A stretch of DNA of 64,000 nucleotides from Halorubrum aquaticum (GCF_900113615.1 NZ_FOPZ01000006.1:62001-126000), one strand, 5' to 3'. Numbered from the stretch's first letter, positions 1 through 64,000 are shown. Notes: generated from the sequence alone by a model not told the origin. Numbers and translations are program-made.

Positions 1-1
1 C

Positions 2-295
2 TGCCCGATGCTGTATCCCGCCTATCTGTTCGCCTTCGCGAGCGGCTCCCCCACCACTGGAGGAATCGCTCTCGGTGCCCTCGGTATTGGAACGATTCCG
101 GCTGTCTTTCTCTATGGAACCATTATCCAGTCGATCGATGTCGCCCACCGCCGTCGCGTCCATCGGTTGCTTGGCGTGGTGTTCGTTGTGCTGGGATACG
201 TGTTGTTCGCACACGGATTGATGGCACTCGGTGTTCACCTTCCACACCCGATGTTCCCGCATTATCAGCCTCTTGGGGGCGCAATGAGGCACTGA
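2..295 (+). CDS. SafE/DsbD-like membrane protein, C-terminal part
   Basis: Open at the window edge; the reading frame begins with Cys-Pro-Met-Leu-Tyr-Pro. About 97 residues are visible, with three hydrophobic segments, and the frame ends at TGA 293-295. A CPMLYPAY motif followed by a GALGIGT segment is what I expect in the sulfite exporter TauE/SafE (DsbD_2, UreH-like) family, membrane proteins often found near copper-handling and terminal-oxidase genes. It converges on the SCO-type chaperone gene and lies 1.1 kb from cydAB, which fits oxidase maturation. The substrate cannot be judged from this fragment. The family call comes from motif memory only. Confidence 0.6.
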   Translation, partial: CPMLYPAYLFAFASGSPTTGGIALGALGIGTIPAVFLYGTIIQSIDVAHRRRVHRLLGVVFVVLGYVLFAHGLMALGVHLPHPMFPHYQPLGGAMRH

Positions 296-400
296 CAGAG
301 CACTAGACACTTTTCGCTGGCTCGATATCGGCGACGGGCTCCAGTCAACAACTACGATGCGGAAAACGACAGTAGCTGGCCTCCCGGAACCCACAACCCG

Positions 401-1087
401 TCACGCGGTGGCCACTCGTTCAAGCTCGTCGACGAGACGTTCGATGTCGGTTTGCGGGCCCCGTGGGTACGCCCGCTCGATAATCCCTTGCTTATTGGCG
501 AGGATGATGAGCCCATAGTGCGGGAAGCGATACTCTAGGTTCTCGATATCATCTGCCGGTTGCTTCTCAATCTTCAGACCGAAGTGCTCATCGTGTATCT
601 CTTGGGCCCGCTCGTAGGTCTCTGGGCGGAGGTAGTGCCAGTTACCCGCATCGAGGTTGACCCCCTGCTGGCCAGCGTACTCACGAAGCGTCTCGGCGGT
701 GTCGCGCTCTGGATCGAACGTGATGGGGAGAAACGTGACCTGGTCGCTATACCCTTCCTCGGCAGCGGCTTCCTGTCCGCGACGGAGCCGGAGAATAAGT
801 GCGGGACACACCCCGTCCGGACAGTTGGTGTAAAATGACGTCCACAGCACCGCGCGCTCGCCCTCGAACTGGCCTGTCGATATCTCCTCGCCGTGAATCG
901 GGTCGGGGACGGTGAACTCAGGCATGTCGTCACCGTAGCTCGGAAACGATGCCTCGCTGAGGTCTCGCTCCGGCGGTCCGAGAACAGTTCCTTCGGCGCC
1001 ACTACTGCCAAGAACACCAAGACAGCCGGCAGTGCTGGCGGTGACTCCCGCGACGCCGGCCCTTTTACAGAAACTCCGTCGGTCCAT
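401..1087 (-). CDS. SCO1/SenC family copper chaperone lipoprotein
   Basis: 228 residues. The start at 1087 is preferred over an ATG 23 codons upstream because it opens directly with a twin-arginine-like signal (MDRRSFCKRAG) followed by a lipobox (TAGC). The protein would therefore be exported and lipid-anchored outside the membrane. The thioredoxin-like core shows TNCPDGVCP (Cys-x4-Cys) as the metal/redox site and a late PHYG His, matching SCO proteins that load copper into terminal oxidases. The Cys pair is separated by four residues rather than the classical three. It converges with the SafE-like gene and is divergent from cydAB. Confidence 0.8.
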   Translation of the reverse strand: MDRRSFCKRAGVAGVTASTAGCLGVLGSSGAEGTVLGPPERDLSEASFPSYGDDMPEFTVPDPIHGEEISTGQFEGERAVLWTSFYTNCPDGVCPALILRLRRGQEAAAEEGYSDQVTFLPITFDPERDTAETLREYAGQQGVNLDAGNWHYLRPETYERAQEIHDEHFGLKIEKQPADDIENLEYRFPHYGLIILANKQGIIERAYPRGPQTDIERLVDELERVATA

Positions 1088-1270
1088 ACGTTCGCGTATC
1101 GGTCCCGCGGTCTTGAGGTATCTGGTGTGACCTTCGAATGCGCCACTCCCGTCCAATCCGGGCGGGTCTAGCCAGTCAGTTCTTTATATACACCAGGGTG
1201 TTGGCAACCGATTAAGGTGCCTGGTGATGCTCAACAAAGTGTACAGCTACTGAAAAAGTCCCAACATCAA

Positions 1271-1280
1271 GGATATAAAA
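1271..1280 (+). promoter_or_regulatory. candidate distal TATA promoter of cydAB
   Basis: GGATATAAAA is a good archaeal TATA element and would give a leader of about 125 nt before cydA. A second, closely similar box follows 80 bp downstream. Assigned by pattern only. Confidence 0.4.
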
Positions 1281-1350
1281 AGTGTTCTGAGCTCCGATCC
1301 TCGGCACTGCCGGTGACCATCTCGGATTGACTACAGAAGCTACGGCTCTG

Positions 1351-1360
1351 CGGATATAAA
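1351..1360 (+). promoter_or_regulatory. candidate proximal TATA promoter of cydAB
   Basis: CGGATATAAA repeats the core of the upstream box at 1271 and would start transcription about 45 nt before the cydA ATG. Two tandem promoters would suit oxygen-responsive control of cytochrome bd; this is inference. Confidence 0.4.
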
Positions 1361-1430
1361 CCATCGTAGTACAGTTCTCGAAAGGGGGAATAACACAGCT
1401 TCTCTTTTAGTTCCGTGAGCAAATAGAGGT

Positions 1431-2879
1431 ATGTTCCTGACGGCGCTTCCCGACGTCTTGATTCAGGGATGGGCGCTACAGCTCTCGCCGGAGCTTGCGA
1501 GCCGTGCGCAGTTCGGCTGGACGATCAGCGTTCACATAATTTTCGCCTCGCTCTCGGTCGGGCTGGCGCCGTTCATCGTCTACTTCACTTGGAAGGACGT
1601 TCGGACCGACGAAGAGCGGTTCACACGGCTGCGATCATTCTGGGTAAAGGTGTTCGCCGCCGGATTCGTCATGGGAACGGTCACTGGCATCCCGATGAGC
1701 TTCCAATTCGGGACGAACTTCCCGCAGTTCGCCGAGGTGGCTGGAGAGCTGATCGGTGGGCCGCTCGCATTCGAAGCGAAGATGGCGTTCTTCCTTGAGG
1801 CTGTTTTCCTCGGGGTATTGCTGTTCGGTCAGGAACGCGTCAGCGATCGGACCTACATTCTCTCGTCGGTACTGGTGGGAGTCGGGGCTTGGCTGTCGGC
1901 CTTCTGGATCCTGATCGTCAACGCTTGGATGCAGACTCCACAGGGCTTCGAGATGATCACGCGTAACGGTATGGAGGTCGCAAAGCTAACCGACCCGCTG
2001 GCTGCGTTCTTCACGCCCCGGATGCCGTGGATGTATGTACACATGGTCAATGCGTCGGTTATTTCTGTCGCGCTGCTGGTCGCCGGGGTCTCGGCGTACA
2101 TCGTCTGGAAGAAGCGCGATGCCGCTGCGTGGAACACCGCGTTGAAACTCGCGGTTATCATCCTGCTCGTCACCGCTCCTCTGCAGGCAGTCCATGGTGA
2201 CGCGTATGGGCGTCACGTCGCAGATACACAGCCACAGAAGTTCGCAGCCATGGAAGCTCACTACGATACCGGCACGGCGGACTTACACCTGCTCGCGTTC
2301 CCAAAGAGCATTGACGCAATCACCGATCCGAAAGCCGAGAACCTCCTTACTGTGAGTCTTCCGGGGGTCGGGTCGTTCCTCGCTACCGGTGGTGACTTTG
2401 ACGCCGAAGTGCTTGGATTAAACGAGTATGAGGAGAACCCGCCCGTAGCGATAGTGTTCTGGTCGTTCCGGTTCATGGTCGGACTCGGATTCCTGTTCAT
2501 CGGGCTGGCACTATGGGGCGGGTATCTCATCTACAACAGACGCCTCTCGGAGAGCAGTCGATTCCTGAAGACGATGATCGCTGCGTCGCCGCTCGGCTAT
2601 GCGGCGCTTCTCACGGGGTGGTACGTCACAGAGATCGGTCGACAACCGTGGGTCATCCAGGATGAACTCAGAACTAGTGAGGCCGTTTCCTCGACATTGA
2701 GCGGATCCGAAGCGACTCTGACGCTCGTTGGCTTCGTCGTTATCTATATCGGATTGATCTTGGTAGCTCTTCATGTGCTGCGGTGGCTGGTCGAAGACGA
2801 GCTCCGGGAACTCGGAGTGAAGGTATCGGACGACGATCGCTGGTACGGTCCGGTCCCGAAGGTGAGCGACGATGACTGA
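1431..2879 (+). CDS. cydA: cytochrome bd ubiquinol/menaquinol oxidase subunit I
   Basis: 482 residues with about nine membrane segments. Family landmarks are visible: an N-terminal haem-ligand His near residue 35 (TISVHIIF), EAKMAFFLEAVFLG matching the conserved Glu-bearing helix, HMVNAS near residue 204, and GWYVTEIGRQPW near residue 397. With CydB it forms the membrane quinol oxidase that reduces O2 to water using haems b558, b595 and d. The region between helices VI and VII is short, so this looks like a short-Q-loop bd oxidase. The last 8 nt overlap the cydB start, so the two are translationally coupled. Two TATA-like boxes lie upstream. Confidence 0.93.
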   Translation: MFLTALPDVLIQGWALQLSPELASRAQFGWTISVHIIFASLSVGLAPFIVYFTWKDVRTDEERFTRLRSFWVKVFAAGFVMGTVTGIPMSFQFGTNFPQFAEVAGELIGGPLAFEAKMAFFLEAVFLGVLLFGQERVSDRTYILSSVLVGVGAWLSAFWILIVNAWMQTPQGFEMITRNGMEVAKLTDPLAAFFTPRMPWMYVHMVNASVISVALLVAGVSAYIVWKKRDAAAWNTALKLAVIILLVTAPLQAVHGDAYGRHVADTQPQKFAAMEAHYDTGTADLHLLAFPKSIDAITDPKAENLLTVSLPGVGSFLATGGDFDAEVLGLNEYEENPPVAIVFWSFRFMVGLGFLFIGLALWGGYLIYNRRLSESSRFLKTMIAASPLGYAALLTGWYVTEIGRQPWVIQDELRTSEAVSSTLSGSEATLTLVGFVVIYIGLILVALHVLRWLVEDELRELGVKVSDDDRWYGPVPKVSDDD

Positions 2880-3873
2880 CCTTGTGTTGCTCGTCGACGC
2901 GTATCTTGTCGACGCACTCCCCGAGATCTGGTTCGGTGCCGTCATGTTTGCGCTGGCGATGTACGTAGTCCTCGACGGGTTCGACTTCGGAATCGGAATG
3001 CTGTACGCGACTCGCGACGACGAACACGAGAAGGAGACATTCTTGACGGCGTTCGGTCCGGTTTGGGACGCAAACGAGGTGTGGGTTGTCGCCTTCGGAA
3101 CGATGCTGCTAGCGGCGTTCCCGCCGGTGTACTCGCGAGTCTTGGCCGACCACTACCTGCTCGCGCTCGGGTTCGTGCTCGCGCTGCTGTTCCGCGGGCT
3201 CGGTCCAGAAATGCGCGAACAGCGCGACAACGAGCGCTGGAAGCGGTACTGGGATTACTCCTTTATCGGAGGAAGCTTTCTCGCACCGCTGCTGTTCGGT
3301 ACTCTCGCTGGTCGGTGGATCTTCGACGCGCCGACGCTGTCGCTGCCGGCACTGCTGACTGGTGTCGGCCTCGTAACCGTCTCGGTCGCCACCGGGGCGG
3401 CCTTTCTGACGGCTAAAACCAAGCCACGGCTAGCGTCAGACCTGCGCACGTACGGAATTATTGCGACGCTGGCGTACTTGATCGGAGTTGTCGCTCTGCT
3501 GACGACCGTTGTCGTAACTGATGCCGGAGGTGCTGCCGAAATGGTTCTTTCGCTCCCCGTAGGTGCGATTGTCGTCTTGTCGGTTGTTGCGGGAGGAGGG
3601 GGAAGTGTTCTTGCCCTGCGCGGCAAGTACCGTGCTTGGCTGGTGAGCGCACTCGGGCTTCCTGCGCTGTTGAGCCTGCTGGTCGCGCTCCTGCTGTATC
3701 CGACGATCTATCCGCCAACTGGCTTGACGGTTCGAGAAGCGGTTGTCTCACCGTTAGCCCTGAATCTCGTGACGATTCTCGGATTTCCGGCGCTTCTCCT
3801 TGTACTGTGGTACTTCAAATTCCTCTATGGCGTGTTTAGCGGTCCGATCGAGGGTGAGGGATACAAAAATTGA
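2872..3873 (+). CDS. cydB: cytochrome bd oxidase subunit II
   Basis: 333 residues, mostly hydrophobic, about eight to nine helices. It carries VLDGFDFGIG, GPVWDANEVWVV and FRGLGPEMR, the CydB signature blocks. Subunit II stabilises the haem-bearing subunit I in the cytoplasmic membrane. The ATG lies inside the end of cydA (8-nt overlap), showing an operon. No cydCD-type ABC genes are adjacent. A tiny hydrophobic ORF on the opposite strand follows about 290 nt downstream. Confidence 0.93.
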   Translation: MTDLVLLVDAYLVDALPEIWFGAVMFALAMYVVLDGFDFGIGMLYATRDDEHEKETFLTAFGPVWDANEVWVVAFGTMLLAAFPPVYSRVLADHYLLALGFVLALLFRGLGPEMREQRDNERWKRYWDYSFIGGSFLAPLLFGTLAGRWIFDAPTLSLPALLTGVGLVTVSVATGAAFLTAKTKPRLASDLRTYGIIATLAYLIGVVALLTTVVVTDAGGAAEMVLSLPVGAIVVLSVVAGGGGSVLALRGKYRAWLVSALGLPALLSLLVALLLYPTIYPPTGLTVREAVVSPLALNLVTILGFPALLLVLWYFKFLYGVFSGPIEGEGYKN

Positions 3874-4164
3874 ACGTGGATACCACCGCGTTGGCGCCGA
3901 CGATCTGTTCGGCATCCATTCGAATGTTGGCCGTCGCGACGGTGAGCTAGATACAGATCTGCTAGGTAGGTCGTTAACTACCACTACACCCTCAATCTTA
4001 ACGAGCCTATCTCAGAGCATCTCACCGGCGACCGGCGTCTGCTGGAAGAAGATCGCCCCATTGTCACGCAGGACCCACAGCACACACCATCTGCCTTCAG
4101 TTAAACAAGAAATAGGGTGACTGCGGTGGCTTATTGGGACATCTTTCGGAAGGAACGGGCAAAT

Positions 4165-4254
4165 CTATCGCCAGAACCGGGTGAAATACAGTGCTGCTCC
4201 GCCGAGGAAACCTAGTCCGTTGAGCACGAAGAGGACCGCCAGTACAACGCTCAT
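4165..4254 (-). CDS. possible 29-residue single-span membrane peptide
   Basis: ATG at 4254 and TAG at 4165 enclose a 29-residue peptide: one hydrophobic span (VVLAVLFVLNGLGFLGG, about residues 3-19) and a basic-aromatic tail (FTRFWR). The size and topology resemble small oxidase or transporter accessory subunits such as CydX, but the gene is on the opposite strand from cydAB and the ribosome site (TTGAG) is weak. It could be chance. A homologue at this place in other haloarchaea would decide. Confidence 0.3.
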   Translation of the reverse strand: MSVVLAVLFVLNGLGFLGGAALYFTRFWR

Positions 4255-4352
4255 CTCAATGGCCCGTGTCGTCGCCACGAGATGAATGATTCCCGTAGTA
4301 AAAGCCAAAAGAGTGGACTGGGAGGCCGCCCGCAGGATTTGTCGTCAGAGCA

Positions 4353-4619
4353 ATGAGAGAGCAAGACATCGATCTCAGCGACCGAACGCCACGAGAGGTG
4401 ACGCCAGACGAGCTCCAGGCGGTCGATCTCGTCGTCAGGATGGGACGTTCGGCATCGAACGTGTGCCCGGCGACGTGGAACGGCGAGAATTGCGATTGGG
4501 GGCTCGACGACCCCCACGAGCGTCCGATCGAGCAGGTTCGTGAGATCCGTGACGAGATCGAAGAACGTGTCGTCTCGCTGTTCGACGAACTCCTGTCGCA
4601 AACTCCGTCCGCGGAGTGA
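4353..4619 (+). pseudogene. truncated low-molecular-weight phosphatase / arsenate-reductase-like gene
   Basis: 88 residues matching only the C-terminal half of ArsC/LMW-PTP-type enzymes as they occur in haloarchaea: a DLVVRMG strand, the CPATW segment and a DDPHERPIEQVREIRDEI helix. The N-terminal half with the catalytic Cys-x5-Arg loop is missing, and the upstream sequence in this frame does not restore it. An IS fragment and a cysteine-tail fragment lie next to it, so this looks like the remains of an arsenic-type cluster cut by transposition. Not expected to be functional. Confidence 0.6.
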
Positions 4620-4662
4620 CGATTGGTAGGGTCGTCAGCCGGAACGACTTTTGTGATCTCCC

Positions 4663-4745
4663 CTAACAGCAGCCGTCGTCGGCGCCGCAGACGCTCCCGT
4701 AGTCGACACCAGTCTCGTCGCCGATCGCCTCGTTCGCTGCGATCG
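4663..4745 (-). pseudogene. C-terminal remnant of a cysteine-tailed protein
   Basis: Read on the minus strand, the sequence gives an acidic helix (IAANEAIGDETG) and a cysteine-rich end (SVCGADDGCC, then TAG at 4663). The frame is cut at about 4745, where the transposase fragment begins. A CC-ended tail next to an ArsC-like fragment suggests a metal- or metalloid-handling protein, but I cannot name the family. Confidence 0.3.
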
Positions 4746-5527
4746 ATATCACGACCATTCCCTACTACGGGGATGTCGAGGAGATGTCGATGGTCAGCGG
4801 GACGAAGGATAGAGACGGTCGAGCGTTCAAATTTGCGACGCTTTCGATCATCGGGCAAAACATCCCGCTGATTTTGGCTGTCGAGCCGGTTCGAGAGAGC
4901 TCTGAGTGGGATGAGAACCCGTCGAATCAGATCCATCGTACTGTGCGACGGCTCGTTCGACGAGTGAAAGAGCATGTTCCAATCGAGACAGTGCTGTGTG
5001 ATCGAGAGTTTGACTCGATACAAGTGTTTCAGACACTCTCAAACCTCGATGTGAACTACCTCATACCCAAGCGGGCCTCCAGTTCCGAACGGGATGTATT
5101 TGAACAAATGGAGGAAGACGAGCAAGAGGTGCCTGTTGAGTCGGCTTCTGTCCATGTGGAATCTGGATCGCATCCAATGCGGCTCCTGTACGTGCCGTCG
5201 ACGGGTGGGGAGGGGACAGCCGTCTTCGCGACGAATCTCCGAGTGGGGCCCGATGAGGCCGAGGCGTTCTGTCGGCGCTACAGCCGTCGGTGGCAGATCG
5301 AGAGCGAGTACAAATCGATCAAAGGTGACTTTCTCGCGAAGACCTCCTCGAAAGACTACCGCGTTCGCTTGTTCTACTTCGTGTTCGCGGTCCTCTTGTA
5401 CAATATCTGGCGGCTCACCGACTTCTTGCTGAAAGCGGGCGTGGGCGGTGAGATGGACTACGCACCTGTGGTTACTGCGGGTGAGTGTGTTGAGCTCGTT
5501 GCCTCAGCATTGATTCCACACGACTAA
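4739..5527 (+). pseudogene. truncated DDE transposase (IS4/ISH3-like)
   Basis: About 262 residues of a haloarchaeal DDE transposase. It begins at the first catalytic Asp block (AIDITTIPYYGD), continues through LCDREFDS for the second Asp, and reaches the Y(2)R-type YSRRWQIESEYKSIK block with the catalytic Glu. The first ATG in frame is at 4784, after the first Asp. Upstream, the frame meets TAG at 4700, so the N-terminal DNA-binding part has been lost. I see no matching terminal repeats. It is a dead fragment fused against older gene debris. Confidence 0.7.
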
Positions 5528-5876
5528 CCCGCTAAGATCTCGCTGAGTCTGCCGTTCGGGAGTGGCAACTCTATTCAGGAGCGCTAAAATCCATACAATT
5601 TCGTACGCTTGTCCGGTAGTTCAAACTCAGAGATTCAAAAACGGTCCTTGAGTGGTGAGAATAACCATGAATAGATGGCGATTCAACCCAAAACTAGCTC
5701 ATCCTCCGAGACTGTGCGAAGCGGCGCCAGAGAGGATATATAGCATTTACAAGTTTATCGCTGGGCGTTTTACCACCGATGCTCGGCACGCTACCCCTGG
5801 GTTGGCATCTTGAAGACCGCCTTCCACGTGGCAAAACCACCAGACTGTAGCGGGTTGAAGGTGTCGCGGATACAGA
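5528..5876. other. intergenic stretch without a recognisable gene
   Basis: I find no convincing coding frame. The stretch contains AT-richer patches and, near 5843, the string GACTGTAGCGGGTTG, which recurs almost exactly just after the recombinase stop (6536-6551). Confidence 0.4.
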
Positions 5877-5908
5877 AATGTTCGATTCTACCAACGGAAT
5901 CGAACATT
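5877..5908. repeat. perfect 12-bp inverted repeat upstream of recombinase
   Basis: AATGTTCGATTC and its exact complement GAATCGAACATT are separated by 8 nt and end 33 nt before the recombinase ATG. The position fits an operator for the recombinase gene or a recombination core where recombinase monomers bind in opposite orientation. Confidence 0.6.
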
Positions 5909-5941
5909 ATTAGACCGCTCCCAGAGAGGCATGGTTCACAG

Positions 5942-6538
5942 ATGGGTGACGAGAAGCACTGGGTGAAACCCGATCAGGTCGAGGCGATGCGAGATGGCGC
6001 TCGTGCGGGGCATCACCCCAAGCGTGACGACGCGATCATCACCCTCCTCTACGACACTGGGCTCCGTCGCAGCGAACTCGCCCATGTGGACCGTGAGATG
6101 CTCGATCTTGAGGACGGGCTGCTCCGACTTCCGACGTCAGTCCAAAAGGACTACCCAAACGACAGTACCCCGCCGCCCGTTACCTTTGAACTCGATCGGG
6201 ACGGCTCGCTGCGGACCGTCGCAACGCTTCGAGAGTTCCTCGAGGCCCGCGTCGACGACGATCTCGCCCTAGTCCCTAGCCAGAAGGCTGGTCGGATGAC
6301 CGGGAAGGGGATCAACGACGTCGTCCAACGGGCCGCTCGTCGCGCTAGCGTTCGCCCGTACTGCTTCTCGGGGCGAGGCCGGCCCGAAGATGTCTCCGCC
6401 CACACACTCCGCCACAGCGTCGCCTGGCGGATGCTACGGATCGAAGAGGGAAACACGCTCTACGACGTTCGAAACCGCCTCCGTCACGCCTCCCTTCTCA
6501 CGACTGAGCGCGAGTACGACCACTTCGAGACGATTTGA
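5942..6538 (+). CDS. small tyrosine recombinase (XerC/D-like catalytic domain only)
   Basis: 198 residues from ATG 5942, chosen because upstream codons overlap the palindrome and do not resemble the paralogue at 36582. Catalytic residues are all present: Arg in TGLRRSEL, His-x-x-Arg in HTLRHS, His in RLRHAS and Tyr in EREYDHF. The usual N-terminal SAM-like core-binding domain is absent, so it is about half the length of a normal integrase. Near-copies of a 14-nt string flank the gene, which may mark recombined sites. It is clearly paralogous to the second small recombinase in this window. Confidence 0.8.
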   Translation: MGDEKHWVKPDQVEAMRDGARAGHHPKRDDAIITLLYDTGLRRSELAHVDREMLDLEDGLLRLPTSVQKDYPNDSTPPPVTFELDRDGSLRTVATLREFLEARVDDDLALVPSQKAGRMTGKGINDVVQRAARRASVRPYCFSGRGRPEDVSAHTLRHSVAWRMLRIEEGNTLYDVRNRLRHASLLTTEREYDHFETI

Positions 6539-6614
6539 CTGTAGCGGGGTTGGTGTTAACCAACACTCGAACGCATCTCTATCGGAATGTTGGTTAATTT
6601 GCTGACACACAGCG

Positions 6615-6935
6615 TCAGAACTCCCGCTCGATTTCGAGCTTCCGCATCGCCCGCTCGAAGACCTTCGGATGCCGGTGCGCCAGCTTCTCCAAATGGTCCC
6701 GGACTGACTGGGCTGGGTTCACCTCGACCTCATCGGCGTTCTGAAGTTCATGGTAGAACGCGTGTGTCTCGGTCGTCACCGCGACCCCGACCGTCTTATC
6801 CTTCGGTGCGCTGTCGCTGTTCAGCGCGTCGAGGTACCGGTCGACATCGAAGTTGTCCCCGGCGTCGCCCTTGTTCGTCTCGTTCTGTTCGTCTTCCGCT
6901 GCGTCGAATGCGTCCGTCATCGGGTTATCACTCAT
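6615..6935 (-). CDS. small acidic protein coupled to the Orc-like ATPase
   Basis: 106 residues. The start at 6935 follows the CTTAAGCTTAAG site and opens with an acidic, low-complexity N-terminus (MSDNPMTDAFDAAEDEQNE). The C-terminal half is helical and basic (SVRDHLEKLAHRHPKVFERAM). I do not recognise a family. It lies 22 nt downstream of the ATPase gene on the same strand, the arrangement of plasmid maintenance or replication pairs. The shared palindromic motif in front of both genes suggests common control. It may act as an adaptor or DNA-binding partner of the ATPase; this is inference. Confidence 0.65.
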   Translation of the reverse strand: MSDNPMTDAFDAAEDEQNETNKGDAGDNFDVDRYLDALNSDSAPKDKTVGVAVTTETHAFYHELQNADEVEVNPAQSVRDHLEKLAHRHPKVFERAMRKLEIEREF

Positions 6936-6942
6936 AGTTTTA

Positions 6943-6959
6943 ATCTTAAGCTTAAGGTT
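6943..6959 (-). promoter_or_regulatory. CTTAAGCTTAAG palindrome before the small gene
   Basis: TAATCTTAAGCTTAAGG lies directly upstream of the 6935 start and recurs in inverted orientation upstream of the ATPase gene (7911-7926). A likely shared operator. Confidence 0.5.
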
Positions 6960-7887
6960 AGGCGCATGTCTCGATTGTCTCGTCAGTGATCTCGACGCCG
7001 TCACCGGCGGCGAACTGCTGGGCGCCAGCACGGTAGGCGTGATAGCACTCCTGCCGCACCGAGCGCGGCGTCCCATCCGAACGCTCGACGATCGTCCGGA
7101 TCGCCGAGGCTGTGTACGGATCGGAGAGATACCCCTCAGTGTACTCCTCGTCGCGGGCCCACGCCAGCCACCGAGCGATCAGCTCCTCAGTCTCGGCGAA
7201 CTCGAAGCGTTCGAGCGACCGGTCCTTGGCGACCAGCCGCGACGACAACGTCTCCCGCAGTTCGTCGAGTCGGTCGCCGGCCTCGGGTGTCCCGAACAGG
7301 AAGAGGATGAAGGCAGGCCCGGTCTCGCCGAGGTCGCCGATGCTCTGAAGCCCGGCGAGCAGCTGCTCAAAGGTACGCGTGTTCCGCGCCGCGTCCTCAA
7401 GCTGATCCACTTGGACAATACACGTGAGGTCTGCCGCCTCCAACTGCTCGGCGACCTCCTCAACGACTTGGCGGACCTCGTCGGTTGCCCGCGGGTAAGT
7501 CTCGGGGATGTCCAACTCATCGTACGCATCGAGTTCGTCAAGCAGCCGCGTGTAAAGCCGGCGTGTGGTGATGCTCTCGACCTCACGAATGCGGGCGATT
7601 GCGAACTCGTCGCTGCGAGGGCCCTCGCTCAGCGCGTTGTACACAAGCTCTCGGAAGTGGGTCTTCCCAGCACCTCGCTTGTCGACCACCGAGACGTGCC
7701 CGGCACGGGTGAGGATGTGTGAGGCAACCTCTTGGAGAAGGTCATCGTTGACTCGTACGGCGACCCGCGTGTCAGGAAGTGATTCCGCCGCGAACGGTGT
7801 GCGGTCCTCGATGAGCCCTAACTGCTCGGCATACCGAGCATGGGCCTCTTCGGCGTCATCGAGTGCCGCCGTGAATTGATCAGCCAT
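6958..7887 (-). CDS. AAA+ ATPase, Orc1/Cdc6-like
   Basis: 309 residues. The Walker A loop is VDKRGAGKT (about residues 68-76) and a Walker B-like strand is CIVQVDQLEDA (about residue 156), followed by a sensor-like FGTPEAG strand and an Arg-rich lid (DGTPRSVRQECYHAY). There is no recognisable C-terminal winged helix like that of true Orc1/Cdc6, so it could be a plasmid replication, segregation or effector ATPase rather than an initiator. It is co-directional with a small gene 22 nt downstream. Its upstream region has two TATCCCTAAG repeats and a CTTAAG-type palindrome, suggesting autoregulation or binding sites for the ATPase itself. Confidence 0.75.
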   Translation of the reverse strand: MADQFTAALDDAEEAHARYAEQLGLIEDRTPFAAESLPDTRVAVRVNDDLLQEVASHILTRAGHVSVVDKRGAGKTHFRELVYNALSEGPRSDEFAIARIREVESITTRRLYTRLLDELDAYDELDIPETYPRATDEVRQVVEEVAEQLEAADLTCIVQVDQLEDAARNTRTFEQLLAGLQSIGDLGETGPAFILFLFGTPEAGDRLDELRETLSSRLVAKDRSLERFEFAETEELIARWLAWARDEEYTEGYLSDPYTASAIRTIVERSDGTPRSVRQECYHAYRAGAQQFAAGDGVEITDETIETCA

Positions 7888-7889
7888 GA

Positions 7890-7926
7890 TACGGTTATCC
7901 CTAAGGATATCCCTAAGCTTAAGATT
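7890..7926 (-). promoter_or_regulatory. operator/iteron region upstream of the ATPase gene
   Basis: Two direct copies of TATCCCTAAG lie 14 nt apart, the second running into TAAGCTTAAGATTA, the inverted counterpart of the site at 6943. This is a compact repeated binding site just before the start codon. Confidence 0.5.
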
Positions 7927-7975
7927 AAGTCAGACGCACATCGAGAGAGGCTGAAGTTGTTTCTAATAAAACGGA

Positions 7976-8368
7976 TTAGACGACCGGTTCAATAGCGATG
8001 TGATTGTGCTTGAGCCGTGGCGCTTTCGCACGACCTTCTTCTACATATTCGATGACGTCGATACGGGCAAGCTTCTGGAGATCCCGGCTGACGACTCCTT
8101 TATCGTAGCCCAGCTCATTCGCAAGGGATCGAACCGAGTCAGGATCGTGGTCTTTCAAATAATCGAGTAGATCGAGACGCCGGTCATGGAAGATATCACC
8201 AGCACGCTCCCGGGTAAGAACGAGCGTGTCCGGGAACCCGTGCTGGGTAAGCGTCTCCGAGAACGCAGCTCGGAGTTCTAAACGCTCATCAAACTCTGCG
8301 TCCTCACTCTCGAAGTCGTTCGGATCAGGCACCGATGTTGGGGATTCTTCGAATTCAGGCATATTCAT
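7976..8368 (-). CDS. HTH transcriptional regulator (antitoxin-like)
   Basis: 130 residues. An acidic N-terminus is followed by a winged-helix region: RRLDLLDYLKDHDPDSVRSL, then ELGYDKGVVSRDLQKLARI as recognition helix, then a YVEEGRAKAPRL wing. Such small HTH proteins in haloarchaea often act as repressor or antitoxin for a neighbouring gene. A 29-bp interrupted palindrome begins 7 nt upstream of its ATG, and an ORF without a start codon reads the other way, so autoregulation of a divergent pair is likely. Whether the partner is a toxin is not shown by the sequence. Confidence 0.75.
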   Translation of the reverse strand: MNMPEFEESPTSVPDPNDFESEDAEFDERLELRAAFSETLTQHGFPDTLVLTRERAGDIFHDRRLDLLDYLKDHDPDSVRSLANELGYDKGVVSRDLQKLARIDVIEYVEEGRAKAPRLKHNHIAIEPVV

Positions 8369-8374
8369 TACTCC

Positions 8375-8403
8375 TTGACCGTTGTTAGAACCACAACAGT
8401 CAA
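8375..8403. promoter_or_regulatory. 29-bp interrupted palindrome, probable operator
   Basis: TTGACCGTTGT (8375-8385) faces ACAACAGTCAA (8393-8403) across a 7-nt spacer, with one mismatch between the arms. It lies between the HTH gene start and the opposite-strand ORF and is a good candidate for HTH dimer binding. Confidence 0.6.
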
Positions 8404-8409
8404 AGGTGT

Positions 8410-8757
8410 TTTGACAATATTGACCTCGGAGAGTACCGAGGTGATAACTACTTTATCGTCGGGTATGTCGAACCAGATCCCGACGGCTTCGACGACTACG
8501 ACCCTGCAGAAGATGCCGAGAACTATGGGTGGTCACTCGTTCAGAAAGCCGAGTCTCCACTCGACGAAAACGACGAAATCGTAGGGATGGATACTCGCCA
8601 CAACCAACCTCACCTCGACAAGGAGTATCTGCCACCCGACAGTGATGAGGATAAGAAGGTGTGGCTTGATGATGGTTACTCCTATCAGCGGATGCGAGAC
8701 TATCTTCTACAGAATTGGCAGAACTTTGCCGACCTCCACATCTACTACAACGAGTGA
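8410..8757 (+). pseudogene. haloarchaeal conserved protein lacking a start codon
   Basis: An uninterrupted frame runs from TAG 8386 to TGA 8755 and reads as a convincing protein: GEYRGDNYF, DPDGFDDYDPAEDAENYGW, ESPLDENDEIV, DTRHNQPHLDKEYLP and a NWQNFADLHIYYNE end. It resembles a haloarchaeal uncharacterised family (I believe DUF7718, not verified). No ATG, GTG or TTG occurs in frame before the conserved part; the first ATG (8587) is in the middle. Either the 5' end was lost or an unusual start such as ATT is used. It is divergent from the HTH gene across the palindrome. Confidence 0.55.
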
Positions 8758-9196
8758 ATTTCACCCGGCTGTGGAGTTGTTGTCATACGATTGTTTCTAC
8801 AGCGATAATATGGGCTGTGACAGATAGTCCAAAAACGTCGGACTGTACCGCCAGTTGATCTATCTGACCGATGGGATTAAGAAGAGTCGTTACATCGCCA
8901 TCTAATATGCACAGCTAGATGACGTAGAATCAGGGGGTCATCCCCCCTGGTGGCAGCAGGGGGTCATCCCGGGAGACCACAGGGCTTGGCAGCCCAGTGA
9001 GACAAGCGTACTCCCACGTTCTCCCGAGATGAACTTAATCATTCCGGTGCTCAGAGTGGCATCTGTGTTTCACCGGAACTAGGCCCTGCTGCTCCTCTCC
9101 CGCGTGAATTCGGTGATTTACGCGATGTTTGGCGTCAGATAGCGTGCGAGAGCGCAGTATGCACGCAACCGGATCAGATCGAGGTGAGCCCTCCCG
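8758..9196. other. non-coding stretch with IS1341-type end remnants
   Basis: I see no credible gene. The stretch contains two copies of CAGGGGGTCATCCC (8931-8944 and 8956-8969). The first forms the hairpin GGGGG-TCAT-CCCCC, and the 14-mer GAATCAGGGGGTCA (8926-8939) recurs at 23805-23818. These look like solo ends of IS200/IS605-type elements. Confidence 0.4.
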
Positions 9197-12100
9197 ATGA
9201 GTCGCTTCGCTGTCGTCGGATGTGCCGAATGTACGGAACACTGGGTCATCGAGGATGTAGTCGGCGTGCGACCTGCGGACCAACACGAGTGTCCGCAGTG
9301 TGGAACACGCCATACAGACGAGAAGTTACGCCGCAAAGAGAGAGCAGAGACGTGGGTGGACGCCGTCGAGAAACGGTCGGTACTGCTCGCGAACAAGCGC
9401 AGCGCTGGCGATGAGTTCGCCGACGTCGATCACTATGCTGAGCTTGAAGACGAGTGGAACCGCGAGCTCGTCGACGACCCGCTCGGCGTCCAGGTGGTCA
9501 CTGGTGAGTTCTCGAATGATCACCATCTGGACGGCGACGAGATGGATGAAGAAGCCGGCGATGAGCCCGATTACCGTTCCCTCGAAGATCTCCGTCACCA
9601 TGGGGACTCTGGTCTGTGGCTGGTCCAACAGTATCCAGCGGAGTCGTCAGGGACGGTACGTCTCAACGAGGACAGCCGGCCGGGTGAGCTGTGGCAGCGT
9701 CTTGTTGATGTCCTTCAGGAGGATATCGCGCTTGCCGTTCGTGAGCTCGTTGGCGGCGCCGGCGACGGGGTCGCGTGGCAGGCACTCGAGGCGATCGTCG
9801 ACGACCAGCTTGGCATGGTCGATCGGGGCGCCCTCGAGGATGCCGAGAACCTTCGTGGGTCAATTGCCACGTCGACGTTGCTCAGCCTGTGTAAGGACGT
9901 CGGCTCCGAGCAACACCAGCAGGCAGTGGAGTTTCTTTCTAGCCTCGGTGATACCGACTTCAGCCCACTAGGTATTGGGTTCAACGGCGAGATCGAAGAC
10001 ATCCGGCGTATTGTGAAGCCGTTACTCTCGGCCTCGGTTCATACGCCGACGATCACCGTGCGTATCGACGAGTCGTTCCGAGAGATCGACCATGCTGACC
10101 AGCGCCGGCGGATGGTCCAGCTGCTCAGTTGGCTCGGGCACGGTGTGGATGTTCGAGTTGTGTTTGAATCACCAATCTGGATGCGCCGCTTTGCGTGGAC
10201 CTACGATCCGGAGATCGATATCGACGAGCTTGACGGCAACGTGCCGGACGTGGCAGCGTTCGATGTGAGTCAGCAATGCAACACAGGCCAGCGCGCTTCC
10301 GGTGCCGTTGACGACCACGTAGCTGCGGCTCTGGAGGCACTCGATACGGATGGTGAGGTCGTCGCGACGCTCGAACGTATCGGTGTAGAAGCCGGACAGA
10401 CTGCGTCCTACGAGGCGCTCTACCGGGCTGCCCCGTACGACGAGCCCGACCAGTCACGGAACAATGTTGCGTACCACCTCCGACAGCTTCGCGAACACGA
10501 ACTGGTGACCGATCGGATCGGGACTAGTGATGGGAGCAAGGTAGCGATTCGCCCAGCTGGGATGCGGCTACTGGAGGAGATCGGACGATCCGAGATGCAA
10601 CAGAAGCCCCTTCAAAAATTTGTGAGTCGGGCCGGAAAATCCGACGACAATTTGGAGTCTAGACCCGCACACACACGTGAGGGGGCGACCGGGTGGAGCC
10701 GCGACCGCCTTCCCGCACTCCACACCATCCAGCCGCTTCCCCGTTCTACCTACCAAGCTGCCGTCGCGACGACCCCCGAGAACGGCATCGCAACAGTCGA
10801 TGCGGCGGTCTTCGGGTGGGACGATCGAGCAGCTCCTCGGCGCTACATGGACTGGGAAAATGATCGGCTCGCTGTGGCCGCCGAAGTCGACAATCCGATG
10901 CAGTGGGCAGTCTGTACTGCTCGTTCGTTGGGTGACGGGTTTGTCTGGGACAATCTGCTAACTGACGAGCGACTCGACGAGAATGGTGATTTCCGCCGAC
11001 TGCTCCAAGAGGCACCCAATATCCTACAGAACAGTGCTTGCCTCGGGTGGATTGCTGAAGAAGACGAACTCGTCGACGATGTCGATGAGTTTGGCGACCG
11101 CATACAAGCTGTTCTCGAGGAGATTTGCGAGATGACGCGGGACATGACTCACGGCGAGTACCGCGAGTACAACTCTCGAACGGCGTTTCGGACGAAGATT
11201 CTCACTGAGTCACTCGGCGTGATTGGCGTAATGACCCGGTTACTGGACTTCGCCGGCGTGGACATCCTCCGAATTGGTCGGATGCCTCGGTTCAAGAACG
11301 ATTTTGCCGACAAGAAGCTCTCAGCTATCGCGAAGTTCGTTGGAATCAACTCGGCAATTGCGTCGAAATACGGGATGGCGTCCGTGTTTCGGCAACTCTT
11401 TGAGGACCGTGACGAGGTCCTCCGTTGGTCACTGGATGTCGATGTCAACGCCGCAGAGCCGTTCGGTGAACTCATCGGCTCGTGGTGTCTGTTTGCTGAT
11501 TACGGTGACCGCCAGGAAGTGTTTGCTGAGAAGCTTCGATCAAACGTCTCGCCGAGAGGCATCCGGGATGACGCCCCCGAGATCGGTGTCCGCGTCCCCG
11601 TCCAGACATCGACGAGTCGGGAGCAGTACCGGGATCTGCTTGAGGAAGCTCTCGAGGCGAAGAATCTGCTCACAACTCCAGAGGCAGTATCGGTGCTTCA
11701 CGGACTGTGTCGGTCACCGCTAGCAATCGCGAACGGGGTCGCCCGAGCGCTAGAGCCTGAAGCCGAGATACGACACATCCGCTCTGTAGAACTCCGACAC
11801 ATCATCGCAGCACTGTCCCCAGAGCAGGTACTCCGAGATGCGTCGTCAACGCCGCGAAAGGCCTTTGTGGCACTCGCCGGTGCTGAAGAATTCCTGACGC
11901 AGTCTACACTCGCCGAGCGAGCCGGCGTGTCGGCTCGCTCGCTTCGTGACCATCTCCCTGACCTCGTTGATGCTGGAATCGTCGCGATGACAGATGCTGG
12001 CTACCGACTCCAGCTGTCGTTTGCGGAAACGGACCGGGACGACGGAGAACTTCCTGAGCGATACCAAGATATCTACCCGCACTGGGTGAGCGATCCGACC

Positions 12101-12406
12101 GTCAGCAACGATGTCCACGCTGCGGCCGGAGCGTTACGGACAGCTCGGGAGCATCACGGGCCAGATGGACCTGTCTCATCAGAGGAAGTCGGGTTCGCTG
12201 GCGACGTCTTGCTAGAACTTACAGAACCATGGCCGTTACTCGATGAGGTGCTGCCAGCGCTGTGGGCAGTGACTGCGAGAGCGTGTTATCGGGAGGATGC
12301 TGCTGTCGCTGGTGGTGCCCTTGTTGAACGTGAGACTGAGATAATGGGGAGACGCCCGCGTCAGCTGAGCCTTCAAGAAGCGACTACTGGGGAGCTTGTC
12401 GGATGA
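9197..12406 (+). CDS. large zinc-finger/HTH protein with N-terminal DUF5817 domain
   Basis: 1069 residues, acidic. The N-terminus is a zinc ribbon (CAECTEHW, then CPQCGTRH) of the DUF5817 type known from haloarchaeal plasmids. Two winged-helix regions are visible: about residues 390-455 (NNVAYHLRQLREHELVTDRIG) and about 880-935 (STPRKAFVAL, then ERAGVSARSLRDHLPDLVDAG). I see no ATPase or nuclease motif. It is probably a large DNA-binding plasmid protein of unknown role. A fragment of a close relative of the second HTH lies at 18591-18797 on the minus strand, showing a second, destroyed copy. The ATG at 9197 directly precedes the zinc ribbon. Confidence 0.75.
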   Translation: MSRFAVVGCAECTEHWVIEDVVGVRPADQHECPQCGTRHTDEKLRRKERAETWVDAVEKRSVLLANKRSAGDEFADVDHYAELEDEWNRELVDDPLGVQVVTGEFSNDHHLDGDEMDEEAGDEPDYRSLEDLRHHGDSGLWLVQQYPAESSGTVRLNEDSRPGELWQRLVDVLQEDIALAVRELVGGAGDGVAWQALEAIVDDQLGMVDRGALEDAENLRGSIATSTLLSLCKDVGSEQHQQAVEFLSSLGDTDFSPLGIGFNGEIEDIRRIVKPLLSASVHTPTITVRIDESFREIDHADQRRRMVQLLSWLGHGVDVRVVFESPIWMRRFAWTYDPEIDIDELDGNVPDVAAFDVSQQCNTGQRASGAVDDHVAAALEALDTDGEVVATLERIGVEAGQTASYEALYRAAPYDEPDQSRNNVAYHLRQLREHELVTDRIGTSDGSKVAIRPAGMRLLEEIGRSEMQQKPLQKFVSRAGKSDDNLESRPAHTREGATGWSRDRLPALHTIQPLPRSTYQAAVATTPENGIATVDAAVFGWDDRAAPRRYMDWENDRLAVAAEVDNPMQWAVCTARSLGDGFVWDNLLTDERLDENGDFRRLLQEAPNILQNSACLGWIAEEDELVDDVDEFGDRIQAVLEEICEMTRDMTHGEYREYNSRTAFRTKILTESLGVIGVMTRLLDFAGVDILRIGRMPRFKNDFADKKLSAIAKFVGINSAIASKYGMASVFRQLFEDRDEVLRWSLDVDVNAAEPFGELIGSWCLFADYGDRQEVFAEKLRSNVSPRGIRDDAPEIGVRVPVQTSTSREQYRDLLEEALEAKNLLTTPEAVSVLHGLCRSPLAIANGVARALEPEAEIRHIRSVELRHIIAALSPEQVLRDASSTPRKAFVALAGAEEFLTQSTLAERAGVSARSLRDHLPDLVDAGIVAMTDAGYRLQLSFAETDRDDGELPERYQDIYPHWVSDPTVSNDVHAAAGALRTAREHHGPDGPVSSEEVGFAGDVLLELTEPWPLLDEVLPALWAVTARACYREDAAVAGGALVERETEIMGRRPRQLSLQEATTGELVG

Positions 12407-12667
12407 GTTCTATAGGGATTAAGGCGTCTGTCACCGGTGATTTGTGGGGGCTTGGTATACTGTTCTCGCCATCATATTTCTTGACGAGATTGTTGGGCCA
12501 CCCATGCTGTTCCTAGGTGTCATAGAAGAGTTGTCACGATATTTATTTCGTGAATTTACAGCCGAATCAGCCGATAGAACGCGCTTGCTTCTGTATCGGT
12601 CACCAGTCGGAAGTACTGGTCAGTTGATTCAACAGCTTGATGATGTTGTGTTCGTGACATAGGCGAT

Positions 12668-13705
12668 ATGCCCCCGCGTTCCCGTCGCGCCCTCCTCGCG
12701 ACAGTCGCAACCGGTATCGTCGGCTCTGTCGCTGGCTGCGGATCCGTACTGAACAGTTCGCCGTCGGCGGCTGCTCCGCCCGTCCACGGTATCGGTGGAC
12801 GGCGTATCTTTGTCGCAAGCGGTGCCGATTTTCCCAACACGGACGACGTCTCGCTCGTCAACGACCCGGACGATGCTGATGTTGCCGTATTCCCGTCCAG
12901 TGACGACCAGATCAAGGGAATCACTGGCGTGCTCGCCGACGATATGCCTGTTGTCGTCGCTGGCAGGGACGCCCAGTGGATCGTGATGCAGGCCTGCGAT
13001 GAGACCGATCGGTCCTACGGCTTCGTCCGGGACAGCTGGGGAGCTAACACCCGCATCGCAGCAGCCGTTCCCAACGACGACCGGCTGGATACGCATCTGT
13101 TCGTCGGTGCGGACCTCCCGCGCGACCTGCCGTGGGCTCTGGGCGAACTGTTCGACCCTCTACTGAAGGACTGTACTGTCCCGGTCGAAGCGCCATCGAT
13201 CCCGGATGACGGTGTGTTCGTCGGTACGTCTCGCATTCGTGGAGTGAACGATGCCGGTGGGTTCGATCGCTGGGACCGCGTTCGCACTGTCTCCAACGAT
13301 GAACCCACTTCGTTCTTCCTGGATATGGAGGCGACGATTTACGGCGGATCCACGACGGGAGACGACGGCGCGTATCGGCCGGAACAGGTCCGCCTTGTCG
13401 CCGATTTTGACAATTTCGTCGACACGGTCGGGCCTGGTACGACCGACGCAAACGGACTCTCGATCGCCCACACCATCGTCTCCACCGAGAACGGTGGGGC
13501 GAACGTCGACCACACGTTTATCCCCCAGACCGCAGCGACTCGCGAGTCATTTACGGGCTGTACTCGGATGGAAATCCACGTTGAGGACGAGTCCTTGCCC
13601 TTCTCCTACATTGGGAACGGTCGCTTCCGCTGGCACGACCCACAGATCCTCGACGACGACACTTGGGTCCATCACACCCCGGGGAATGCGGTCTGGTACC
13701 CTTGA
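12668..13705 (+). CDS. secreted lipoprotein of unknown function
   Basis: 345 residues. The signal has a twin-arginine-like start (MPPRSRRALLATVATG) and a lipobox VAGC at about residue 24, so it should be translocated and lipid-anchored outside the cell. The mature part is acidic, without cofactor motifs that I recognise; a FVGTSRIRG block and a Trp-rich end (WHDPQILDDDTWVHHTPG) stand out. It sits alone between the DUF5817-type gene and the TRAM protein. The 260 bp upstream hold no convincing gene. Confidence 0.6.
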   Translation: MPPRSRRALLATVATGIVGSVAGCGSVLNSSPSAAAPPVHGIGGRRIFVASGADFPNTDDVSLVNDPDDADVAVFPSSDDQIKGITGVLADDMPVVVAGRDAQWIVMQACDETDRSYGFVRDSWGANTRIAAAVPNDDRLDTHLFVGADLPRDLPWALGELFDPLLKDCTVPVEAPSIPDDGVFVGTSRIRGVNDAGGFDRWDRVRTVSNDEPTSFFLDMEATIYGGSTTGDDGAYRPEQVRLVADFDNFVDTVGPGTTDANGLSIAHTIVSTENGGANVDHTFIPQTAATRESFTGCTRMEIHVEDESLPFSYIGNGRFRWHDPQILDDDTWVHHTPGNAVWYP

Positions 13706-13874
13706 GATGGACGTCACATATCTCACCAGTATTGACTGATCTGGCCTGCTAGTCTTTCGAGGAGTTTCTGTTCGGGATCTGCGTGTTCTCTTCAGCATAC
13801 ACTAGATTACCACCTCAGAGTAGCGCAAAACGGGAGATTTAGATATGTTGACTAGCTAAAACTCTTGATACCTG

Positions 13875-14306
13875 ATGATTGAGATTTCTGATTCGCTTCG
13901 CTCTGTGTTTAGTGCTCAAATCGAAGAACGTGACGGATCGTATATTGTGGATATCCCCGCGAGTGAAATCGAACACGACGCGCTTGCTGCCGACGAAACG
14001 TATCGCGTCGCGATCTTGAAATCAGAATCCTCGACAAGCAAGAAGACTCAGGAAGAGCAACCCCAATCGGCTGCTCAAGAACCAACTCCGACGTCGGACG
14101 GTCCTCCCGTAGACGAAGGTGAAGTCCGCGACGTGACGATCGAGACGACTGGTGATCAAGGTGACGGCATTGCGAAGGTTGAACGCGGCTACGTCGTGAT
14201 CGTCCCCGGCGGACAACCAGGTGATGAGCCGTCGGTCGAGATCGAGCAAGTCAAAGAGAACGTCGCGTTTGCCAGCATCGTCGAACCAGACTCACGGGTG
14301 CTGTAA
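13875..14306 (+). CDS. TRAM domain protein
   Basis: 143 residues. The N-terminal part (MIEISDSLRSVFSAQIEER) is typical of the small haloarchaeal TRAM proteins, then a proline/acid-rich linker (about residues 58-80), then the TRAM barrel: DVTIETTGDQGDGIAKVERG, YVVIVPGGQPGD and EIEQVKENVAFASIV. TRAM domains bind RNA, and free-standing versions are proposed cold-shock-like RNA chaperones. A TATA-like TTTAGATAT lies about 30 nt upstream, so the mRNA may be nearly leaderless. Confidence 0.85.
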   Translation: MIEISDSLRSVFSAQIEERDGSYIVDIPASEIEHDALAADETYRVAILKSESSTSKKTQEEQPQSAAQEPTPTSDGPPVDEGEVRDVTIETTGDQGDGIAKVERGYVVIVPGGQPGDEPSVEIEQVKENVAFASIVEPDSRVL

Positions 14307-14371
14307 CGTCGTTTTACTGGCAACTGTCTATTTGACTGGGATCGTTGGAACCCTGACTATCCTGATCCACC

Positions 14372-14719
14372 CTACTCGCTTCCTGGCTTCCCGATGTACT
14401 CCGATTTCATCGTCCCGTTTTCACGATAGTAGCGATAGAGATACGGGCCGTGCATATCCGCGGGATCTCCGCTAGCGCACTTACAGCTATCGTCGCCACA
14501 GGTGACTTTCTCTTTGACGACGGTCCCGCTTTCTGCGCTATCGGACTCGTCGACGGGCTCAGCAGTCTCGGGAAGCTCGTCAGTGTTGAGTGGCTGGTCG
14601 CGATACTCGATGAGCGCCTCGCCGTAGTTCCGTATCTCATGGAGTGTTTCCGTGTCCTGTTTGGGGAGCCCCTCAGCGAGATACTTCGGGAGCGAGGTGG
14701 GTGGTGACGGCTGCTCCAT
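14372..14719 (-). CDS. DUF6788 family protein
   Basis: 115 residues. The C-terminal block (VTCGDDSCKCASGDPADMHG, then PYLYRYYRENG and YIGK) with its Cys-x4-Cys-x-Cys cluster is the hallmark of DUF6788, small proteins of unknown function common in archaeal mobile DNA; the shape suggests a zinc-bearing DNA-binding fold. The start at 14719 is preceded immediately by one arm of a 9-bp inverted repeat, suggesting repression at its own promoter. Confidence 0.75.
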   Translation of the reverse strand: MEQPSPPTSLPKYLAEGLPKQDTETLHEIRNYGEALIEYRDQPLNTDELPETAEPVDESDSAESGTVVKEKVTCGDDSCKCASGDPADMHGPYLYRYYRENGTMKSEYIGKPGSE

Positions 14720-14720
14720 A

Positions 14721-14768
14721 CCTTATGTAACAACCGGAGCCATGTTAGCGTTCAGATGCTACATAAGG
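14721..14768. promoter_or_regulatory. 9-bp inverted repeat upstream of the DUF6788 gene
   Basis: CCTTATGTA (14721-14729) and TACATAAGG (14760-14768) are exact complements and bracket the promoter region of the DUF6788 gene. Likely operator. Confidence 0.5.
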
Positions 14769-14806
14769 CACTAAACCCTCTCTCCCAACCGTGACCACCT
14801 CCGCAA

Positions 14807-14962
14807 TTACTTGAGATCGTAGGCCGCAATCTCGGCAGAGCCACACTGTGGACATTCATCGACGTCCTTCTCCACGGTGTACCCACAGTAACGGCACTCG
14901 TGGTGCGTTGTCGATGACGGCTCGAGACTGACGATCTGCCGGATGAACTGTTTACTAAGCAT
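14807..14962 (-). CDS. 51-residue zinc-ribbon micro-protein
   Basis: A basic N-terminus (MLSKQFIRQIVSLE) is followed by CRYCG and CPQCGS, a standard rubredoxin-like zinc ribbon. The start at 14962 overlaps the stop of the upstream zinc micro-protein by 8 nt, so the two are co-translated. Haloarchaea encode many such CPxCG micro-proteins, several with regulatory roles; the role here is unknown. Confidence 0.7.
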   Translation of the reverse strand: MLSKQFIRQIVSLEPSSTTHHECRYCGYTVEKDVDECPQCGSAEIAAYDLK

Positions 14963-15119
14963 GGGTGGGGTCAACGATCTCGCCACAGCCGGGGCATTCG
15001 GCCCATACGCCAGGGTCACCGCCAGCGGTCTCATAGTGGATGATTGCGTGCCGACTCGTGACTGTCTCGCCGCAGAACGAGCAGTCGCCACGGACTGTCT
15101 CTGGGTCATCAGGGCTCAT
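14955..15119 (-). CDS. 54-residue zinc-finger micro-protein
   Basis: ATG 15119, TAG 14955. The peptide carries CSFCGE near its start and CPGCGE near its end, with two His between (HAIIHYE), so it can bind one zinc. Its end overlaps the next gene, which encodes another zinc ribbon; the pair forms a two-gene operon. An AT-rich element around 15237-15247 (TATAACTTATA) may drive it from some distance. Confidence 0.6.
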   Translation of the reverse strand: MSPDDPETVRGDCSFCGETVTSRHAIIHYETAGGDPGVWAECPGCGEIVDPTHA

Positions 15120-15364
15120 TCTCACGAGTTCACGAGCTACTTCGAGGGGGAGAGGGAGCGTGTGACTCTGTCTTGGAGCTGGTCCGGTCGGTGGGACCGA
15201 CCCTGCTCTGCTCCCTCACCTCAAAATCACACGCTCTATAACTTATACTTCGGGCGAGCGGAGTGAAAGTACTTCTCTAGGACGGCTACATGACCACGGT
15301 TCGCGAGTGGCCACTACGCAGCTACGATTTCTAGTGACGATATGTTAGATACCTATAGTAGCCA

Positions 15365-15856
15365 TTAGAAATAATTACTCACATTTGGGATGGAGAGTTG
15401 ATCAAGAGCGGTGTCGATCGCTGTTGTCAGTTCATCGAGTGAGTCGAAGAAGCGGTTGCTGAGCGCTGCTTGGAGCTGTCTCCAGCATTCCTCGACAGGG
15501 TTCAACTCCGGCGAATATGACGGGAGCGTTACAAAGGCGAGGTCGTCACGGGCCGCGAGGTCCGTGACGGCCGATGCCTGAAAATACGGTGCTCCATCGA
15601 GCACGATGATCAAATCCTTTTCAAATTCTTCACATAGTGCTAAAATGAAATGTCTCGCGTGATCGGCGGTAATATACTCGGTGAGACGAGAGAAAAAGCG
15701 ATCTCCGTCCTCGGTGATCGCGCCTAACAAGCACGTCCAGTCCCGTTGACCGGATAATTCGACGGAAGGCCGCGTGCCGCGCGGAAACCACGCGGCACGC
15801 GGCTCGACTTGGACAGATTTCTTGGTTTGATCGATACAGACTACTGTGGCGTCCAT
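15365..15856 (-). CDS. IS630 transposase, DDE catalytic part
   Basis: 163 residues from ATG 15856. It shows the first catalytic Asp (VVCIDQTKK), the second in IIVLDGAPYF and the Glu in SPELNPVEECW, the IS630/Tc1-like DDE triad. The frame continues upstream to an A7 run (15867-15873), so the natural product is probably a fusion with the HTH ORF by -1 frameshifting, reading KKKRREMDATVV across the junction. Confidence 0.85.
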   Translation of the reverse strand: MDATVVCIDQTKKSVQVEPRAAWFPRGTRPSVELSGQRDWTCLLGAITEDGDRFFSRLTEYITADHARHFILALCEEFEKDLIIVLDGAPYFQASAVTDLAARDDLAFVTLPSYSPELNPVEECWRQLQAALSNRFFDSLDELTTAIDTALDQLSIPNVSNYF

Positions 15857-16407
15857 CTCTCGCCGCTTTTTTTGATCTCGTCGTGAAACGCTTCTTGGTC
15901 GTCTTCGTCGGATTCAGCAGCTGAACGGCGTGGTTTTTGATAGCTCAATCCCGCCTCTTTCAACAACCGCCGACAGCTCGGGAGTGAATACTTGACGCCG
16001 TACGTTTCTTCGAGAAATTCTTTCACAAGCGGCGGCGTCCACGCCGGCGCGTCAAAGCCGATCTCTTCGGGTGATTCGTGGACTGTCTGTTCAAACTCTT
16101 GCTGCTGTTTTTCTGAGAGTTTTCGCTTTCGACCAGATCGATGAGCATCAGTAACGGCCTGTTCAAGCGGCTCGTCCGTATCGAGCCGTTTGAGCCAACT
16201 GTAGATCGTTCTTCGGCCGGTATTGTGCCACTCGGCAAGTTCAGTCTGCGTGACGCCGTTTTTGTACGCGATCGCAGCTAACAACCGTTGCGTCGGTTTG
16301 TTTCCGTCAACGTTGTCAAGTGCGTCTTGGAGTTCTTTGACGGAGATCTTGTCGAGATGATCCATTAGGTACTGTACTACTCTCTGAGCAGAAAGTTCTA
16401 ACGACAA
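15841..16407 (-). CDS. IS630 transposase, HTH part with A7 frameshift site
   Basis: 188 residues. It carries paired helix-turn-helix regions (NGVTQTELAEWHNTGRRTIY and ETYGVKYSLPSCRRLLKEAG) that bind the terminal repeats. It ends at TAG shortly after an A7 run, where a -1 slip enters the catalytic frame. The second IS630 copy in this window has the same layout and the same A7 run, which argues for programmed frameshifting and not a mutation. Confidence 0.85.
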   Translation of the reverse strand: MSLELSAQRVVQYLMDHLDKISVKELQDALDNVDGNKPTQRLLAAIAYKNGVTQTELAEWHNTGRRTIYSWLKRLDTDEPLEQAVTDAHRSGRKRKLSEKQQQEFEQTVHESPEEIGFDAPAWTPPLVKEFLEETYGVKYSLPSCRRLLKEAGLSYQKPRRSAAESDEDDQEAFHDEIKKSGERWTPQ

Positions 16408-16475
16408 CTATAGCTGTCCTCACCATCGGTATGTCGTTCCGCATCTCGTGGCCCATCTCTCCCATTGTGAACTCC

Positions 16476-17132
16476 TCATCGAGATGGTGGCTGTAGGTTC
16501 TTCATCTTGAAATCCGACCGGGCAACAAACTGCCCGGCGAGTTCGGCTAACTTTCGAGTCCGCTGGATATCGGCCAGATTGTGCTGACAGAGCGAGAGCC
16601 AGTCACCTGTCTGGAACGCGTCAACGGCTTCAGCGCTATCGTCGAACGGGTCGCACGTCTCGTCACCAACAAGAACATCATACACACCAACGAGGTCACT
16701 GTGGCCATGGGTATTGAACCGGTCAACAACCTGTATCATATCGGCGTACGCAATATCGCCAAAGGGCCATCGTAGTCCATGTTGGAGAAATCGCGTTCGA
16801 CAGAAGGGAAGATCGAACCCACCGTTCCACGTCTCACCGTTGAATGCGGTCACGTAGTGGGTGTCACCATCGAGTTGGTTCGTAACAAACGACGCGACCG
16901 CCTCGAGGAGTTCGCCCTCGTCAGCAACGACGTCGAGTTGGGCTGTCCCAGTTGACTCCTCATCAAGCGCCCTCACCAGTGTGTTGCGATCAACCTCGCT
17001 GTGGCCGCCAGTATTGAGAATAAGCGATTCACCGAGACCGTGCGCGAACCCAGCAACGGTGATGACAGCGTCCGCATCGAATCCGGAGGTCTCGATGTCG
17101 AACGCAACTGGAGTGAGTCGTGAGTCACTCAT
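16476..17132 (-). CDS. DnaQ-like 3'-5' exonuclease (RNase H fold)
   Basis: 218 residues. The exonuclease motifs are readable: Exo I AFDIETSGFD near residue 10, an NGGFDLPF block (about residues 103-110) for Exo II, and HNLADIQRTRKLAEL (about residue 184 on) for Exo III with His and Asp. It resembles the DEDD nucleases of the predicted-3'-5'-exonuclease type found in haloarchaeal mobile regions. The start overlaps the end of the nuclease-like gene by 8 nt, so it is the last gene of a three-gene operon. Confidence 0.75.
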   Translation of the reverse strand: MSDSRLTPVAFDIETSGFDADAVITVAGFAHGLGESLILNTGGHSEVDRNTLVRALDEESTGTAQLDVVADEGELLEAVASFVTNQLDGDTHYVTAFNGETWNGGFDLPFCRTRFLQHGLRWPFGDIAYADMIQVVDRFNTHGHSDLVGVYDVLVGDETCDPFDDSAEAVDAFQTGDWLSLCQHNLADIQRTRKLAELAGQFVARSDFKMKNLQPPSR

Positions 17133-17730
17133 CTGTGAGGTCGATAAGGTCCTCCGATTTGAATCGATCTACCGAAACGCCTAATCGCTTCAGTAGGAGG
17201 TGCCACGAGATCTGACGGGTCCTCTGTTCGCCCATCGTCACGTGCTCTTCAAGAGACCAGTTATCAAGCACATCGTCAACTACCCCAGCAGGTACGAGTA
17301 ATTTCCCTACCTCTTCTTCGATCCCATATCTGACTGAATATACGACAAAAAAGTAAATCGGTGCGCGTGAATCGAACTGTGAGGTTTCAGCTATCAACTG
17401 GTCGTGATGATGCTTCCAGATTCGGAACTGTCCATATCGGCCAGGCTTGCTAGTACTACTCTGATAGCGAGCGACACAGGATTTGACCTCAACGTCGTAG
17501 GCTATCTCACCAGGGACATAACTATCAATATGTGAATCAATTGTCCCGCGGAAAGCGGTGCCAGACTCGTCAAATATGGCATTAAAGAGGCGTTCAGCGT
17601 TGTATCCTCGTCCAGATGCAGTTGACCGTCCATGTCCGTCACAGGTATTGGCATTTACCCTGTAGCGAATATCTTCTAATTTCATCTCGGGATTGATTAC
17701 ATCGGGATTTGGAGAGCAGTTCTCTGTCAT
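17125..17730 (-). CDS. PD-(D/E)XK nuclease-like protein
   Basis: 201 residues. A central block GTIDSHID, then YDVEVKSC, then a Gly-Arg-x-Gly-Gln helix (GRYGQFRIWKHHHDQL) follows the PD-(D/E)XK plan: Asp, Glu-x-Lys, then a helix with Gln. Restriction enzymes and resolvases share it. The family was not identified. Its ATG overlaps the stop of a 47-residue upstream ORF (ATGA) and its end overlaps the exonuclease gene, so the three are translationally coupled. Possible roles: DNA degradation in defence, or replication and repair for a plasmid. Confidence 0.6.
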   Translation of the reverse strand: MTENCSPNPDVINPEMKLEDIRYRVNANTCDGHGRSTASGRGYNAERLFNAIFDESGTAFRGTIDSHIDSYVPGEIAYDVEVKSCVARYQSSTSKPGRYGQFRIWKHHHDQLIAETSQFDSRAPIYFFVVYSVRYGIEEEVGKLLVPAGVVDDVLDNWSLEEHVTMGEQRTRQISWHLLLKRLGVSVDRFKSEDLIDLTDE

Positions 17731-17870
17731 CGCTCACACCTCGCTATCGACCTGGAGCTAGCCCCGATAAGGGGTTGTTCATCAGGTAGTTCAACAGCCG
17801 CTGAACCCATCTGTTGAATGAGTCCATTCCAGGCTACTTCTCGGGTCAGAGGCTCACTATGTGATGCCAT
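17727..17870 (-). CDS. 47-residue first gene of the nuclease operon
   Basis: ATG 17870, TGA 17727, sharing ATGA with the nuclease gene. The peptide is helical at the start (TREVAWNGLIQQMGSAAVEL) with a polar tail. No family recognised. A TATA-like TTTTATA on the minus strand lies about 30 nt before the ATG, so this is probably the true start of the operon mRNA. An antitoxin- or adaptor-like role is possible but unsupported. Confidence 0.5.
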   Translation of the reverse strand: MASHSEPLTREVAWNGLIQQMGSAAVELPDEQPLIGASSRSIARCER

Positions 17871-17905
17871 GGCTCACGAGCTAGTATATGTAGAATAGGT
17901 ATAAA

Positions 17906-17927
17906 AACCTCACCTATTAGTGAGGTT
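17906..17927. promoter_or_regulatory. perfect 8-bp palindrome between divergent genes
   Basis: AACCTCAC and GTGAGGTT are exact complements with a 6-nt centre. It abuts the TATA region of the 17870 operon and lies about 70 nt upstream of the PhiH1-type repressor gene, ideally placed for that repressor. Confidence 0.65.
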
Positions 17928-17994
17928 ATTTTCATCAAATAGTTATCAAACTTGATATATCGGTTGAAGAAGTGATGTAGCATAGAGGAGAACC

Positions 17995-18246
17995 GTGAGA
18001 GAGCCAGCCCCGTGGATGCAAATGCCCATTGACGACCGCATTCTTGAGGCACTAGCAACATCTGGGCTGGTCCTGTCTCCATCCGTTATTGCGTTCAACA
18101 TCGACAAGGCACGAAGCGAAGTAAACCGTCGACTCTCAGTGCTTGTCGATCATGGCCTCGTCGAGCGCGTCAAGCGAGGCTACTATAGGGTCACCGAGAC
18201 TGGTGAGCAGTATCTTGCCGGAGATCTCGATCCTGACGAGCTCTGA
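17995..18246 (+). CDS. PhiH1-type winged-helix repressor
   Basis: 83 residues. The GTG start at 17995 is supported by GAGGAG five nt upstream. The opening MREPAPWM followed by DDRILEALA and the wing region LVERVKRGYYRVTETGEQYL match the PhiH1 repressor-like family of haloarchaeal viruses and plasmids. It probably represses the divergent nuclease operon and itself through the 17906 palindrome. A 43-aa Cys protein follows 11 nt downstream. Confidence 0.85.
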   Translation: MREPAPWMQMPIDDRILEALATSGLVLSPSVIAFNIDKARSEVNRRLSVLVDHGLVERVKRGYYRVTETGEQYLAGDLDPDEL

Positions 18247-18257
18247 TTAATCTAGAG

Positions 18258-18389
18258 ATGAGTGAAATGGGCTTCTCGCAGTTGAAGGAAGACGACGGCG
18301 AGAAGCTGTGCTCCCGGAACTGGCCGTGCCAGCTCCGGGAGCTGACTCGGAAGTGTACTATCCATAACCCAACGCAGGCGGCGAATTAA
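18258..18389 (+). CDS. 43-residue cysteine-bearing micro-protein
   Basis: ATG 18258, TAA 18387. The core is EKLCSRNWPCQLRELTRKC, with Cys at 18, 24 and 34 and a His at 37, a possible metal site. It is co-directional with the PhiH1-type repressor, 11 nt after its stop, so probably in one operon. Function unknown. Confidence 0.55.
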   Translation: MSEMGFSQLKEDDGEKLCSRNWPCQLRELTRKCTIHNPTQAAN

Positions 18390-18590
18390 GGGCTCGCGGC
18401 CTGCTCTCTTTCTCCGGACGTATCTAGGAGAGGGATCGCCTTCATCACTGAAGCAAGGACGTTGGATACCATAGTTCTGAACATTCAGCTACCGACGGCA
18501 GCTGCGGATACTGTATCTTTTGAGTTCAAGAATCGGTTTTGACACCGTGAAAGCGTGAATGATCGCCCCTACCCCGATACAGTCTTGTGT

Positions 18591-18797
18591 TCAACAAGGC
18601 ACGATGAGACCAACCTCAATGAGATCGGAGAGGTGATCTCGTCGCGATCGGCTGGAGATTCCGGCTCGCTCATCGAGTTCAGCACTGGTCACCGGACGGT
18701 CAGCCTCGAGGAGCGTCGAGACAAGCTTGCGGGGCGTAGTCTGCCGGCCGTCGAACCCATGGAGGAGTTGTCCAGGCTCCAGCTGGGCGAGGACATA
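18591..18797 (-). pseudogene. HTH fragment of a DUF5817-type protein
   Basis: Minus-strand residues YVLAQLEPGQLL, TPRKLVSTLLEAD and ERAGISSRSRRDHLSDLIEVG align with the second HTH of the 1069-residue protein at 9197 (about residues 880-935). Nothing before or after continues the match. The upper limit coincides with a sharp change to AT-rich DNA, so the parent gene was probably cut by the island to its right. Confidence 0.6.
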
Positions 18798-19094
18798 GCA
18801 AATGTTTGTTCGCACTGTCTTTTCATTCACCAACAACGTACTTCCCATGACGGAGTTCAAAGTGTCTTTGTTTTGGTAAACTCGACAGAAAATAGACCAA
18901 GAATAGAATATAATAATTCTGTTATGTGTGTGTTTTCATTCCAATACAACCTGGCTAAGTATTGGAATAGAGAAAATATTGGGCATATAAAAATGAAAGG
19001 AAATCTCTAACGGCAGATCTCTGAAAATTTTATTCCGATAGTTTACCCCAAAGGGTTTCATACTCCGACGCTTAACTTCTCGTAATAAGAACAA

Positions 19095-19922
19095 ATGTCT
19101 CGACGTAACACGATTCCACTCCATAAGAACCGGCAAGAAATGTTCGTCGATGTGCTCACAGCCGATGAAGATCTCGTTGATCCTCACAAGGCGATGACAT
19201 CACACCTCCTTCTCGGCACCGGTATAAGAAATGATACTTGTGGCCACACGCACAAATCTTGGTTCACTTACCGGGGAGACGAATTGTATCTCGATATCCC
19301 TGACTTCGACAACTGCCGCAAAGAGATTGACAAAGCTCGAAAGGGGCCTAACAGCAACGAAAATATATGCGGCTCTTGTGAGGGATCAGGTGATGGTGGA
19401 TACACACCGAAAACGCCCACATCTGCTGGCCGTCAGCTGCTTATTCCAAATTCTTACAAGAACCATGTAACTGGAGAGGTGGAATACTTCGGATTGAAAG
19501 ATCGTTGCGAACGCTATTTTGCATTCGACGAACCAGCTGCGCCAACTGGGAGTGAATACGGATTTGACATGATTCAAGCAGATGGCAAAGATGGCTTTTC
19601 CGCTGCGTTTGCAAATAAAGCCGTTCGCGCAGTCGGCGCTAAATCAGATATAAATCCCACATTACGGAAGAAACGACTTATACAGGAAGGTGTGCCAAAC
19701 GATAAAATTCGAAAATTTGGGACAAATAAAGAAGGTGATAAGATCCCCGATATAGTGGCACACGATATGAGAGCAAGCTATTGTACACAACTGGCACGGA
19801 ACGACGTAAGAACGGCGTACGCAATGACCAAGACCGGCCACAAACTTGAGGAAACCTTCTACCGGTACGTGAATTTCGCGCGCAATGAGCTTGATAAAAA
19901 TAAAGATAAGTCCATGTTCTAA
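19095..19922 (+). CDS. divergent tyrosine recombinase with Cys cluster
   Basis: 275 residues. Recombinase features: Arg in GTGIRNDTC (about residue 45), His-x-x-Arg in VAHDMRASY (about residue 218), and TGHKLEETFYRYV with His and catalytic Tyr near the end. Between them lie a Cys set (CGHTHKSW, CRKEI, CGSC) that could hold zinc. It has no standard N-terminal core-binding domain. It is followed after 5 nt by the repeat-recombinase fusion, so the two probably act together, as in tandem-recombinase mobile elements. Confidence 0.65.
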   Translation: MSRRNTIPLHKNRQEMFVDVLTADEDLVDPHKAMTSHLLLGTGIRNDTCGHTHKSWFTYRGDELYLDIPDFDNCRKEIDKARKGPNSNENICGSCEGSGDGGYTPKTPTSAGRQLLIPNSYKNHVTGEVEYFGLKDRCERYFAFDEPAAPTGSEYGFDMIQADGKDGFSAAFANKAVRAVGAKSDINPTLRKKRLIQEGVPNDKIRKFGTNKEGDKIPDIVAHDMRASYCTQLARNDVRTAYAMTKTGHKLEETFYRYVNFARNELDKNKDKSMF

Positions 19923-19927
19923 CACAG

Positions 19928-22027
19928 ATGCCGGGCCGTAAAATACCCAAGAGACAATTGCTCTCTGATCTCCAGAGAGTCGCTGATCAACTCGAAAAAA
20001 CACCCACGACGACAGAATATCAAAAGCACGGTAATCATAGTCTGAATACTATCCTGAGCCGTTTTGGGTCCTACAACGATGCAATTAGGACTGTTGGACT
20101 TGAACCAAACCAGCAGGTGGCAGATCCAAGTGATTCTATATTAAATATCTCAAAAAATCAATTAATTGACGATCTTCGAAGAGTTGCTGAGCTTGTCAAA
20201 GAGTCACCGACACAACACCAGTACGAAAAACTTGGAGACCACGCAGCAAATACGCTTGTCCGTGAGTTCGGAAGTTACAACAACGCACTTAGAGCTGCTG
20301 AGTATGATCTCAACAGGCATACTGCTGCCTCAAAAGATGAGTTACTCGCTGATCTGCAGCATGTCGAATCAAAGCTTGGTAAGACCCCGACCAGTGATCA
20401 ATACGATGAATACGGAGAGCACAGCCTCGGCCGTCTCACTAATGTATTTGGAACATACAATAACGCCCTCAAATCCGCTGATATCGATGTTAACTCGCGG
20501 ATAGATATTCCAGTAGAGAAACTGTTAGCTGATCTTGCGGAGGTTGCTGATAATCTCGGTGAAACACCAACACGAGATCAATACAACGAACACGGAGATT
20601 TTCATGGGAGTACGCTTGGGAATCGTTTCGGGAGTTTCGGCACCGCTTTGAAGGAAATCGGATACGAGCCGAATCGAAAACAGCCTGTCTCGGACACTGA
20701 ACTGATACTTGACATTCAGAGAGTTGCAAAGGTGATCGGAGGCCCACCTACGTATGACCAATACGGAACTCACGGCAGGTTCTCTATTAGTACATTAACA
20801 TATCACTTTGGGAGCTACAACGAGAGTATCAGAGCAGCTGGCTACACACCCGTTCGTGAAGTAAATATTGCAGACGAAGTGTTACTGAAAGATCTCAAGA
20901 AAGTTCAAAAAAAGGTTGGAGAGACACCAACTGTGATGCAGTATAATGAGTATGGGGCCTACCACGCGGACACACTCTACAGACGGTTCGGGAGCTACAA
21001 CAGCGCACTTAGAACAGCTGGCTATGAACCGAATCTATTCCGAGACATTCCTAGTTCAGACCTTCTATCTGACATCCGCAAACACTCAGACGGACGAGGG
21101 CGTGCACCAACCTCTCCGAGCTACGATGAGAGAGGAAAATACGCTGTAAAAACGATTGTAAACCGATATGGGACTTGGTCTAATGCAGTCAAAGCTGCGG
21201 ACTGTGAGCCCCCATCCTACCATCATTACTCGGATGAGCAGTTACTCCGTGACCTCCAGCGCCTTGCGAACGGACATAGAGCACCAACACCCAGAGAAGT
21301 AGAGGTCTCTGGAAAGTACTCTCATCACTGTTATCAGGACAGGTTCGGGTGGTGGCAAGCATGCGTCCGGGCAGGTCTAATACCACACATGAGGGTGCCA
21401 CTCAAAGAGCGAGAGTACAGTGCATTCGTTGAAACCGCTGTTCAATATGAAAACCCAATCACCAAAATTATCAGTCTTCTCTCTGCTTTCACCGGTCTAA
21501 CGACAGCATTACTGGGAGAATTCAGTACAGAGTGGGTCGATCGGTTGTATAGTGATAAACATGACACACTAATTATCGTGCCGTCCGAACACATAGCAAC
21601 TACCGAGGACTGGGTCCTCCAGATTCCGAAGAGATGGCATCCACCTAGCTCTGACGGAGCGCACGAACTTCCACTTGAAGGACTATTAAAGTGGCATGAC
21701 AAATCAAAAATATCTGACATCGATACAATGGGCAGAGGAGGTGTGACAAGACATATCCACAAAATAGCTGAAAAATCAGGAATAGACCGCCAGCGAAATC
21801 GTCTTGACTCCAACCTTAGACCAAGTTTAGCAGCACATCTCATTCGGCAAGGGGCAGAAACGTGGGAGGCTGCCATGCAAGTTGGATTTGAATACACTAA
21901 TTGGAGTCGCTCAGGAAAAACGGGGATCGACGACTACCTTTTGTGGGTATACCAGATGGACGGGACCGTCCATCATGAATATGAGCCAAAAGGAGTGTTT
22001 CTCGACCCGCCCAAGATTCATCAATGA
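19928..22027 (+). CDS. eight homing-endonuclease-associated repeats fused to a recombinase-like domain
   Basis: 699 residues. Eight copies of a DNA-binding repeat fill residues 8 to about 485; from the second on they start every 60 residues (180 bp), near 20155, 20335, 20515, 20695, 20875, 21055 and 21235. Each reads roughly LLxDLxxVxxxxGxTPT, then QYxxxGxx, then RFGSYNxALRxAGYEPN, as in the HNH-associated repeat (HNH_repeat) family. The C-terminal 210 residues (LLSAFTGLTTALL, QIPKRW, LRPSLAAHLIRQGAETW, VGFEYTNWSR) look like a degenerate tyrosine recombinase lacking several catalytic residues. No HNH nuclease motif is present. Likely a target-recognition partner of the upstream recombinase. 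Confidence 0.65.
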   Translation: MPGRKIPKRQLLSDLQRVADQLEKTPTTTEYQKHGNHSLNTILSRFGSYNDAIRTVGLEPNQQVADPSDSILNISKNQLIDDLRRVAELVKESPTQHQYEKLGDHAANTLVREFGSYNNALRAAEYDLNRHTAASKDELLADLQHVESKLGKTPTSDQYDEYGEHSLGRLTNVFGTYNNALKSADIDVNSRIDIPVEKLLADLAEVADNLGETPTRDQYNEHGDFHGSTLGNRFGSFGTALKEIGYEPNRKQPVSDTELILDIQRVAKVIGGPPTYDQYGTHGRFSISTLTYHFGSYNESIRAAGYTPVREVNIADEVLLKDLKKVQKKVGETPTVMQYNEYGAYHADTLYRRFGSYNSALRTAGYEPNLFRDIPSSDLLSDIRKHSDGRGRAPTSPSYDERGKYAVKTIVNRYGTWSNAVKAADCEPPSYHHYSDEQLLRDLQRLANGHRAPTPREVEVSGKYSHHCYQDRFGWWQACVRAGLIPHMRVPLKEREYSAFVETAVQYENPITKIISLLSAFTGLTTALLGEFSTEWVDRLYSDKHDTLIIVPSEHIATTEDWVLQIPKRWHPPSSDGAHELPLEGLLKWHDKSKISDIDTMGRGGVTRHIHKIAEKSGIDRQRNRLDSNLRPSLAAHLIRQGAETWEAAMQVGFEYTNWSRSGKTGIDDYLLWVYQMDGTVHHEYEPKGVFLDPPKIHQ

Positions 22028-22150
22028 GTTCTCAGCAATGAATCCGATGAGAGGCTCGAGATCGACTACCTCGGACTCGCCCAAACCTTCCCGGCGTGGC
22101 GGGCACTCCTACTGAGAAATAAACCGACTAGTGACCCCCGAGTACGCTGA
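22028..22150 (+). pseudogene. possible C-terminal fragment at the island border
   Basis: An open frame without a start reads NESDERLEIDYLGLAQTFPA and a WRALLLRNKP segment and ends at TGA 22148. Its GC-rich, acidic character differs from the AT-rich island to its left, so it may be the remainder of a gene interrupted at about 22030. Family unknown. Confidence 0.25.
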
Positions 22151-22190
22151 CCGACGCATCATCACAACCCCAGCCCAACCCCACAACATC

Positions 22191-22586
22191 ATGACCCGAA
22201 CACTACACGTCCAGATCAAGTCCGCGGATCGAAGCGGCCTCGAGGAGAGGCTCGAAGCGATCGACGCCGGCGACGATGTCGAACCCAGCGAGCCAACGCT
22301 GTCGATCGAAGATCTCGAAACGTTCGGTCGCATCTTTCGGTCGACCAACCTCGAACTGCTCGAAGCCATCGTTGAGCACGAGCCAGAGAGCATCCGTGAA
22401 CTCGCTCGCCTTGTCGACCGGAACCCACCAGAGGTCTTCGACAACGTGAACGAGCTCGCCGACTACGGGCTCCTCGAGTTCGAAGAAAACGGCAGCGCAA
22501 AGCGCCCTGTCGTGTGGTACGACGAGATCGATGCGGACCTCCCGCTCACATCGGCGTCAGGACGGGAGAGCAGGGCGAACGCCTGA
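22191..22586 (+). CDS. HTH (MarR-like) transcriptional regulator
   Basis: 131 residues from ATG 22191; the upstream ATG at 22131 lies in sequence that reads better as another frame. The fold is a winged helix: EDLETFGRIFRSTNLELLEA, PESIRELARLVDRNPPEVFD as recognition helix, and LADYGLLEFEENGSAKRPV as wing. Haloarchaeal regulators of this type commonly pair with a neighbouring small gene. The next gene begins 11 nt after its stop. Confidence 0.75.
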   Translation: MTRTLHVQIKSADRSGLEERLEAIDAGDDVEPSEPTLSIEDLETFGRIFRSTNLELLEAIVEHEPESIRELARLVDRNPPEVFDNVNELADYGLLEFEENGSAKRPVVWYDEIDADLPLTSASGRESRANA

Positions 22587-22597
22587 GTACTGAAAAA

Positions 22598-23017
22598 ATG
22601 GTTGATGATGTCGACCCTGAGAATCCCCGGCCCGATGGGCACTATCACGTGGATCGAGATGCCGACTGGTTCTACGTCGACGACGAGTTGGCGTCAACGA
22701 TCGCACTCGGGCCTGCGACCGACGGGGAGCCGGGCGACAATTGGGTTCTAACGCTCTCGGCCGCGACGTCGGAAGGGGATCCAACAGCTGCTGAGCGTGT
22801 CGCTGTTCGCCTCACTCCGTGGGCCTTACACGAGCTCTACACCGAGGCGAAGAACCTCTCGCCGGATGCCCGTCAGGCCGGCCACAGTGCTGAATGTGGG
22901 TTGTGTGGAGAGCAGGTTCCCCTCGATGAAGCGTGGCCTGACAACCGAAAAGAGCCCTGCCACCCGGACTGCTACGCTGAGGCGTTCGGTGCGCCCCCCT
23001 GGTACGATGGCCAGTAG
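22598..23017 (+). CDS. conserved haloarchaeal protein with C-terminal zinc motif
   Basis: 139 residues from ATG 22598. The N-terminal half is a beta-rich acidic domain (HYHVDRDADWFYVDDELAS) and the C-terminal half a treble-clef-like Cys set: CGLCGEQVPLDEAW, then CHPDCYAEAFG. It is 11 nt downstream of the HTH gene and probably in its operon. No family or activity identified; a single-strand nucleic-acid-binding or effector role controlled by the HTH protein is conceivable. Confidence 0.55.
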   Translation: MVDDVDPENPRPDGHYHVDRDADWFYVDDELASTIALGPATDGEPGDNWVLTLSAATSEGDPTAAERVAVRLTPWALHELYTEAKNLSPDARQAGHSAECGLCGEQVPLDEAWPDNRKEPCHPDCYAEAFGAPPWYDGQ

Positions 23018-23206
23018 GTAGATGTCTACGAGAACTCCGCGGTGACAGTCTTATCCAACACTAAAGTGTGAATCTCCAAGGAAGTGACTGTCATCGGTGA
23101 CCGCTATCTGGCCGATCTGAGTTGTTTTTGAGCATAGAACCGCCAATCAGTGAATCCAGCTGTAGCTGTTGCTCAGTGGTGCTGAAAACAAATCGAAATA
23201 GTAGTG

Positions 23207-23368
23207 CTACCTGTCGACATCGACGATGGTCGCCCTTTCAGGCGGTGCGATCTCAAGTTTAGCAGCGCCGCGCTCGATCTCCTAGGGCGTCGTCCCCTCA
23301 GCATCGGCGAGCAGCTCGGTGAGCTCCTCGTCCGAGATCATGTCGGCGTCGGAGAGTTCACGGCTCAT
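23207..23368 (-). pseudogene. small acidic ORF interrupted by TAG
   Basis: ATG 23368 opens MSRELSDADMISDEELTELL and meets TAG at 23282 after 28 residues. The same frame continues coding-like (EIERGAAKLEIAPPERATIV) to a second TAG at 23207, giving 52 residues plus the internal stop. This looks like a nonsense mutation in a small gene. Readthrough is possible but not suggested by any other TAG-tolerant gene here. Confidence 0.35.
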
Positions 23369-23420
23369 ACCACGTTCTACCCGGCGTGAAGGATAAACGT
23401 AGGTGTCGACCTCCGGTAGG

Positions 23421-23582
23421 TCAGTCCTCCCGTTCCCACCATTCGTCTATTTCTTGTGCGCCGATGTCGACGGTTGCGGTGACCCCGCACGAACAGTGGA
23501 TGCCAACGGTGCCGGGATGCGTCGTGATCGGGCCCTTCTCCTGTCCACAGCCCGGGCAGTTGACGCGGAAGATATCGCCCAT
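23421..23582 (-). CDS. 53-residue zinc-ribbon micro-protein
   Basis: Start at 23582 (MGDIFRVN) chosen because the zinc ribbon begins right after it: CPGCGQEK and, 20 residues later, CSCGVTATVDIG, ending EIDEWWERED. One zinc site of the Cys4 type. No partner gene adjacent on the same strand. It is another member of the abundant haloarchaeal small zinc proteins. Confidence 0.6.
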   Translation of the reverse strand: MGDIFRVNCPGCGQEKGPITTHPGTVGIHCSCGVTATVDIGAQEIDEWWERED

Positions 23583-23912
23583 ACACACCGATCCGTGTGG
23601 TCCGGGAAAGCCGCTCCGCTCAGTCTTAACCAACAGTCGGTAATCCGATGGCTGGTCGTTGGTTAAGATCGAAACCGCAGGACGGTAGGGGTGATAGGGT
23701 CAGTGTTCTAGATAGCGTGAGTTATCCCGGAATCTGATCATACTACCACTGGAAACCCAATATACACCACGCTTACACCTTCGAGAAGCCGTTCTTGCCG
23801 TCCTGAATCAGGGGGTCAGACCGCCGAAGATACACTTCGATAGTGGAGTGTTTGCGGGAGACACCTCATTTCGTCTGTTTGTATAGTGTATACCGCAATA
23901 GAAATTCGGCGT
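23583..23912. other. intergenic stretch, no gene seen
   Basis: Nothing convincingly coding. It contains the 14-mer GAATCAGGGGGTCA (23805-23818), identical to one at 8926, probably a leftover IS200/IS605-type end. Confidence 0.35.
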
Positions 23913-24332
23913 CTACTCGCCAAGACCGAGCTCTTCCTCAATCGATGACTCACCCAGCGCCGCCCGGATCGCCGCCGGGTAGAACTCATCGTTCTTCGGC
24001 ATGTCCTCGCCGTGCCGACGTCGCCACTCGACATTCAACTCCGAATACCGCATCTGGAGGTCATCGACGAGACCCTCTGGGAGATACATGTTCACGTTCT
24101 TCCGCTCACGGACGGTCCCGCTGCTCTCTTCGCTCTCTGCTGTCTTTTCGCTCTTAGACATTTTTGTTGTCTTTTGTCTCTTTGAGGTCTTTGATGTATT
24201 CGATGCTTCCGACATCTCCGTAGTCTCTGAGGATGCCTCACTTTCGATGGCGGCATCGTCCCGATCGTCTTCATCGCGGTCGTAGCGATCGTCCCACGGG
24301 TTTCGGTCCCGCTTCCCGTCACCATCAGTCAT
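23913..24332 (-). CDS. partition partner protein of ParA (ParB-like role)
   Basis: 139 residues; ATG 24332 overlaps the ParA stop by 8 nt. The N-terminal 75 residues are a highly charged Ser/Thr/Lys/Glu linker with repeated SK-type units (SNTSKTSKRQKTTKMSKSEK). The C-terminal part (RKNVNMYLPEGLVDDLQMRY, then PKNDEFYPAAIRAALGE) looks like a ribbon-helix-helix-type DNA-binding domain. Small RHH proteins after parA usually bind the centromere and activate the ATPase. Inferred from context. Confidence 0.6.
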   Translation of the reverse strand: MTDGDGKRDRNPWDDRYDRDEDDRDDAAIESEASSETTEMSEASNTSKTSKRQKTTKMSKSEKTAESEESSGTVRERKNVNMYLPEGLVDDLQMRYSELNVEWRRRHGEDMPKNDEFYPAAIRAALGESSIEEELGLGE

Positions 24333-25104
24333 CGGCGTAACCCTCCAAGTGCTCGGCGACATCCAGATAGACCTCCTCCATGTCGCAGCTCTCATCATGC
24401 TCGAAGATGGAGACGCCAGCGTTCCATGCGCGCTGGAGTGCGACACGCTTTCTGATCTCAAAGACCTCACAGCTTTCTTTGTCCTCAAAGACATCTTTGA
24501 ACCATGCCATCATCTCCTCAGCTTCGCCGTCGACGCCGACCTCGTTCGCAACAAGTGCGATCTCGTCGACCTCGCCAAACGCGGACTCGATGCTCCGGAG
24601 TTGCTTGAACAAGAGTTCGATCGCGCGGATGCTGGTTGACTTCGCCTGAGCGGGGATCAGGGCGTTCCCCGTTGCGACGATCGCGTTGTCGGTGAGGACA
24701 CCGAGGTTCGGCGGGCAGTCAACGAGGATATAGTCCCAGCGCTGGTCGGCGTCGCTCTCGTTGAGGAGCATGTCAAGTCGCTCCTCGCGTTTCATCACGT
24801 TCGCGAGTTCGTCCTCGGCGTTGATCATCCGCTCGTGGCTCGGGACGACATCGACCTCTTGATGCTCGACGACCAGCCGCTCGAGGTCGTCCATCCGGTC
24901 GATATCTGGGAGGACGTCGAACAGCGAGTCGCGGTCGGGATCGTCATAGCGATCCTCGAAACCGAGCCCCTCGGTCGCGTGGCCTTGCGGGTCGAGGTCG
25001 ATGACGAGCACGTCGTGGCCGTGCTGGTTCAGCGCGCCGGCGACGTTCAGCGTCGTGGTCGTCTTCCCAGCACCCCCCTTCTGGTTGGTAACTCCAATTC
25101 TCAT
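24325..25104 (-). CDS. parA: ParA/Soj-type partition ATPase (first locus)
   Basis: 259 residues from ATG 25104 (MRIGVTNQKGG); a start six codons upstream is possible. Deviant Walker A: NQKGGAGKTTTTLN. Walker A': VIDLDPQGHATEGLG. Walker B: YILVDCPPNLGVLT. These define the MinD/ParA class that segregates plasmids by ATP-dependent nucleoid binding. The downstream overlapping gene is its partner. A second, different parA lies at 50752-51585, so two replicons may have merged. Confidence 0.88.
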   Translation of the reverse strand: MRIGVTNQKGGAGKTTTTLNVAGALNQHGHDVLVIDLDPQGHATEGLGFEDRYDDPDRDSLFDVLPDIDRMDDLERLVVEHQEVDVVPSHERMINAEDELANVMKREERLDMLLNESDADQRWDYILVDCPPNLGVLTDNAIVATGNALIPAQAKSTSIRAIELLFKQLRSIESAFGEVDEIALVANEVGVDGEAEEMMAWFKDVFEDKESCEVFEIRKRVALQRAWNAGVSIFEHDESCDMEEVYLDVAEHLEGYADD

Positions 25105-25220
25105 AGATGTCTTTGCCCTCAAAGAGCGCAGAGATGTCGAAGAGTCTTAATACTGCGTCAGACGCTCACACCCACCTAAGCATTGAGATTCATCGCCGGA
25201 TGAAGATGTTAATGCCGTCG

Positions 25221-25250
25221 TGAACTGCCTCGGGGTCAAGCCCCGAGGCA
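25221..25250. repeat. solo IS1341-type end hairpin
   Basis: CCTCGGGG (25228-25235) and CCCCGAGG (25241-25248) form a perfect stem with a 5-nt loop. On the minus strand this resembles the 3' end hairpin of IS200/IS605 tnpB elements, but no tnpB is next to it. Confidence 0.45.
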
Positions 25251-25311
25251 CTCGGCCTTACTATCTGTAGAGAACCTACGACCGCTCGATGATCTTTGAG
25301 GTGGGTCGGCA

Positions 25312-25450
25312 GAAGATCTCGACGAGCGGATTCAATCTGTTGTTCGCGAGGAACTCGAGGCGACTACTACTGAGTGACGACGAAACGGTTGTCGAGGAGT
25401 ACGAGTACGGTCACACGATCGTCCGGATTATTGATGAAACCGGGCATTAA
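25312..25450 (+). pseudogene. frameshifted gene remnant
   Basis: One frame gives AEDLDERIQSVVREELEATT and a stop at 25375. The next frame continues with DDETVVEEYEYGHTIVRIID and stops at 25448. Both read like haloarchaeal protein, so a small gene seems to have been broken by a frameshift; family unknown. Confidence 0.3.
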
Positions 25451-25479
25451 GCATTATCTCTTCGACTTTTTGCTCGTAA

Positions 25480-27078
25480 TCATCGCGGCGCGCGTCGAAA
25501 CAGGAACAGAGTTGTGAGGACAATTCCGATGAGCAACGCAATCCCTCCAAGATCAGTAAGATCGATGCCAGAACGTTCAGTTACTGCTTCTTCCCTGTCA
25601 TCTCCCACTTCTGTCTCGCCTGAGACACCCGTATCGGCAGAGCCATCATTTGGAGTGTTAATACTGGAAGCACCTCTGGTCTCGGCAACCGTCTCACCAT
25701 CGGGTTGTTCGGTCACGGTAACAGACTGCGTGATTATTTGATCGGTACCTATTCCGGAACCGCCCGATCCAGCTTCGAGGGCTGGACCTGTCAAGACGAG
25801 GTTGTACTCTCCAGGGGAGTTGAGGCGGACAACTATTGATTCGGTCGTCGTCTCGCCAACCTCAGCGTTGACTGTGGCTGCCTCGTCACTCACCAACTCC
25901 CTTTCATCAGCGGTTACAATTTGGACCTTCACGTCATTCGCGGGGGCCCGCCCGTTGTTATCGAGATTAACAGTAACGGTCAGCGTCTCCCCAGCCACGA
26001 CTTGATCGGCCGAGAGGGTCGCCTCAACCGGGACTAATACTGGGCGCTCGGCTGCGACCGCGAACGCAGAGAACCCCGTGGAGGTAATTCGGAGTCGGAC
26101 TGTCTCATCGTTCGTGTTGACGACCGTCGTCTTCGTTCGCTTCCAGCCTGCCTCCGTCTCATGGTAGACGGCGAGTTGTTCGGGGTCAACGTCCGTTTCC
26201 GCGAGATAATCACGATCCACAACGAGCTCAGTGGTCGCCTCGTTGATTGGCTGGTCAGCTGTCGCAAACTCGACTGTATAGTAGCCGAGCGCGTCCACAC
26301 CAAGCGGCACGGAGGAAGTTTCTGGCGGCGGGTCGGTAGTACCTCTTACTTCGAACTCGACGTTTCCGGAATCCTTACTGACGAACGTCAGGTCGGTGAG
26401 TCGGACCGCTGGGTCACCGACATGGAGCTGTCGGAGATTGATTTCAGTCTCTACCTCAGCAGCGAGCGAGAGAATTTCGACTTTCCGGGCGGTTGAGTCG
26501 GGTGACTCTACCGTCGTAACTGTGCCCGGATCGTCATCATCGTCACTGTTGCCATCGTTATCTGCGTCACCAATCGCCTCTGAACCGGCAGGACGGGCGT
26601 GGACCGAAATTTCATCGATAAGTCGATCGCCGGGGGCGACTTCAGCCACACGGGTGTCAACTTCGACGCCGACTGGAACCGCGTCGTTTTCTGAAGTCAA
26701 CTGTACAGCATTCGACTCACTCTCGATCGGTTCACCGTCAATGACAAACGTGACGCCTGTCCCCTCGTGGTCAATCCATGCTTCTGCGGACTCGTTTCCG
26801 TCGTAGGTGATGTAGAAGAGTGTTTCTTGAGCCGCGAATGCGTCTGGGTTTACGCCCTCATTATCGAGGTTCGGATTGTTCTCAGTGATATCAACTGCGA
26901 GTTCGTCGTTCTCATCGAGGTATGCGTAGGGGTTGTCGCCGGGTTGGAGTGCGACCTCATCGTTGAGCGGATCGCTCGGTTGATCGAGAACAACTGCGCT
27001 GCTGGAGACAACGAGCAGGACGACTGCTCCTAACGAGATTGTGATGAGTAGGGTGGTCGACCCACGCTGCCATCTCAT
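25480..27078 (-). CDS. DUF1102-type surface protein with CARDB-like domain and C-terminal anchor
   Basis: 532 residues. The start at 27078 (MRWQRGSTT) is preferred because a TATA box (27101-27109) lies inside the longer frame. An N-terminal hydrophobic segment (LLITISLGAVVLLVVSSSAVV) is followed by the DUF1102 module (VDITENNPNLDNEGVN). Next come an acidic D/N-rich linker, further beta domains, a CARDB-like segment (EATLSADQVVAGETLTVTVN, LDNNGRAPANDVKVQ), a Ser/Thr/Asp-rich stalk and a C-terminal helix (GGIALLIGIVLTTLFLF) with a basic end. It is thus an anchored extracellular protein, the last gene of the surface cluster and with its own promoter. Confidence 0.75.
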   Translation of the reverse strand: MRWQRGSTTLLITISLGAVVLLVVSSSAVVLDQPSDPLNDEVALQPGDNPYAYLDENDELAVDITENNPNLDNEGVNPDAFAAQETLFYITYDGNESAEAWIDHEGTGVTFVIDGEPIESESNAVQLTSENDAVPVGVEVDTRVAEVAPGDRLIDEISVHARPAGSEAIGDADNDGNSDDDDDPGTVTTVESPDSTARKVEILSLAAEVETEINLRQLHVGDPAVRLTDLTFVSKDSGNVEFEVRGTTDPPPETSSVPLGVDALGYYTVEFATADQPINEATTELVVDRDYLAETDVDPEQLAVYHETEAGWKRTKTTVVNTNDETVRLRITSTGFSAFAVAAERPVLVPVEATLSADQVVAGETLTVTVNLDNNGRAPANDVKVQIVTADERELVSDEAATVNAEVGETTTESIVVRLNSPGEYNLVLTGPALEAGSGGSGIGTDQIITQSVTVTEQPDGETVAETRGASSINTPNDGSADTGVSGETEVGDDREEAVTERSGIDLTDLGGIALLIGIVLTTLFLFRRAPR

Positions 27079-27100
27079 CGCCCCATACTTATTGTCGTTA

Positions 27101-27109
27101 GTATATAAG
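27101..27109 (-). promoter_or_regulatory. TATA box deciding the start of the 25480-27078 gene
   Basis: Minus strand CTTATATAC lies 23-31 nt upstream of ATG 27078. This spacing suits a leaderless transcript and argues against the longer frame starting at 27123. Confidence 0.55.
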
Positions 27110-27345
27110 AAATCGCCGCACATGACCGTATCGAGGTGTGCCTGAACCGGCTGGCGGCACAGACATCAGTCAGTGAATCGGCGCGTTGGGAGCCTGTTTT
27201 CACGGAAAGACACTACTCTTTTTTTGATAATCTCGAGCAGAGATGACTGGTTCTATCGTTGAGCCAGTTAGCGACAGTTGTAGGTAGGCTGGCTCGCCGA
27301 TAAGAAAAATATAGTCAGTTAGCGGCAGGGTCTTCTGTGTGATAT

Positions 27346-28416
27346 TTATTGGGCACCCTGGTCAATCGATTGTAGGATTGGGTAATCACCGGAAACCGTG
27401 TCCCACGTATTGGTGAAGTCCAACGCTCGCATATTGTTGGGTGCGTCGTCCCCAGTCATCTCGTTCGCAGGCTCTGTGTTACTGGTGCTACCGAATCCTA
27501 CGAAACCACTGCCGGAACTGCCACCGGGTCCGACTGCGCCGTCCTGATTCGTCGTTCCCTTATCCCAGTAGGAATCTTTGAGCTCACCGTTAGCCGCGTT
27601 TCCAATAAGGCCACCACCACCAAGACCAGCACTAACCTTTCCAGTCGCATATGCGTTGGTAACGACCGAACCAGAGAAGTTATTATTTCCGACGAGGGCA
27701 CCACCAAAAGCATACTCACCAGTCACATCGACGTCACCGGTAGCGTATGACTTCTCGATTGTCGCCTCCTCGTTTTTCCCAACGAGCCCACCGACGTTGT
27801 CAGGGCCTTCAACAGTAGCAGCAGAGAACGATTTGCTGATATTGCCATCGGTCGTCCCGACAAGCCCGCCTGTTGTAGGTAGCGTTCCGTCTCCGCCTTG
27901 GACGTCACCAGTAACGTATACCCTTGTAATAGTCGCAGAGTTAGACCCGACAAGCGCACCAACCGAACCTTCGCCCGATATATCCACGTTTTCGAGGCCG
28001 AGGTCTGTGATTTCACCAGGCGATCCGCTTGCCCCAGTTTGACCAAATAGGCCACCAAATCCGTCGGTATCAACCACTAGATCCCTAATTACGTGACCGT
28101 TGCCGTCGAAGGTGCCGTAGAACGGGGTTATCGGAGTGAAACCACCTCCTGCGGGATCAACCACGCTATCGTATCCGGCAGTACTACTATCTAGATCATT
28201 TAGTAACGTGTAGGTAGCACCCGGATTATCACGAACCTCATCAAGATCGTTCCAGTCCCCGATTCCCGTTGGACTTCCCTTTGTGGGGCCGCTGGCAGGT
28301 GGGTCCCCGGTTAGGTCAGCCAGCGCGTCGTTGATCCGGTTCTGCATCTCCGGCGGAATGTCGTCAATCGTCAAACTATCCTCCTCTTCGACAAAATCGG
28401 TGATTGTGAGGGCCAT
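27346..28416 (-). CDS. GLUG-repeat protein with shared N-terminal MALTI segment
   Basis: 356 residues. There is no signal peptide: the N-terminus is an acidic amphipathic segment (MALTITDF, then LTIDDIPPEMQNRINDALAD). It is followed by a Gly/Pro linker and a beta-solenoid made of GLUG-type repeats (GGLVGTTDGNISKSFSAATV, GGLVGKNEEATIEKSYATGD, GALVGNNNFSGSVVTNAYAT). GLUG repeats occur in adhesins and surface enzymes. The first 37 residues match the beta-helix protein at 29877. The ATG directly abuts the stop of a 41-codon micro-ORF. Export, if it happens, would need a non-classical route. Confidence 0.7.
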   Translation of the reverse strand: MALTITDFVEEEDSLTIDDIPPEMQNRINDALADLTGDPPASGPTKGSPTGIGDWNDLDEVRDNPGATYTLLNDLDSSTAGYDSVVDPAGGGFTPITPFYGTFDGNGHVIRDLVVDTDGFGGLFGQTGASGSPGEITDLGLENVDISGEGSVGALVGSNSATITRVYVTGDVQGGDGTLPTTGGLVGTTDGNISKSFSAATVEGPDNVGGLVGKNEEATIEKSYATGDVDVTGEYAFGGALVGNNNFSGSVVTNAYATGKVSAGLGGGGLIGNAANGELKDSYWDKGTTNQDGAVGPGGSSGSGFVGFGSTSNTEPANEMTGDDAPNNMRALDFTNTWDTVSGDYPILQSIDQGAQ

Positions 28417-28542
28417 TTATGAGCTTATCTCGGTGTCTGTTTTGCTCCTCTGTACGTTTCTATCGTCGTGAGAGGCACTCACGGCGAAACTACTCGTCTT
28501 CGACCTACTACGGTCGAGTTCCCAACTCTGTTCTGTACTCAT
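28417..28542 (-). CDS. micro-ORF A, 41 residues, coupled to the GLUG protein gene
   Basis: ATG 28542 to TAA 28417, ending with no gap before the GLUG gene ATG. Its C-terminal 30 residues (SRSKTSSFAVSASHD, then KTDTEISS) align with micro-ORF B at 31731 (SRSRTNGLVVNTSHD, then ITDNEVAS), which has the same position before the other MALTI gene. Homology plus conserved placement supports translation, perhaps for translational coupling or as a small chaperone. The alternative is that the whole leader was duplicated as DNA. Confidence 0.5.
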   Translation of the reverse strand: MSTEQSWELDRSRSKTSSFAVSASHDDRNVQRSKTDTEISS

Positions 28543-28553
28543 TCCAATATTAT

Positions 28554-28605
28554 TCCCTCTCGGGGAGTCCCACCAGCGGAGTCGAACCGCTGTGCTCCAA
28601 GTGGG
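28554..28605 (-). other. T-arm-like RNA element A
   Basis: On the minus strand, CCCAC (28605-28601) pairs with GTGGG (28573-28569) around a hairpin of stem AGCGG/CCGCT and loop TTCGACT, identical in plan to a tRNA T-arm. A short hairpin TCCC/GGGA (28554-28566) follows. It lies between the LamG protein gene and micro-ORF A. No 5' tRNA half is present. Stem pair A-U here is G-C in copies B and C, a compensatory change. Confidence 0.6.
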
Positions 28606-28639
28606 TAGCAATAGGGATCCGGCGTCGACCGAATTGGCG

Positions 28640-29869
28640 CTACTTCGTTGTATCATAAAGGTCGGTTACCTCCTGTGCGGAGAGAACTCGGTCATAAACT
28701 CGAGCGTCATCAATACGACCCGTGAACAGATCTTTCCCGGGAAGATGGGCAGGAGAACCCAGAACGACTGGTGACGGGCGGCTAACGAGGGAGTCGCTTA
28801 CGGACGTATTGGCGGCTTCTACCCCGTCAACATAGAGCCGAACCGCATCGTTCCGATCGAACGTCATCGCGACGTGATGCCAGCTGTCGTCAGCGATCGG
28901 TATTGTCCCAGACACTTCGACACCGTTCGACGATGCCGTATCAACGACAGTCCGTGGTTTGGTCGCGGAAGGGTCTAGTCCGAGATTGTACTGCCGATTT
29001 CCCGCTCCTGACTGCTCGCGAGAAATGATCCGAGCATAATCGTCCTGCGAGGATGCCGGTCGTACCCACGCTACGAGACTAAGCGTGTCTGTCAGATCAA
29101 GGCTCGGGTCGTCCGGTACCTCGACGTAGTCGTTGTCTCCATCAAAAGACGCCGCATTATCAACCTGCCCGGTGGTGGCCGACACACCGTTCGGCGTCCC
29201 GTCGTTGGAGCCGGTGACGTCCTTGACCGTCCCTGTCCCGACGCTATCCAGCGGCCAGTAACTTACCAGTCCGTCAGTCGGGCCTGGAATCGTCGTCCCG
29301 CTCCCGTCGACGACATTCCCGCCCGCAGGATTCGCCACGTCGGCGTTGACAGTCATCGTCAGGGCCTGATCCTCGTCGAGGTCGTCCGTGTCGACGTGGA
29401 CGCCGACGTTCGCGGACTTCCCGACGCCGAGGTAGAGCGCGTCGTCGTCGCTGTCCCGGAGTTTGTCGCCAGAGTCGCCGTTCGGATACAGCCAGACGTC
29501 CGTATCGGTCCCGCCAGCTTGGAACCCTCCGGCCCCTCCGGCGAAGGTCGCCCAGACGTAGATCGGCTGGGTTCCCTGGTTAGTCACCTCGAACACGTCG
29601 TCGAAGTCGTAGATCGAATCGGTGCCCAGTCCGTCGCCGCCGGCGGTCGTCGACGAGAAGTCGAGCGCCAGCGTGTCGTCGGCCGTCGTCGTCGCGAACG
29701 TTCCGTTGGGTCCGCCACTCGGAGCCAGTCCGAGGTAACCGCTCGCGTCGTCGGCGACGGCGACGGTCACGTCCCGATCGGCGCTGACGCTCGTGAACGC
29801 GCCGGTTCCGACGATGCCGCCCGTTCCCGCCACGGTTCCGATACTGAACAGCAGTTTTCGTCGTTTCAT
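28640..29869 (-). CDS. DUF1102/TasA-like secreted protein with LamG domain
   Basis: 409 residues. The signal-like N-terminus MKRRKLLFSIGTVAGTGG leads into GAFTSVSADRDV, the hallmark of this family, then beta-strands with VFEVTNQGTQPIYVWATF. A second module from about residue 200 is a concanavalin/LamG fold: GLVSYWPLDS, ASFDGDNDYVEVPDDPSLDL, SWHHVAMTFDRNDAVRLYVDG, and GRIDDARVYDRVLSAQEV at the end. It is likely an extracellular fibre or matrix subunit carrying a carbohydrate-binding-type domain. It starts 7 nt after the beta-helix gene, so the two are co-transcribed. Confidence 0.8.
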   Translation of the reverse strand: MKRRKLLFSIGTVAGTGGIVGTGAFTSVSADRDVTVAVADDASGYLGLAPSGGPNGTFATTTADDTLALDFSSTTAGGDGLGTDSIYDFDDVFEVTNQGTQPIYVWATFAGGAGGFQAGGTDTDVWLYPNGDSGDKLRDSDDDALYLGVGKSANVGVHVDTDDLDEDQALTMTVNADVANPAGGNVVDGSGTTIPGPTDGLVSYWPLDSVGTGTVKDVTGSNDGTPNGVSATTGQVDNAASFDGDNDYVEVPDDPSLDLTDTLSLVAWVRPASSQDDYARIISREQSGAGNRQYNLGLDPSATKPRTVVDTASSNGVEVSGTIPIADDSWHHVAMTFDRNDAVRLYVDGVEAANTSVSDSLVSRPSPVVLGSPAHLPGKDLFTGRIDDARVYDRVLSAQEVTDLYDTTK

Positions 29870-29876
29870 GGTTCTA

Positions 29877-31730
29877 TCAGCTCGGCGGAGACGTCTCGGA
29901 GACAGGCGGGAACGATCCGACCACTAGCAAACCAATCCGGAGGTCTCTGTAGTAGACGTCAGCAGTCGACCCGCTACCGCCGATCGTCCCCCGACCGGCG
30001 GCTATCGCGAGCAGTTCAGCATCGTCGCTGTACACGCTGCTGAGATCGGAGGTACTCCCCCCGTCACCGAGATTGACCGTGGCACCAGTGGCGGTGATCT
30101 CGAACCAGTTGTAGCCCTGGTTGTTGTCAGGATTACCGCTGATCTCCTTGTGGACGTTCCGAGTTTTCCACTCCTCTGCCGCGGGCGATCCATCTTCGGA
30201 GGTCCGATAGAGAACGTGACGCGTCCCATCGGTCTCCTCGACGAGGAGATACACTTCGTCGGGTGCGGCGTCTTCGTTGTCCGGACCTGCGTAGTACTCG
30301 TAAGTAAGGTTCGTCCCGCCGGCCAGCTCACCGAGCGTCAGCGATTCAGGTCTTTGGGCAAGCGAGATCGCCGTCGTCGCGTAGTCGGTCGTCTGCGTCC
30401 CAGCCGACGTGATGTGTGCGGACGTGGTCTCACCGCCTGTCGGCGATGCGGCCACGACATCGGTGTCGAACTCGTCATCGTCGCTGAAATCGAACTGGTT
30501 CATGCCCTCGGTGACGAACTTCGACGGGACGAGCACCTCGTCGGTTCCGTCATCGTCGAGGTCACCCTGGACGGCGACGAACTCGAAGACGTTGCTCTCG
30601 ATGGTCGCCACGAGATCGACCGCACCGGCATCGTCACGGACGTACGGCAGCGTGGGCCCGTCGCCGTAGTCGAACGAGGTTCGGGAGATCGACACGGACC
30701 CGCCGTCCATCTCAGGGACCGCGATGCCGGCCGGTCCGAGCCCCTCAGGGGTACCGTTCGTGTCGATGGTAATGTCCGAGTCTTGAATGGTGACGTCGTT
30801 CGAGTGTCCTTCGATCTCGACCTCCTGAGCGTTGTTCCCGTTGGTCGTGAGGTTCGTTACTGTCGCACCTCCGTCGACGCTTTCCCCAGCCGCGTCGTCG
30901 CTACTGAGGTCGAGTCCTTCGTCGCCGTTGCCGCCGACGGTGATGTCCTCGAGCGTGTTGTCGTCACCCTTGACGTAAATACCGTTGTCGCCGTTGTTTC
31001 GGGAGGTGACCCTCCGTAGGGTGCTGTCGTCCGTGAACCACAGCGTGATCCCGTCGGCGTCACCGGCGCTGCCGAAGCCGTCCTCGGGCGGATCGCCGCC
31101 CATCTCGCCGCGATCGTAGTTGTCCTCGACCAGCGTGTCCTCGATCAGGACGTCACTGGAGAAGTCGACGACGAGTCCGCGATCGTCGTTGTTCCGTACC
31201 GCCAGATTTTTGAGTTCGGTGCCGTCGGTGTCGTGGGCGTTGCCGTTAACGTCGACGCCCTGTCCGGTCTCTCCACCACCGCTGGCACCGGCGATCTCGA
31301 AGCCGTCGACGACGACATCGGGAGCGTTGATCCGAAGGATCGGTCCGGACAGCGACGGTCCGGACGGATCGCCGATGGACGTCTGATCGCGACCCTGGGC
31401 CGACTGGAGGGTGAGTCCCTCCTTGTTGACGACGACCGTCTCCTCGTAGGTTCCGGGTTCGACGAAGATGGTGTCTCCGGACGTGGCACCGCTGGCTCCG
31501 TTCTGTCCGCCGGTACCGTCGATGGCATCCTGGATGCTCGTGAATCCGGCTCGGCCGTCAAGGTTCTTGCTGACGATGATCGCATCGGGGTTCTGTGGCG
31601 CAGTGCCACCGCCCGGTCCGCCAGTCAGTTCCGCGAGCGCGTCGTTGACGCGCTCCTGTACCTCCGGTGGAACGTCGTCGACGGTCAGTCCCTCCTCCTG
31701 TTCGATGAAGTCGGCGATAGTGAGTGCCAT
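29877..31730 (-). CDS. right-handed beta-helix protein with shared N-terminal MALTI segment
   Basis: 617 residues, very acidic. The first 37 residues (MALTIADF, then LTVDDVPPEVQERVNDALAE) match the GLUG protein. They are followed by a pectate-lyase/NosD-type solenoid, about residues 50-340: SIQDAIDGT, DTIFVEPGTYEETVVVNKEG, then many N-D-G-rich turns (VRNNDDRGLVVDFS, TLRRVTSRNNGDNGIYVKGD). A C-terminal beta domain ends in LRIGLLVVGSFPPVSE. No signal peptide or anchor is evident. Micro-ORF B ends immediately before its ATG, and the LamG protein gene follows after 7 nt. Confidence 0.75.
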   Translation of the reverse strand: MALTIADFIEQEEGLTVDDVPPEVQERVNDALAELTGGPGGGTAPQNPDAIIVSKNLDGRAGFTSIQDAIDGTGGQNGASGATSGDTIFVEPGTYEETVVVNKEGLTLQSAQGRDQTSIGDPSGPSLSGPILRINAPDVVVDGFEIAGASGGGETGQGVDVNGNAHDTDGTELKNLAVRNNDDRGLVVDFSSDVLIEDTLVEDNYDRGEMGGDPPEDGFGSAGDADGITLWFTDDSTLRRVTSRNNGDNGIYVKGDDNTLEDITVGGNGDEGLDLSSDDAAGESVDGGATVTNLTTNGNNAQEVEIEGHSNDVTIQDSDITIDTNGTPEGLGPAGIAVPEMDGGSVSISRTSFDYGDGPTLPYVRDDAGAVDLVATIESNVFEFVAVQGDLDDDGTDEVLVPSKFVTEGMNQFDFSDDDEFDTDVVAASPTGGETTSAHITSAGTQTTDYATTAISLAQRPESLTLGELAGGTNLTYEYYAGPDNEDAAPDEVYLLVEETDGTRHVLYRTSEDGSPAAEEWKTRNVHKEISGNPDNNQGYNWFEITATGATVNLGDGGSTSDLSSVYSDDAELLAIAAGRGTIGGSGSTADVYYRDLRIGLLVVGSFPPVSETSPPS

Positions 31731-31862
31731 CTATGAAGCCACCTCGTTGTCGGTAATCGTTTCGCTGGTTCGTGTGTCCGTTCGGTCGTGAGAGGTGTTC
31801 ACGACGAGACCGTTCGTCCTCGACCTGCTCTGACCGCGCGTCCGGATCCGTCGCCTCCTCAT
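31731..31862 (-). CDS. micro-ORF B, 43 residues, coupled to the beta-helix gene
   Basis: ATG 31862 to TAG 31731, abutting the beta-helix gene ATG. Very basic start (MRRRRIRTRGQ), then the segment shared with micro-ORF A (SRSRTNGLVVNTSHD and a TDNEVAS end). Both micro-ORFs lie between a T-arm-like element and a MALTI gene. Unknown function. Confidence 0.5.
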   Translation of the reverse strand: MRRRRIRTRGQSRSRTNGLVVNTSHDRTDTRTSETITDNEVAS

Positions 31863-31876
31863 GCTGACATCACACC

Positions 31877-31935
31877 TTCTCGGGTAGGCCCACCGGCGGA
31901 GTCGAACCGCCGCTCGTCGCCTCCGAACCAGAGGC
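31877..31935 (-). other. T-arm-like RNA element B
   Basis: On the minus strand, a hairpin CGGCGG / loop TTCGACT / CCGCCG (31912-31894) continues into GTGGG, preceded by a second hairpin GCCTC / 7-nt loop / GAGGC (31935-31919). This mimics the order anticodon arm, variable region, T-arm and acceptor 3' strand. The 5' half of a tRNA is missing and the anticodon-like loop lacks U33, so it is not a tRNA gene. Confidence 0.6.
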
Positions 31936-32008
31936 GAAGATTGCTAGCATGGATTAGATAGCCTCTCGTTCATCACGCTGAATTCGGAATGGTTCGTCGA
32001 AACGTCGT

Positions 32009-32608
32009 TCATGTCCCGGATTCCTCTGGATACGGTTGGGTGGTTAGTTCCACGAACTCGCCCGACGAATCCTCGTCGGCGGCACTTAGAGTCACGGAGA
32101 CCGGTGTTTCGACGGCTTGCTCGGTGAACAACCCGACTTCGGGGTTCGAACGCTCGGCTGCTCCAGTGTCCGGTCCGTCCGGGAGATTCTCGAAGGAGTC
32201 GTTCTTTTCGTCCGCACTGGTCGCTTCGAGCCGAAATCCGGTAACATCGTCGTCGTCGTCGCCGTCGGAAACTGTCACTTTGTAGAAGAGGTTCATTATT
32301 CCCCCTTCGACAGGACTGCCCGATCCCTGAAACTGTTCGATGCGGAATCGAGTAGATGGCAGTTCGGGCTCACCGCCGTCGTCGGGCGGGCCGATCGTCA
32401 CGCCGAACGCCTCCTCTACCGCAGTAACTTCTCCCGAAGTCAGTGGGGGTGAACCCAACCACGCCGGATCGATATTCAGGATCCCCCTAGTGATCCGATC
32501 AAGGACATCGTTCGGTGCGTTTCCCTCAAAGTCGGACCAGGTCGTACTTGGGATTCCCTCTCCTTGCTCCTCATAAACCACCCTCATCGGGCCATGTCTG
32601 TCTGGCAT
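32009..32608 (-). CDS. unknown acidic protein in the surface cluster
   Basis: 199 residues, start overlapping the preceding gene (TAATG). No signal peptide; begins MPDRHGPMRVVYEEQGEG. The middle (RFRIEQFQGSGSPVEGGIMN, FYKVTVSDGD) and the C-terminal half look beta-rich and Asp/Ser-rich, like the DUF1102 mature domains. No family recognised. Translational coupling with the DUF1102 gene at 32608 suggests a partner protein. Confidence 0.55.
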   Translation of the reverse strand: MPDRHGPMRVVYEEQGEGIPSTTWSDFEGNAPNDVLDRITRGILNIDPAWLGSPPLTSGEVTAVEEAFGVTIGPPDDGGEPELPSTRFRIEQFQGSGSPVEGGIMNLFYKVTVSDGDDDDDVTGFRLEATSADEKNDSFENLPDGPDTGAAERSNPEVGLFTEQAVETPVSVTLSAADEDSSGEFVELTTQPYPEESGT

Positions 32609-33135
32609 TACGGTGCCTCCCCAGTGACGGTCATGGTATCGTCGAGTTCGAGATTCGGACTCGTTCCGCTAGGGAACACGTCCACGACGAGGCTATACGT
32701 CTCTCCGTCTCCGGGCGAGACTGTCACTGACGGGAAGCCGGTTTCCGGGACAATCAATACGATCAGGGTGTTCCCTGAGTCCGTCTCAACGAAGGTGAGC
32801 GGTGTGATCTCCACCTCGACGTCTTGGGTACCCTGATTCTGTACCTCGAACATGTCCTCAAACACCGTGACTGCGCTGGTGTTGACACCCTGCCCGCCAG
32901 ATATCCCCGACGTGTTACTCCCGGTGAGATCGATTCCTAACTGTCCGTTGCTCGTGCTCATGTACGGAGCGTTCGGACCGATAGCGTTCAACGCGAGAAA
33001 CGCACTCGAGTCGTTCGCCACTTGGACCGCCACGTCGCGATCGGCCTCCACGCTGGTGAACGCGCCCGTTCCACTCGCGATCGCTGCTCCACCGCTGATC
33101 ATGCCAAGCGCCGCCAACACGTTGCGTCGTTTCAT
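32608..33135 (-). CDS. DUF1102/TasA-like secreted protein
   Basis: 175 residues: MKRRNVLAALGMISGGAA signal-like start, then GAFTSVEADRDVAVQVAND at about residues 24-42, then VFEDMFEVQNQGTQDVEVEI. It is the compact single-domain form, comparable to camelysin/TasA-type fibre subunits that assemble outside the cell by strand exchange; that relation is from family knowledge and is not shown here. T-arm-like element C ends 11 nt before its start. Its stop overlaps the next gene. Confidence 0.75.
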   Translation of the reverse strand: MKRRNVLAALGMISGGAAIASGTGAFTSVEADRDVAVQVANDSSAFLALNAIGPNAPYMSTSNGQLGIDLTGSNTSGISGGQGVNTSAVTVFEDMFEVQNQGTQDVEVEITPLTFVETDSGNTLIVLIVPETGFPSVTVSPGDGETYSLVVDVFPSGTSPNLELDDTMTVTGEAP

Positions 33136-33145
33136 GCTGTATGCC

Positions 33146-33205
33146 TCCCCTGACGGGGGAAACCCACCGGCGGAATCGAACCGCCGTCAAACACCAGCGT
33201 GGGTT
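33146..33205 (-). other. T-arm-like RNA element C
   Basis: The best-formed copy. On the minus strand, AACCCAC (33205-33199) pairs with GTGGGTT (33167-33161) over seven bp, enclosing a 12-nt bulge and the hairpin CGGCGG / TTCGATT / CCGCCG. Then comes a hairpin TCCCC/GGGGA (33160-33146). The loop differs from A and B only at the variable T-loop position (C to T). It lies in the leader of the 33135 gene. Confidence 0.65.
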
Positions 33206-33246
33206 GAAAATCAAATAGATGGGAACGTCCCATCCGATGAGACAAC

Positions 33247-33912
33247 TCAGGGATTAACGATCAGGTTAGGTGTTCCAGGATCGATTGTCGTTCCACTATC
33301 GTCGGTGTCGGCAACGATCGTGGTCATCTCGCCTTGGGTAGTGTTGTTATCGGTCGGGTTGTTGACGTTTCCGTAGGTGGATTCGTCGTCAGTAACAATT
33401 CGTACACCAACGGGTCGCTGTCCACCGACCGGAACTGTCAGGTCTGCGGTGGTACCATCAATCACGGTACGGTTGCCGCTTCCGTCTTTCGCGATGAATT
33501 CCAACGTAACATCGCCCGGATTTCCACTTCCATTTTGCAGCGGGACGTCAATCAACGACGTGATATCCACATAGACATCCTGGGTTCCCTGATTTTCAAT
33601 CCGGAACACGTCGTCGAAAATGTATGTCGAATCTACGCCGACCCCTTGACTCGATGTTGGGGTCCCCTGCCAAGTATCATTTGCATTATTGAAATCTAAT
33701 GCGATCTCACCATCTCCTGAATCTGCCGTCGCGAAGGTGGCATTTGGTTGACTACCACTTGGGAAGATCGCGAGGAATGAGTCAGATTCGTCAGCAACAG
33801 CAACGGTTGCCATCCGATCCGCATTGACACTCGTGAAAGCCCCAGTACCGAGCATCCCGCCTGCCCCAGCCACGGCGGCTCCAATACCTGCGATGAGACC
33901 TCTACGTTTCAT
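33247..33912 (-). CDS. DUF1102/TasA-like secreted protein
   Basis: 221 residues: MKRRGLIAGIGAAVAGAG start, GAFTSVNADRMATVAVADES, then DDVFRIENQGTQDVYVDITS, and a long C-terminal beta region with a PVGGQRPVGVRIVTDDEST block. Same architecture as its neighbours, with about 40% visible motif identity around the two signature blocks. It is 15 nt downstream of another family member, so they form one transcript. Exported, probably by Tat or Sec, as a surface fibre component. Confidence 0.75.
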   Translation of the reverse strand: MKRRGLIAGIGAAVAGAGGMLGTGAFTSVNADRMATVAVADESDSFLAIFPSGSQPNATFATADSGDGEIALDFNNANDTWQGTPTSSQGVGVDSTYIFDDVFRIENQGTQDVYVDITSLIDVPLQNGSGNPGDVTLEFIAKDGSGNRTVIDGTTADLTVPVGGQRPVGVRIVTDDESTYGNVNNPTDNNTTQGEMTTIVADTDDSGTTIDPGTPNLIVNP

Positions 33913-33927
33913 GTCATATCACCTTTG

Positions 33928-34602
33928 TTAGAGTGAACTGTCCTGATCGGCGATGAACGTTATACTCCCACTCGTTGAGACGTCTGCAGCCTCGAAGTCC
34001 GTCGTATCGACCGTGAGATCGAGGTGGACGGATTCTCCCTGAGTGAGTTCATACGCACCATCGTTGCTCGGATCAGGCACGGTGGAACCGTTCCAGGGAT
34101 CGGGATCGCCCGAACTGTCGAACGCGATATTATCGTTCAGGTTGGATGACGTAGTCTCGTCTTCCCGGACCGCTAGTCCGACATAGGCAGTACCCTCGGG
34201 AGTACCGGTGTCGTCGGTGAGATCAAGATCTGCTAGGTCGACACTGAGGTATGCCGACTGGGTTCCTTGGTTCTGAACCTCGATCAAGTCGTCGATCTCG
34301 GTCACGGAGTTAGGGTTGAAACCATCACCGAGATCAGTAGTTCCGTTGCTACTACTGAAGTCCAAGGAAACCTCAGCACCGCTCGTATCTAAGTACGCAT
34401 CCGAGTTCGCACCCGGATCAGTGTTCGGGCCTGCCGCCTTCCGCAGCCCGAGGTACGCTGCGTCGTCGCCTGCAACCTCAACGTCCACGTTCCGATCCGC
34501 TTCCACACTCGTGAACGCGCCTGTCCCTACGGCAGCTGCGCTTCCTGAAGCCAATGCACCTAGTCCGACGACAAATTTGCGCCGTTGCATGTTGGATTTC
34601 AC
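33928..34602 (-). CDS. DUF1102/TasA-like secreted protein, first gene of the cluster
   Basis: 224 residues: MKSNMQRRKFVVGLGALASG start, GAFTSVEADRNVDVEVAGDD, then IDDLIEVQNQGTQSAYLSVD, ending IDFIADQD-like (GSITFIADQDSSL). It is the promoter-proximal member of the minus-strand surface cluster. A G/C-rich double hairpin (34616-34668) precedes it, with the same outer-stem and inner-hairpin plan as elements A-C, but without the TTCGAYT loop. Confidence 0.75.
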   Translation of the reverse strand: MKSNMQRRKFVVGLGALASGSAAAVGTGAFTSVEADRNVDVEVAGDDAAYLGLRKAAGPNTDPGANSDAYLDTSGAEVSLDFSSSNGTTDLGDGFNPNSVTEIDDLIEVQNQGTQSAYLSVDLADLDLTDDTGTPEGTAYVGLAVREDETTSSNLNDNIAFDSSGDPDPWNGSTVPDPSNDGAYELTQGESVHLDLTVDTTDFEAADVSTSGSITFIADQDSSL

Positions 34603-34615
34603 CTGTGTTCTGGCA

Positions 34616-34668
34616 CCCCCGAACCCGACCGTTCGGGCCGGAAGCGCTCGAATGAAGCATGTTGGGGG
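34616..34668 (-). other. GC hairpin pair preceding the surface cluster
   Basis: CCCCC/GGGGG outer stem (34616-34620 with 34664-34668) encloses CCCGA/TCGGG (34624-34628 with 34633-34637). It resembles elements A-C in plan only. Confidence 0.35.
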
Positions 34669-35039
34669 ATCTACTTCGTTATGAGATCCTCGAGGCTACA
34701 TCGTGGAGCACTCGATGAATCGAATGGCCAACTCGATTCAGTTCAAGCACGTCTCGTTGTTCGCATCAAGCAGTGCTTGAAGTTGAAATCCACATATATC
34801 GCGGATTTCAGGGTATCGTTTTGGACAAATCGAGAAGAGCTTGAAGACCCAAGAGTGGACCCTGTGTCATTTCAATCAGTCCTATCACAACTGACAAGGA
34901 AGCCCTGATAACATAAAATAGAAAATAATAACAGATGAAATATGCTAGTAGTTTACAATATCTACCCTCACAAATATCAACTGACACTCGGCGGCTTGGG
35001 ACTGGGATACCTTGGCCGGCGGACAAGGGGGTCGATCCA
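34669..35039. other. divergent intergenic region of the surface cluster
   Basis: No gene seen. AT-rich around 34905-34960 (for example ACATAAAATAGAAAATAATA), so it probably holds the promoters of the minus-strand surface cluster and of the plus-strand regulator. Confidence 0.4.
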
Positions 35040-35621
35040 ATGCCACCAATCACTACACCGGCAAACGAATCAAACTCAAATGGGAATGAACTGTCCGAAG
35101 ACGATATTTATGGTGTTCTATCGAACCGACGACGACGATTTGTGATCCACGCGCTCAAACGCAAGCAAGGACCGGTCGATATCTCTGAACTTTCGGCGCA
35201 CATCACTGCCTGGGAAACCGGTAAAGATCCGGACGAGGTCGAGTACGAGGATCACCGAAGCGTGTACAGTACGCTCAAGCGTACCCACTTGCCAAATCTC
35301 GAAGAGAACAACATCGTAACCATCGACAAAGAAGAGAATGTGGTTCGTCCCACACCTCAACTAGAAAGTCTTGATATTTATGTCGAGGCTGTCAGCAGCA
35401 AGGAGATCCCGTGGAGCCTTTACTACGTCGGGCTCGCAGGTGTCGCGCTCACACTCCTACTCGCGGTCACAGTTGAAGCACCGATATTTGGAGCACTCAA
35501 GCCGCTTGAAGTGGGTATTTTTACAGTCACCGCCTTCGGAATATCGTCAGTTGTCCACCACATCATCGGCCTCCGCACCCGTCTTGGTAATAGGGAGAAA
35601 CCACCTGAACTCTATCAGTGA
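35040..35621 (+). CDS. DUF7344-like winged-helix regulator with two membrane helices
   Basis: 193 residues from ATG 35040. The N-terminal winged helix (DDIYGVLSNRRRRFVIHALK, ISELSAHITAWE, HRSVYSTLKRTHLPNLEENN) matches the haloarchaeal DUF7344 type. Two C-terminal transmembrane segments (SLYYVGLAGVALTLLLAVTV and a second near residue 160) tether it to the membrane. Such a protein could sense the envelope and control the adjacent surface genes. It overlaps the next gene by 4 nt. Confidence 0.75.
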   Translation: MPPITTPANESNSNGNELSEDDIYGVLSNRRRRFVIHALKRKQGPVDISELSAHITAWETGKDPDEVEYEDHRSVYSTLKRTHLPNLEENNIVTIDKEENVVRPTPQLESLDIYVEAVSSKEIPWSLYYVGLAGVALTLLLAVTVEAPIFGALKPLEVGIFTVTAFGISSVVHHIIGLRTRLGNREKPPELYQ

Positions 35622-36139
35622 GAATGAGAGCACCTAGTCGGACGTCGCCGATTCGTGTGGGGAAATTCCGTCTCTTGAGCATTCTTCTCGCATTTACAGC
35701 AGCAGTCGGACTTATTTTTGGTACCGCTGGGTTCACCACTATGGATGCTGACCGCGGAGTTGGGATCAACGTAGCTGAGGACGACAATGCATATCTCGGC
35801 TATTTGCCGCTCGTTGACGGGGGTGAGAATATTACTGCAGGGGAACCCACACCGCTCGTAGAGTACCACAACCAAGTCGGTGTTAACCTCGACACATTGG
35901 AGGTCGACGTTTCGCGCCCAGATTCGTCTGGACCCACAATCAAAACCTTCGATTCCCCCGATCAACTCGATCGAGGTAGCGCTGGTACCGTCATCGTTAC
36001 GCTGACCTGTTCTACAACACAGGTGGTCGAACTCAACTTTGAGGTGACCGGTAGCGGATCAGGAACAAGCGTCTCGCTTGATCGTACTCTCAGCGTTACG
36101 TGCGTACCGAATCAAGAGGAGGGGGAAGATGAGGAGTGA
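35618..36139 (+). CDS. DUF1102-like exported protein coupled to the regulator
   Basis: 173 residues from GTG 35618 (or ATG 35624). Signal-like helix LLSILLAFTAAVGLIFGTAG, then GFTTMDADRGVGINVAEDD, a variant of the family hallmark, then a short beta domain without the NQGTQ block and an acidic EEGEDEE end. It shares an ATGA-type overlap with the membrane regulator, suggesting that the two proteins work together, for example as a sensor pair. Confidence 0.65.
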   Translation: MRMRAPSRTSPIRVGKFRLLSILLAFTAAVGLIFGTAGFTTMDADRGVGINVAEDDNAYLGYLPLVDGGENITAGEPTPLVEYHNQVGVNLDTLEVDVSRPDSSGPTIKTFDSPDQLDRGSAGTVIVTLTCSTTQVVELNFEVTGSGSGTSVSLDRTLSVTCVPNQEEGEDEE

Positions 36140-36149
36140 GATGCTCCCT

Positions 36150-36480
36150 CGCTCGTCTGAGGCAGGGTGAAAGCCATCCAATCTTCACACCTGATACAGC
36201 AGTAAACGTCCAGCACAGCCAGCGACTCTGTATCGGTCAACATCGTTGATGTCTCCGAATTTGTGGCATTATCGAGGATAACGAATGGTTTCCGATTGGT
36301 GGTCTCGATAGTAACCCTCTCAAGAAATGTCCACCTTCGGTTACACATTCAAACTGACAGACCACCGAACAAATAAACAGGTGACCTACCCCAAGTTCTT
36401 CTTCGTCCTCAAGGGTAACGGCTTCAATCAGAGATCTGATTTCATTTCGATAACGGGGTCTTCATTTTGAAGGCGGTGGA
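36150..36480 (-). other. degenerate stretch with coding-like fragments
   Basis: Minus-strand pieces such as IRSLIEAVTLEDEEELGVG (near 36440-36380) and FLERVTIETTNRKPFVILDN (near 36325-36270) are in different frames and not joined. They are probably a decayed transposase or small gene; nothing functional is claimed. Confidence 0.2.
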
Positions 36481-36500
36481 TATCGTCCTACCTGTGCTAA

Positions 36501-36540
36501 TTTGAGTTTCTGACTTTGGTAATGAAATCGGGAACTCAAA
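36501..36540. repeat. 8-bp inverted repeat upstream of second small recombinase
   Basis: TTTGAGTT (36501-36508) and AACTCAAA (36533-36540), 24 nt apart, about 40 nt before the recombinase start. It is analogous in place, not in sequence, to the palindrome at 5877. A second short repeat, GGGCC/GGCCC, follows directly. Confidence 0.4.
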
Positions 36541-36581
36541 GGGCCAAGCGGCCCAATCAGCGTTACGAGTCATTTAAAGAG

Positions 36582-37250
36582 ATGAGCGAGTCAACGAATT
36601 CGGAAACTCAAAGCGAGCAGGCCCGAGTCTGCCTTACGCCCGAGCAGGTCGACGCGATTCGAGACGCCGCCACCGACACCGGCGCCAAGTACCTCCGAGC
36701 TCGGAACGAGACCATCATCGCACTCCTCGCCGACACCGGCCTCCGCAACGAGGTGCTGACTCAACTCACCACCGAGATGTACCTCCGCGACGCCGGCGAG
36801 CTGTACCTCCCAACAAATATCCAGAAACAGCCAGGGAACGGTCGCGACGACTGGCCCCGCTCACACCACCTCGATCTGGACGTCGACGGCACGATCGGCA
36901 CCCAGCGTTCGCTCAACACCTACCTCGACAACCGCTGGAAGGACAGTTCCTACCTCTTCCCCTCACGGCAGTCCGACCAGATGACAACCCGCTCTGTCCG
37001 GAACGTCGTCAAGCGGCTTGCGCACGAGGCCGATATACAGCCGTTCAGGTACGACGAGAGCGGCGAGTTTGGTCGGGGAGACCCAGACGACGTCCATCCT
37101 CACGTCTTCCGGCACAGCCTCGCCTATCGGCTCCTCCACGATCGCGACCGGGATGACAACCACTTCGATATCTACTTTGTCCGGAACCGGCTCCGGCACG
37201 CCAGCCTCCAGACGACTCTCCGGAAGTACGACCACTTCCGTACGATCTGA
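36582..37250 (+). CDS. small tyrosine recombinase, paralogue of the 5942 gene
   Basis: 222 residues from ATG 36582. It opens with TPEQVDAIRDAATDTG, parallel to the other copy. Catalytic set: Arg in TGLRNEVL, His-x-x-Arg in HVFRHSLAYRL, His in RLRHASLQTT and Tyr in RKYDHFRTI. It lacks an N-terminal core-binding domain. Identity to the first copy is clear around the catalytic motifs but low in the middle, so the duplication is old or the two came with different elements. Confidence 0.8.
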   Translation: MSESTNSETQSEQARVCLTPEQVDAIRDAATDTGAKYLRARNETIIALLADTGLRNEVLTQLTTEMYLRDAGELYLPTNIQKQPGNGRDDWPRSHHLDLDVDGTIGTQRSLNTYLDNRWKDSSYLFPSRQSDQMTTRSVRNVVKRLAHEADIQPFRYDESGEFGRGDPDDVHPHVFRHSLAYRLLHDRDRDDNHFDIYFVRNRLRHASLQTTLRKYDHFRTI

Positions 37251-37502
37251 TCACTTGTTGGATGACAGCTACTCACTCGCTTTCTCAGAGAGGATAGATT
37301 GGATCTGTTGAAATCCTCAGCTGGTGATAGTTTTCAGTAACCGTGCAAGATACAGGGCACGAATATCGCACGTTGAGGTAGCGAAATCAGGGATCGCTTG
37401 ATTCGGTCAGTACAGGCGACTCACGTACCGATCTCTGACACCGATCTTTCCACAATATGTCAGTAGCGGCGTACAAGATACAGAGTATTTATCTGTTAGA
37501 AC

Positions 37503-38442
37503 GGCTGTGTTGAATCGCCATACGGCAGCGAGGTAGGCCACTAAATCAAAGGAGTTGAAGCGGGAAGACTCGGTTGCCTATGACACAAATCTCCCGCTTC
37601 ATCGGGGAAGTTGTGCCGGTTGCTCAAAGAGTTACTGGCGATGGAGGCGAATCCGCCGCCCCGGACGGTGGCGGCGGATTCGCCGACTACGCACTCGTTT
37701 CCCTCCATTGTCTCCGGATTTACCTCGATACGTCATACCGCATGACAATCGACCTGCTCACAGAGATGCCACAAATAACGGGGGAGATCGGCCTCAGCGC
37801 GGCCGATCTCCCCGCGCCGTCCACGTTGTGTAAGGCGTTCGACCGGATCAGCATGAGCGTCTGTCGAGTGCTGCTGCGTCAGTCGGCGCAGCTGCACGAT
37901 CTCTCTGAACACGCTGCGATCGACGCCACATTCTACGACCGCTCACCAGCAAGCCGCCACTACTGCCAGCGAATCAGCTACCGCGTTCAGAAGTCGAAAG
38001 TCACGAAACTCGTCGATACAGCGTCGCAAGCCGTCCTTGACGTTCACTGCTCAACAAATCGGGAAGGAAGTGACGCAGACCTCGCAGAGCAGATCGCCCG
38101 CCGGAACGCGGACGATCTGCGGTCTCTTGCGGCCGATAAGGGCTACGACAAGCAATCGCTCCGCGAAGGTCTGCGTGAGCTCGGGATCAGACCGCTGATC
38201 AAGCACCGCATCTTCGCACCGTACGACCACGCGCACAACGCCAGAATCGACGATAACCGCTACAATCAGCGCTCAATGACTGAAACCGTGAACTCGGCTG
38301 TCAAGCGCTCGCTCGGCTTCGCCGTGCGAGCGCGGTCATGGTTCCGTGAGTTCCGCGAAATCGCGCTGATGTGTGTCGTCTATAACATCAAACGCTTCGT
38401 CAAACAGTGAATTCCTCCGCCTTACAGCGATTCAACACAGCC
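37503..38442 (+). mobile_element. IS5-family element (ISH1-like) with 8-bp target duplication
   Basis: 940 bp. Perfect 16-bp terminal repeats (GGCTGTGTTGAATCGC and its complement) are flanked on both sides by GTTAGAAC (37495-37502 and 38443-38450), an 8-bp target duplication as in ISH1-type insertions. It looks intact and recent. Confidence 0.88.
37580..38410 (+). CDS. IS5-family transposase
   Basis: 276 residues from ATG 37580 (a TTG two codons earlier is possible). The DDE triad is in HAAIDATFYDR, LAADKGYDKQS and RSMTETVNSAVKRS, followed by the Arg/Tyr-rich C-terminal helix (FREIALMCVVYNIKRF). It fills the IS, which has intact ends, so the element is probably active or was until recently. 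Confidence 0.9.
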   Translation: MTQISRFIGEVVPVAQRVTGDGGESAAPDGGGGFADYALVSLHCLRIYLDTSYRMTIDLLTEMPQITGEIGLSAADLPAPSTLCKAFDRISMSVCRVLLRQSAQLHDLSEHAAIDATFYDRSPASRHYCQRISYRVQKSKVTKLVDTASQAVLDVHCSTNREGSDADLAEQIARRNADDLRSLAADKGYDKQSLREGLRELGIRPLIKHRIFAPYDHAHNARIDDNRYNQRSMTETVNSAVKRSLGFAVRARSWFREFREIALMCVVYNIKRFVKQ

Positions 38443-38607
38443 GTTAGAACCCATCTTAGGACCGTTCATCTCTTCTGATACTATGCGCTGTAATGCCGAC
38501 CGAATGTGATAATCTTTTTCTAGGGGATCAGCTTCATCCAACGCCTCTTTGAGATGCTCCTTGACCATGGTTTCGGCCATCTGACTTTCCTGTTGGCTAA
38601 TATCCAT
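38422..38607 (-). CDS. small helical protein with its C-terminus altered by the IS5 insertion
   Basis: 61 residues: MDISQQESQMAETMVKEHLK and an acidic helix, then RSALQRIVSEEMNGPKMGSN. The last five residues (GCVES and L) come from the IS end. Joining the two copies of the target duplication restores ...KMGSNR and a stop, so the original protein had 56 residues and the insertion swapped only its final residue for a short tail. Family unknown. A TAGCA/TGCTA-type repeat lies near its start. Confidence 0.5.
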   Translation of the reverse strand: MDISQQESQMAETMVKEHLKEALDEADPLEKDYHIRSALQRIVSEEMNGPKMGSNGCVESL

Positions 38608-38788
38608 GTTAGCAACATTATGCTACCACATATAGTTATACACAGCTTGTTAACGAATATACGACTCCTTGATGCGGTCCGATGCCGCTGTATTTGCGCT
38701 GTGTATCTTACACGGCGCTCAGAACATCACTTGAGACTGGTAGGATTCTCGTCGGTCAGTTTGCGGGACTCAGTATGAGGCAGTTCAG

Positions 38789-39070
38789 TCAGCCGTCGTG
38801 ATCAATATACTCGGCTTCCCATTCAGCCCTCGCCTCGATTTCTCTGGTGCCTCGACGAGTCATGGTGTACTCGTTGGTTCGTCGATCGCGCTGGCTTTTC
38901 TCGACAAGTCCCTTCTCAACGAGCGTGTCGAGATTCGGATAGAGCCGACCATGGTGGATCTCCTTTTCGTAGTAGTTCTCGAGTTCGTCTTTGATCGCGA
39001 GCCCGTGAGGGTCATCAAGGCCGGCAACTACGTATAGCAGGTCTCGCTGGAACCCAGTAAGGTCGTACAT
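38789..39070 (-). CDS. PadR-family transcriptional regulator
   Basis: 93 residues. Classic PadR winged helix: LTGFQRDLLYVVAGLDDPHG, GLAIKDELENYYEKEIHHGR, LYPNLDTLVEKGLVEKSQRD and the wing RTNEYTMTRRGTREI. Such regulators repress neighbouring transporter or stress genes. No obvious target gene remains next to it; the flanks are IS material. Confidence 0.88.
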   Translation of the reverse strand: MYDLTGFQRDLLYVVAGLDDPHGLAIKDELENYYEKEIHHGRLYPNLDTLVEKGLVEKSQRDRRTNEYTMTRRGTREIEARAEWEAEYIDHDG

Positions 39071-39300
39071 ATCACAATTTTCGTGTTCAGGTTTTGAGAT
39101 ACTACCGATCCAGTTCTGATGGAATTCTCTACTTTGTGCTCTGTTGAATCCTCAGAAGGCGTCCGTATCAGGTCATTCTGTGCTCGGTTTAGAGCCGCTG
39201 CCGAGTGAATTTGGAGATAGAGTCTTGAGAGAGAGCGAGAGGATCGAGATCACTTGGTGGGTCGATCCAATTCATCGTCGACGAAGAGCGAGGTGAACTA

Positions 39301-39344
39301 CCCCACCCTACTCAGCCACATACGTGGCTTCGTTGAGGGTGGGG
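39301..39344 (-). ncRNA. omega-RNA-type hairpin at the tnpB 3' end
   Basis: CCCCACCCT (39301-39309) and AGGGTGGGG (39336-39344) close an outer stem around an inner stem AGCCAC/GTGGCT (39314-39319, 39324-39329). It spans the tnpB stop codon. This is where IS200/IS605 elements encode the RNA that guides TnpB; the guide would be read from the flank below 39300. Identified by position and fold only. Confidence 0.55.
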
Positions 39345-40558
39345 CTTCCTGTTTCCACGACGCGCTTTGCAGACACCGAAATAGTGTCCGTAGGGAGCGC
39401 AGTCTCCACAGACGTATCTTCGGGCCATCCCAGCCCTAGCTCAGAAAACCCTCTCTGCAAGATGTTTATCGCCGCGTTCGCGTCACGGTCACACTCAAAT
39501 CCACAACTGGGACACGAGTGGTCTCGTACCCAGATGGGTTTTGCTGTTTCCACACCACACGTCGCACACTCCTTTGTCGTTCCCGCTGCGTCGACTTGTA
39601 CGACGTGTGTCCCGTACAGCTCACCCTTGTATTCGAGCAGGGTGATGAACTGTCGCCACGCAGCGTCTTGCTTGTTCCGTGCGTTCCCATCGCTTTGAAG
39701 CATCCCAGTAACGTTCAGGTCTTCTACGAACACTGCATCGTACTCTGTGACGAGCCACGCCGTGAGCTTGTGCTGGTAGTCCAGCACCTTCTGACGGATG
39801 TGGCGTTTGACCTTCGCAACTGTTTGGCGCTGATTCTCGTAGTTGTTTGACCCGTATTCCTTCCGTGAGAGCTTTCGCTGCTCTCGACGGAGACGATCGT
39901 ACTCGTCTTCCAACTCAAGCCAGTCCACGGTGTTGCCGTCCGACGTGTGGATGTAGTTCAGAATGCCGAGGTCAATTCCGATACTGTTGCTCGTATCGAG
40001 CGTCTCCACGTCGGGTTTTCCAGGCAGATCTGCCGTGTCAGTTTCGAGGCCGAAGGAGACGAACCACTCGCCGGTCGTTTCCTGTTTCACCGTGACTTCT
40101 TTGATGGTTGCTTCGTCGGGGATTTCGCGATGGTAGCGAATCTCGATATCTCCGATTTTGGAGAGCCAGAGTGTCGCGGTGCGGCCACTCGTGTTTTTGA
40201 GCTCGAAGCCGGACTGCGAGTACGTCATGCTCTGGTAGTCTCTGGGTGATTTCCACGTGAGCTTCCCGACCGTGTTCCCGTTCTGTTTCTGTTCGGAGAG
40301 TCCGGTGAGGTTCTGATAAAACCGAGTGACGGTTCGTTGGAGAGCCTTCGAATTGACGTCTGAGAAGATGGAAAACTCGTCTTTCCAGTCGGGAAGTCGA
40401 GAGTGGTGCTTGTACGCAGAGCCGATGTCGTCGGCGTCTGTGTTTTCGTACTCGTACAGGGTGTAGTTGTACGCTTGACGATGAACGTCGATGTGGTAAT
40501 CAAGCCGCTCCGCTACCTCTTGTGTTGGGTAGGCGTGGTAGCGGTGACTGTACTCCAT
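39308..40558 (-). CDS. tnpB: TnpB, RNA-guided nuclease of an IS1341-type element
   Basis: 416 residues, full length. RuvC-like residues are all visible: Asp in SIGIDLGILNY, Glu in AVFVEDLNVTG and Asp in CDRDANAAINIL. The zinc ribbon CATCGVET ... CPSCGFEC sits before the last one. TnpB proteins are RNA-guided DNA nucleases related to Cas12. No tnpA transposase is present (IS1341 type). The 3' end overlaps a strong hairpin, and an imperfect hairpin of CCCCTCC/GGAGGAAGGGG type at 40620-40662 probably marks the other end of the element. Confidence 0.9.
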   Translation of the reverse strand: MEYSHRYHAYPTQEVAERLDYHIDVHRQAYNYTLYEYENTDADDIGSAYKHHSRLPDWKDEFSIFSDVNSKALQRTVTRFYQNLTGLSEQKQNGNTVGKLTWKSPRDYQSMTYSQSGFELKNTSGRTATLWLSKIGDIEIRYHREIPDEATIKEVTVKQETTGEWFVSFGLETDTADLPGKPDVETLDTSNSIGIDLGILNYIHTSDGNTVDWLELEDEYDRLRREQRKLSRKEYGSNNYENQRQTVAKVKRHIRQKVLDYQHKLTAWLVTEYDAVFVEDLNVTGMLQSDGNARNKQDAAWRQFITLLEYKGELYGTHVVQVDAAGTTKECATCGVETAKPIWVRDHSCPSCGFECDRDANAAINILQRGFSELGLGWPEDTSVETALPTDTISVSAKRVVETGSPTLNEATYVAE

Positions 40559-40843
40559 CGCTGTCTCTTGATTAGAGATATGTCGATTTAATGGTTTGTA
40601 CTGGTGTGCGGCGATTCATCCCCTCCCTACTCGCTCGCGATACTCGCTCGTGGAGGAAGGGGCATTCTCGCCTCAATTTTGGTAAACGGTCCTTCAAAGA
40701 TCGTGATCCCCGTGCCATCATTGGATTCAACTGAGCAGTTCAGTGTACCCCGCTTGGCAGAATGATGGATAAACAGAACCTCTCGTTCTGGCACCGAGTG
40801 ACCACTATTCCCCAGGTCACCGCTCTTTGATGCCTTGTAGGGA

Positions 40844-41360
40844 TTAGCATAAGTAGTGATACACTTTTGGTGTAGTGAGTCTCGGGATTGTTGCTGTGAG
40901 GAAGCGTTTCACGTCGTCAATCGTCTCAAAGAGTAGGTTCTTTCGAGCGGCTTTGAGCTGGAGCCAGCAGTTCTCCAGTGGATTCAGCTCAGGCGCATAC
41001 GGTGGTAGATATTCAAGAAGCAGGCCGTCGCCAGCGGCCTGCTTCTTGAGATCCTTGGCGATGAAATACGGCGCGTTGTCCAAGACGATCACGAGCTTCT
41101 TGCCGAAGCGATAACGGAGCGCTCGCAAGAAGTGCTTGCTGACCTTAGCGGTGAACGAGTCGGGCGTCAGCGCGACGAAGTGCTCACCAGTGTCAGTAAC
41201 TACACCGAGCATATTGATCGCCGCTCGCCCGCCCGAGACCGGCAGTCTCGGGCGGGAGTTCACCGGAAACCACGTCGGTTTCTGATTCGTCGAAACCGCC
41301 TCCGTATGCTGATCAATAACCGCAATCGTGTACCCGTCAGCCTTCAGCGCCGACCACTTT
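40844..41360 (-). CDS. IS630 transposase catalytic part, reached by frameshift
   Basis: The frame from the A7 run (41358-41364) to the stop at 40844 gives KKWSALKADGYTIAVIDQHT (first Asp), LVIVLDNAPYF (second Asp) and APELNPLENCW (Glu). A GTG start at 41263 would omit the first Asp, so the functional enzyme must be made by -1 frameshifting from the HTH frame. Confidence 0.8.
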
Positions 41361-41862
41361 TTTTGAACTCACCACGCCAGCGTGCTTTCTCAGCGGGATC
41401 GGCTTTGTAGTGGTACGGCCGGGCTGTCTGCCGTGACAGCCCGGCCTTTTCGAGGAGTCGGTACATGTGCGCGTGAGAGTACTCGACGCCGTAGGTGTCG
41501 AAGATGTGCGACCGGAGGAGTTCAGGTGACCACGCAAGCTCGTCGTAGCCGACCTCTGTCGGCGACGCGTGTAGCGTCGCCGTCAGTTCCGTCCACTGGT
41601 CAGCGGACAGCCGGGGTGGTCGCCCGGCCTTGGGTGCGTCGCCGAGCGCGGTTACGTCGCGCTCGGCGACTACCTCCAACCAATTGTATCCAGTTTGGGC
41701 AGGAACACCGAGCAGATTTTCAATTTCATAGGCAGAAAAGCCCGCATCGTAGAGGAGCGCAACCGTCAGTTGCTTGGTCGCTTTCGCATCAGTTTCCCTC
41801 CGCAGTTGCTGGCGCAACTGCTCCGGATCGACACCATCCAACTTTGCACCCTCACGAGTCAT
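41344..41862 (-). CDS. IS630 transposase HTH part
   Basis: 172 residues: FSAYEIENLLGVPAQTGYNW first HTH, GDAPKAGRPPRLS linker, then THMYRLLEKAGLSRQ-type second HTH (seen as HAHMYRLLEKAGLSRQTARP). It ends GEFKKSGRR just past the A7 slippery run. The layout matches the other IS630 in this window. Confidence 0.82.
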   Translation of the reverse strand: MTREGAKLDGVDPEQLRQQLRRETDAKATKQLTVALLYDAGFSAYEIENLLGVPAQTGYNWLEVVAERDVTALGDAPKAGRPPRLSADQWTELTATLHASPTEVGYDELAWSPELLRSHIFDTYGVEYSHAHMYRLLEKAGLSRQTARPYHYKADPAEKARWRGEFKKSGRR

Positions 41863-42096
41863 ACTACCTCTACGCGCTCAGAGAGCATCAAGACCTCTAC
41901 TAATCCCTATTGGAAGCGCCCGTAACTTCAGTACCCAGTCACGCCGAGTAGTTGGATGGTCGGGGGCACGATTTTCGCCATCATCGGAGGGTACGTCGTT
42001 GGGCCCGATATATCCCCGCACAAATCGTCTGGTGTCGATACGTGAAAGGCGTATTTACACCCAATTTTTATCCCCCTACCGCTATATATTACGTGT

Positions 42097-42696
42097 ATGA
42101 CTGAAGTAGATCAGAAAATTCAGCTGGTCCGTGAGGCCGGGGAGATCGGGCTTGAGCTCTTGGAGTGCGACACTCCGCCGGTCAGCCGGTATGCGCCCGA
42201 GGGCGACGACGGCGTCCCCATCTTCCAGGAGGACGAGCAGTTCTGGAGTGCGTGGACCCAAGCCCGCGACCTGGCGGCTAAGTTCGACGACGACCCCATT
42301 TTGGAGGAGGTACGAGACGACTCGGTTCCTCACTTCGCTATCCACACCCGTCGCCGGATCGGCGGAGAACGGTTTGCGAATGTGGGATTCGTCTACGGGG
42401 CGGATGGGAAGTGCGTCATCAACTTGGAGTTCAAGATCGAAGACGGCTGGCGGGCGATCAACGACTACCAAGAGGAGCTGACCGCGCTCGACATCGGCCG
42501 GCAGATTGCGGCGGTCGAGCTCGCCGTGCTGGCGAACGAACTCCAGTCACCCGCTGAGACCTTGGACTACTGGATGACGCAGACGCTCTACTCGACTCGG
42601 CAGTCTTCGTGGGCTGATGATCGGAAGGCCAGCCCGCAGACAGTCAGCGACCGGGTCCGGTCGGCGAAGGAGAAACTCGATTTCGAGGAGGCATGA
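42097..42696 (+). CDS. unknown haloarchaeal protein with C-terminal HTH-like region
   Basis: 199 residues, acidic. The N-terminal two thirds are a mixed fold (VPHFAIHTRRRIGGERFANV, VINLEFKIEDGWRAINDYQE). The C-terminal 60 residues (TLDYWMTQTLYSTRQSSWAD, then SPQTVSDRVRSAKEKLDF) look like a sigma-type or resolvase-type HTH (QTVSDRVRSAKEKL). A T-rich element about 30 nt upstream of the ATG suggests leaderless transcription. It lies in the conjugation/plasmid region. Function unknown. Confidence 0.55.
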   Translation: MTEVDQKIQLVREAGEIGLELLECDTPPVSRYAPEGDDGVPIFQEDEQFWSAWTQARDLAAKFDDDPILEEVRDDSVPHFAIHTRRRIGGERFANVGFVYGADGKCVINLEFKIEDGWRAINDYQEELTALDIGRQIAAVELAVLANELQSPAETLDYWMTQTLYSTRQSSWADDRKASPQTVSDRVRSAKEKLDFEEA

Positions 42697-42762
42697 TGGC
42701 GGAATCTACACACACTTATGTGAAGGCCCACCTGGCTGAATACAGCACCAACTGAATCACTA

Positions 42763-43608
42763 ATGGCGCTCCTTCCCTTCCGTACCGAGTCAGACACCTA
42801 CTCGACGTCTGTGACGATGGACGCGAGCACTGTCGGTGATACGACGGTGACGGCAGCCGTGTATGCCTCCCGGGAGCTCGAACCGGCGATTCTGGAGGCG
42901 ATCTACGACCACGGGAGTGGCATCGAATTCAAACCGTTCTACAACAAGGCGAACGACTACGAACACGCCGTCCGCCGAGACTTCACCGAAGCCGTCCTGC
43001 AGGAATTTCCGGAGCACATCCGTGTGTTCTCCCACCGCCAGAGCCTGGATGGGAACGAGGACACCCAGCAGGTCGAAGCGGTCCACTCCGCGATCCACGT
43101 CCACGACATCTTGAACACGGTCGCCGAGCCCCCCGCGGTAATCGTCGATGGGAACGAACAGCAGGCCAAACCGTTCGTCGCCGCACTCGGAGGGCTGCGA
43201 GACGATCGCCCGCTGGTGGCTCACTGCCAGAAGTCGGAGTTCTACTACCCGGCGGCACTTCTCGCCGACTTGGTCTCGAACCACCTCGCCCACCGGATTA
43301 ACAGCACAGACACGATGCCGCGGGCAGGGGAGCTCGTCATCCCGGCCCCACGGGCGAAGCACCATCGTGGCCAGGACTGGGGGCAGGCTATCAGCGCGAC
43401 CTATCGGAACTCGCCTGAGTACACCCCTCCGACGCTCCCGGCGCTTCGAGGCAACACTGTCCGAGAGCGAGTCAATTGCTGGTACGAGGGTGCCGTCATG
43501 CCGCATGAGGGTGTGGACGAGCCGATGTCAGACTCCGTTACGCGGGTGGTCAACGCTCTCCAGCGGAACGGCTACGATGACCTCGCTGAGAAACTCCGAG
43601 AGTTGTAA
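42763..43608 (+). CDS. unknown conserved protein, possible RNase H-like fold
   Basis: 281 residues. Visible features: an N-terminal strand-rich part, a VIVDGNEQQAKPFVAALGGL segment (about residue 125) with an Asp at the start of a helix, LVAHCQKSEFYYPAALLADL, and a basic KHHRGQDWGQAIS block. This layout is reminiscent of RNase H-like or DUF3800-type proteins, but I cannot show a catalytic set. It is 66 nt downstream of the 42097 gene and possibly in the same unit. Confidence 0.5.
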   Translation: MALLPFRTESDTYSTSVTMDASTVGDTTVTAAVYASRELEPAILEAIYDHGSGIEFKPFYNKANDYEHAVRRDFTEAVLQEFPEHIRVFSHRQSLDGNEDTQQVEAVHSAIHVHDILNTVAEPPAVIVDGNEQQAKPFVAALGGLRDDRPLVAHCQKSEFYYPAALLADLVSNHLAHRINSTDTMPRAGELVIPAPRAKHHRGQDWGQAISATYRNSPEYTPPTLPALRGNTVRERVNCWYEGAVMPHEGVDEPMSDSVTRVVNALQRNGYDDLAEKLREL

Positions 43609-43872
43609 CTGCTGAAGTTGGAATAGCGCCATTTCCCGCCCCCACGTCCGTCGAGGGACATGGTCGAACGGGCTCAACACGCTGGCGCGCAGCGCTCACT
43701 TACTACTACTACCGGCCGCGGTGATAAACCTTCACCATAACTAATGCGAGACGACGACGGTAACAAATCCACAGTCAGACAGTGATGATCCGATGAAGGC
43801 ACCCACGTTCTTCGGTGTGGCTTATCTTGGACACGGTTCTGACCGATAGATCTCCAAAACTATACGCCCATT
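43609..43872. other. intergenic, no gene seen
   Basis: No convincing frame on either strand. It ends at the left terminal repeat of the MITE. Confidence 0.35.
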
Positions 43873-44088
43873 CTGCTCTGTTGAATCCGCAGACAGCGTG
43901 TGGATCGGGTCTGAATACACGGTCGTCAAAACTCTGGAAGTGACGGATTCTCACCCGCAAACTTCGAACAATGGGGTGATTTTGGAGAGTGAAAACCGTA
44001 TCAGACCAACTATCTGTCGCTGACTCCTGCTCGAACGCTGGATGCTAGTCCGCTGATCCGGCCGCCGTCGTCAGATTCAACAGAGCAG
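43873..44088. mobile_element. 216-bp MITE with perfect 15-bp terminal repeats
   Basis: CTGCTCTGTTGAATC (43873-43887) and its exact complement (44074-44088) bound a non-coding 216-bp unit. The same terminal motif, CTCTGTTGAA(A)TCC, recurs alone near 37310, 39138 and 56481, and resembles the IS5-type end of the 37503 element, which probably supplies transposase for it. Confidence 0.7.
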
Positions 44089-44122
44089 AGATGTCTATAG
44101 ATTGCGTATGTCTTGACTCGTG

Positions 44123-46045
44123 CTAGAGAACTTGGAAGTAATGGTCGATGATGTCCTGTTTGGCTGTCTCTCGGGTCCGTCCCGCACCCTCTGTGAGTGG
44201 TCGGAGATCAAAGAATGGCATCCCTGGGACCTTGCCGTCCGCCTCCGGAATCTGGATGTATTCGACGTCCGCGAGGTTTCCGAACAACGTCCGGTGACAC
44301 CGCAGATAGTTCTCACACATCTCGCCGTCCTTGGGATCGATGAGGATTGTCGGCCCCTCGAGATTGTGGTGGGAGGTGAGCATGTCGTTGAGTGTCGCGA
44401 CTGTCTTCCCGCTCCCAGTGGTCGCCGCACGGATGTAGTGCTGGGTGAGATGGTCTGCTGACAGCGACAATGCTTCCCGCTTCGCGAGGTGGTCCCACCA
44501 CTCGTTTTTGCTCTCGATGGTGCTGATCTTGTCTGGCTCCTCGGAGTCATCTCGGAGTGCGGTGACGGCGTGACCGATCGTCATGCCGGTCGAGAACTCT
44601 TTGAATACTTCTTCGTTCGGTGAGGTGAGCGGCGACTGCGCCGTCGGTCTCCCACCGGTCCCACCTCGGCTCGCTTTCGGCAGCGTGTCGATTGACGGAA
44701 CTGTGATGAAGTTTGAGAGCTCGTTGATGTTACAGACGAAGATCGGCTTTCGGCGTGTCAAGGATTCGAACCCGTTCGGGTAGGTGATGCCGTGGCTGAG
44801 CATCCGCTTATACTCAGGTTCGTTCGTACCGAGGTAGTTCCCCTCGATGGAGTAGAACTTCCCACTGAGCTGGTTGAGTGAATCTTGGAGATTCCGGGCA
44901 CACTCGGTGTCTGAGGTGGCCGCTCGGAGGGTGACGTTATAGGTGTGAGATGGATCTTTCAGGTCGATCTGACCCATCCGTCCCGTGCCTGAGCGGTAGC
45001 CTGCGGTCTGTGAGTCGTGGATTGAGCCGCCGATTTCGTGGGGCGTGTCGCTCCGGTGGCGCTCCTGTTTTTCCTCATCAGAGACGCCGAGGACCCCGTC
45101 GAGAAGAGTCCGAAGGAAGAGCCCGCCGGTCGTGTGGACGCCTTGCTTGAGGTTTCCTTTCTGCCGTTCGGCCTTCGGAGACCAGTCTGCGCGTGGCCCG
45201 AAGACTGCCTGAAAGAGGACTGCGCCGTCTGATTGGATGATGGTTTCGAGGAGATTGGAGAGTGGTGAGCGTTCAATCGCTTCGTTGTCGAACGACGAGA
45301 GCGTCGTCATCCAGTCCCGTCGTTTTTCTTCGACGCCTTCCCAACGAACCATATCAGGAACGTCATCGAAGATGTCCGTGATGTCGAAGTTTTCTCGACC
45401 GAACTCGAAGTCCTCTGGATACTGCGATCGTGTTGTACTTTCGAGACGGTCACAGGTGACATCTCCGTACTCTCCCGGTCCGATGAAAAACTTGAACTGA
45501 GCTTCATCCTCCGGCTTGTAGATGATGAACTCAAAGTTAGGGGAGGATTCGATGCCGGGAATATGGAGATCCATATCGAGTGGGAGCTTCCGTCCGTTGC
45601 CAGATCGATGGAGTCCGTACAGCTCCCGTGTGACGGTCTCTGAGTTTACCTCCTCGCGTACAGGCGTGATCCGAATGTATTCTTGTCCAGACTGGATCTC
45701 TTCAATGAAGTTCTCTGCCTCATCAGCGTCTAGCGTCCCGCTTAGTGACGGGTCAACTGTGGATTCGTAATCCGCAGGAATGTTGAGATCGTCTTCATCA
45801 TATTCCTCATCAGGGCCGGTTTCGAAGAGGTCAAAGCCGCCTTGATCTACCTCTGGAGTGGGAGCACCTTCCTGCTTGTTGGATAGTTCATTTGTCTCTT
45901 CATCTGGTGCCGATGAGCTGCTGTCGACAATACTGTCGGAAGTCTCATTAAAGCGAGATTCCTGTCCCTCAGAAGGTTCGTCTGGATCGGTCGGTCCTCC
46001 AGGTGATGGAGGGCTGTCTTTCGGATGATTGTCTTCTTGACCCAC
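44123..46045 (-). pseudogene. conjugation ATPase (VirB4/TraG/HerA-like), C-terminally truncated
   Basis: 640 residues. A long acidic N-terminus precedes YIRITPVREEVNSETVTREL and the conserved haloarchaeal middle region. Walker A is RAATTGSGKTVATLND near residue 560, and ILIDPKDGEM follows. The reading frame stops at 44123, some 80 residues after Walker A, before the Walker B and C-terminal ATPase part, and 35 bp from the MITE. Full-length relatives are much longer, so the energy-coupling ATPase of a transfer system is probably dead here. The gene implies that this DNA was once self-transmissible. Confidence 0.65.
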
Positions 46046-46193
46046 GATAAAAAATTCGACACAACCGGGTTAAATGAGTCTTTTGGGGGGGGGAATACCG
46101 GCGCACTGTTCAGATTAGAATTGAAGGATGAAGCGACTGATTTTCTGAGTGATCTATGTCCGACGCTCTTCTGTAGGAGATTGTGACTCCAGA

Positions 46194-47417
46194 CTATTGG
46201 GTAGCAGCGTCCTCGAACGCCTCAGCAAGCCGCTCATACATTGCGTCGCGAAGATACTCACGACGCTTCTCTTCGGAGAGATAGTTCCGAAACACGACCA
46301 TCGGATCGCTGCTGCCCTGTTCGTGAGCGACACTCTGGAGGCGCTCTATCACCATCTCGACGGCGTCAGCGTACGCGCTGTACCAAAACCGACGTCCCAT
46401 CTTCGAAGTCGGAAGCTCACCGCGAACTCGCACATCCGCACGCGTGGCGATCGACTTGAACCGCCGGTTGAGCGTCTCGCCGGTCACATGATCACGTCGA
46501 GCGTCTGGCGAGGGGAACAGATAGCCATCCCATCCCTGCCGATCCGACAGCTGTGAGATCCGGTCCGCAAGGGCATCTTGGCCGTAGATCAATGCCACTG
46601 TTCCGGGACCATTCTTCCGCGTGTCGAAGGAGAGATACGGTGACTCAGTTTGGAGTTCAACATTCTCGACGTGGAGGGTTGCTAATTCACTCCGTCGCAA
46701 GCCCCAGGCGCACAGCCCTAAGACGATCAATCGCTCTTCGATGTTCTCAGCCGCAGCCGCAAGAGATCCAACCTGTGCGGGCGCAAGCGCGGGGTTATCG
46801 CGCTTAGCAACGTCCCACTCGTGGTCGTATCGAACAGGGTTGAACGCACCATAGCCGCGATCGACGAGCCAACTGTAGAGATCGTCAATATCAGACCGGT
46901 ACCGACGCTTCGAATCATTACTCTCGAGCTCTTCATCAAGGACATCGAAGACCGCTGTGACGCGCTGAATCTCTTCAGGTTGGTCAGCGACATCGGTGAT
47001 ACGAGAGACGATGGCGGCCGTCCCGTGGAGGTCATCGTAATGGCGAAGGAACTGACCGAGTCGCGAGCGCTTTGACTGGAGGGTGGTCTCCGCAGCCGAC
47101 CCCCGTTGTTGTGACCGGAAGTACTGTTCGAGGTACTCGATCATCTGCTCGTTATCGATTGGCCACGATCGAGTCTCCGGTGGGGTGTCGTCACCAAGTC
47201 CAACAGCCTGTTCGAAGAACTCGGTGAGTGTCATTTCATGATGTTCCCGAACGGTGTACTGGAGACCGCTAAAGCCGTGGTCAACGAGCCACTGGTAGGA
47301 GGGGATCTCGTTTGGATCGTATCCGTCTTGCCGGCGTTCAGGAGCGATTTCGCGCTCGTAGAAATCGCCGAGTTCGTCGAGTGATTTCCTTGACCAATTG
47401 TAGGTTTGCTCACTCAC
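46194..47417 (-). CDS. full-length tyrosine recombinase/integrase
   Basis: 407 residues. The N-terminal half contains a SAM-like core-binding domain (TTLQSKRSRLGQFLRHYDDL). The catalytic half has Arg in CAWGLRRSELATL, Arg in KMGRRFWYSAYADAVE (replacing the usual His-x-x-Arg) and Tyr in RNYLSEEKRREYLRDAM. It belongs with large haloarchaeal plasmid integrases. It is divergent from the ABC genes, with a 7-8-bp hairpin (47525-47547) in between. Confidence 0.8.
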   Translation of the reverse strand: MSEQTYNWSRKSLDELGDFYEREIAPERRQDGYDPNEIPSYQWLVDHGFSGLQYTVREHHEMTLTEFFEQAVGLGDDTPPETRSWPIDNEQMIEYLEQYFRSQQRGSAAETTLQSKRSRLGQFLRHYDDLHGTAAIVSRITDVADQPEEIQRVTAVFDVLDEELESNDSKRRYRSDIDDLYSWLVDRGYGAFNPVRYDHEWDVAKRDNPALAPAQVGSLAAAAENIEERLIVLGLCAWGLRRSELATLHVENVELQTESPYLSFDTRKNGPGTVALIYGQDALADRISQLSDRQGWDGYLFPSPDARRDHVTGETLNRRFKSIATRADVRVRGELPTSKMGRRFWYSAYADAVEMVIERLQSVAHEQGSSDPMVVFRNYLSEEKRREYLRDAMYERLAEAFEDAATQ

Positions 47418-47744
47418 GGAGATCCCGGGGGAGAACCCCGCGTGCTGCCCCCTGTAGTAATTCTAAGCGTGGTGATCTCATGGGGTAGCGTCTATTTGAC
47501 AGTAGTATAATAGTATTGGTTATGCGCGTGTCCGTTGGAGACACGCGAAATAAGCAACTTATCGGACAGAGAATGCTCAAGAGTAATGTATCATATATCG
47601 CTATACAAAATGAGAGTTCGGCGGAGCGATCACGCTGTCTATTCGCGTCGCTATCTACCCATGCGGCACCACTCCCGTACGTGTGACCCGAAGATGATTC
47701 CGAAACGCATAGACGACCGGTTCGGGAAATGACATCCGTTACGT
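47418..47744. other. divergent intergenic region with a hairpin
   Basis: CGCGTGTC (47525-47532) and GACACGCG (47540-47547) form a perfect stem with a 7-nt loop, next to an AT-rich stretch (AGTATAATAGTATTGG) that may be a promoter. No gene seen. Confidence 0.4.
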
Positions 47745-48521
47745 ATGCCCTCCACCCACGACGAATCCGCCATTCTGGCGACCGATCTCCGGAAGAGCTA
47801 CGGCTCAGAAGTCGCTCTCGGCAGTCTCACACTCGACATCCCGCACGGGACCGTCTACGGCTTTCTCGGCCCGAACGGTGCGGGGAAGACGACGACGATG
47901 CGGCTCCTTACCGGTCTCAGCGATCCGGACAGCGGATCGGTACGCGTCTGTGGCGTCGACCCGAGCGACCGGCGTGCGATCGCCGGTCGGGTCGGCTATC
48001 TCCCTGAGACGCCGCCGCTGTACGACGAGTTCAGCGCCCGCGAACAGCTCGAATACGTCGCCGACCTTCGCGACATTTCGCGGTCCGTTGCCCGAGAGCG
48101 CATCGGCGAGTACCTCGACCAATTCGGGTTAGCTGGTGACGCAGACAGGCGGATCGACGGGTATTCGAAGGGAATGAAACAGAAGACCGCGTTCATACAG
48201 AGCGTCCTACACGAACCGGACGTCCTGTATTTAGACGAACCGACATCGGGGCTTGACCCCCGAGCGGCGCGCACCATCCGAGAATCGATCACCGCGTTCG
48301 CCGACGCAGGAACCACGGTGTTCCTCTCAACACACATTCTTCCGGTGGTCGAAGCCGTCGCTGACGAGGTCGGGGTGTTGTTTGACGGGAGACTCGTCAC
48401 CGAGGGGACGCCCACCGAAGTACAGGCCCGTGCGGAGACTGGCGAGAGTGGATCCCTGGAAGACGCGTTCCTCGCCGTCACGAGCGAACCCGAAACGGAC
48501 GCGGCCTCTCGGAGAGAATGA
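47745..48521 (+). CDS. ABC transporter ATP-binding protein
   Basis: 258 residues. Walker A GPNGAGKTTTMRLL, Q-loop region GYLPETPPLYDEF, signature YSKGMKQKTAF, Walker B VLYLDEPTSGLD and switch His STHILP. It is a NatA/CcmA-like exporter ATPase; the variant signature (YSKGM) is common in this group. It overlaps the permease gene by ATGA. Substrate unknown. Confidence 0.88.
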   Translation: MPSTHDESAILATDLRKSYGSEVALGSLTLDIPHGTVYGFLGPNGAGKTTTMRLLTGLSDPDSGSVRVCGVDPSDRRAIAGRVGYLPETPPLYDEFSAREQLEYVADLRDISRSVARERIGEYLDQFGLAGDADRRIDGYSKGMKQKTAFIQSVLHEPDVLYLDEPTSGLDPRAARTIRESITAFADAGTTVFLSTHILPVVEAVADEVGVLFDGRLVTEGTPTEVQARAETGESGSLEDAFLAVTSEPETDAASRRE

Positions 48522-50128
48522 GCGTCCGACAGGACGTTCGCCACGGGCTCCGAATTGGGCGGGCGGAGTTCGTCCGAAGCCTCCGTGGGTACCTCGGAAA
48601 CCCCCGTCGAGTCCTTGGACTCCTGCTCACGGCGCTGTTCTTCGGCGGCGCGCTCCTGTTCGCGCTGCCGACAGCGTATGTGCTTGGGCAAACCGCGCGC
48701 TCCGTGACGGCGGTCCCGTTCTTCGCGCCCGCTGCGACGCTCGTTCCTCTCAGTCTCCTGTCGATATCGGTGTTTCGGACCCTCGAACGGCTCGGACATA
48801 TCGACGGTGCGGATTTCGTCCTGCTGGCGGTTCACCCGCGAGCAGTCGTTATCGGGCTTATCACAGCGGAGGTGGGACGGCTCTCCCTGTGGTTCGGGAT
48901 CCCGGTCGGGGCAGTGGTGGTCACATTCGCACTCGGAATGGGCTCGCCGCTGCTCGTTGCTTCGGGCGGGGCGGTCGCGCTGCCGCTCGTTTGCTGTGCC
49001 GCCGTCTGGGGGTACGCCGGGGGAATTGCTGTGCTGCGACTCCTGCGGAAACTCCCCAGCCTTCGCCGTCTCCTGAAAGCGGTCGGTATCCTCGCGATGG
49101 TCGGACTCGTCGTCGCGTCACAGTTCGCCGGGCAGTTCATCGTCGAATCCGACCTCTCAGTGCAACGGCTGTTGTCGACAGTAGCGTTCGATCCCCTCGT
49201 GGAATACGTTGCGCTCGCGTTCGTCGGAACACCGGTCTCCAGACCGACCTCTCCGGAGGCGGTGGCGGTGCTGGCGGCGTTAATCGCTCTCACGCCGGTC
49301 GGTCTCGCCGTCTCGACCAGGCAGGTTTCTACGCTCTGGTTTACCGATCAGGTCGGCAACAACGCGTCGACGCAGGTGCGGCGATCGAGCGGCGGATTCT
49401 CTGGCCCACGACCGTTCGCATGGACTAAACCCGGTCGTATCGCGTGGGGGATTCTCGTGCGCGGTCGCCGTGATCCGGCGGAGTTGAGTCATCTCCTGAT
49501 TGCCGCCTTTTTTATCCCACCGTTCGGGACGATGTTTCTCGAGTTTTCGGGCGACGCCCTCGGACCCCTCATCACTGGGGGGGGCGTCGTTCTCGCGACA
49601 TACCTCTCAGGCGCTACCTTCGGGTTGAACCCGCTCGGTGACGAGCGGCCGCAACTACCGTTCCTCCTTCTCACCGAGACATCATCCGCGGCTCTCGTCC
49701 GTGGACGGCTCCTCGCCGGCGTTGCGATTGGAGTGCCGGTCGCCGTTCTCAGCTCGTTCGTCTCGATCCTTTTCGGGATAACGGTGCTTCAGGCGGTGGC
49801 GACCGCCGCCGTCGGAGTTGTGATGTGTCTCGCTGCGGCGATGTTCGCGGTCGGCATCGGCTCGGCGTACCCGATCTACGAGGAGCGCGAGTTCTGGGGG
49901 ACGGAAACGGTCGTCCCGTCGACGCTCGTCATGATGGTGTACCTGTTTGTCGTGGGTGGCGGAACGGTTCTCGGGCTGTTCGTGACGTGGTTCGCAGTCA
50001 CCGGAAACGTCGTGTTGACGCCTGTATTCGGCGTGCTCTTCGGTACGTATCTGCTGTTGACGAGCGGCGTTTCGTATGGTTCCTACCGCTATGCGCTCCG
50101 GCGGCACCGACGCTATACGCTGGCGTGA
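48518..50128 (+). CDS. ABC-2-like permease
   Basis: 536 residues with about twelve hydrophobic segments, the partner of the preceding ATPase (4-nt overlap). A cytoplasmic loop (STLWFTDQVGNNASTQVRRS, GFSGPRPFAWTKPGRIAWGI) separates two six-helix halves, as in large ABC-2 exporters. It probably exports a lipid, peptide or drug-like compound; nothing nearby reveals the cargo. Confidence 0.8.
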   Translation: MSVRQDVRHGLRIGRAEFVRSLRGYLGNPRRVLGLLLTALFFGGALLFALPTAYVLGQTARSVTAVPFFAPAATLVPLSLLSISVFRTLERLGHIDGADFVLLAVHPRAVVIGLITAEVGRLSLWFGIPVGAVVVTFALGMGSPLLVASGGAVALPLVCCAAVWGYAGGIAVLRLLRKLPSLRRLLKAVGILAMVGLVVASQFAGQFIVESDLSVQRLLSTVAFDPLVEYVALAFVGTPVSRPTSPEAVAVLAALIALTPVGLAVSTRQVSTLWFTDQVGNNASTQVRRSSGGFSGPRPFAWTKPGRIAWGILVRGRRDPAELSHLLIAAFFIPPFGTMFLEFSGDALGPLITGGGVVLATYLSGATFGLNPLGDERPQLPFLLLTETSSAALVRGRLLAGVAIGVPVAVLSSFVSILFGITVLQAVATAAVGVVMCLAAAMFAVGIGSAYPIYEEREFWGTETVVPSTLVMMVYLFVVGGGTVLGLFVTWFAVTGNVVLTPVFGVLFGTYLLLTSGVSYGSYRYALRRHRRYTLA

Positions 50129-50314
50129 TCATGCGCCCCGCGTCCTTTCGGACTGTCAGTCCGCCGAGCACACGCTCGCTGTCAAGCCGATCGACGACAC
50201 ACCGGTGGGACATTCCACCTTGTGAGCCCTGCGAGGTGAACTGTTCGGCGTCCCCAATTGGGGCGCGCTCGGTGATGTTCCTCTGAGGGATAGCACGGGC
50301 CGTACCGATACCGG

Positions 50315-50752
50315 TCACTCGATATCGTAGCCCCACTCTCGAAGTACGTCGGCGACCTCGTCTAGATGGTCCATTCCGACGAGGTATGCCGCCTCTCGGG
50401 CGTCAGTGAGTTCGACATCATCCCCAAGTTGTTCCTCAAGCGCAGGCCGGAGCTCCCGACGTTCCCTCTTTACCGTGTGTTCCGTATAGTGGATCGTCTT
50501 GTGGTCCCGATCGTCTTTCACTCCATCGCGACGGTGGATCCACGGCAGCCGAGACGATTCGTCAGCAGGATGATCAGGAATGCCTGGTAGCGTCGTCGAC
50601 GTCGGATCCGGTTCTGGCGTTGTTGATTGCTCATCGAACGGATCACCAGCATCTGTGTCCGCATCTGCGACATTGTCGACAGGTTCCTCGTCGACATCGT
50701 CATCCTCGGCGAACGGATCATCGCCGCTCCCGGACTTCATGCCGTTCGGCAT
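50315..50752 (-). CDS. partition partner of the second ParA
   Basis: 145 residues: an acidic D/E/T-rich N-terminal 60 residues, then HRRDGVKDDRDHKTIHYTEH, TVKRERRELRPALEEQL and a DAREAAYLVGMDHLDEVADV helix. It overlaps the parA gene by 1 nt and follows the same plan (acidic linker plus small C-terminal domain) as the partner of the first ParA locus, but the sequences are not alike. It is probably the centromere-binding factor. Confidence 0.6.
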   Translation of the reverse strand: MPNGMKSGSGDDPFAEDDDVDEEPVDNVADADTDAGDPFDEQSTTPEPDPTSTTLPGIPDHPADESSRLPWIHRRDGVKDDRDHKTIHYTEHTVKRERRELRPALEEQLGDDVELTDAREAAYLVGMDHLDEVADVLREWGYDIE

Positions 50753-51585
50753 TAGGCACTCACCTCCTCAAGATGGCTGGCGAGCTCGTGTAACTGCTCG
50801 AGCGTCTCCATTTCATGATCGCGTTTCCGAGATCGATACTCATTGACGTACGCGAATGCTGTCGTCTGCTTGTCCCAACAGCCTTCGAAGAGCGACGATC
50901 GCTCACCAATGGCGACCGGCGCGTCGTACCCCAGCTCGCGGATACGCGTCAGGTAACGTTGTTGGTCCGTCGTCCGCCCAACGCCGTTCGGCACAACCGC
51001 AAGGACGCCAACGGTGACACCCACCGTCTCTTCGAAGCCCTGAACAACATCTTGTAGCCCCTCTATCGATTGCATCCCTTTCCCTGTTGGTTCCAGCGGG
51101 ATCACCAGCGAACGGGTTGCGCCAATGGCGTTGTAGAGATGGGGGCCAGCGGTTGCCGGCGGATCGACGACGATCGTATCGTACTTCTCGGGGATATCCG
51201 CGTTGAGCAGTACTTGTCGTAGTTGGTCGTGGCGCTCAAACTCTTCGCCGAGGTCTTCTGCCATTGAGGCAGCGCGAGCAAGGAGATCGGCGAGATTTTC
51301 TAGCATATTGTGACTGGGGACAAGGTCGAATCCAAATGGCGTCTCAAGGATGAGGTCCTCGAATGCGCCCTTTGGTCGGTCGATGAGGTGGCGCGCGATG
51401 TTGTCTGCGTTACTATCTTCTCGTGGAGCGTCAACGCCGAGTAAGTACGTTAACGAGCCGTTCTGTGGGTCAAGATCGATTACGAGAACATCGCGATCGT
51501 GCTGGCCGTGCGCGTCAGCGAGATTCGACGCGAGCGTCGTCTTCCCGACGCCGCCGGCTTCGCTGTATGTCGTGTACGTGAGCAT
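50752..51585 (-). CDS. parA: ParA/Soj-type partition ATPase (second locus)
   Basis: 277 residues. Deviant Walker A SEAGGVGKTTLASNL, Walker A' VIDLDPQNGSLTYLLG and Walker B TIVVDPPATAGPHL. It starts immediately downstream of an AT-rich repeat array (51634-51693), the likely operator or centromere. Compared with the first ParA it has the haloarchaeal SEAGG variant of the P-loop and a PDD-to-PPA change, so the two are distinct incompatibility types. Confidence 0.88.
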   Translation of the reverse strand: MLTYTTYSEAGGVGKTTLASNLADAHGQHDRDVLVIDLDPQNGSLTYLLGVDAPREDSNADNIARHLIDRPKGAFEDLILETPFGFDLVPSHNMLENLADLLARAASMAEDLGEEFERHDQLRQVLLNADIPEKYDTIVVDPPATAGPHLYNAIGATRSLVIPLEPTGKGMQSIEGLQDVVQGFEETVGVTVGVLAVVPNGVGRTTDQQRYLTRIRELGYDAPVAIGERSSLFEGCWDKQTTAFAYVNEYRSRKRDHEMETLEQLHELASHLEEVSA

Positions 51586-51633
51586 GTTTTACCTGTTAGA
51601 CCCATTCGTCATAAATTTGCGTCAGACAAATTA

Positions 51634-51693
51634 GTTAGTATGGTTAGTTGTACTGTTCAGTACAACTGGTTAGTATGATCATACAGTACAACT
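51634..51693. promoter_or_regulatory. parS/operator-like repeat array
   Basis: A palindrome AGTTGTACTG-TT-CAGTACAACT (51646-51667) is followed by another CAGTACAACT half-site (51684-51693), with GTTAGTATG repeats between and before. It lies directly upstream of the second parA. Expected binding site of ParA or its partner. Confidence 0.6.
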
Positions 51694-51771
51694 AATTAGA
51701 CAATGTAGAAATGACAGCGGGAGTATCTAGTAGCAAACACTCGAGTTCCCCTCTTACAGTCTCTCCAATAG

Positions 51772-52005
51772 TCGTCGGGGCGCGATCAATTCGTCTGTGA
51801 CGACTGTGGGCTGGTCGTCGACACGCTCGCGGCACTCGCCCGGTTCCGGGTCGAACTCGGGTTTCTGGAAGGCCCGTTACAACAGTGCGCCCGCTGTAGT
51901 CCATCCGGGCTCGCGACGTATTGGACACGGGACCTCGAGGAGCATCTGGTCGCGACGCTGGTGGAGTGGCCCAAACACTCTTTACTGTTTCACTGTAAAC
52001 TGTAA
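51772..52005 (+). pseudogene. zinc-binding protein fragment without start
   Basis: A frame from TAG 51769 to TAA 52003 reads DQFVCDDCGLVVDTLAALAR, RVELGFLEGPLQQCARCS, then a TYWTRDLEEHLVATLVEWPK end. Two Cys pairs (CDDC, CARC) suggest a zinc finger. No start codon precedes the conserved part, so it is a remnant; the intact parent family is probably a haloarchaeal uncharacterised zinc protein. Confidence 0.4.
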
Positions 52006-52018
52006 TCAAGAACCACCC

Positions 52019-52615
52019 GTGTCACGTACCTCAAATCGCGCCGACGGCGACATCGTCCAGGACTTCCTCTCGGTCGCTGACCTCCTTGAGGAGCCACAAC
52101 TGGCTCAGCTATACGCGTACCTCGCTCGGGAGCGGGAGGCGACCGTCCAAGACGTGATGGACGACCTCGAACTTGCCCAGGGAACGGCCTATAGCTACGT
52201 CAACCGGCTCGTCGACGCCGGCGTCGTCGACGTCACCGACGACGAGCAGCCACGCCGGTACGCCGTCCGGGAGATTGACTTGACAGTGACGACGGCCGCC
52301 GGTGACCGCGAGTACACGATCACGCCGGCGCTGATCGACGCCGTCGGCCGCCGTGAGACGGACGCGGATATCGACATCTACATCGACCGTCACGGCGTCG
52401 CCGGCCTCGCGACCGCGCTCACCTACGCCGTCGCCCGTGAACGCGGCGAAGTGACCCACCGACTGATGGCCGAAGACCTGAACATCTCACCGCTAGCCGC
52501 GGAGATGATCTTGCAGGCGCTCAGGCCAGTGGTCCACGAGCACTACGACACCGAGGAAGCAGGGACGGGGCTCGATGAGTTGGACATCGACGGCAACGAA
52601 ACTGGCGACGCGTGA
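52019..52615 (+). CDS. HTH regulator/antitoxin of a PIN-type pair
   Basis: 198 residues from GTG 52019; the ATG at 51797 lies in sequence belonging to the upstream zinc fragment. A winged helix (EPQLAQLYAYLAREREATVQ, DDLELAQGTAYSYVNRLVDA) is followed by a PRRYAVREIDLTV wing and a second helical domain ending in DELDIDGNETGDA. It overlaps (by 4 nt) a PIN-domain start, the usual order of antitoxin then toxin in this haloarchaeal type. The toxin is truncated, so the antitoxin stands alone. Confidence 0.7.
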   Translation: MSRTSNRADGDIVQDFLSVADLLEEPQLAQLYAYLAREREATVQDVMDDLELAQGTAYSYVNRLVDAGVVDVTDDEQPRRYAVREIDLTVTTAAGDREYTITPALIDAVGRRETDADIDIYIDRHGVAGLATALTYAVARERGEVTHRLMAEDLNISPLAAEMILQALRPVVHEHYDTEEAGTGLDELDIDGNETGDA

Positions 52616-52710
52616 GTCGGCTCCACATCGCCGACACCGGCCTGTTCGTCGCGATGGGACAGCCCTCGAACAGCCGCTATCAGGCCGTTCGTCGTGTACG
52701 CAAAGTACCA
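52612..52710 (+). pseudogene. N-terminal stump of a PIN-domain nuclease
   Basis: From GTG 52612: SRLHIADTGLFVAMGQPSNS, then RYQAVRRV. This is the start of a PIN toxin, with the first catalytic Asp in ADTG. The match stops at about 52705, where an unrelated membrane-protein frame continues. Confidence 0.6.
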
Positions 52711-53049
52711 ATGGGTGGGAGTCTTCGACAGACGCTCGAACGACACGTTCGGTTCAACAAAATTTTCGCAACCCACGATCCCGGAGTCGCGAAGCTCTCG
52801 TTCGGAGCGTTGACCGCCGTTCTCGTCGGGTGTCTATTCTTTCCGTTACTCGCAGGGGGGCTTACCGCAGTAACACCAGGTGTGTATGCTGCCTTCAGCG
52901 TTCGCCGAGCGTCACTACTCCTCACTGTGCCGGCGCTTGTCGCAGCCGTCCCACTAGGAGTGTATGGCTTTACCCGAGATACGTTCATCTGGGCAGGTCG
53001 GCGTTATCGCTGGCGCTCAAAGTTTGATGTCGAGGTATTAAACGAGTAG
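52711..53049 (+). CDS. small membrane protein of unknown function
   Basis: 112 residues from ATG 52711, though the frame is open further back into the PIN stump, so a fused product from 52612 is possible. It has two hydrophobic segments (LSFGALTAVLVGCLFFPLLA and LLLTVPALVAAVPLGVYGF), a basic stretch and RRYRWRSKFDVEV at the end. No family recognised. It precedes the second ABC exporter pair by 142 nt. Confidence 0.5.
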   Translation: MGGSLRQTLERHVRFNKIFATHDPGVAKLSFGALTAVLVGCLFFPLLAGGLTAVTPGVYAAFSVRRASLLLTVPALVAAVPLGVYGFTRDTFIWAGRRYRWRSKFDVEVLNE

Positions 53050-53191
53050 TTTTCATTTAGTGTGTGTCAATCAATGGTGAATGGCTGATATGTAGCAGCG
53101 AATTCCGCGATGATGCTGTAAGCAGAGTTTCAGACTTAGAAGCACTGACCTTCGGTTTAACAGGTCTCCCGCGTTCAATGAAGTTATAGCA

Positions 53192-54142
53192 ATGACAGGT
53201 CCCGCGATTGAAATAGACGGATTGAGCAAACGGTTCGGTGACGTGACCGCTGTCGATAGTGTTGATTTGACCGTTGAATCGGGTGAAATCTTCGGGTTTT
53301 TAGGTCCGAACGGGGCCGGAAAGTCCACCACGATCAACTTGCTGTTGGACTTCGTGCGACCGACGAGTGGAAGTGCGTCCATGCTTGGACTAGACGTCTC
53401 GAAGGACCGCGAAACGCTCCACAGCCGGATCGGCGTCGTTCCCGAGAACTACGGATTGTACGACAGACTGAGCGGTCGGCGACACGTGGAACTCGCGGCC
53501 AAACTGAAAGACGCTGACGACGACCCCGACGAGCTACTGGATCGGGTCGGTCTCTCACAAGAAGACGCGAACCGGGCCGCCGGGGACTATTCGACGGGGA
53601 TGAGCCAGCGACTCGCCCTGGCGATGGCGCTTGTCGGTGCGCCTGATCTTCTCATCCTCGACGAACCGACCAGCGGTCTCGACCCGAACGGCGCCCGGGA
53701 ACTCAGAGATATCATTCGGGCGGAAAACGATCGCGGCGTGACGGTGTTCTTCTCGAGTCATATTCTCGAACAGGTCGAAGCCGTTGCCGACCGAGTCGGC
53801 ATCATGAATGAAGGAGAGCTCGTTGCCATTGACAGTATCGGCCGCCTCAGACGCCAGCTCGACACTGGCGCGCAAGTGATACTCGACGTGGACCGCAAAC
53901 TGGAGCGCAATCTGGGCGACATCCCGAATGTACGCGACATCGATGTAGACGACGAGACCGTTCGGGGGACCTGTGTTGAACCAGCGGCCAAACTCCGGTT
54001 CATCGACCGTGTTCGCGAGCTAACGACGGTCACCGACGTGCGGATTGAGGAATCATCACTCGAGGATCTGTTCGCCAGCTACACCGGTGAAGACACGACG
54101 GACAGTCAGACCGAGACGGTAGTCCCGGGTGGTGTCGCGTAA
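53192..54142 (+). CDS. ABC transporter ATP-binding protein (NosF/CcmA-like)
   Basis: 316 residues. Walker A GPNGAGKSTTINLL, Q-loop GVVPENYGLYDRL, signature YSTGMSQRLALAM, Walker B LLILDEPTSGLD and switch SSHILEQ. The C-terminal extension (VILDVDRKLERNLGDIPNVR onward) is the regulatory domain found in NatA/NosF-type exporters. It shares its last base with the permease gene start. Substrate unknown. Confidence 0.88.
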   Translation: MTGPAIEIDGLSKRFGDVTAVDSVDLTVESGEIFGFLGPNGAGKSTTINLLLDFVRPTSGSASMLGLDVSKDRETLHSRIGVVPENYGLYDRLSGRRHVELAAKLKDADDDPDELLDRVGLSQEDANRAAGDYSTGMSQRLALAMALVGAPDLLILDEPTSGLDPNGARELRDIIRAENDRGVTVFFSSHILEQVEAVADRVGIMNEGELVAIDSIGRLRRQLDTGAQVILDVDRKLERNLGDIPNVRDIDVDDETVRGTCVEPAAKLRFIDRVRELTTVTDVRIEESSLEDLFASYTGEDTTDSQTETVVPGGVA

Positions 54143-54942
54143 TGAGCGTCCGCACCATCGCCCGGAAAGACTTGGCCGACGCCAGTCGTTCGAAGGCTCT
54201 GTGGGCGGTCACTTTAATCGTCCTCCTGTCGACGGCCGGGATCACGACACTCCTCGCAGTGACCAGCGACATGCCAGCCGGTGAGGTGTTCTCCCTCTCA
54301 TTCCAACTCGGTGGGACGATGCTACCCATCGTTGCGCTCGTGCTCGCCAAAGGGGCAATCACTGCCGAGCGGGAGTCTGGGTCGCTCCGAGTCTTGCTGA
54401 GCTTGCCGCCGTCACGCCGGGACGTTCTCGTCGGGAAACTCCTCGGACGGACAGCCCTGATGCTCGTCGCCACGCTTATCAGCGGGTTCGTGACCGGTTT
54501 CGTCGTCCTCACGATACTGGGTGGGACATTCGGTTTACTGGCGGCATTTATCGGGTTTCTCGGCCTCATGGGCGTGGCGTTCGTCGCTATCGGAGTGGGG
54601 ATCTCCGCGGGTAGTTCGAGCGACAGTCGTGCTACCGCCGTCGCCGTCGGAGCCTACATGATATTGGTCGCGTTGTGGAACCTCATCCAGAGTGCCATCC
54701 AGTACGGCGCCGTCGAACTGGGTCTGATGACCGAGGGCAGCGCGCCGGCGTGGATGAAATTAGTCGGGCTGTTCCCGCCCAACCGCGCCGCGAGGGCTGC
54801 CTATCGGAACACTGTTGGGGGGCAGCTCTTCGGAACGGACCCGTTCGCGTCGGTCTGGCTGCCGGTTCTCGTCCTGTTGGCCTGGATCTTGGTTCCTGTT
54901 ACGATCGGGTATCTCCGTCTCCGTGACGCCCAGATCGGGTGA
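54142..54942 (+). CDS. ABC-2 family permease (NosY-like)
   Basis: 266 residues, six predicted helices. It opens MSVRTIARKDLADASRSKAL, then ERESGSLRVLLSLPPSRRDV and GKLLGRT, the ABC-2 permease hallmark between helices two and three. It works with the preceding ATPase. The family exports varied small molecules, and a NosFY-type role in copper-enzyme maturation cannot be excluded since copper-handling genes occur elsewhere in the window. Confidence 0.85.
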   Translation: MSVRTIARKDLADASRSKALWAVTLIVLLSTAGITTLLAVTSDMPAGEVFSLSFQLGGTMLPIVALVLAKGAITAERESGSLRVLLSLPPSRRDVLVGKLLGRTALMLVATLISGFVTGFVVLTILGGTFGLLAAFIGFLGLMGVAFVAIGVGISAGSSSDSRATAVAVGAYMILVALWNLIQSAIQYGAVELGLMTEGSAPAWMKLVGLFPPNRAARAAYRNTVGGQLFGTDPFASVWLPVLVLLAWILVPVTIGYLRLRDAQIG

Positions 54943-55078
54943 TAAGCCAGCCAAGTGGAGCCGGATCCCGAGCCTCATCGCCGATTCGGGTATCGCCTCT
55001 CGCTCCAGAAAATCTAACCCGATACGACCGGTATCGCCGCTGAGGCGGTCGAAACGAGAATATCAGGCCGTGCTATCA

Positions 55079-55360
55079 TCAGTAGGTTGTGTCATCGACT
55101 GTTAGATTCATCCCCGCCTTCAGGGCGGGGCTTTCTTTTCGCACTTCCGTAACGATGGACTGAACGAATGAATGCTCCGTCGCGACTGCCTGCTCACGGT
55201 TGGGTTCGGCAGGCGCTACTTCGACTGTCGAACCACTCGACAGTTGTCTCCACGAACCGAAAATCGGCTCAAGGACAGACAGGTTGAATTGGAATCTGAT
55301 CTGTGAGAGAACAGCAATAACGAGAGCGCGGAGTACTCGTCGTGTGCCTTGACACCGCAA
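55079..55360 (-). pseudogene. tail of a TnpB-like gene with solo end hairpin
   Basis: The frame ends RKESPALKAGMNLTVDD, similar in placement to the SPTLNEA end of the intact TnpB at 39308. The hairpin CCCCGCC/GGCGGGG (55112-55130) overlaps its end, as in the intact element. The upstream part is not recognisable. Probably a decayed IS1341-type element. Confidence 0.35.
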
Positions 55361-55529
55361 TTTGTTACTAATGTCTGAATATTAAAAATCGAAGTGATAT
55401 TGGATTCAGCAGTATTCAGCCGGCGAGAGGTTCTCTTCTTCGCGTAGTGGCAGTTTAACAGTTTGGCCCGTACGTTGTGGGTGGTCAGTATGGCTGCCAG
55501 ACGTATACTACGATACCGTGTGACCTCCT

Positions 55530-55549
55530 CCTCGCCGTAAACGGCGAGG
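55530..55549. repeat. solo IS1341-type end hairpin
   Basis: CCTCGCCGT (55530-55538) and ACGGCGAGG (55541-55549), an exact stem with a 2-nt loop. On the minus strand it is preceded by GGAAG and followed by AGGAGGTCAC, a context I associate with 3' ends of haloarchaeal tnpB elements. No tnpB frame is attached. Confidence 0.5.
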
Positions 55550-55798
55550 CTTCCCACGGCACTACACCGCTGGGTTGGGATATTTGCTGGTTCACGGCCT
55601 GTCGGCATGACAGGCCGATGGCGGGGCCACACCGCCGTTACTCCTATCCCGGCAGGGGACTCGGAGTTATCTTGACCGAGACACCACAGCGGTTCGAGAG
55701 TGTGTCTCGAACGTTCTGGGCCTCGGAGTCCCGATATTGTGCATTTGAGTGGGCGGTGTGACCGCCTCGGTGTACGTCATGCTACGATACACTATTAG

Positions 55799-56059
55799 TT
55801 AAATATCCGTATTGTTGCTGAACGTAGGTTGTGGAGGCGATGTCGGATTCACGCCCGCCGTGAACGGCGGGATTCTCTCCTCGAAGAAAGATAGTATGCC
55901 GGAGAAGGCACCGTAAGAGATGGCCTCCACTGGCGCGTCTCCTAGAAGGAATGAAACGGCTGAGACTGTAACAATCCAGAGAAGACCGTGAAGGAGAGCG
56001 GTTCGTTGTCGCTCAGTCGTGGGCGGAAAACTGCTCGGCAGGCGCTGCTTAGAAGGCAT
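55799..56059 (-). pseudogene. small membrane protein interrupted by an IS end
   Basis: 86 residues. The first 60 (TERQRTALLHGLLWIVTVSA, then VSFLLGDAPVEAISYGAFSG) contain two hydrophobic stretches and read as a normal gene. The remainder is encoded by the solo hairpin CCCGCCGT/ACGGCGGG (55854-55871) and its flank, so the natural C-terminus has been replaced. Family unknown. Confidence 0.45.
55854..55871. repeat. solo IS1341-type end hairpin
   Basis: CCCGCCGT and ACGGCGGG with a 2-nt loop; the third such solo end within 760 bp (with 55112-55130 and 55530-55549), all in the same orientation. Confidence 0.5.
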
Positions 56060-56316
56060 GAATAATCGTGGAGCAGGGATTTCCTTGAGTCTATGTACAG
56101 GTACACAGTGTGACAGGGCCGCTAGCGGTGGAGGACCGATACACAGCGGAAGTGGTGGCTATTAAACGCCAAAGCGGGGGAGGGGGACGTGATGAGAGAT
56201 CCCACCAACTGGGCCACGGCGATGGGACGAGCTCAACAGTCGGATACTTGCTTGTCGGCCGCCTCCGACTGGCGGCTACGTGAATTATATAGCCCTCGAA
56301 ACATCAAGCCAACAGC

Positions 56317-56487
56317 AATGTTTCACGCCCCGAAACAACAACGCTTCTCGTCAAGAATGTCGATGACTCGTTGGTATGTCTCGTGGAAGCGAAAGCAGCA
56401 AACCGTGAATTAGTGCGAGATTCGAAACAAGACGCTACAGCCGATATTCGGCATTACCTCGAAGGGCATACATTCTGGCTCTGTTGA
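56317..56487 (+). pseudogene. gene fragment cut by a MITE-type end
   Basis: The frame reads TTTLLVKNVDDSLVCLVEAK, then NRELVRDSKQDATADIRHYL, like part of a small soluble protein, without a start. It runs into CTCTGTTGAAATCC (56479 onward), the terminal motif of the MITE family, and stops there. Family unknown. Confidence 0.3.
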
Positions 56488-56645
56488 AATCCTCATCAAG
56501 TGATATATTCTGACTTGGTTGCGGTCAATACAGGAGATTATTCTTCAAATTTGTCTGTTACTGTCTCGTAGACTACGGACCTGCGTTTCCGACGCTGAAA
56601 CGTGACAGTACTACTTTGAATCAAACGCATCAGTATCTATCCGGG

Positions 56646-56807
56646 ATGCTGGGGGAGATACAATCGAAAGAGATAGCGCTGCTGGTTTGGTTGGTGGCGA
56701 CGTTCGCTATTGGAACGGTGGTGTATTCGCCGTTGAATGGGCTTGCGCTCTCTGTGCCAACGACCTGGGGCTTGTGGGCGCTGTTGATGTTGCGTGAGAG
56801 AGAATAG
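56646..56807 (+). CDS. possible 53-residue membrane peptide
   Basis: ATG 56646: a charged start (MLGEIQSKE), then two hydrophobic spans (IALLVWLVATFAIGTVVYSP and GLALSVPTTWGLWALLML) and an RERE end. An ATG ten codons upstream is also possible. It is convergent with the ABC permease gene. It could be a small membrane protein; no family recognised. Confidence 0.4.
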   Translation: MLGEIQSKEIALLVWLVATFAIGTVVYSPLNGLALSVPTTWGLWALLMLRERE

Positions 56808-56864
56808 AACATTCGTAATCAGAGGAGGGGCCCAGGATAGCTTGCGGCGAATTTTCGAAGGAAG

Positions 56865-58547
56865 CTAGCCCAGATTCGTGTACACCCGTCGTGTCTGTGC
56901 GGCGACAACAACAAGACCAACACCGACGGCGGCGAAGACAATCGGGACTCCCAACGACGTGCCCCGAGCTGTGACGCCGGCAAAGTCAGCAACGAATCCG
57001 CCATTGAGCGGACCGACGTACCAAAGTCCGAGATACAACGCTTCGAACAGCCGAGGCGATCCGGTCCACAGCCCGGCAGCGAGCGCGAGCGACGGCGGGA
57101 AGATGACGAGACCCGCCACGCCGATGAGTGCGGTGGGGCCACCTGTAGCCACGGCGATCGCAAACGTCCCTGCCCCGACAACGATGGTGATTAAACAGCC
57201 GGCAATCCACTCGGCAACGAGCTGACCAACCGGGTAGTCGGACGTGAGAACCTGAGGTCGGATCCCATGGCGAGCGGTCTGTGAGCCGATCTGTGACCAG
57301 ACGAAGAGCGGCCAGACCGCGACTAACGAAAGCAGCCCCCGGGCAGCCTCTTCGGTGCCACCACCAGTGAGGGCGATTCCAGTTGACACGACCGCCAACA
57401 GCCCCGCACCGAGATACCACCAACGTGGTTGTCCACGCAAGAGACGACGAAGTTCCACCGTGAGGACGCGCCGAAACCCGCCGGCACCACGACGGGTAAC
57501 CGGAGGAATCGTGACGTCATCACCAACAGCCGAAGTGGACACAGCCGAGTCAGTCGTGTCCGTTGGAGTTTGCGGATTGGACGCTGTCTGTGTCGCAGTC
57601 TCAGAGGGAGTCTCGTCGAGGGGGAGGCGCTGACGTACCTTCCCCACTACCCCGCCGGTCGCTTGGAACCAATTAAACGGCAGTGCCGCGACCAGCGTCA
57701 CGGCAAGCCCGACGATGACCGTACCCAATCGCTGGGCGAAGAACCACGCTGGCCACGGGCCTCCCTCGTACCGAAACGTTTGCGCGTTGGATCCCCCTGT
57801 CCCGAAGTTCGCAAAGCTACTCTCAAATCCCGGCACTGCGGCATGTATTGATTCGAAGGTGAGGTCGTACGCGAGGGTGAGTCCGACAATATCGAGTGCT
57901 TTCACAGTCGTCGGGATAGCGGCCGGAACTGCGGTTTCCGGACGCGCCGACTGTGCGGAGAGCAAGAAAATGGCCCCGAAAAAGTAGGCTATCCGACCGA
58001 AGGTTCCAGCAAGCAGATTGATCGTGCCAAACAGCATCGCAACGGCGCCAACAAACACGGTAAGTGGAACGACCATCACAAAGACTGGCCAACTGATGGC
58101 AATTGGGTCGGTGGCGCCGACGCCATAGATCGAATGATTGACGACTGCTGCGCCTGCGAGTACCGCTGCGGTGAGAACGCCAACGGCAATGTTGCTCAGT
58201 AGTTTGCCGAGGAGATATACCGGTTTACTGGTCTGTGAACTGGTTAAGACCGGGAAGTGCCCGTAGCGGTCATCGCGTTCGAGCGACCCACGAAGCACAT
58301 AGAACCCGGCCAGAAGCATGACCGCTGATCCGGCCATCCCCGCATTGAGCCCGACAAGGTGTGATGTCAGCGCGCCGTTAACATTCGGCCCGTTGGAAAC
58401 CGTATAGAAGACTCCAAACGAGCCCGAGTTAATCAGGTATCCAATGTAGATGACAACGGCAAAAAAGATAAGGAGCTTTCGTGACCGAACCCGAGCGAGA
58501 AGATCAGCGCGAGCAATATGATAGGCTCGGCGAACGTCAGTTCGCAT
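56865..58547 (-). CDS. large ABC-2-like permease
   Basis: 560 residues from ATG 58547, which overlaps the ATPase stop; the open frame further upstream lies antisense within the ATPase gene. It has about twelve hydrophobic segments in two halves, joined by a Pro/Thr/Ser-rich cytoplasmic loop (SETATQTASNPQTPTDTTDS). The opening MRTDVRRAYHIARADLLARV and a VLRGSLERDDRYGHFPVLTS block suit ABC-2 exporters. It forms a pair with the ATPase gene. Confidence 0.8.
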   Translation of the reverse strand: MRTDVRRAYHIARADLLARVRSRKLLIFFAVVIYIGYLINSGSFGVFYTVSNGPNVNGALTSHLVGLNAGMAGSAVMLLAGFYVLRGSLERDDRYGHFPVLTSSQTSKPVYLLGKLLSNIAVGVLTAAVLAGAAVVNHSIYGVGATDPIAISWPVFVMVVPLTVFVGAVAMLFGTINLLAGTFGRIAYFFGAIFLLSAQSARPETAVPAAIPTTVKALDIVGLTLAYDLTFESIHAAVPGFESSFANFGTGGSNAQTFRYEGGPWPAWFFAQRLGTVIVGLAVTLVAALPFNWFQATGGVVGKVRQRLPLDETPSETATQTASNPQTPTDTTDSAVSTSAVGDDVTIPPVTRRGAGGFRRVLTVELRRLLRGQPRWWYLGAGLLAVVSTGIALTGGGTEEAARGLLSLVAVWPLFVWSQIGSQTARHGIRPQVLTSDYPVGQLVAEWIAGCLITIVVGAGTFAIAVATGGPTALIGVAGLVIFPPSLALAAGLWTGSPRLFEALYLGLWYVGPLNGGFVADFAGVTARGTSLGVPIVFAAVGVGLVVVAAQTRRVYTNLG

Positions 58548-59406
58548 GAGTAACTGTTCGGAGATATGCGTCTTCGAGCGATGCGGTGACCTGCTCGGCG
58601 TCGGTGATTGGAGGGCCCTCCGCGACAAGCCGAACGTCGACGCCGTCTGCCCGTTGGACGGTGTTACAGATGGGGAACTCTTGTCGGAGTTGCTCCAACG
58701 TTGACCGAGAGACTCGGCACTCGTAGACATCGCCGTCGACGGACTGGATCAACGACTCGGTCGGTGCGTGGGTGAGTAGCTGCCCATCTTCTATGATGGT
58801 AACCGTGTCAGCTGTCGCCTCGATGTCGGCGACGACGTGTGTCGAAAAGATCACGACGCGATCATCAGCAGTATCAGCCAGCGCGTTCCGCATTCGAACG
58901 CGCTCTTCCGGATCGAGGCCGACGGTTGGTTCGTCGACGACCAACAGCTCGGGGTCGTTCAGCAACGCTTGGGCGATTCCAGCTCGTTGGTGCATCCCAC
59001 CGGAGAACGTGTCGAGGCGCCGATCACGCACGTCGGTGAGATTCACGAGGTCAAGCAACGCTTCGACCCGCGCGCTCGCCGTTTCGGAGTCAAGCCCCCG
59101 TAGCGCCGCCACGTACTCGAGATACTCCTCAAGCGTTAACGTCGGATAAGTGTCGAAATCCTGTGGCAGATATCCGAGTACGCTTCGGACGACACCGGGC
59201 GATTCGCTCACCCGAGTTCCGTCCCAGTAGATCGCTCCCTCTGTCGGGGGCGTCACCGTCGTGAGCATGCGCATGAGGGTGGACTTCCCAGCACCGTTCG
59301 GACCGACGAGGCCGTGTACACCAGCACCGAGTCGAAGCGTAATGTCTCGAACCCCCCAAAGACCCTCCGAGTACTGCTTACCGAGCGATTCTATCTCAAG
59401 TCGCAT
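58537..59406 (-). CDS. ABC transporter ATP-binding protein
   Basis: 289 residues from ATG 59406 (MRLEIESLGKQY). Walker A GPNGAGKSTLMRML, Q-loop GYLPQDFDTYPTL, signature FSGGMHQRAGIAQ, Walker B LLVVDEPTVGLD and switch STHVVADI. It has the standard FSGGM signature, unlike the two other exporter ATPases here. Its stop overlaps the permease start. GldA-like: a GldG/DUF4350-like protein gene lies downstream at 60119, so the three may form a gliding- or export-type ABC complex. Confidence 0.86.
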   Translation of the reverse strand: MRLEIESLGKQYSEGLWGVRDITLRLGAGVHGLVGPNGAGKSTLMRMLTTVTPPTEGAIYWDGTRVSESPGVVRSVLGYLPQDFDTYPTLTLEEYLEYVAALRGLDSETASARVEALLDLVNLTDVRDRRLDTFSGGMHQRAGIAQALLNDPELLVVDEPTVGLDPEERVRMRNALADTADDRVVIFSTHVVADIEATADTVTIIEDGQLLTHAPTESLIQSVDGDVYECRVSRSTLEQLRQEFPICNTVQRADGVDVRLVAEGPPITDAEQVTASLEDAYLRTVTHAN

Positions 59407-59560
59407 GTGTGCCCCAGTGTATCGAGATGACATATACATGGGTCCGGTGTTTCTGGGCTAGTGACAGAGCCGGCGCAGGTCAGCAAAGTCGTAGAATCGG
59501 TGTTTCACGTCCCGTAACGGTGACTCAACTTATTACGGACTGGATTTCCACCGTCTGTAC

Positions 59561-59923
59561 ATGCCCGCAAAAGAGGCTTATTGCGCTGCGCATCGCACAA
59601 CCGACCACTCAGGAAACCCAGATACACGTCGAGTCAGTAGTGAGAGTCTGGTACTCAGGAATTACGACGATAGTACCCACGATGTTCACGTCACAATCAC
59701 TGACGACAACGGCGAAACCGCGTTCACCCGGACCGTCTCTGTCGGTCCACAAGACACCGTCAGCATCCAGACTCGTCTCGAACGCGCAGTCTACCGAGTA
59801 GACGTTCGACTGGATAACGGTGTGGGTGACCGCGCAGACTGTCTTCTCGGCAGCGATCCGAATGAGTGTGCCAAGATCGAAACTGGAAACGGAGTGGTTA
59901 GCGTCGTTGAAGGCTATTTTTGA
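59561..59923 (+). CDS. small haloarchaeal protein, probable beta-sandwich
   Basis: 120 residues. After a polar start, beta-strands dominate: ESLVLRNYDDSTHDVHVTIT, AFTRTVSVGPQDTVSIQTRL and AVYRVDVRLDNGVGDRADCL, typical of an immunoglobulin-like domain. Three Cys (including CLLGSDPNEC) could form a disulfide or metal site. No signal peptide. It lies divergently between the ABC and DUF4350 genes. Function unknown. Confidence 0.55.
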   Translation: MPAKEAYCAAHRTTDHSGNPDTRRVSSESLVLRNYDDSTHDVHVTITDDNGETAFTRTVSVGPQDTVSIQTRLERAVYRVDVRLDNGVGDRADCLLGSDPNECAKIETGNGVVSVVEGYF

Positions 59924-60118
59924 TCGGCTGGCGTGTGCGGCGGAGAGCTACTGAGAGTTGGGAGTTAGTCTCGTTTTAGAGGACAGATGACTGGCTCTGT
60001 ATCATCGCCAGAGCTGTTACTAACCCCGTTGATTTCCCCTGACATCACGAACAGCACCGGCAGTTAGCCCGACGGCAATATTAGATCAAAAATTCACGTA
60101 GCGGCTGATGAACCGATG

Positions 60119-61174
60119 CTAAGCCGTCGCGTTCTCTGGCGGCTCAGGCGGCTCAGGCGGCGTCGGGCCACCGGGCGGCATACCCCCACCCGGCGGAGTA
60201 CCGCCGCCCGGTCCGGTCGGCGGTCCGAACGACACGTCAGGCGCGTCACCGCTCACGAGGAAGTCAGCGAGGTTCCCGATGAAGACGCCGTTATCGGCGC
60301 GACGGGCGTTTTCGGGCGCGAGGAAACTCGAGTCTCCAACCACAGCGAGGGACTCGCTCCGTACTGCGACTGTGTATGAGCCAGACTCCCGAGTGGTCGA
60401 AAGTCGCGACGTCTCCGCCGTGGTGAGCGTTGCTGAATCGTCAGCAGAGCCAACGGACGCGGCGCCACGGAGGACAACCTGCTCAACCCCCTCAGTAAGC
60501 GGCGTCGACTCAGGCGGCTGTACGATGACGCTGAGGTAGCCCGCGTCGTTGTGCTCCATGTCATACACGTAGCCGGCGTCGCCGTAGACGCCGAACGGGG
60601 ATCCGAAGTCGGTCAATGCCCCAGCGTTGCCCGGGTCACTCGCGACGAGGGTTCGGCCGCCCGCCTCAACGAACGAGTTGACGGCATCAGCATCTGGTCC
60701 CGAGAGTGCGCCGGGGGAGGTCGTCACGAACGCGTCCGCATCAGCGAGCAGCGACTGGAGCCGCTCACCGCTTCCGATTCCGCCGTAGAACCGAACCTCG
60801 TGGCCGTTCTCGATGAGTGCTGCGGTAAGCGGTGTGACGCCACGCCGGGCGCCACCGAGCGTCCCAATATCTGCCTCCGTGGGGGCGTCACCGTCCTCAA
60901 TCGGAAGCCCGGGCAGCCCGCCACCGGCGCCAGTCGTGCTGCTTCCGAGGTGGACGACGACAGTGTTCGACGGCTCGCTGCTCTCCATTTCGATCTCACC
61001 GCCTTCGCTGACGGTCTCCGGTTCGACGGCGTCCAACTGCCAGTGATCGTCTGCGACAGGCTCAGTGTCTGGCGGCGCGGTATCAAGGACGGCGCCCCCG
61101 ACAGCGGCGACGGCGACGACAGCGAGGAATATTAGCGCGAAAGCACCAACCGTCGTTCGAACGTTCACACTCAT
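60119..61174 (-). CDS. DUF4350/GldG-like membrane-anchored protein
   Basis: 351 residues. An N-terminal helix (VGAFALIFLAVVAVAAVGGA) anchors an extracellular or periplasm-facing domain. TAALIENGHEVRFYGG, then LQSLLADADAFVTTSPGALS and FVEAGGRTLVASDPGNAG are the DUF4350 pattern. A Pro/Gly-rich tail (GGGTPPGGGMPPGGPTPPEP) ends it. Such proteins accompany GldA/GldF-type ABC systems. It overlaps the S49 peptidase gene by 4 nt. Confidence 0.7.
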   Translation of the reverse strand: MSVNVRTTVGAFALIFLAVVAVAAVGGAVLDTAPPDTEPVADDHWQLDAVEPETVSEGGEIEMESSEPSNTVVVHLGSSTTGAGGGLPGLPIEDGDAPTEADIGTLGGARRGVTPLTAALIENGHEVRFYGGIGSGERLQSLLADADAFVTTSPGALSGPDADAVNSFVEAGGRTLVASDPGNAGALTDFGSPFGVYGDAGYVYDMEHNDAGYLSVIVQPPESTPLTEGVEQVVLRGAASVGSADDSATLTTAETSRLSTTRESGSYTVAVRSESLAVVGDSSFLAPENARRADNGVFIGNLADFLVSGDAPDVSFGPPTGPGGGTPPGGGMPPGGPTPPEPPEPPENATA

Positions 61175-62391
61175 GCGGTCTCACCCCCGCTCGTCGAGGC
61201 AGTTTCGTCGTGTTGTAGCTTGGTATCGTTGACGCCCGTCTCACTAGCGGTGTGGTCAGCGGGCAGTCGGCCGGTGTAACTCGTCATGACAACCTCCTCG
61301 CCAACGGTCTCATCCCACGTTTCAGGTGCTACTGCGAGAATGAGATCGTAGTTAAGTTCGCCTTCGGATTCGTCGACGACGACAGTACCGTCTGCTTGTT
61401 GTAACAGCGGAATGCTCCTCGGAACGCGATTCTCGGTACGACGCGTATCGACCGCGTAGTCGTCAATACCGGCTTCGGCCGCGGCATCGGCGACTGCTCC
61501 ATCGACAAAGCCAAATCGGTCCGCGAATCCGTTTTCAACGGCTTCGGTTCCGAGGTATGCGTCGGCGTGCGCGATCGCTTCTCGGTCAAGTTCGATCTCT
61601 TCGCCGCGCTGTTCGATCACGTTCTCGATGAAGAGATTGGCGAGCGTTTGTCGCCGTTCGCGCTGAGTATCAGGATCGCTACCTCGCTTGTCCGGCCCGG
61701 ACGTCCCCGCGTTCGGCCCACTTGGAGCCGGCGCAGCCCCAGCAACACCGACGCTGCCGACCGCCTGCGCAGACGGAGCAACGTAGATGCGATCGGCGGG
61801 CGCAATCGCGAGATACGCGCCAGACGCACCGAGCGTATCCACTGCGGCGTATACCGGCATCACTGAAGCAGTACGGTCGACCGCAGCGTACATCCGTTCG
61901 CTCTGAGCTGGCAAGCCGCCACCGCTGTCGACTTCCAAGACGACCGCCTGGATGGAGTCGTTCATGCGGGCGTCTCGGAGGTTGTCTTCGACGTGCTGTG
62001 CTGTCGACGAGTCTATCGCTCCGTCGATTTCGATCACAGCGACGGTGCCGTCCGGACCGGTTACGGCGCCGTACACGCTGGGAGCGACGAACAGGCCCGC
62101 AGCAAGCGCCAGTATCACTGCGAAGCCAACGGCGTGTCGAGTGGTAATCCGGTCGATGACCGATCCCGACTCGGAACGTGGCGGAACGCGGTCTGAAGTC
62201 GGCGGCGAGTACCGCTCGGTTCGTGTGTCCGTATCCGGCGTCGATTCATCTGGAGGTTCTGCGGGGTCCTTCTCAGAACTCATTGCGCTGTCCTCGCTCG
62301 GTCCCGCGGTCGTATTTGTAGGTTTTGTCGGTCTTGCATCGTCGAATCGATAGCGTGGTGATAGAGTACCGCTGTAGCTGCGTTGGGTCAT
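61171..62391 (-). CDS. S49 family (SppA-like) membrane peptidase
   Basis: 406 residues (an alternative ATG at 62283 gives 370). A disordered acidic N-terminus, one helix (AVGFAVILALAAGLFVAPSV), then the ClpP-like fold: TVAVIEIDGAIDSSTAQHVE, AVVLEVDSGGGLPAQSERMY and the nucleophile Ser in LGASGAYLAIAPADRIY. The general-base Lys expected in SppA is not obvious. A 55-residue tail follows. The enzyme would cleave peptides at the membrane. The overlap with DUF4350 and the nearby exporter suggest processing of an exported peptide or a quality-control role. Confidence 0.75.
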   Translation of the reverse strand: MTQRSYSGTLSPRYRFDDARPTKPTNTTAGPSEDSAMSSEKDPAEPPDESTPDTDTRTERYSPPTSDRVPPRSESGSVIDRITTRHAVGFAVILALAAGLFVAPSVYGAVTGPDGTVAVIEIDGAIDSSTAQHVEDNLRDARMNDSIQAVVLEVDSGGGLPAQSERMYAAVDRTASVMPVYAAVDTLGASGAYLAIAPADRIYVAPSAQAVGSVGVAGAAPAPSGPNAGTSGPDKRGSDPDTQRERRQTLANLFIENVIEQRGEEIELDREAIAHADAYLGTEAVENGFADRFGFVDGAVADAAAEAGIDDYAVDTRRTENRVPRSIPLLQQADGTVVVDESEGELNYDLILAVAPETWDETVGEEVVMTSYTGRLPADHTASETGVNDTKLQHDETASTSGGETA

Positions 62392-62436
62392 ACGGCAACC
62401 GATGCCGTCTGGTGAGGGTGGACGCGATGTTGGAAC

Positions 62437-63573
62437 TCATGAGTCTGACAGCGACTCGACGTCGCCGACGGTCACCCCCGTCAGTTCGGCATGTGGTGCG
62501 AATATATCGCCGTCGGCGGCAGTTTCTATTATTACAGTACGTCCGTGTCTGGAGACGGTTGCGTCAGTGAACGGGGACTCTCCCTCACGTGCGGCACGCG
62601 CAATCGCCTCTGCCGTTTCTCTGTCGAGCCGCTTCGGGTCGGCTACTGCGCCGTACCGAAACGTCGTCGTGGGAGTATCGGCGGTGCCATGCTGGCTTGT
62701 CGCGGGCGTGGCTGACAGAGACTCCGTATGCTTTGAGCCGTCTTGGGTCACACTACAAGCGACGCCAACTGCGGCTGCCGCATCAACCGCCGTCCGGAGC
62801 GCTTCCGGTGCGTCCGAGAGTGTGCGTCGTAGATACTCCCGCGTCTCTGTTCCTAGGTCAACACAGACCGTTGCGTCTCCGCGGAGTCGTGCCGGGAGCG
62901 GTCCGTAGTCTGTGTCTGTCCGTGAGTGCCCCGCATCGCGACCGCTGATACCGGCGTCACGGTGGGCCACCGCGCTGCTGATCGATGTTGCGTGTCCGAT
63001 GACAATCTCATCCGCGCGGACACCAAGCGCCGTGGTAGCGCGTTTCGATTTGAACCGCGTAAAGCCGGCCTTGGTGGCTGGCTCTTGGATGAGATCGGCG
63101 TCATGGGCAAGTTCTCGACGGAGTGTCTGTGCGTCGATATCACCGACAACGACACCACAGCCCTCAGGGCCGTCTGTCGTGAGTACGGTTCCGCCAGCTA
63201 CCTGCTGGAGTCGATCGAGTGATATACTGTCGTAGCGAGAGAGGAGCTCACGGATCGGGGCCGCAACCCTCTGTGGGACCCCCGTCATCGTTACTAGGCT
63301 CGGATCAAACCGCGCAGTAACCACGGTGTCAACTCCACGTGATGTAACTGCGGCCGGCTTGTACACCCCGTTAGCAACCGCTGAGTGGAGTTGCTGCGGA
63401 GGGCTGTGCTTGGCCGAGCTACCAGCCGCCGCTCCTGTGTCACCGGCTCCGTTGACTGCGAGCGTTCCAGCGGGCGGGGGTTCTGAAGTCAGTGCTCCAA
63501 TGGGCCTACTAACACCGAGCCCAGTTGCCACGAGCGCACCTAAGCGCTTCGTGAACATCCGTTTGGAGGGCAT
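62437..63573 (-). CDS. exported protein of unknown function
   Basis: 378 residues. N-terminal signal-like segment (MPSKRMFTKRLGALVATGLG). The body is mixed alpha/beta, with SISLDRLQQVAGGTVLTTDG, CGVVVGDIDAQTLRRELAHD and ADEIVIGHATSISSAVAHRD, then a likely disordered stretch, and a C-terminal TTTFRYGAVADPKRLDRETA. No family recognised. It is 46 nt upstream of the S49 peptidase gene, so possibly its operon partner or substrate. Confidence 0.6.
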   Translation of the reverse strand: MPSKRMFTKRLGALVATGLGVSRPIGALTSEPPPAGTLAVNGAGDTGAAAGSSAKHSPPQQLHSAVANGVYKPAAVTSRGVDTVVTARFDPSLVTMTGVPQRVAAPIRELLSRYDSISLDRLQQVAGGTVLTTDGPEGCGVVVGDIDAQTLRRELAHDADLIQEPATKAGFTRFKSKRATTALGVRADEIVIGHATSISSAVAHRDAGISGRDAGHSRTDTDYGPLPARLRGDATVCVDLGTETREYLRRTLSDAPEALRTAVDAAAAVGVACSVTQDGSKHTESLSATPATSQHGTADTPTTTFRYGAVADPKRLDRETAEAIARAAREGESPFTDATVSRHGRTVIIETAADGDIFAPHAELTGVTVGDVESLSDS

Positions 63574-63707
63574 CGTTTCAGAAGACGTGCCCTCAGTAAT
63601 AATGCTCCCAGACGCGTTTCAGGTTCGGAAGCACAATCGTTGGACGAGTGCCCATACAGCCAACGCAGAGAGGAACTGTAGAATCGAGTTACGGGAGCCG
63701 TCTACAG

Positions 63708-64000
63708 TTACTTTTCCAACTCTTCCAAGACCGAATCTTCTTCCAGATGCGATGGCGCGTCATCTCTGTCGGATTCGAGGAGTCGTTCGACTTTGTCTTC
63801 AAATTCCGCATCGCTGAGCTCTCCGGTGGCATATCGCTCTTGGAGTGTTGACAACGCATCATCCGCAGAGTCGGTGTTGGGACTGTCGCTCGGAACATCA
63901 CCCGAATCCGCGGCTGCCCATAGCGGGTACTGTTCCGGGTCGTACTCGTCGGTATCGGGTGGTATCTCTTTAATCGCGAATTCAAGGACGCCAGATACGA
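63708..64000 (-). CDS. SHOCT-domain protein, C-terminal part cut by window end
   Basis: Open at 64000; stop TAA at 63708-63710. About 97 residues are visible: EFAIKEIPPDTDEYDPEQYP, then a SHOCT helix pair ALSTLQERYATGELSDAEFE and DKVERLLESD, ending EELEK. SHOCT domains are short oligomerisation modules at the ends of haloarchaeal membrane proteins; the membrane part would lie beyond the window. Confidence 0.7.
   Translation of the reverse strand, partial: VSGVLEFAIKEIPPDTDEYDPEQYPLWAAADSGDVPSDSPNTDSADDALSTLQERYATGELSDAEFEDKVERLLESDRDDAPSHLEEDSVLEELEK

Follow-up and report, generated by a model that had tools for sequence, protein, structure and literature searches.

Three T-arm-like elements within a fimbrial gene cluster

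We analysed a 64,000-nt stretch of Halorubrum aquaticum DNA (the window), whose minus strand carries a fimbrial gene cluster interrupted by three copies, A, B and C, of a T-arm-like element. A preliminary description of this DNA had reported three minus-strand copies with a T-stem, a TTCGACT or TTCGATT loop and GTGGG. All three were found in the window sequence, at coordinates that we refined. The features are listed below in the order in which they lie along the minus strand.

33247..33912, minus: DUF1102/TafE-like gene upstream of element C (profile matches)
33163..33203, minus: element C, minimal class (sequence, covariance model R1, fold)
33146..33160, minus: hairpin TCCCC-CGTCA-GGGGA with the Shine-Dalgarno (SD)-like GGGGAGG, beginning 2 nt past the GTGGG of element C (sequence, fold)
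32608..33135, minus: DUF1102/TafE-like fimbrial protein with a Tat/SipW-type N-terminus, directly after element C
32009..32608, minus: second gene of unit C, overlapping the first
31889..31953, minus: element B, long-insert class (sequence, fold, R1)
31873..31886, minus: weak hairpin (U)ACC..GGU(G) after element B, overlapping the SD-like GGTGTGATG (sequence)
31731..31862, minus: small ORF of 43 aa directly after element B (sequence)
29877..31730, minus: MALTI-type protein of unit B, right-handed beta helix (PF13229)
28640..29869, minus: DUF1102/Taf-like protein of unit B with a C-terminal laminin-G/ConA-like domain (profile matches)
28569..28605, minus: element A, minimal class (sequence, R1, fold)
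28554..28566, minus: hairpin TCCC-CGAGA-GGGA after element A, before the ATG at 28542 (sequence, family-wide hairpin statistic)
28417..28542, minus: small ORF of 41 aa directly after element A (sequence)
27346..28416, minus: MALTI-type protein of unit A with a GLUG repeat (PF07581)

In element A, the acceptor 5' strand CCCAC (28605-28601) and 3' strand GTGGG (28573-28569) enclose the bulge TTGGAGCA with its GG, the T-stem CAGCGG/CCGCTG and the T-loop TTCGACT (28586-28580). Element C consists of CCCAC (33203-33199), the bulge GCTGGTGTTTGA, the T-stem CGGCGG/CCGCCG with the T-loop TTCGATT (33180-33174), and GTGGG (33167-33163). Element B has the T-stem CGGCGG/CCGCCG (31912-31894) and the T-loop TTCGACT (31906-31900). 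The T-stem is 6 bp long in all three copies and GTGGG follows it directly; the change from AGCGG/CCGCT in A to GGCGG/CCGCC in B and C, noted earlier, was seen again within these longer stems. The preliminary description had assigned an outer stem to A and C only. Element B turned out to have a wobble version of it, TCCAT (31953-31949) with GTGGG (31893-31889), including two G-U wobbles, and its minimum-free-energy fold shows exactly this outer stem plus an extra hairpin, CGCCTC/GAGGCG, in the insert between the acceptor strands.

T-arm and acceptor are 88-96% identical among the three copies, and identity in the flanks is mostly at random level (0.16-0.54). Elements A and C, both training members, score 56 and 63 bits with the covariance model R1 described below, while element B, from outside the training set, is matched in part (28.7 bits, E 9e-5). 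A second small hairpin over an SD-like sequence precedes the ATG in all copies and is weak in B. The hairpin after element C has a fold of -12.6 kcal/mol (z -2.4), and cleavage is predicted to leave the 5' end of the downstream mRNA at its base. ARAGORN found no tRNA within the 64-kb window, and no Rfam family reached its gathering threshold. We therefore rejected both a known Rfam RNA and a tRNA gene, the latter also on D-arm, anticodon arm and tRNA score.

The product of the gene directly after element C matches NCBIfam TafE (E 1e-19, under the curated cut-off), PF06510 and PDB 9p0a 'Pilin' (E 2e-12). Protein family profile searches gave no match for the product of the second gene in unit C. 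Similarity of the window DUF1102 proteins to NCBIfam Taf fimbrial families is weak to moderate and in every case below the curated cut-offs. The two MALTI-type proteins share the N-terminus MALTIxDFxEEEdxLTxDDxPPExQxRxNDALAxLTG and are otherwise different; a signal peptide is not evident, and the shared segment may be a docking or export domain. A third MALTI-like protein, MPLTIADFFEQ..., is encoded directly after an element at another locus (L072). The 43- and 41-aa ORFs, each lying between an element and a MALTI gene, resemble one another (SRSxTxxxVxxSHDxx) and possibly form an uncharacterised small protein family.

The element belongs to a large haloarchaeal RNA family

A covariance model search, proposed in the preliminary description, returned many further copies across haloarchaea, and the tRNA-like element between fimbrial genes is a large RNA family that includes A, B and C. 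Its plan is CCCAC, a short bulge with a fixed GG, CGGCGG-TTCGAYT-CCGCCG, GTGGG, a small SD-carrying hairpin and an ATG about 25 nt on. The pattern GGTTCGAYTCC-N3-5-GTGGG occurred in 89 of 170 genomes of the same family, often several times per genome and in arrays; in the same scan the reversed control pattern gave zero in every genome listed. Among the first 30 loci returned, three with a different gap length (L011, L013 and L029) look like chance matches inside other sequence. Among the matches listed in a pattern scan of contigs, used for orientation only, the haloarchaeal records look element-like and the bacterial ones look like ordinary tRNA genes, as judged by title.

Among 49 short-insert copies, pairing holds in 97% of cells, and each of the five measures lies above all 500 shuffles. 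Pairing is lost when the partner strand is slid by 1-3 columns, and the covariation exceeds that of every slid register. Because the T-loop and GTGGG belonged to the selection pattern, their conservation in this set is partly imposed. The genome-wide pattern did not impose the T-stem changes (GC, AU and CG at one pair), the upstream CCCAC or the GG. CCCAY lies upstream in 128 of 139 copies (37.6 expected), and GG follows 2 or 3 nt past it in 112 of these 128. A sixth acceptor pair is slightly enriched (52 of 95, versus 39.9 expected). Since this enrichment is only slight, we take the conserved length as 11 bp, and rejected a 12-bp coaxial helix as in tRNA. Both helices rest on pairing and covariation; the acceptor helix would stack coaxially on the T-stem.

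The preliminary description had expected copies upstream of DUF1102 or MALTI genes elsewhere. Outside the window, further copies indeed precede DUF1102 genes, SipW-type genes and one MALTI-type gene. Other loci encode SipW-dependent-type proteins (TIGR04088), some of them camelysin-like. A Natronorubrum bangense plasmid carries three SipW-type genes; each of the two gaps between them holds an element, and a signal peptidase I is encoded three genes further along.

Elements mark internal genes of fimbrial operons

We determined the placement of the elements at loci chosen for holding at least one copy, where we then catalogued genes with a Tat/SipW-type N-terminus regardless of the element; because of this selection, the figures are not genome-wide rates. 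An element lies upstream of 86 of 96 internal Tat/SipW-type fimbrial or matrix genes, versus 15 of 46 first genes (Fisher p 7e-12). A few exceptions have visibly mutated copies, such as TTCGACG in L036 and L054. Conversely, 115 of 139 elements have a Tat/SipW-type ORF within 260 nt downstream, versus 255 of 3935 positions drawn at random from these loci, and several ORFs of the remaining 24 elements likewise begin with RR without fitting the strict motif. The median distance from GTGGG to the start codon is 25 nt for the 115 elements, and that from the upstream stop codon to CCCAC is 28 nt.

A TATA-like motif was present at 2 of 109 internal copies versus 11 of 12 first-gene copies, which lie about 45 nt past ATTAGCTAT. 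With internal copies lacking a promoter and first-gene copies just past one, the element is transcribed in both settings; the same count led us to reject a separate promoter before each copy. A GC hairpin follows 107 of 139 copies (shuffled control 20.5). In 77 of the 139 it begins 2-3 nt past GTGGG, the position at which 5S rRNA starts after its own element, as described next.

The mRNA elements are akin to the 5S rRNA t-element

The covariance model R1, built from the 49 mRNA copies only, has matches, counting mRNA and rRNA copies alike, in 199 of 341 genomes of the class and in 64 of 81 genera. When 197 genomes sampled from the phylum were scanned, all matches fell in the same order. Recurrent matches at contig ends are in rRNA operons: in 11 of 11 cases, at 38-50 bits, they directly abut an Rfam 5S start. 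In a Haloferax-like genus of the same family (15 genomes), R1 finds only 5S copies, 12 of 12 abutting 5S at 30-42 bits; most genomes tested in this genus carry SipW-type genes. When mRNA and 5S copies were aligned jointly, 99.7% of cells pair and the covariation exceeds all 500 shuffles. Helices of 5 and 6 bp, an invariant GG and the T-loop are common to both, and the acceptors differ by compensatory changes (CCCAC/GTGGG, CCGAC/GTCGG, CCGAT/ATCGG, CCAAC/GTTGG). The 5S rRNA starts about 3 nt past the acceptor of its element.

This 5S-associated structure is a known processing signal. The Hfx. volcanii t-element lies directly upstream of 5S, and its processing by tRNase Z yields the 5S 5' end; with RNase P and tRNase Z it also releases crRNAs in vivo from engineered constructs (PMC3296008; PMC4326828; PMC4946936). 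T-elements are described as substrates of both enzymes (PMC4326828, which cites Holzle et al. 2008 RNA 14:928 and 2012 Biochimie 94:940). The preliminary description named no described element of this kind in archaeal surface operons; in haloarchaea, a similar one is described, the 5S t-element. A published Hfx. volcanii t-element primer, ACCGATATTGGTATGGCAACC (21 nt, PMC4326828), lies inside an R1 5S hit of the Haloferax-like genus with 20/21 identity (one mismatch), its first base falling on base three of the matched segment. The model derived from window-type copies thus reaches an experimentally used element.

The H. aquaticum genome encodes an RNase Z (tRNase Z) above the family cut-off. 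The 2012 Biochimie study of Hfx. volcanii reportedly predicted about 47 more tRNA-like elements, those tested not being cut in vitro. Considering that all R1 matches in the Haloferax-like genus are 5S copies, these predicted elements probably lie outside the mRNA-element family.

In H. aquaticum itself, the 5S leader gives a weak R1 match (15 bits) at the corresponding position. This own-genome t-element (L031:135-194) has strongly diverged from those of other haloarchaea, keeps its pre-5S position and T-arm, and has an extra hairpin like that of the long-insert mRNA class. Another genome has two tandem 5S genes with a t-element of its own before each (L224, L225).

Proposed processing of fimbrial transcripts and alternatives

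We read A, B and C as mRNA t-elements, where polycistronic fimbrial transcripts would be cut by tRNase Z, perhaps together with RNase P, and assign this reading a probability of about 0.6. The elements have the form of the tRNase Z signal before 5S rRNA, so that fimbrial messages are probably cut by the tRNA machinery. Recruitment of tRNA-processing enzymes, suggested in the preliminary description, is likewise the best-supported reading here, as R1 finds a tRNase Z substrate; the cut itself is a prediction. Each copy would be a minimal tRNA mimic between cistrons, made of an acceptor helix, a D-loop-like GG bulge and a T-arm with a canonical T-loop, and would fold in the polycistronic transcript into a tRNA-elbow-like shape. 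tRNase Z, possibly with RNase P on the 5' side, would recognise this fold as it does in the 5S pre-rRNA t-element and cut 1-3 nt 3' of GTGGG. The freed downstream mRNA would then begin at the foot of the short GC hairpin that holds the SD-like sequence, 10-25 nt before the start codon. Each unit of two to three genes could in this way become a separate mRNA with a hairpin-capped leader, so that subunits made from one promoter might differ in stability and translation.

The weak points of the cleavage reading are the nearly invariant acceptor of the mRNA copies, the copies in the leaders of some first genes and the reported lack of in vitro cutting of other predicted Hfx. volcanii elements; the merely slight enrichment of a sixth acceptor pair and the low R1 score of the H. 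aquaticum 5S t-element also speak against it. A nuclease that reads shape alone would not require an invariant CCCAC/GTGGG, which implies some further sequence constraint. The first two points would suit an uncut element under translational control, where the acceptor-T helix is bound by a protein or by a factor that recognises tRNA, and the hairpin either hides or exposes the fimbrial SD: promoter-proximal leaders have no cistrons to separate, and the element is tightly coupled to a hairpin overlapping the SD-like sequence before the ATG. A weak excess of anti-SD pairing (-7.0 versus -5.5 kcal/mol, in a mixed set) points the same way. Yet the structure is that of the cleaved 5S t-element, with the same offset to the putative next functional RNA segment, and 31 of 46 first genes have no element although translation is needed there too. 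We consider this account unlikely, if worth serious attention; the leader switch raised as an alternative in the preliminary description is possible.

RNase P cutting 5' of CCCAC could instead serve to end the upstream message, any downstream effect being secondary. The short distance from the upstream stop codon (median 28 nt) and the description of t-elements as RNase P as well as tRNase Z substrates (PMC4326828) agree with such a 3'-end maker. However, no message lies upstream of the copies in first-gene leaders, and spacing is tighter on the downstream side, which leaves this version improbable. We give still less weight to a DNA site, a recombination or cassette boundary with the hairpin as a DNA feature. 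The arms are palindromic and the copies are regularly spaced (median 1.7 kb) between paralogous gene units, but the sole family resemblance found is to a transcribed RNA processing signal before 5S rRNA, and this kinship disfavours a DNA site. Moreover, the conserved T-loop and GG are tRNA features, orientation and distance to the start codon are fixed, and the sequences around the three window copies mostly bear no relation to one another. Decay of tRNA genes left by integration events, named in the preliminary description as a refuting outcome and suggested by the T-arm resemblance, is refuted almost beyond doubt by compensatory changes, conservation across haloarchaeal genera and siting at gene boundaries of one gene class, the minimal class also lacking an anticodon arm and any tRNA score (ARAGORN, Rfam). 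Halovirus tRNA-like att sequences were rejected as a source, being described as partial tRNAs beside an integrase with another structure and setting.

Returning to the cleavage reading, one could extend it to a dedicated 'tRNA punctuation' system, in which regulated t-element cleavage, through the availability of tRNase Z or RNase P or through a factor reading CCCAC/GTGGG, sets fimbrial subunit stoichiometry. This extension is speculative and, in our view, doubtful.

Relation to known systems

The mRNA element resembles the 5S pre-rRNA t-element in its 5-bp acceptor, short GG bulge, 6-bp T-stem and 7-nt T-loop, in being found by the mRNA-derived R1, and, as predicted for the mRNAs, in the next functional RNA beginning about 3 nt past the acceptor. 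The two differ in location (before 5S rRNA versus between protein genes) and in acceptor, CCGAY/RTCGG or CCAAC/GTTGG in the 5S element versus CCCAC/GTGGG. Unlike the mRNA element, the 5S t-element has no SD hairpin and usually no extra arm.

Animal mitochondrial polycistrons have tRNA structures that separate the cistrons of one transcript; these are real tRNAs, whereas the archaeal element is a minimal mimic that lacks an anticodon arm. Plant mitochondrial t-elements (Hanic-Joyce 1990, Forner 2007) are, according to PMC11658184, tRNA-like sequences at mRNA ends that are cut by RNase P and RNase Z and define those ends. The t-element is hence already known as a processing signal for haloarchaeal 5S rRNA and, from the same source, for plant mitochondrial mRNAs. 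The likeness of the plant and the archaeal elements, as tRNA-like sequences that would lie at mRNA ends, is one of analogy; the plant ones are full tRNA-derived structures, whereas the archaeal copies form a recurring family associated with a single class of genes.

The genes that the element precedes fall among haloarchaeal Taf fimbriae and SipW-dependent TasA-camelysin-like proteins (NCBIfam NF052520-22, TIGR04088; PDB 9p0a). These entries are protein families, not RNA, and the window Taf scores lie below their curated cut-offs. Our literature search found no report of an RNA element in Taf/SipW operons and no papers on Taf fimbriae; covering few subscription papers, it likewise found no report of t-element use in archaeal mRNAs or between protein genes. 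Processing signals known from archaeal mRNAs are few, and the sole archaeal tRNA-like processing element that we found documented serves 5S rRNA. If the proposed cleavage holds, haloarchaeal mRNAs would have adopted a 5S signal time and again to part the genes of their fimbria and biofilm-matrix operons, which would be a prokaryotic counterpart of mitochondrial t-elements and could explain unequal subunit amounts from one operon. The analysis provides exact, testable predicted cleavage positions and a covariance model that finds further copies.

Two minor observations concern regulation. On the plus strand, divergent from the fimbrial cluster, a DUF7344 gene (34935-35621) is followed by a TafC-like gene (35618-36139), a pair that offers a candidate local regulator. 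In several genera, a promoter motif, (C/G)ATTAGCTATGGGGGT, is conserved ahead of the first gene of SipW-type operons (e.g. L069, L048 and L044), which suggests a shared regulator.
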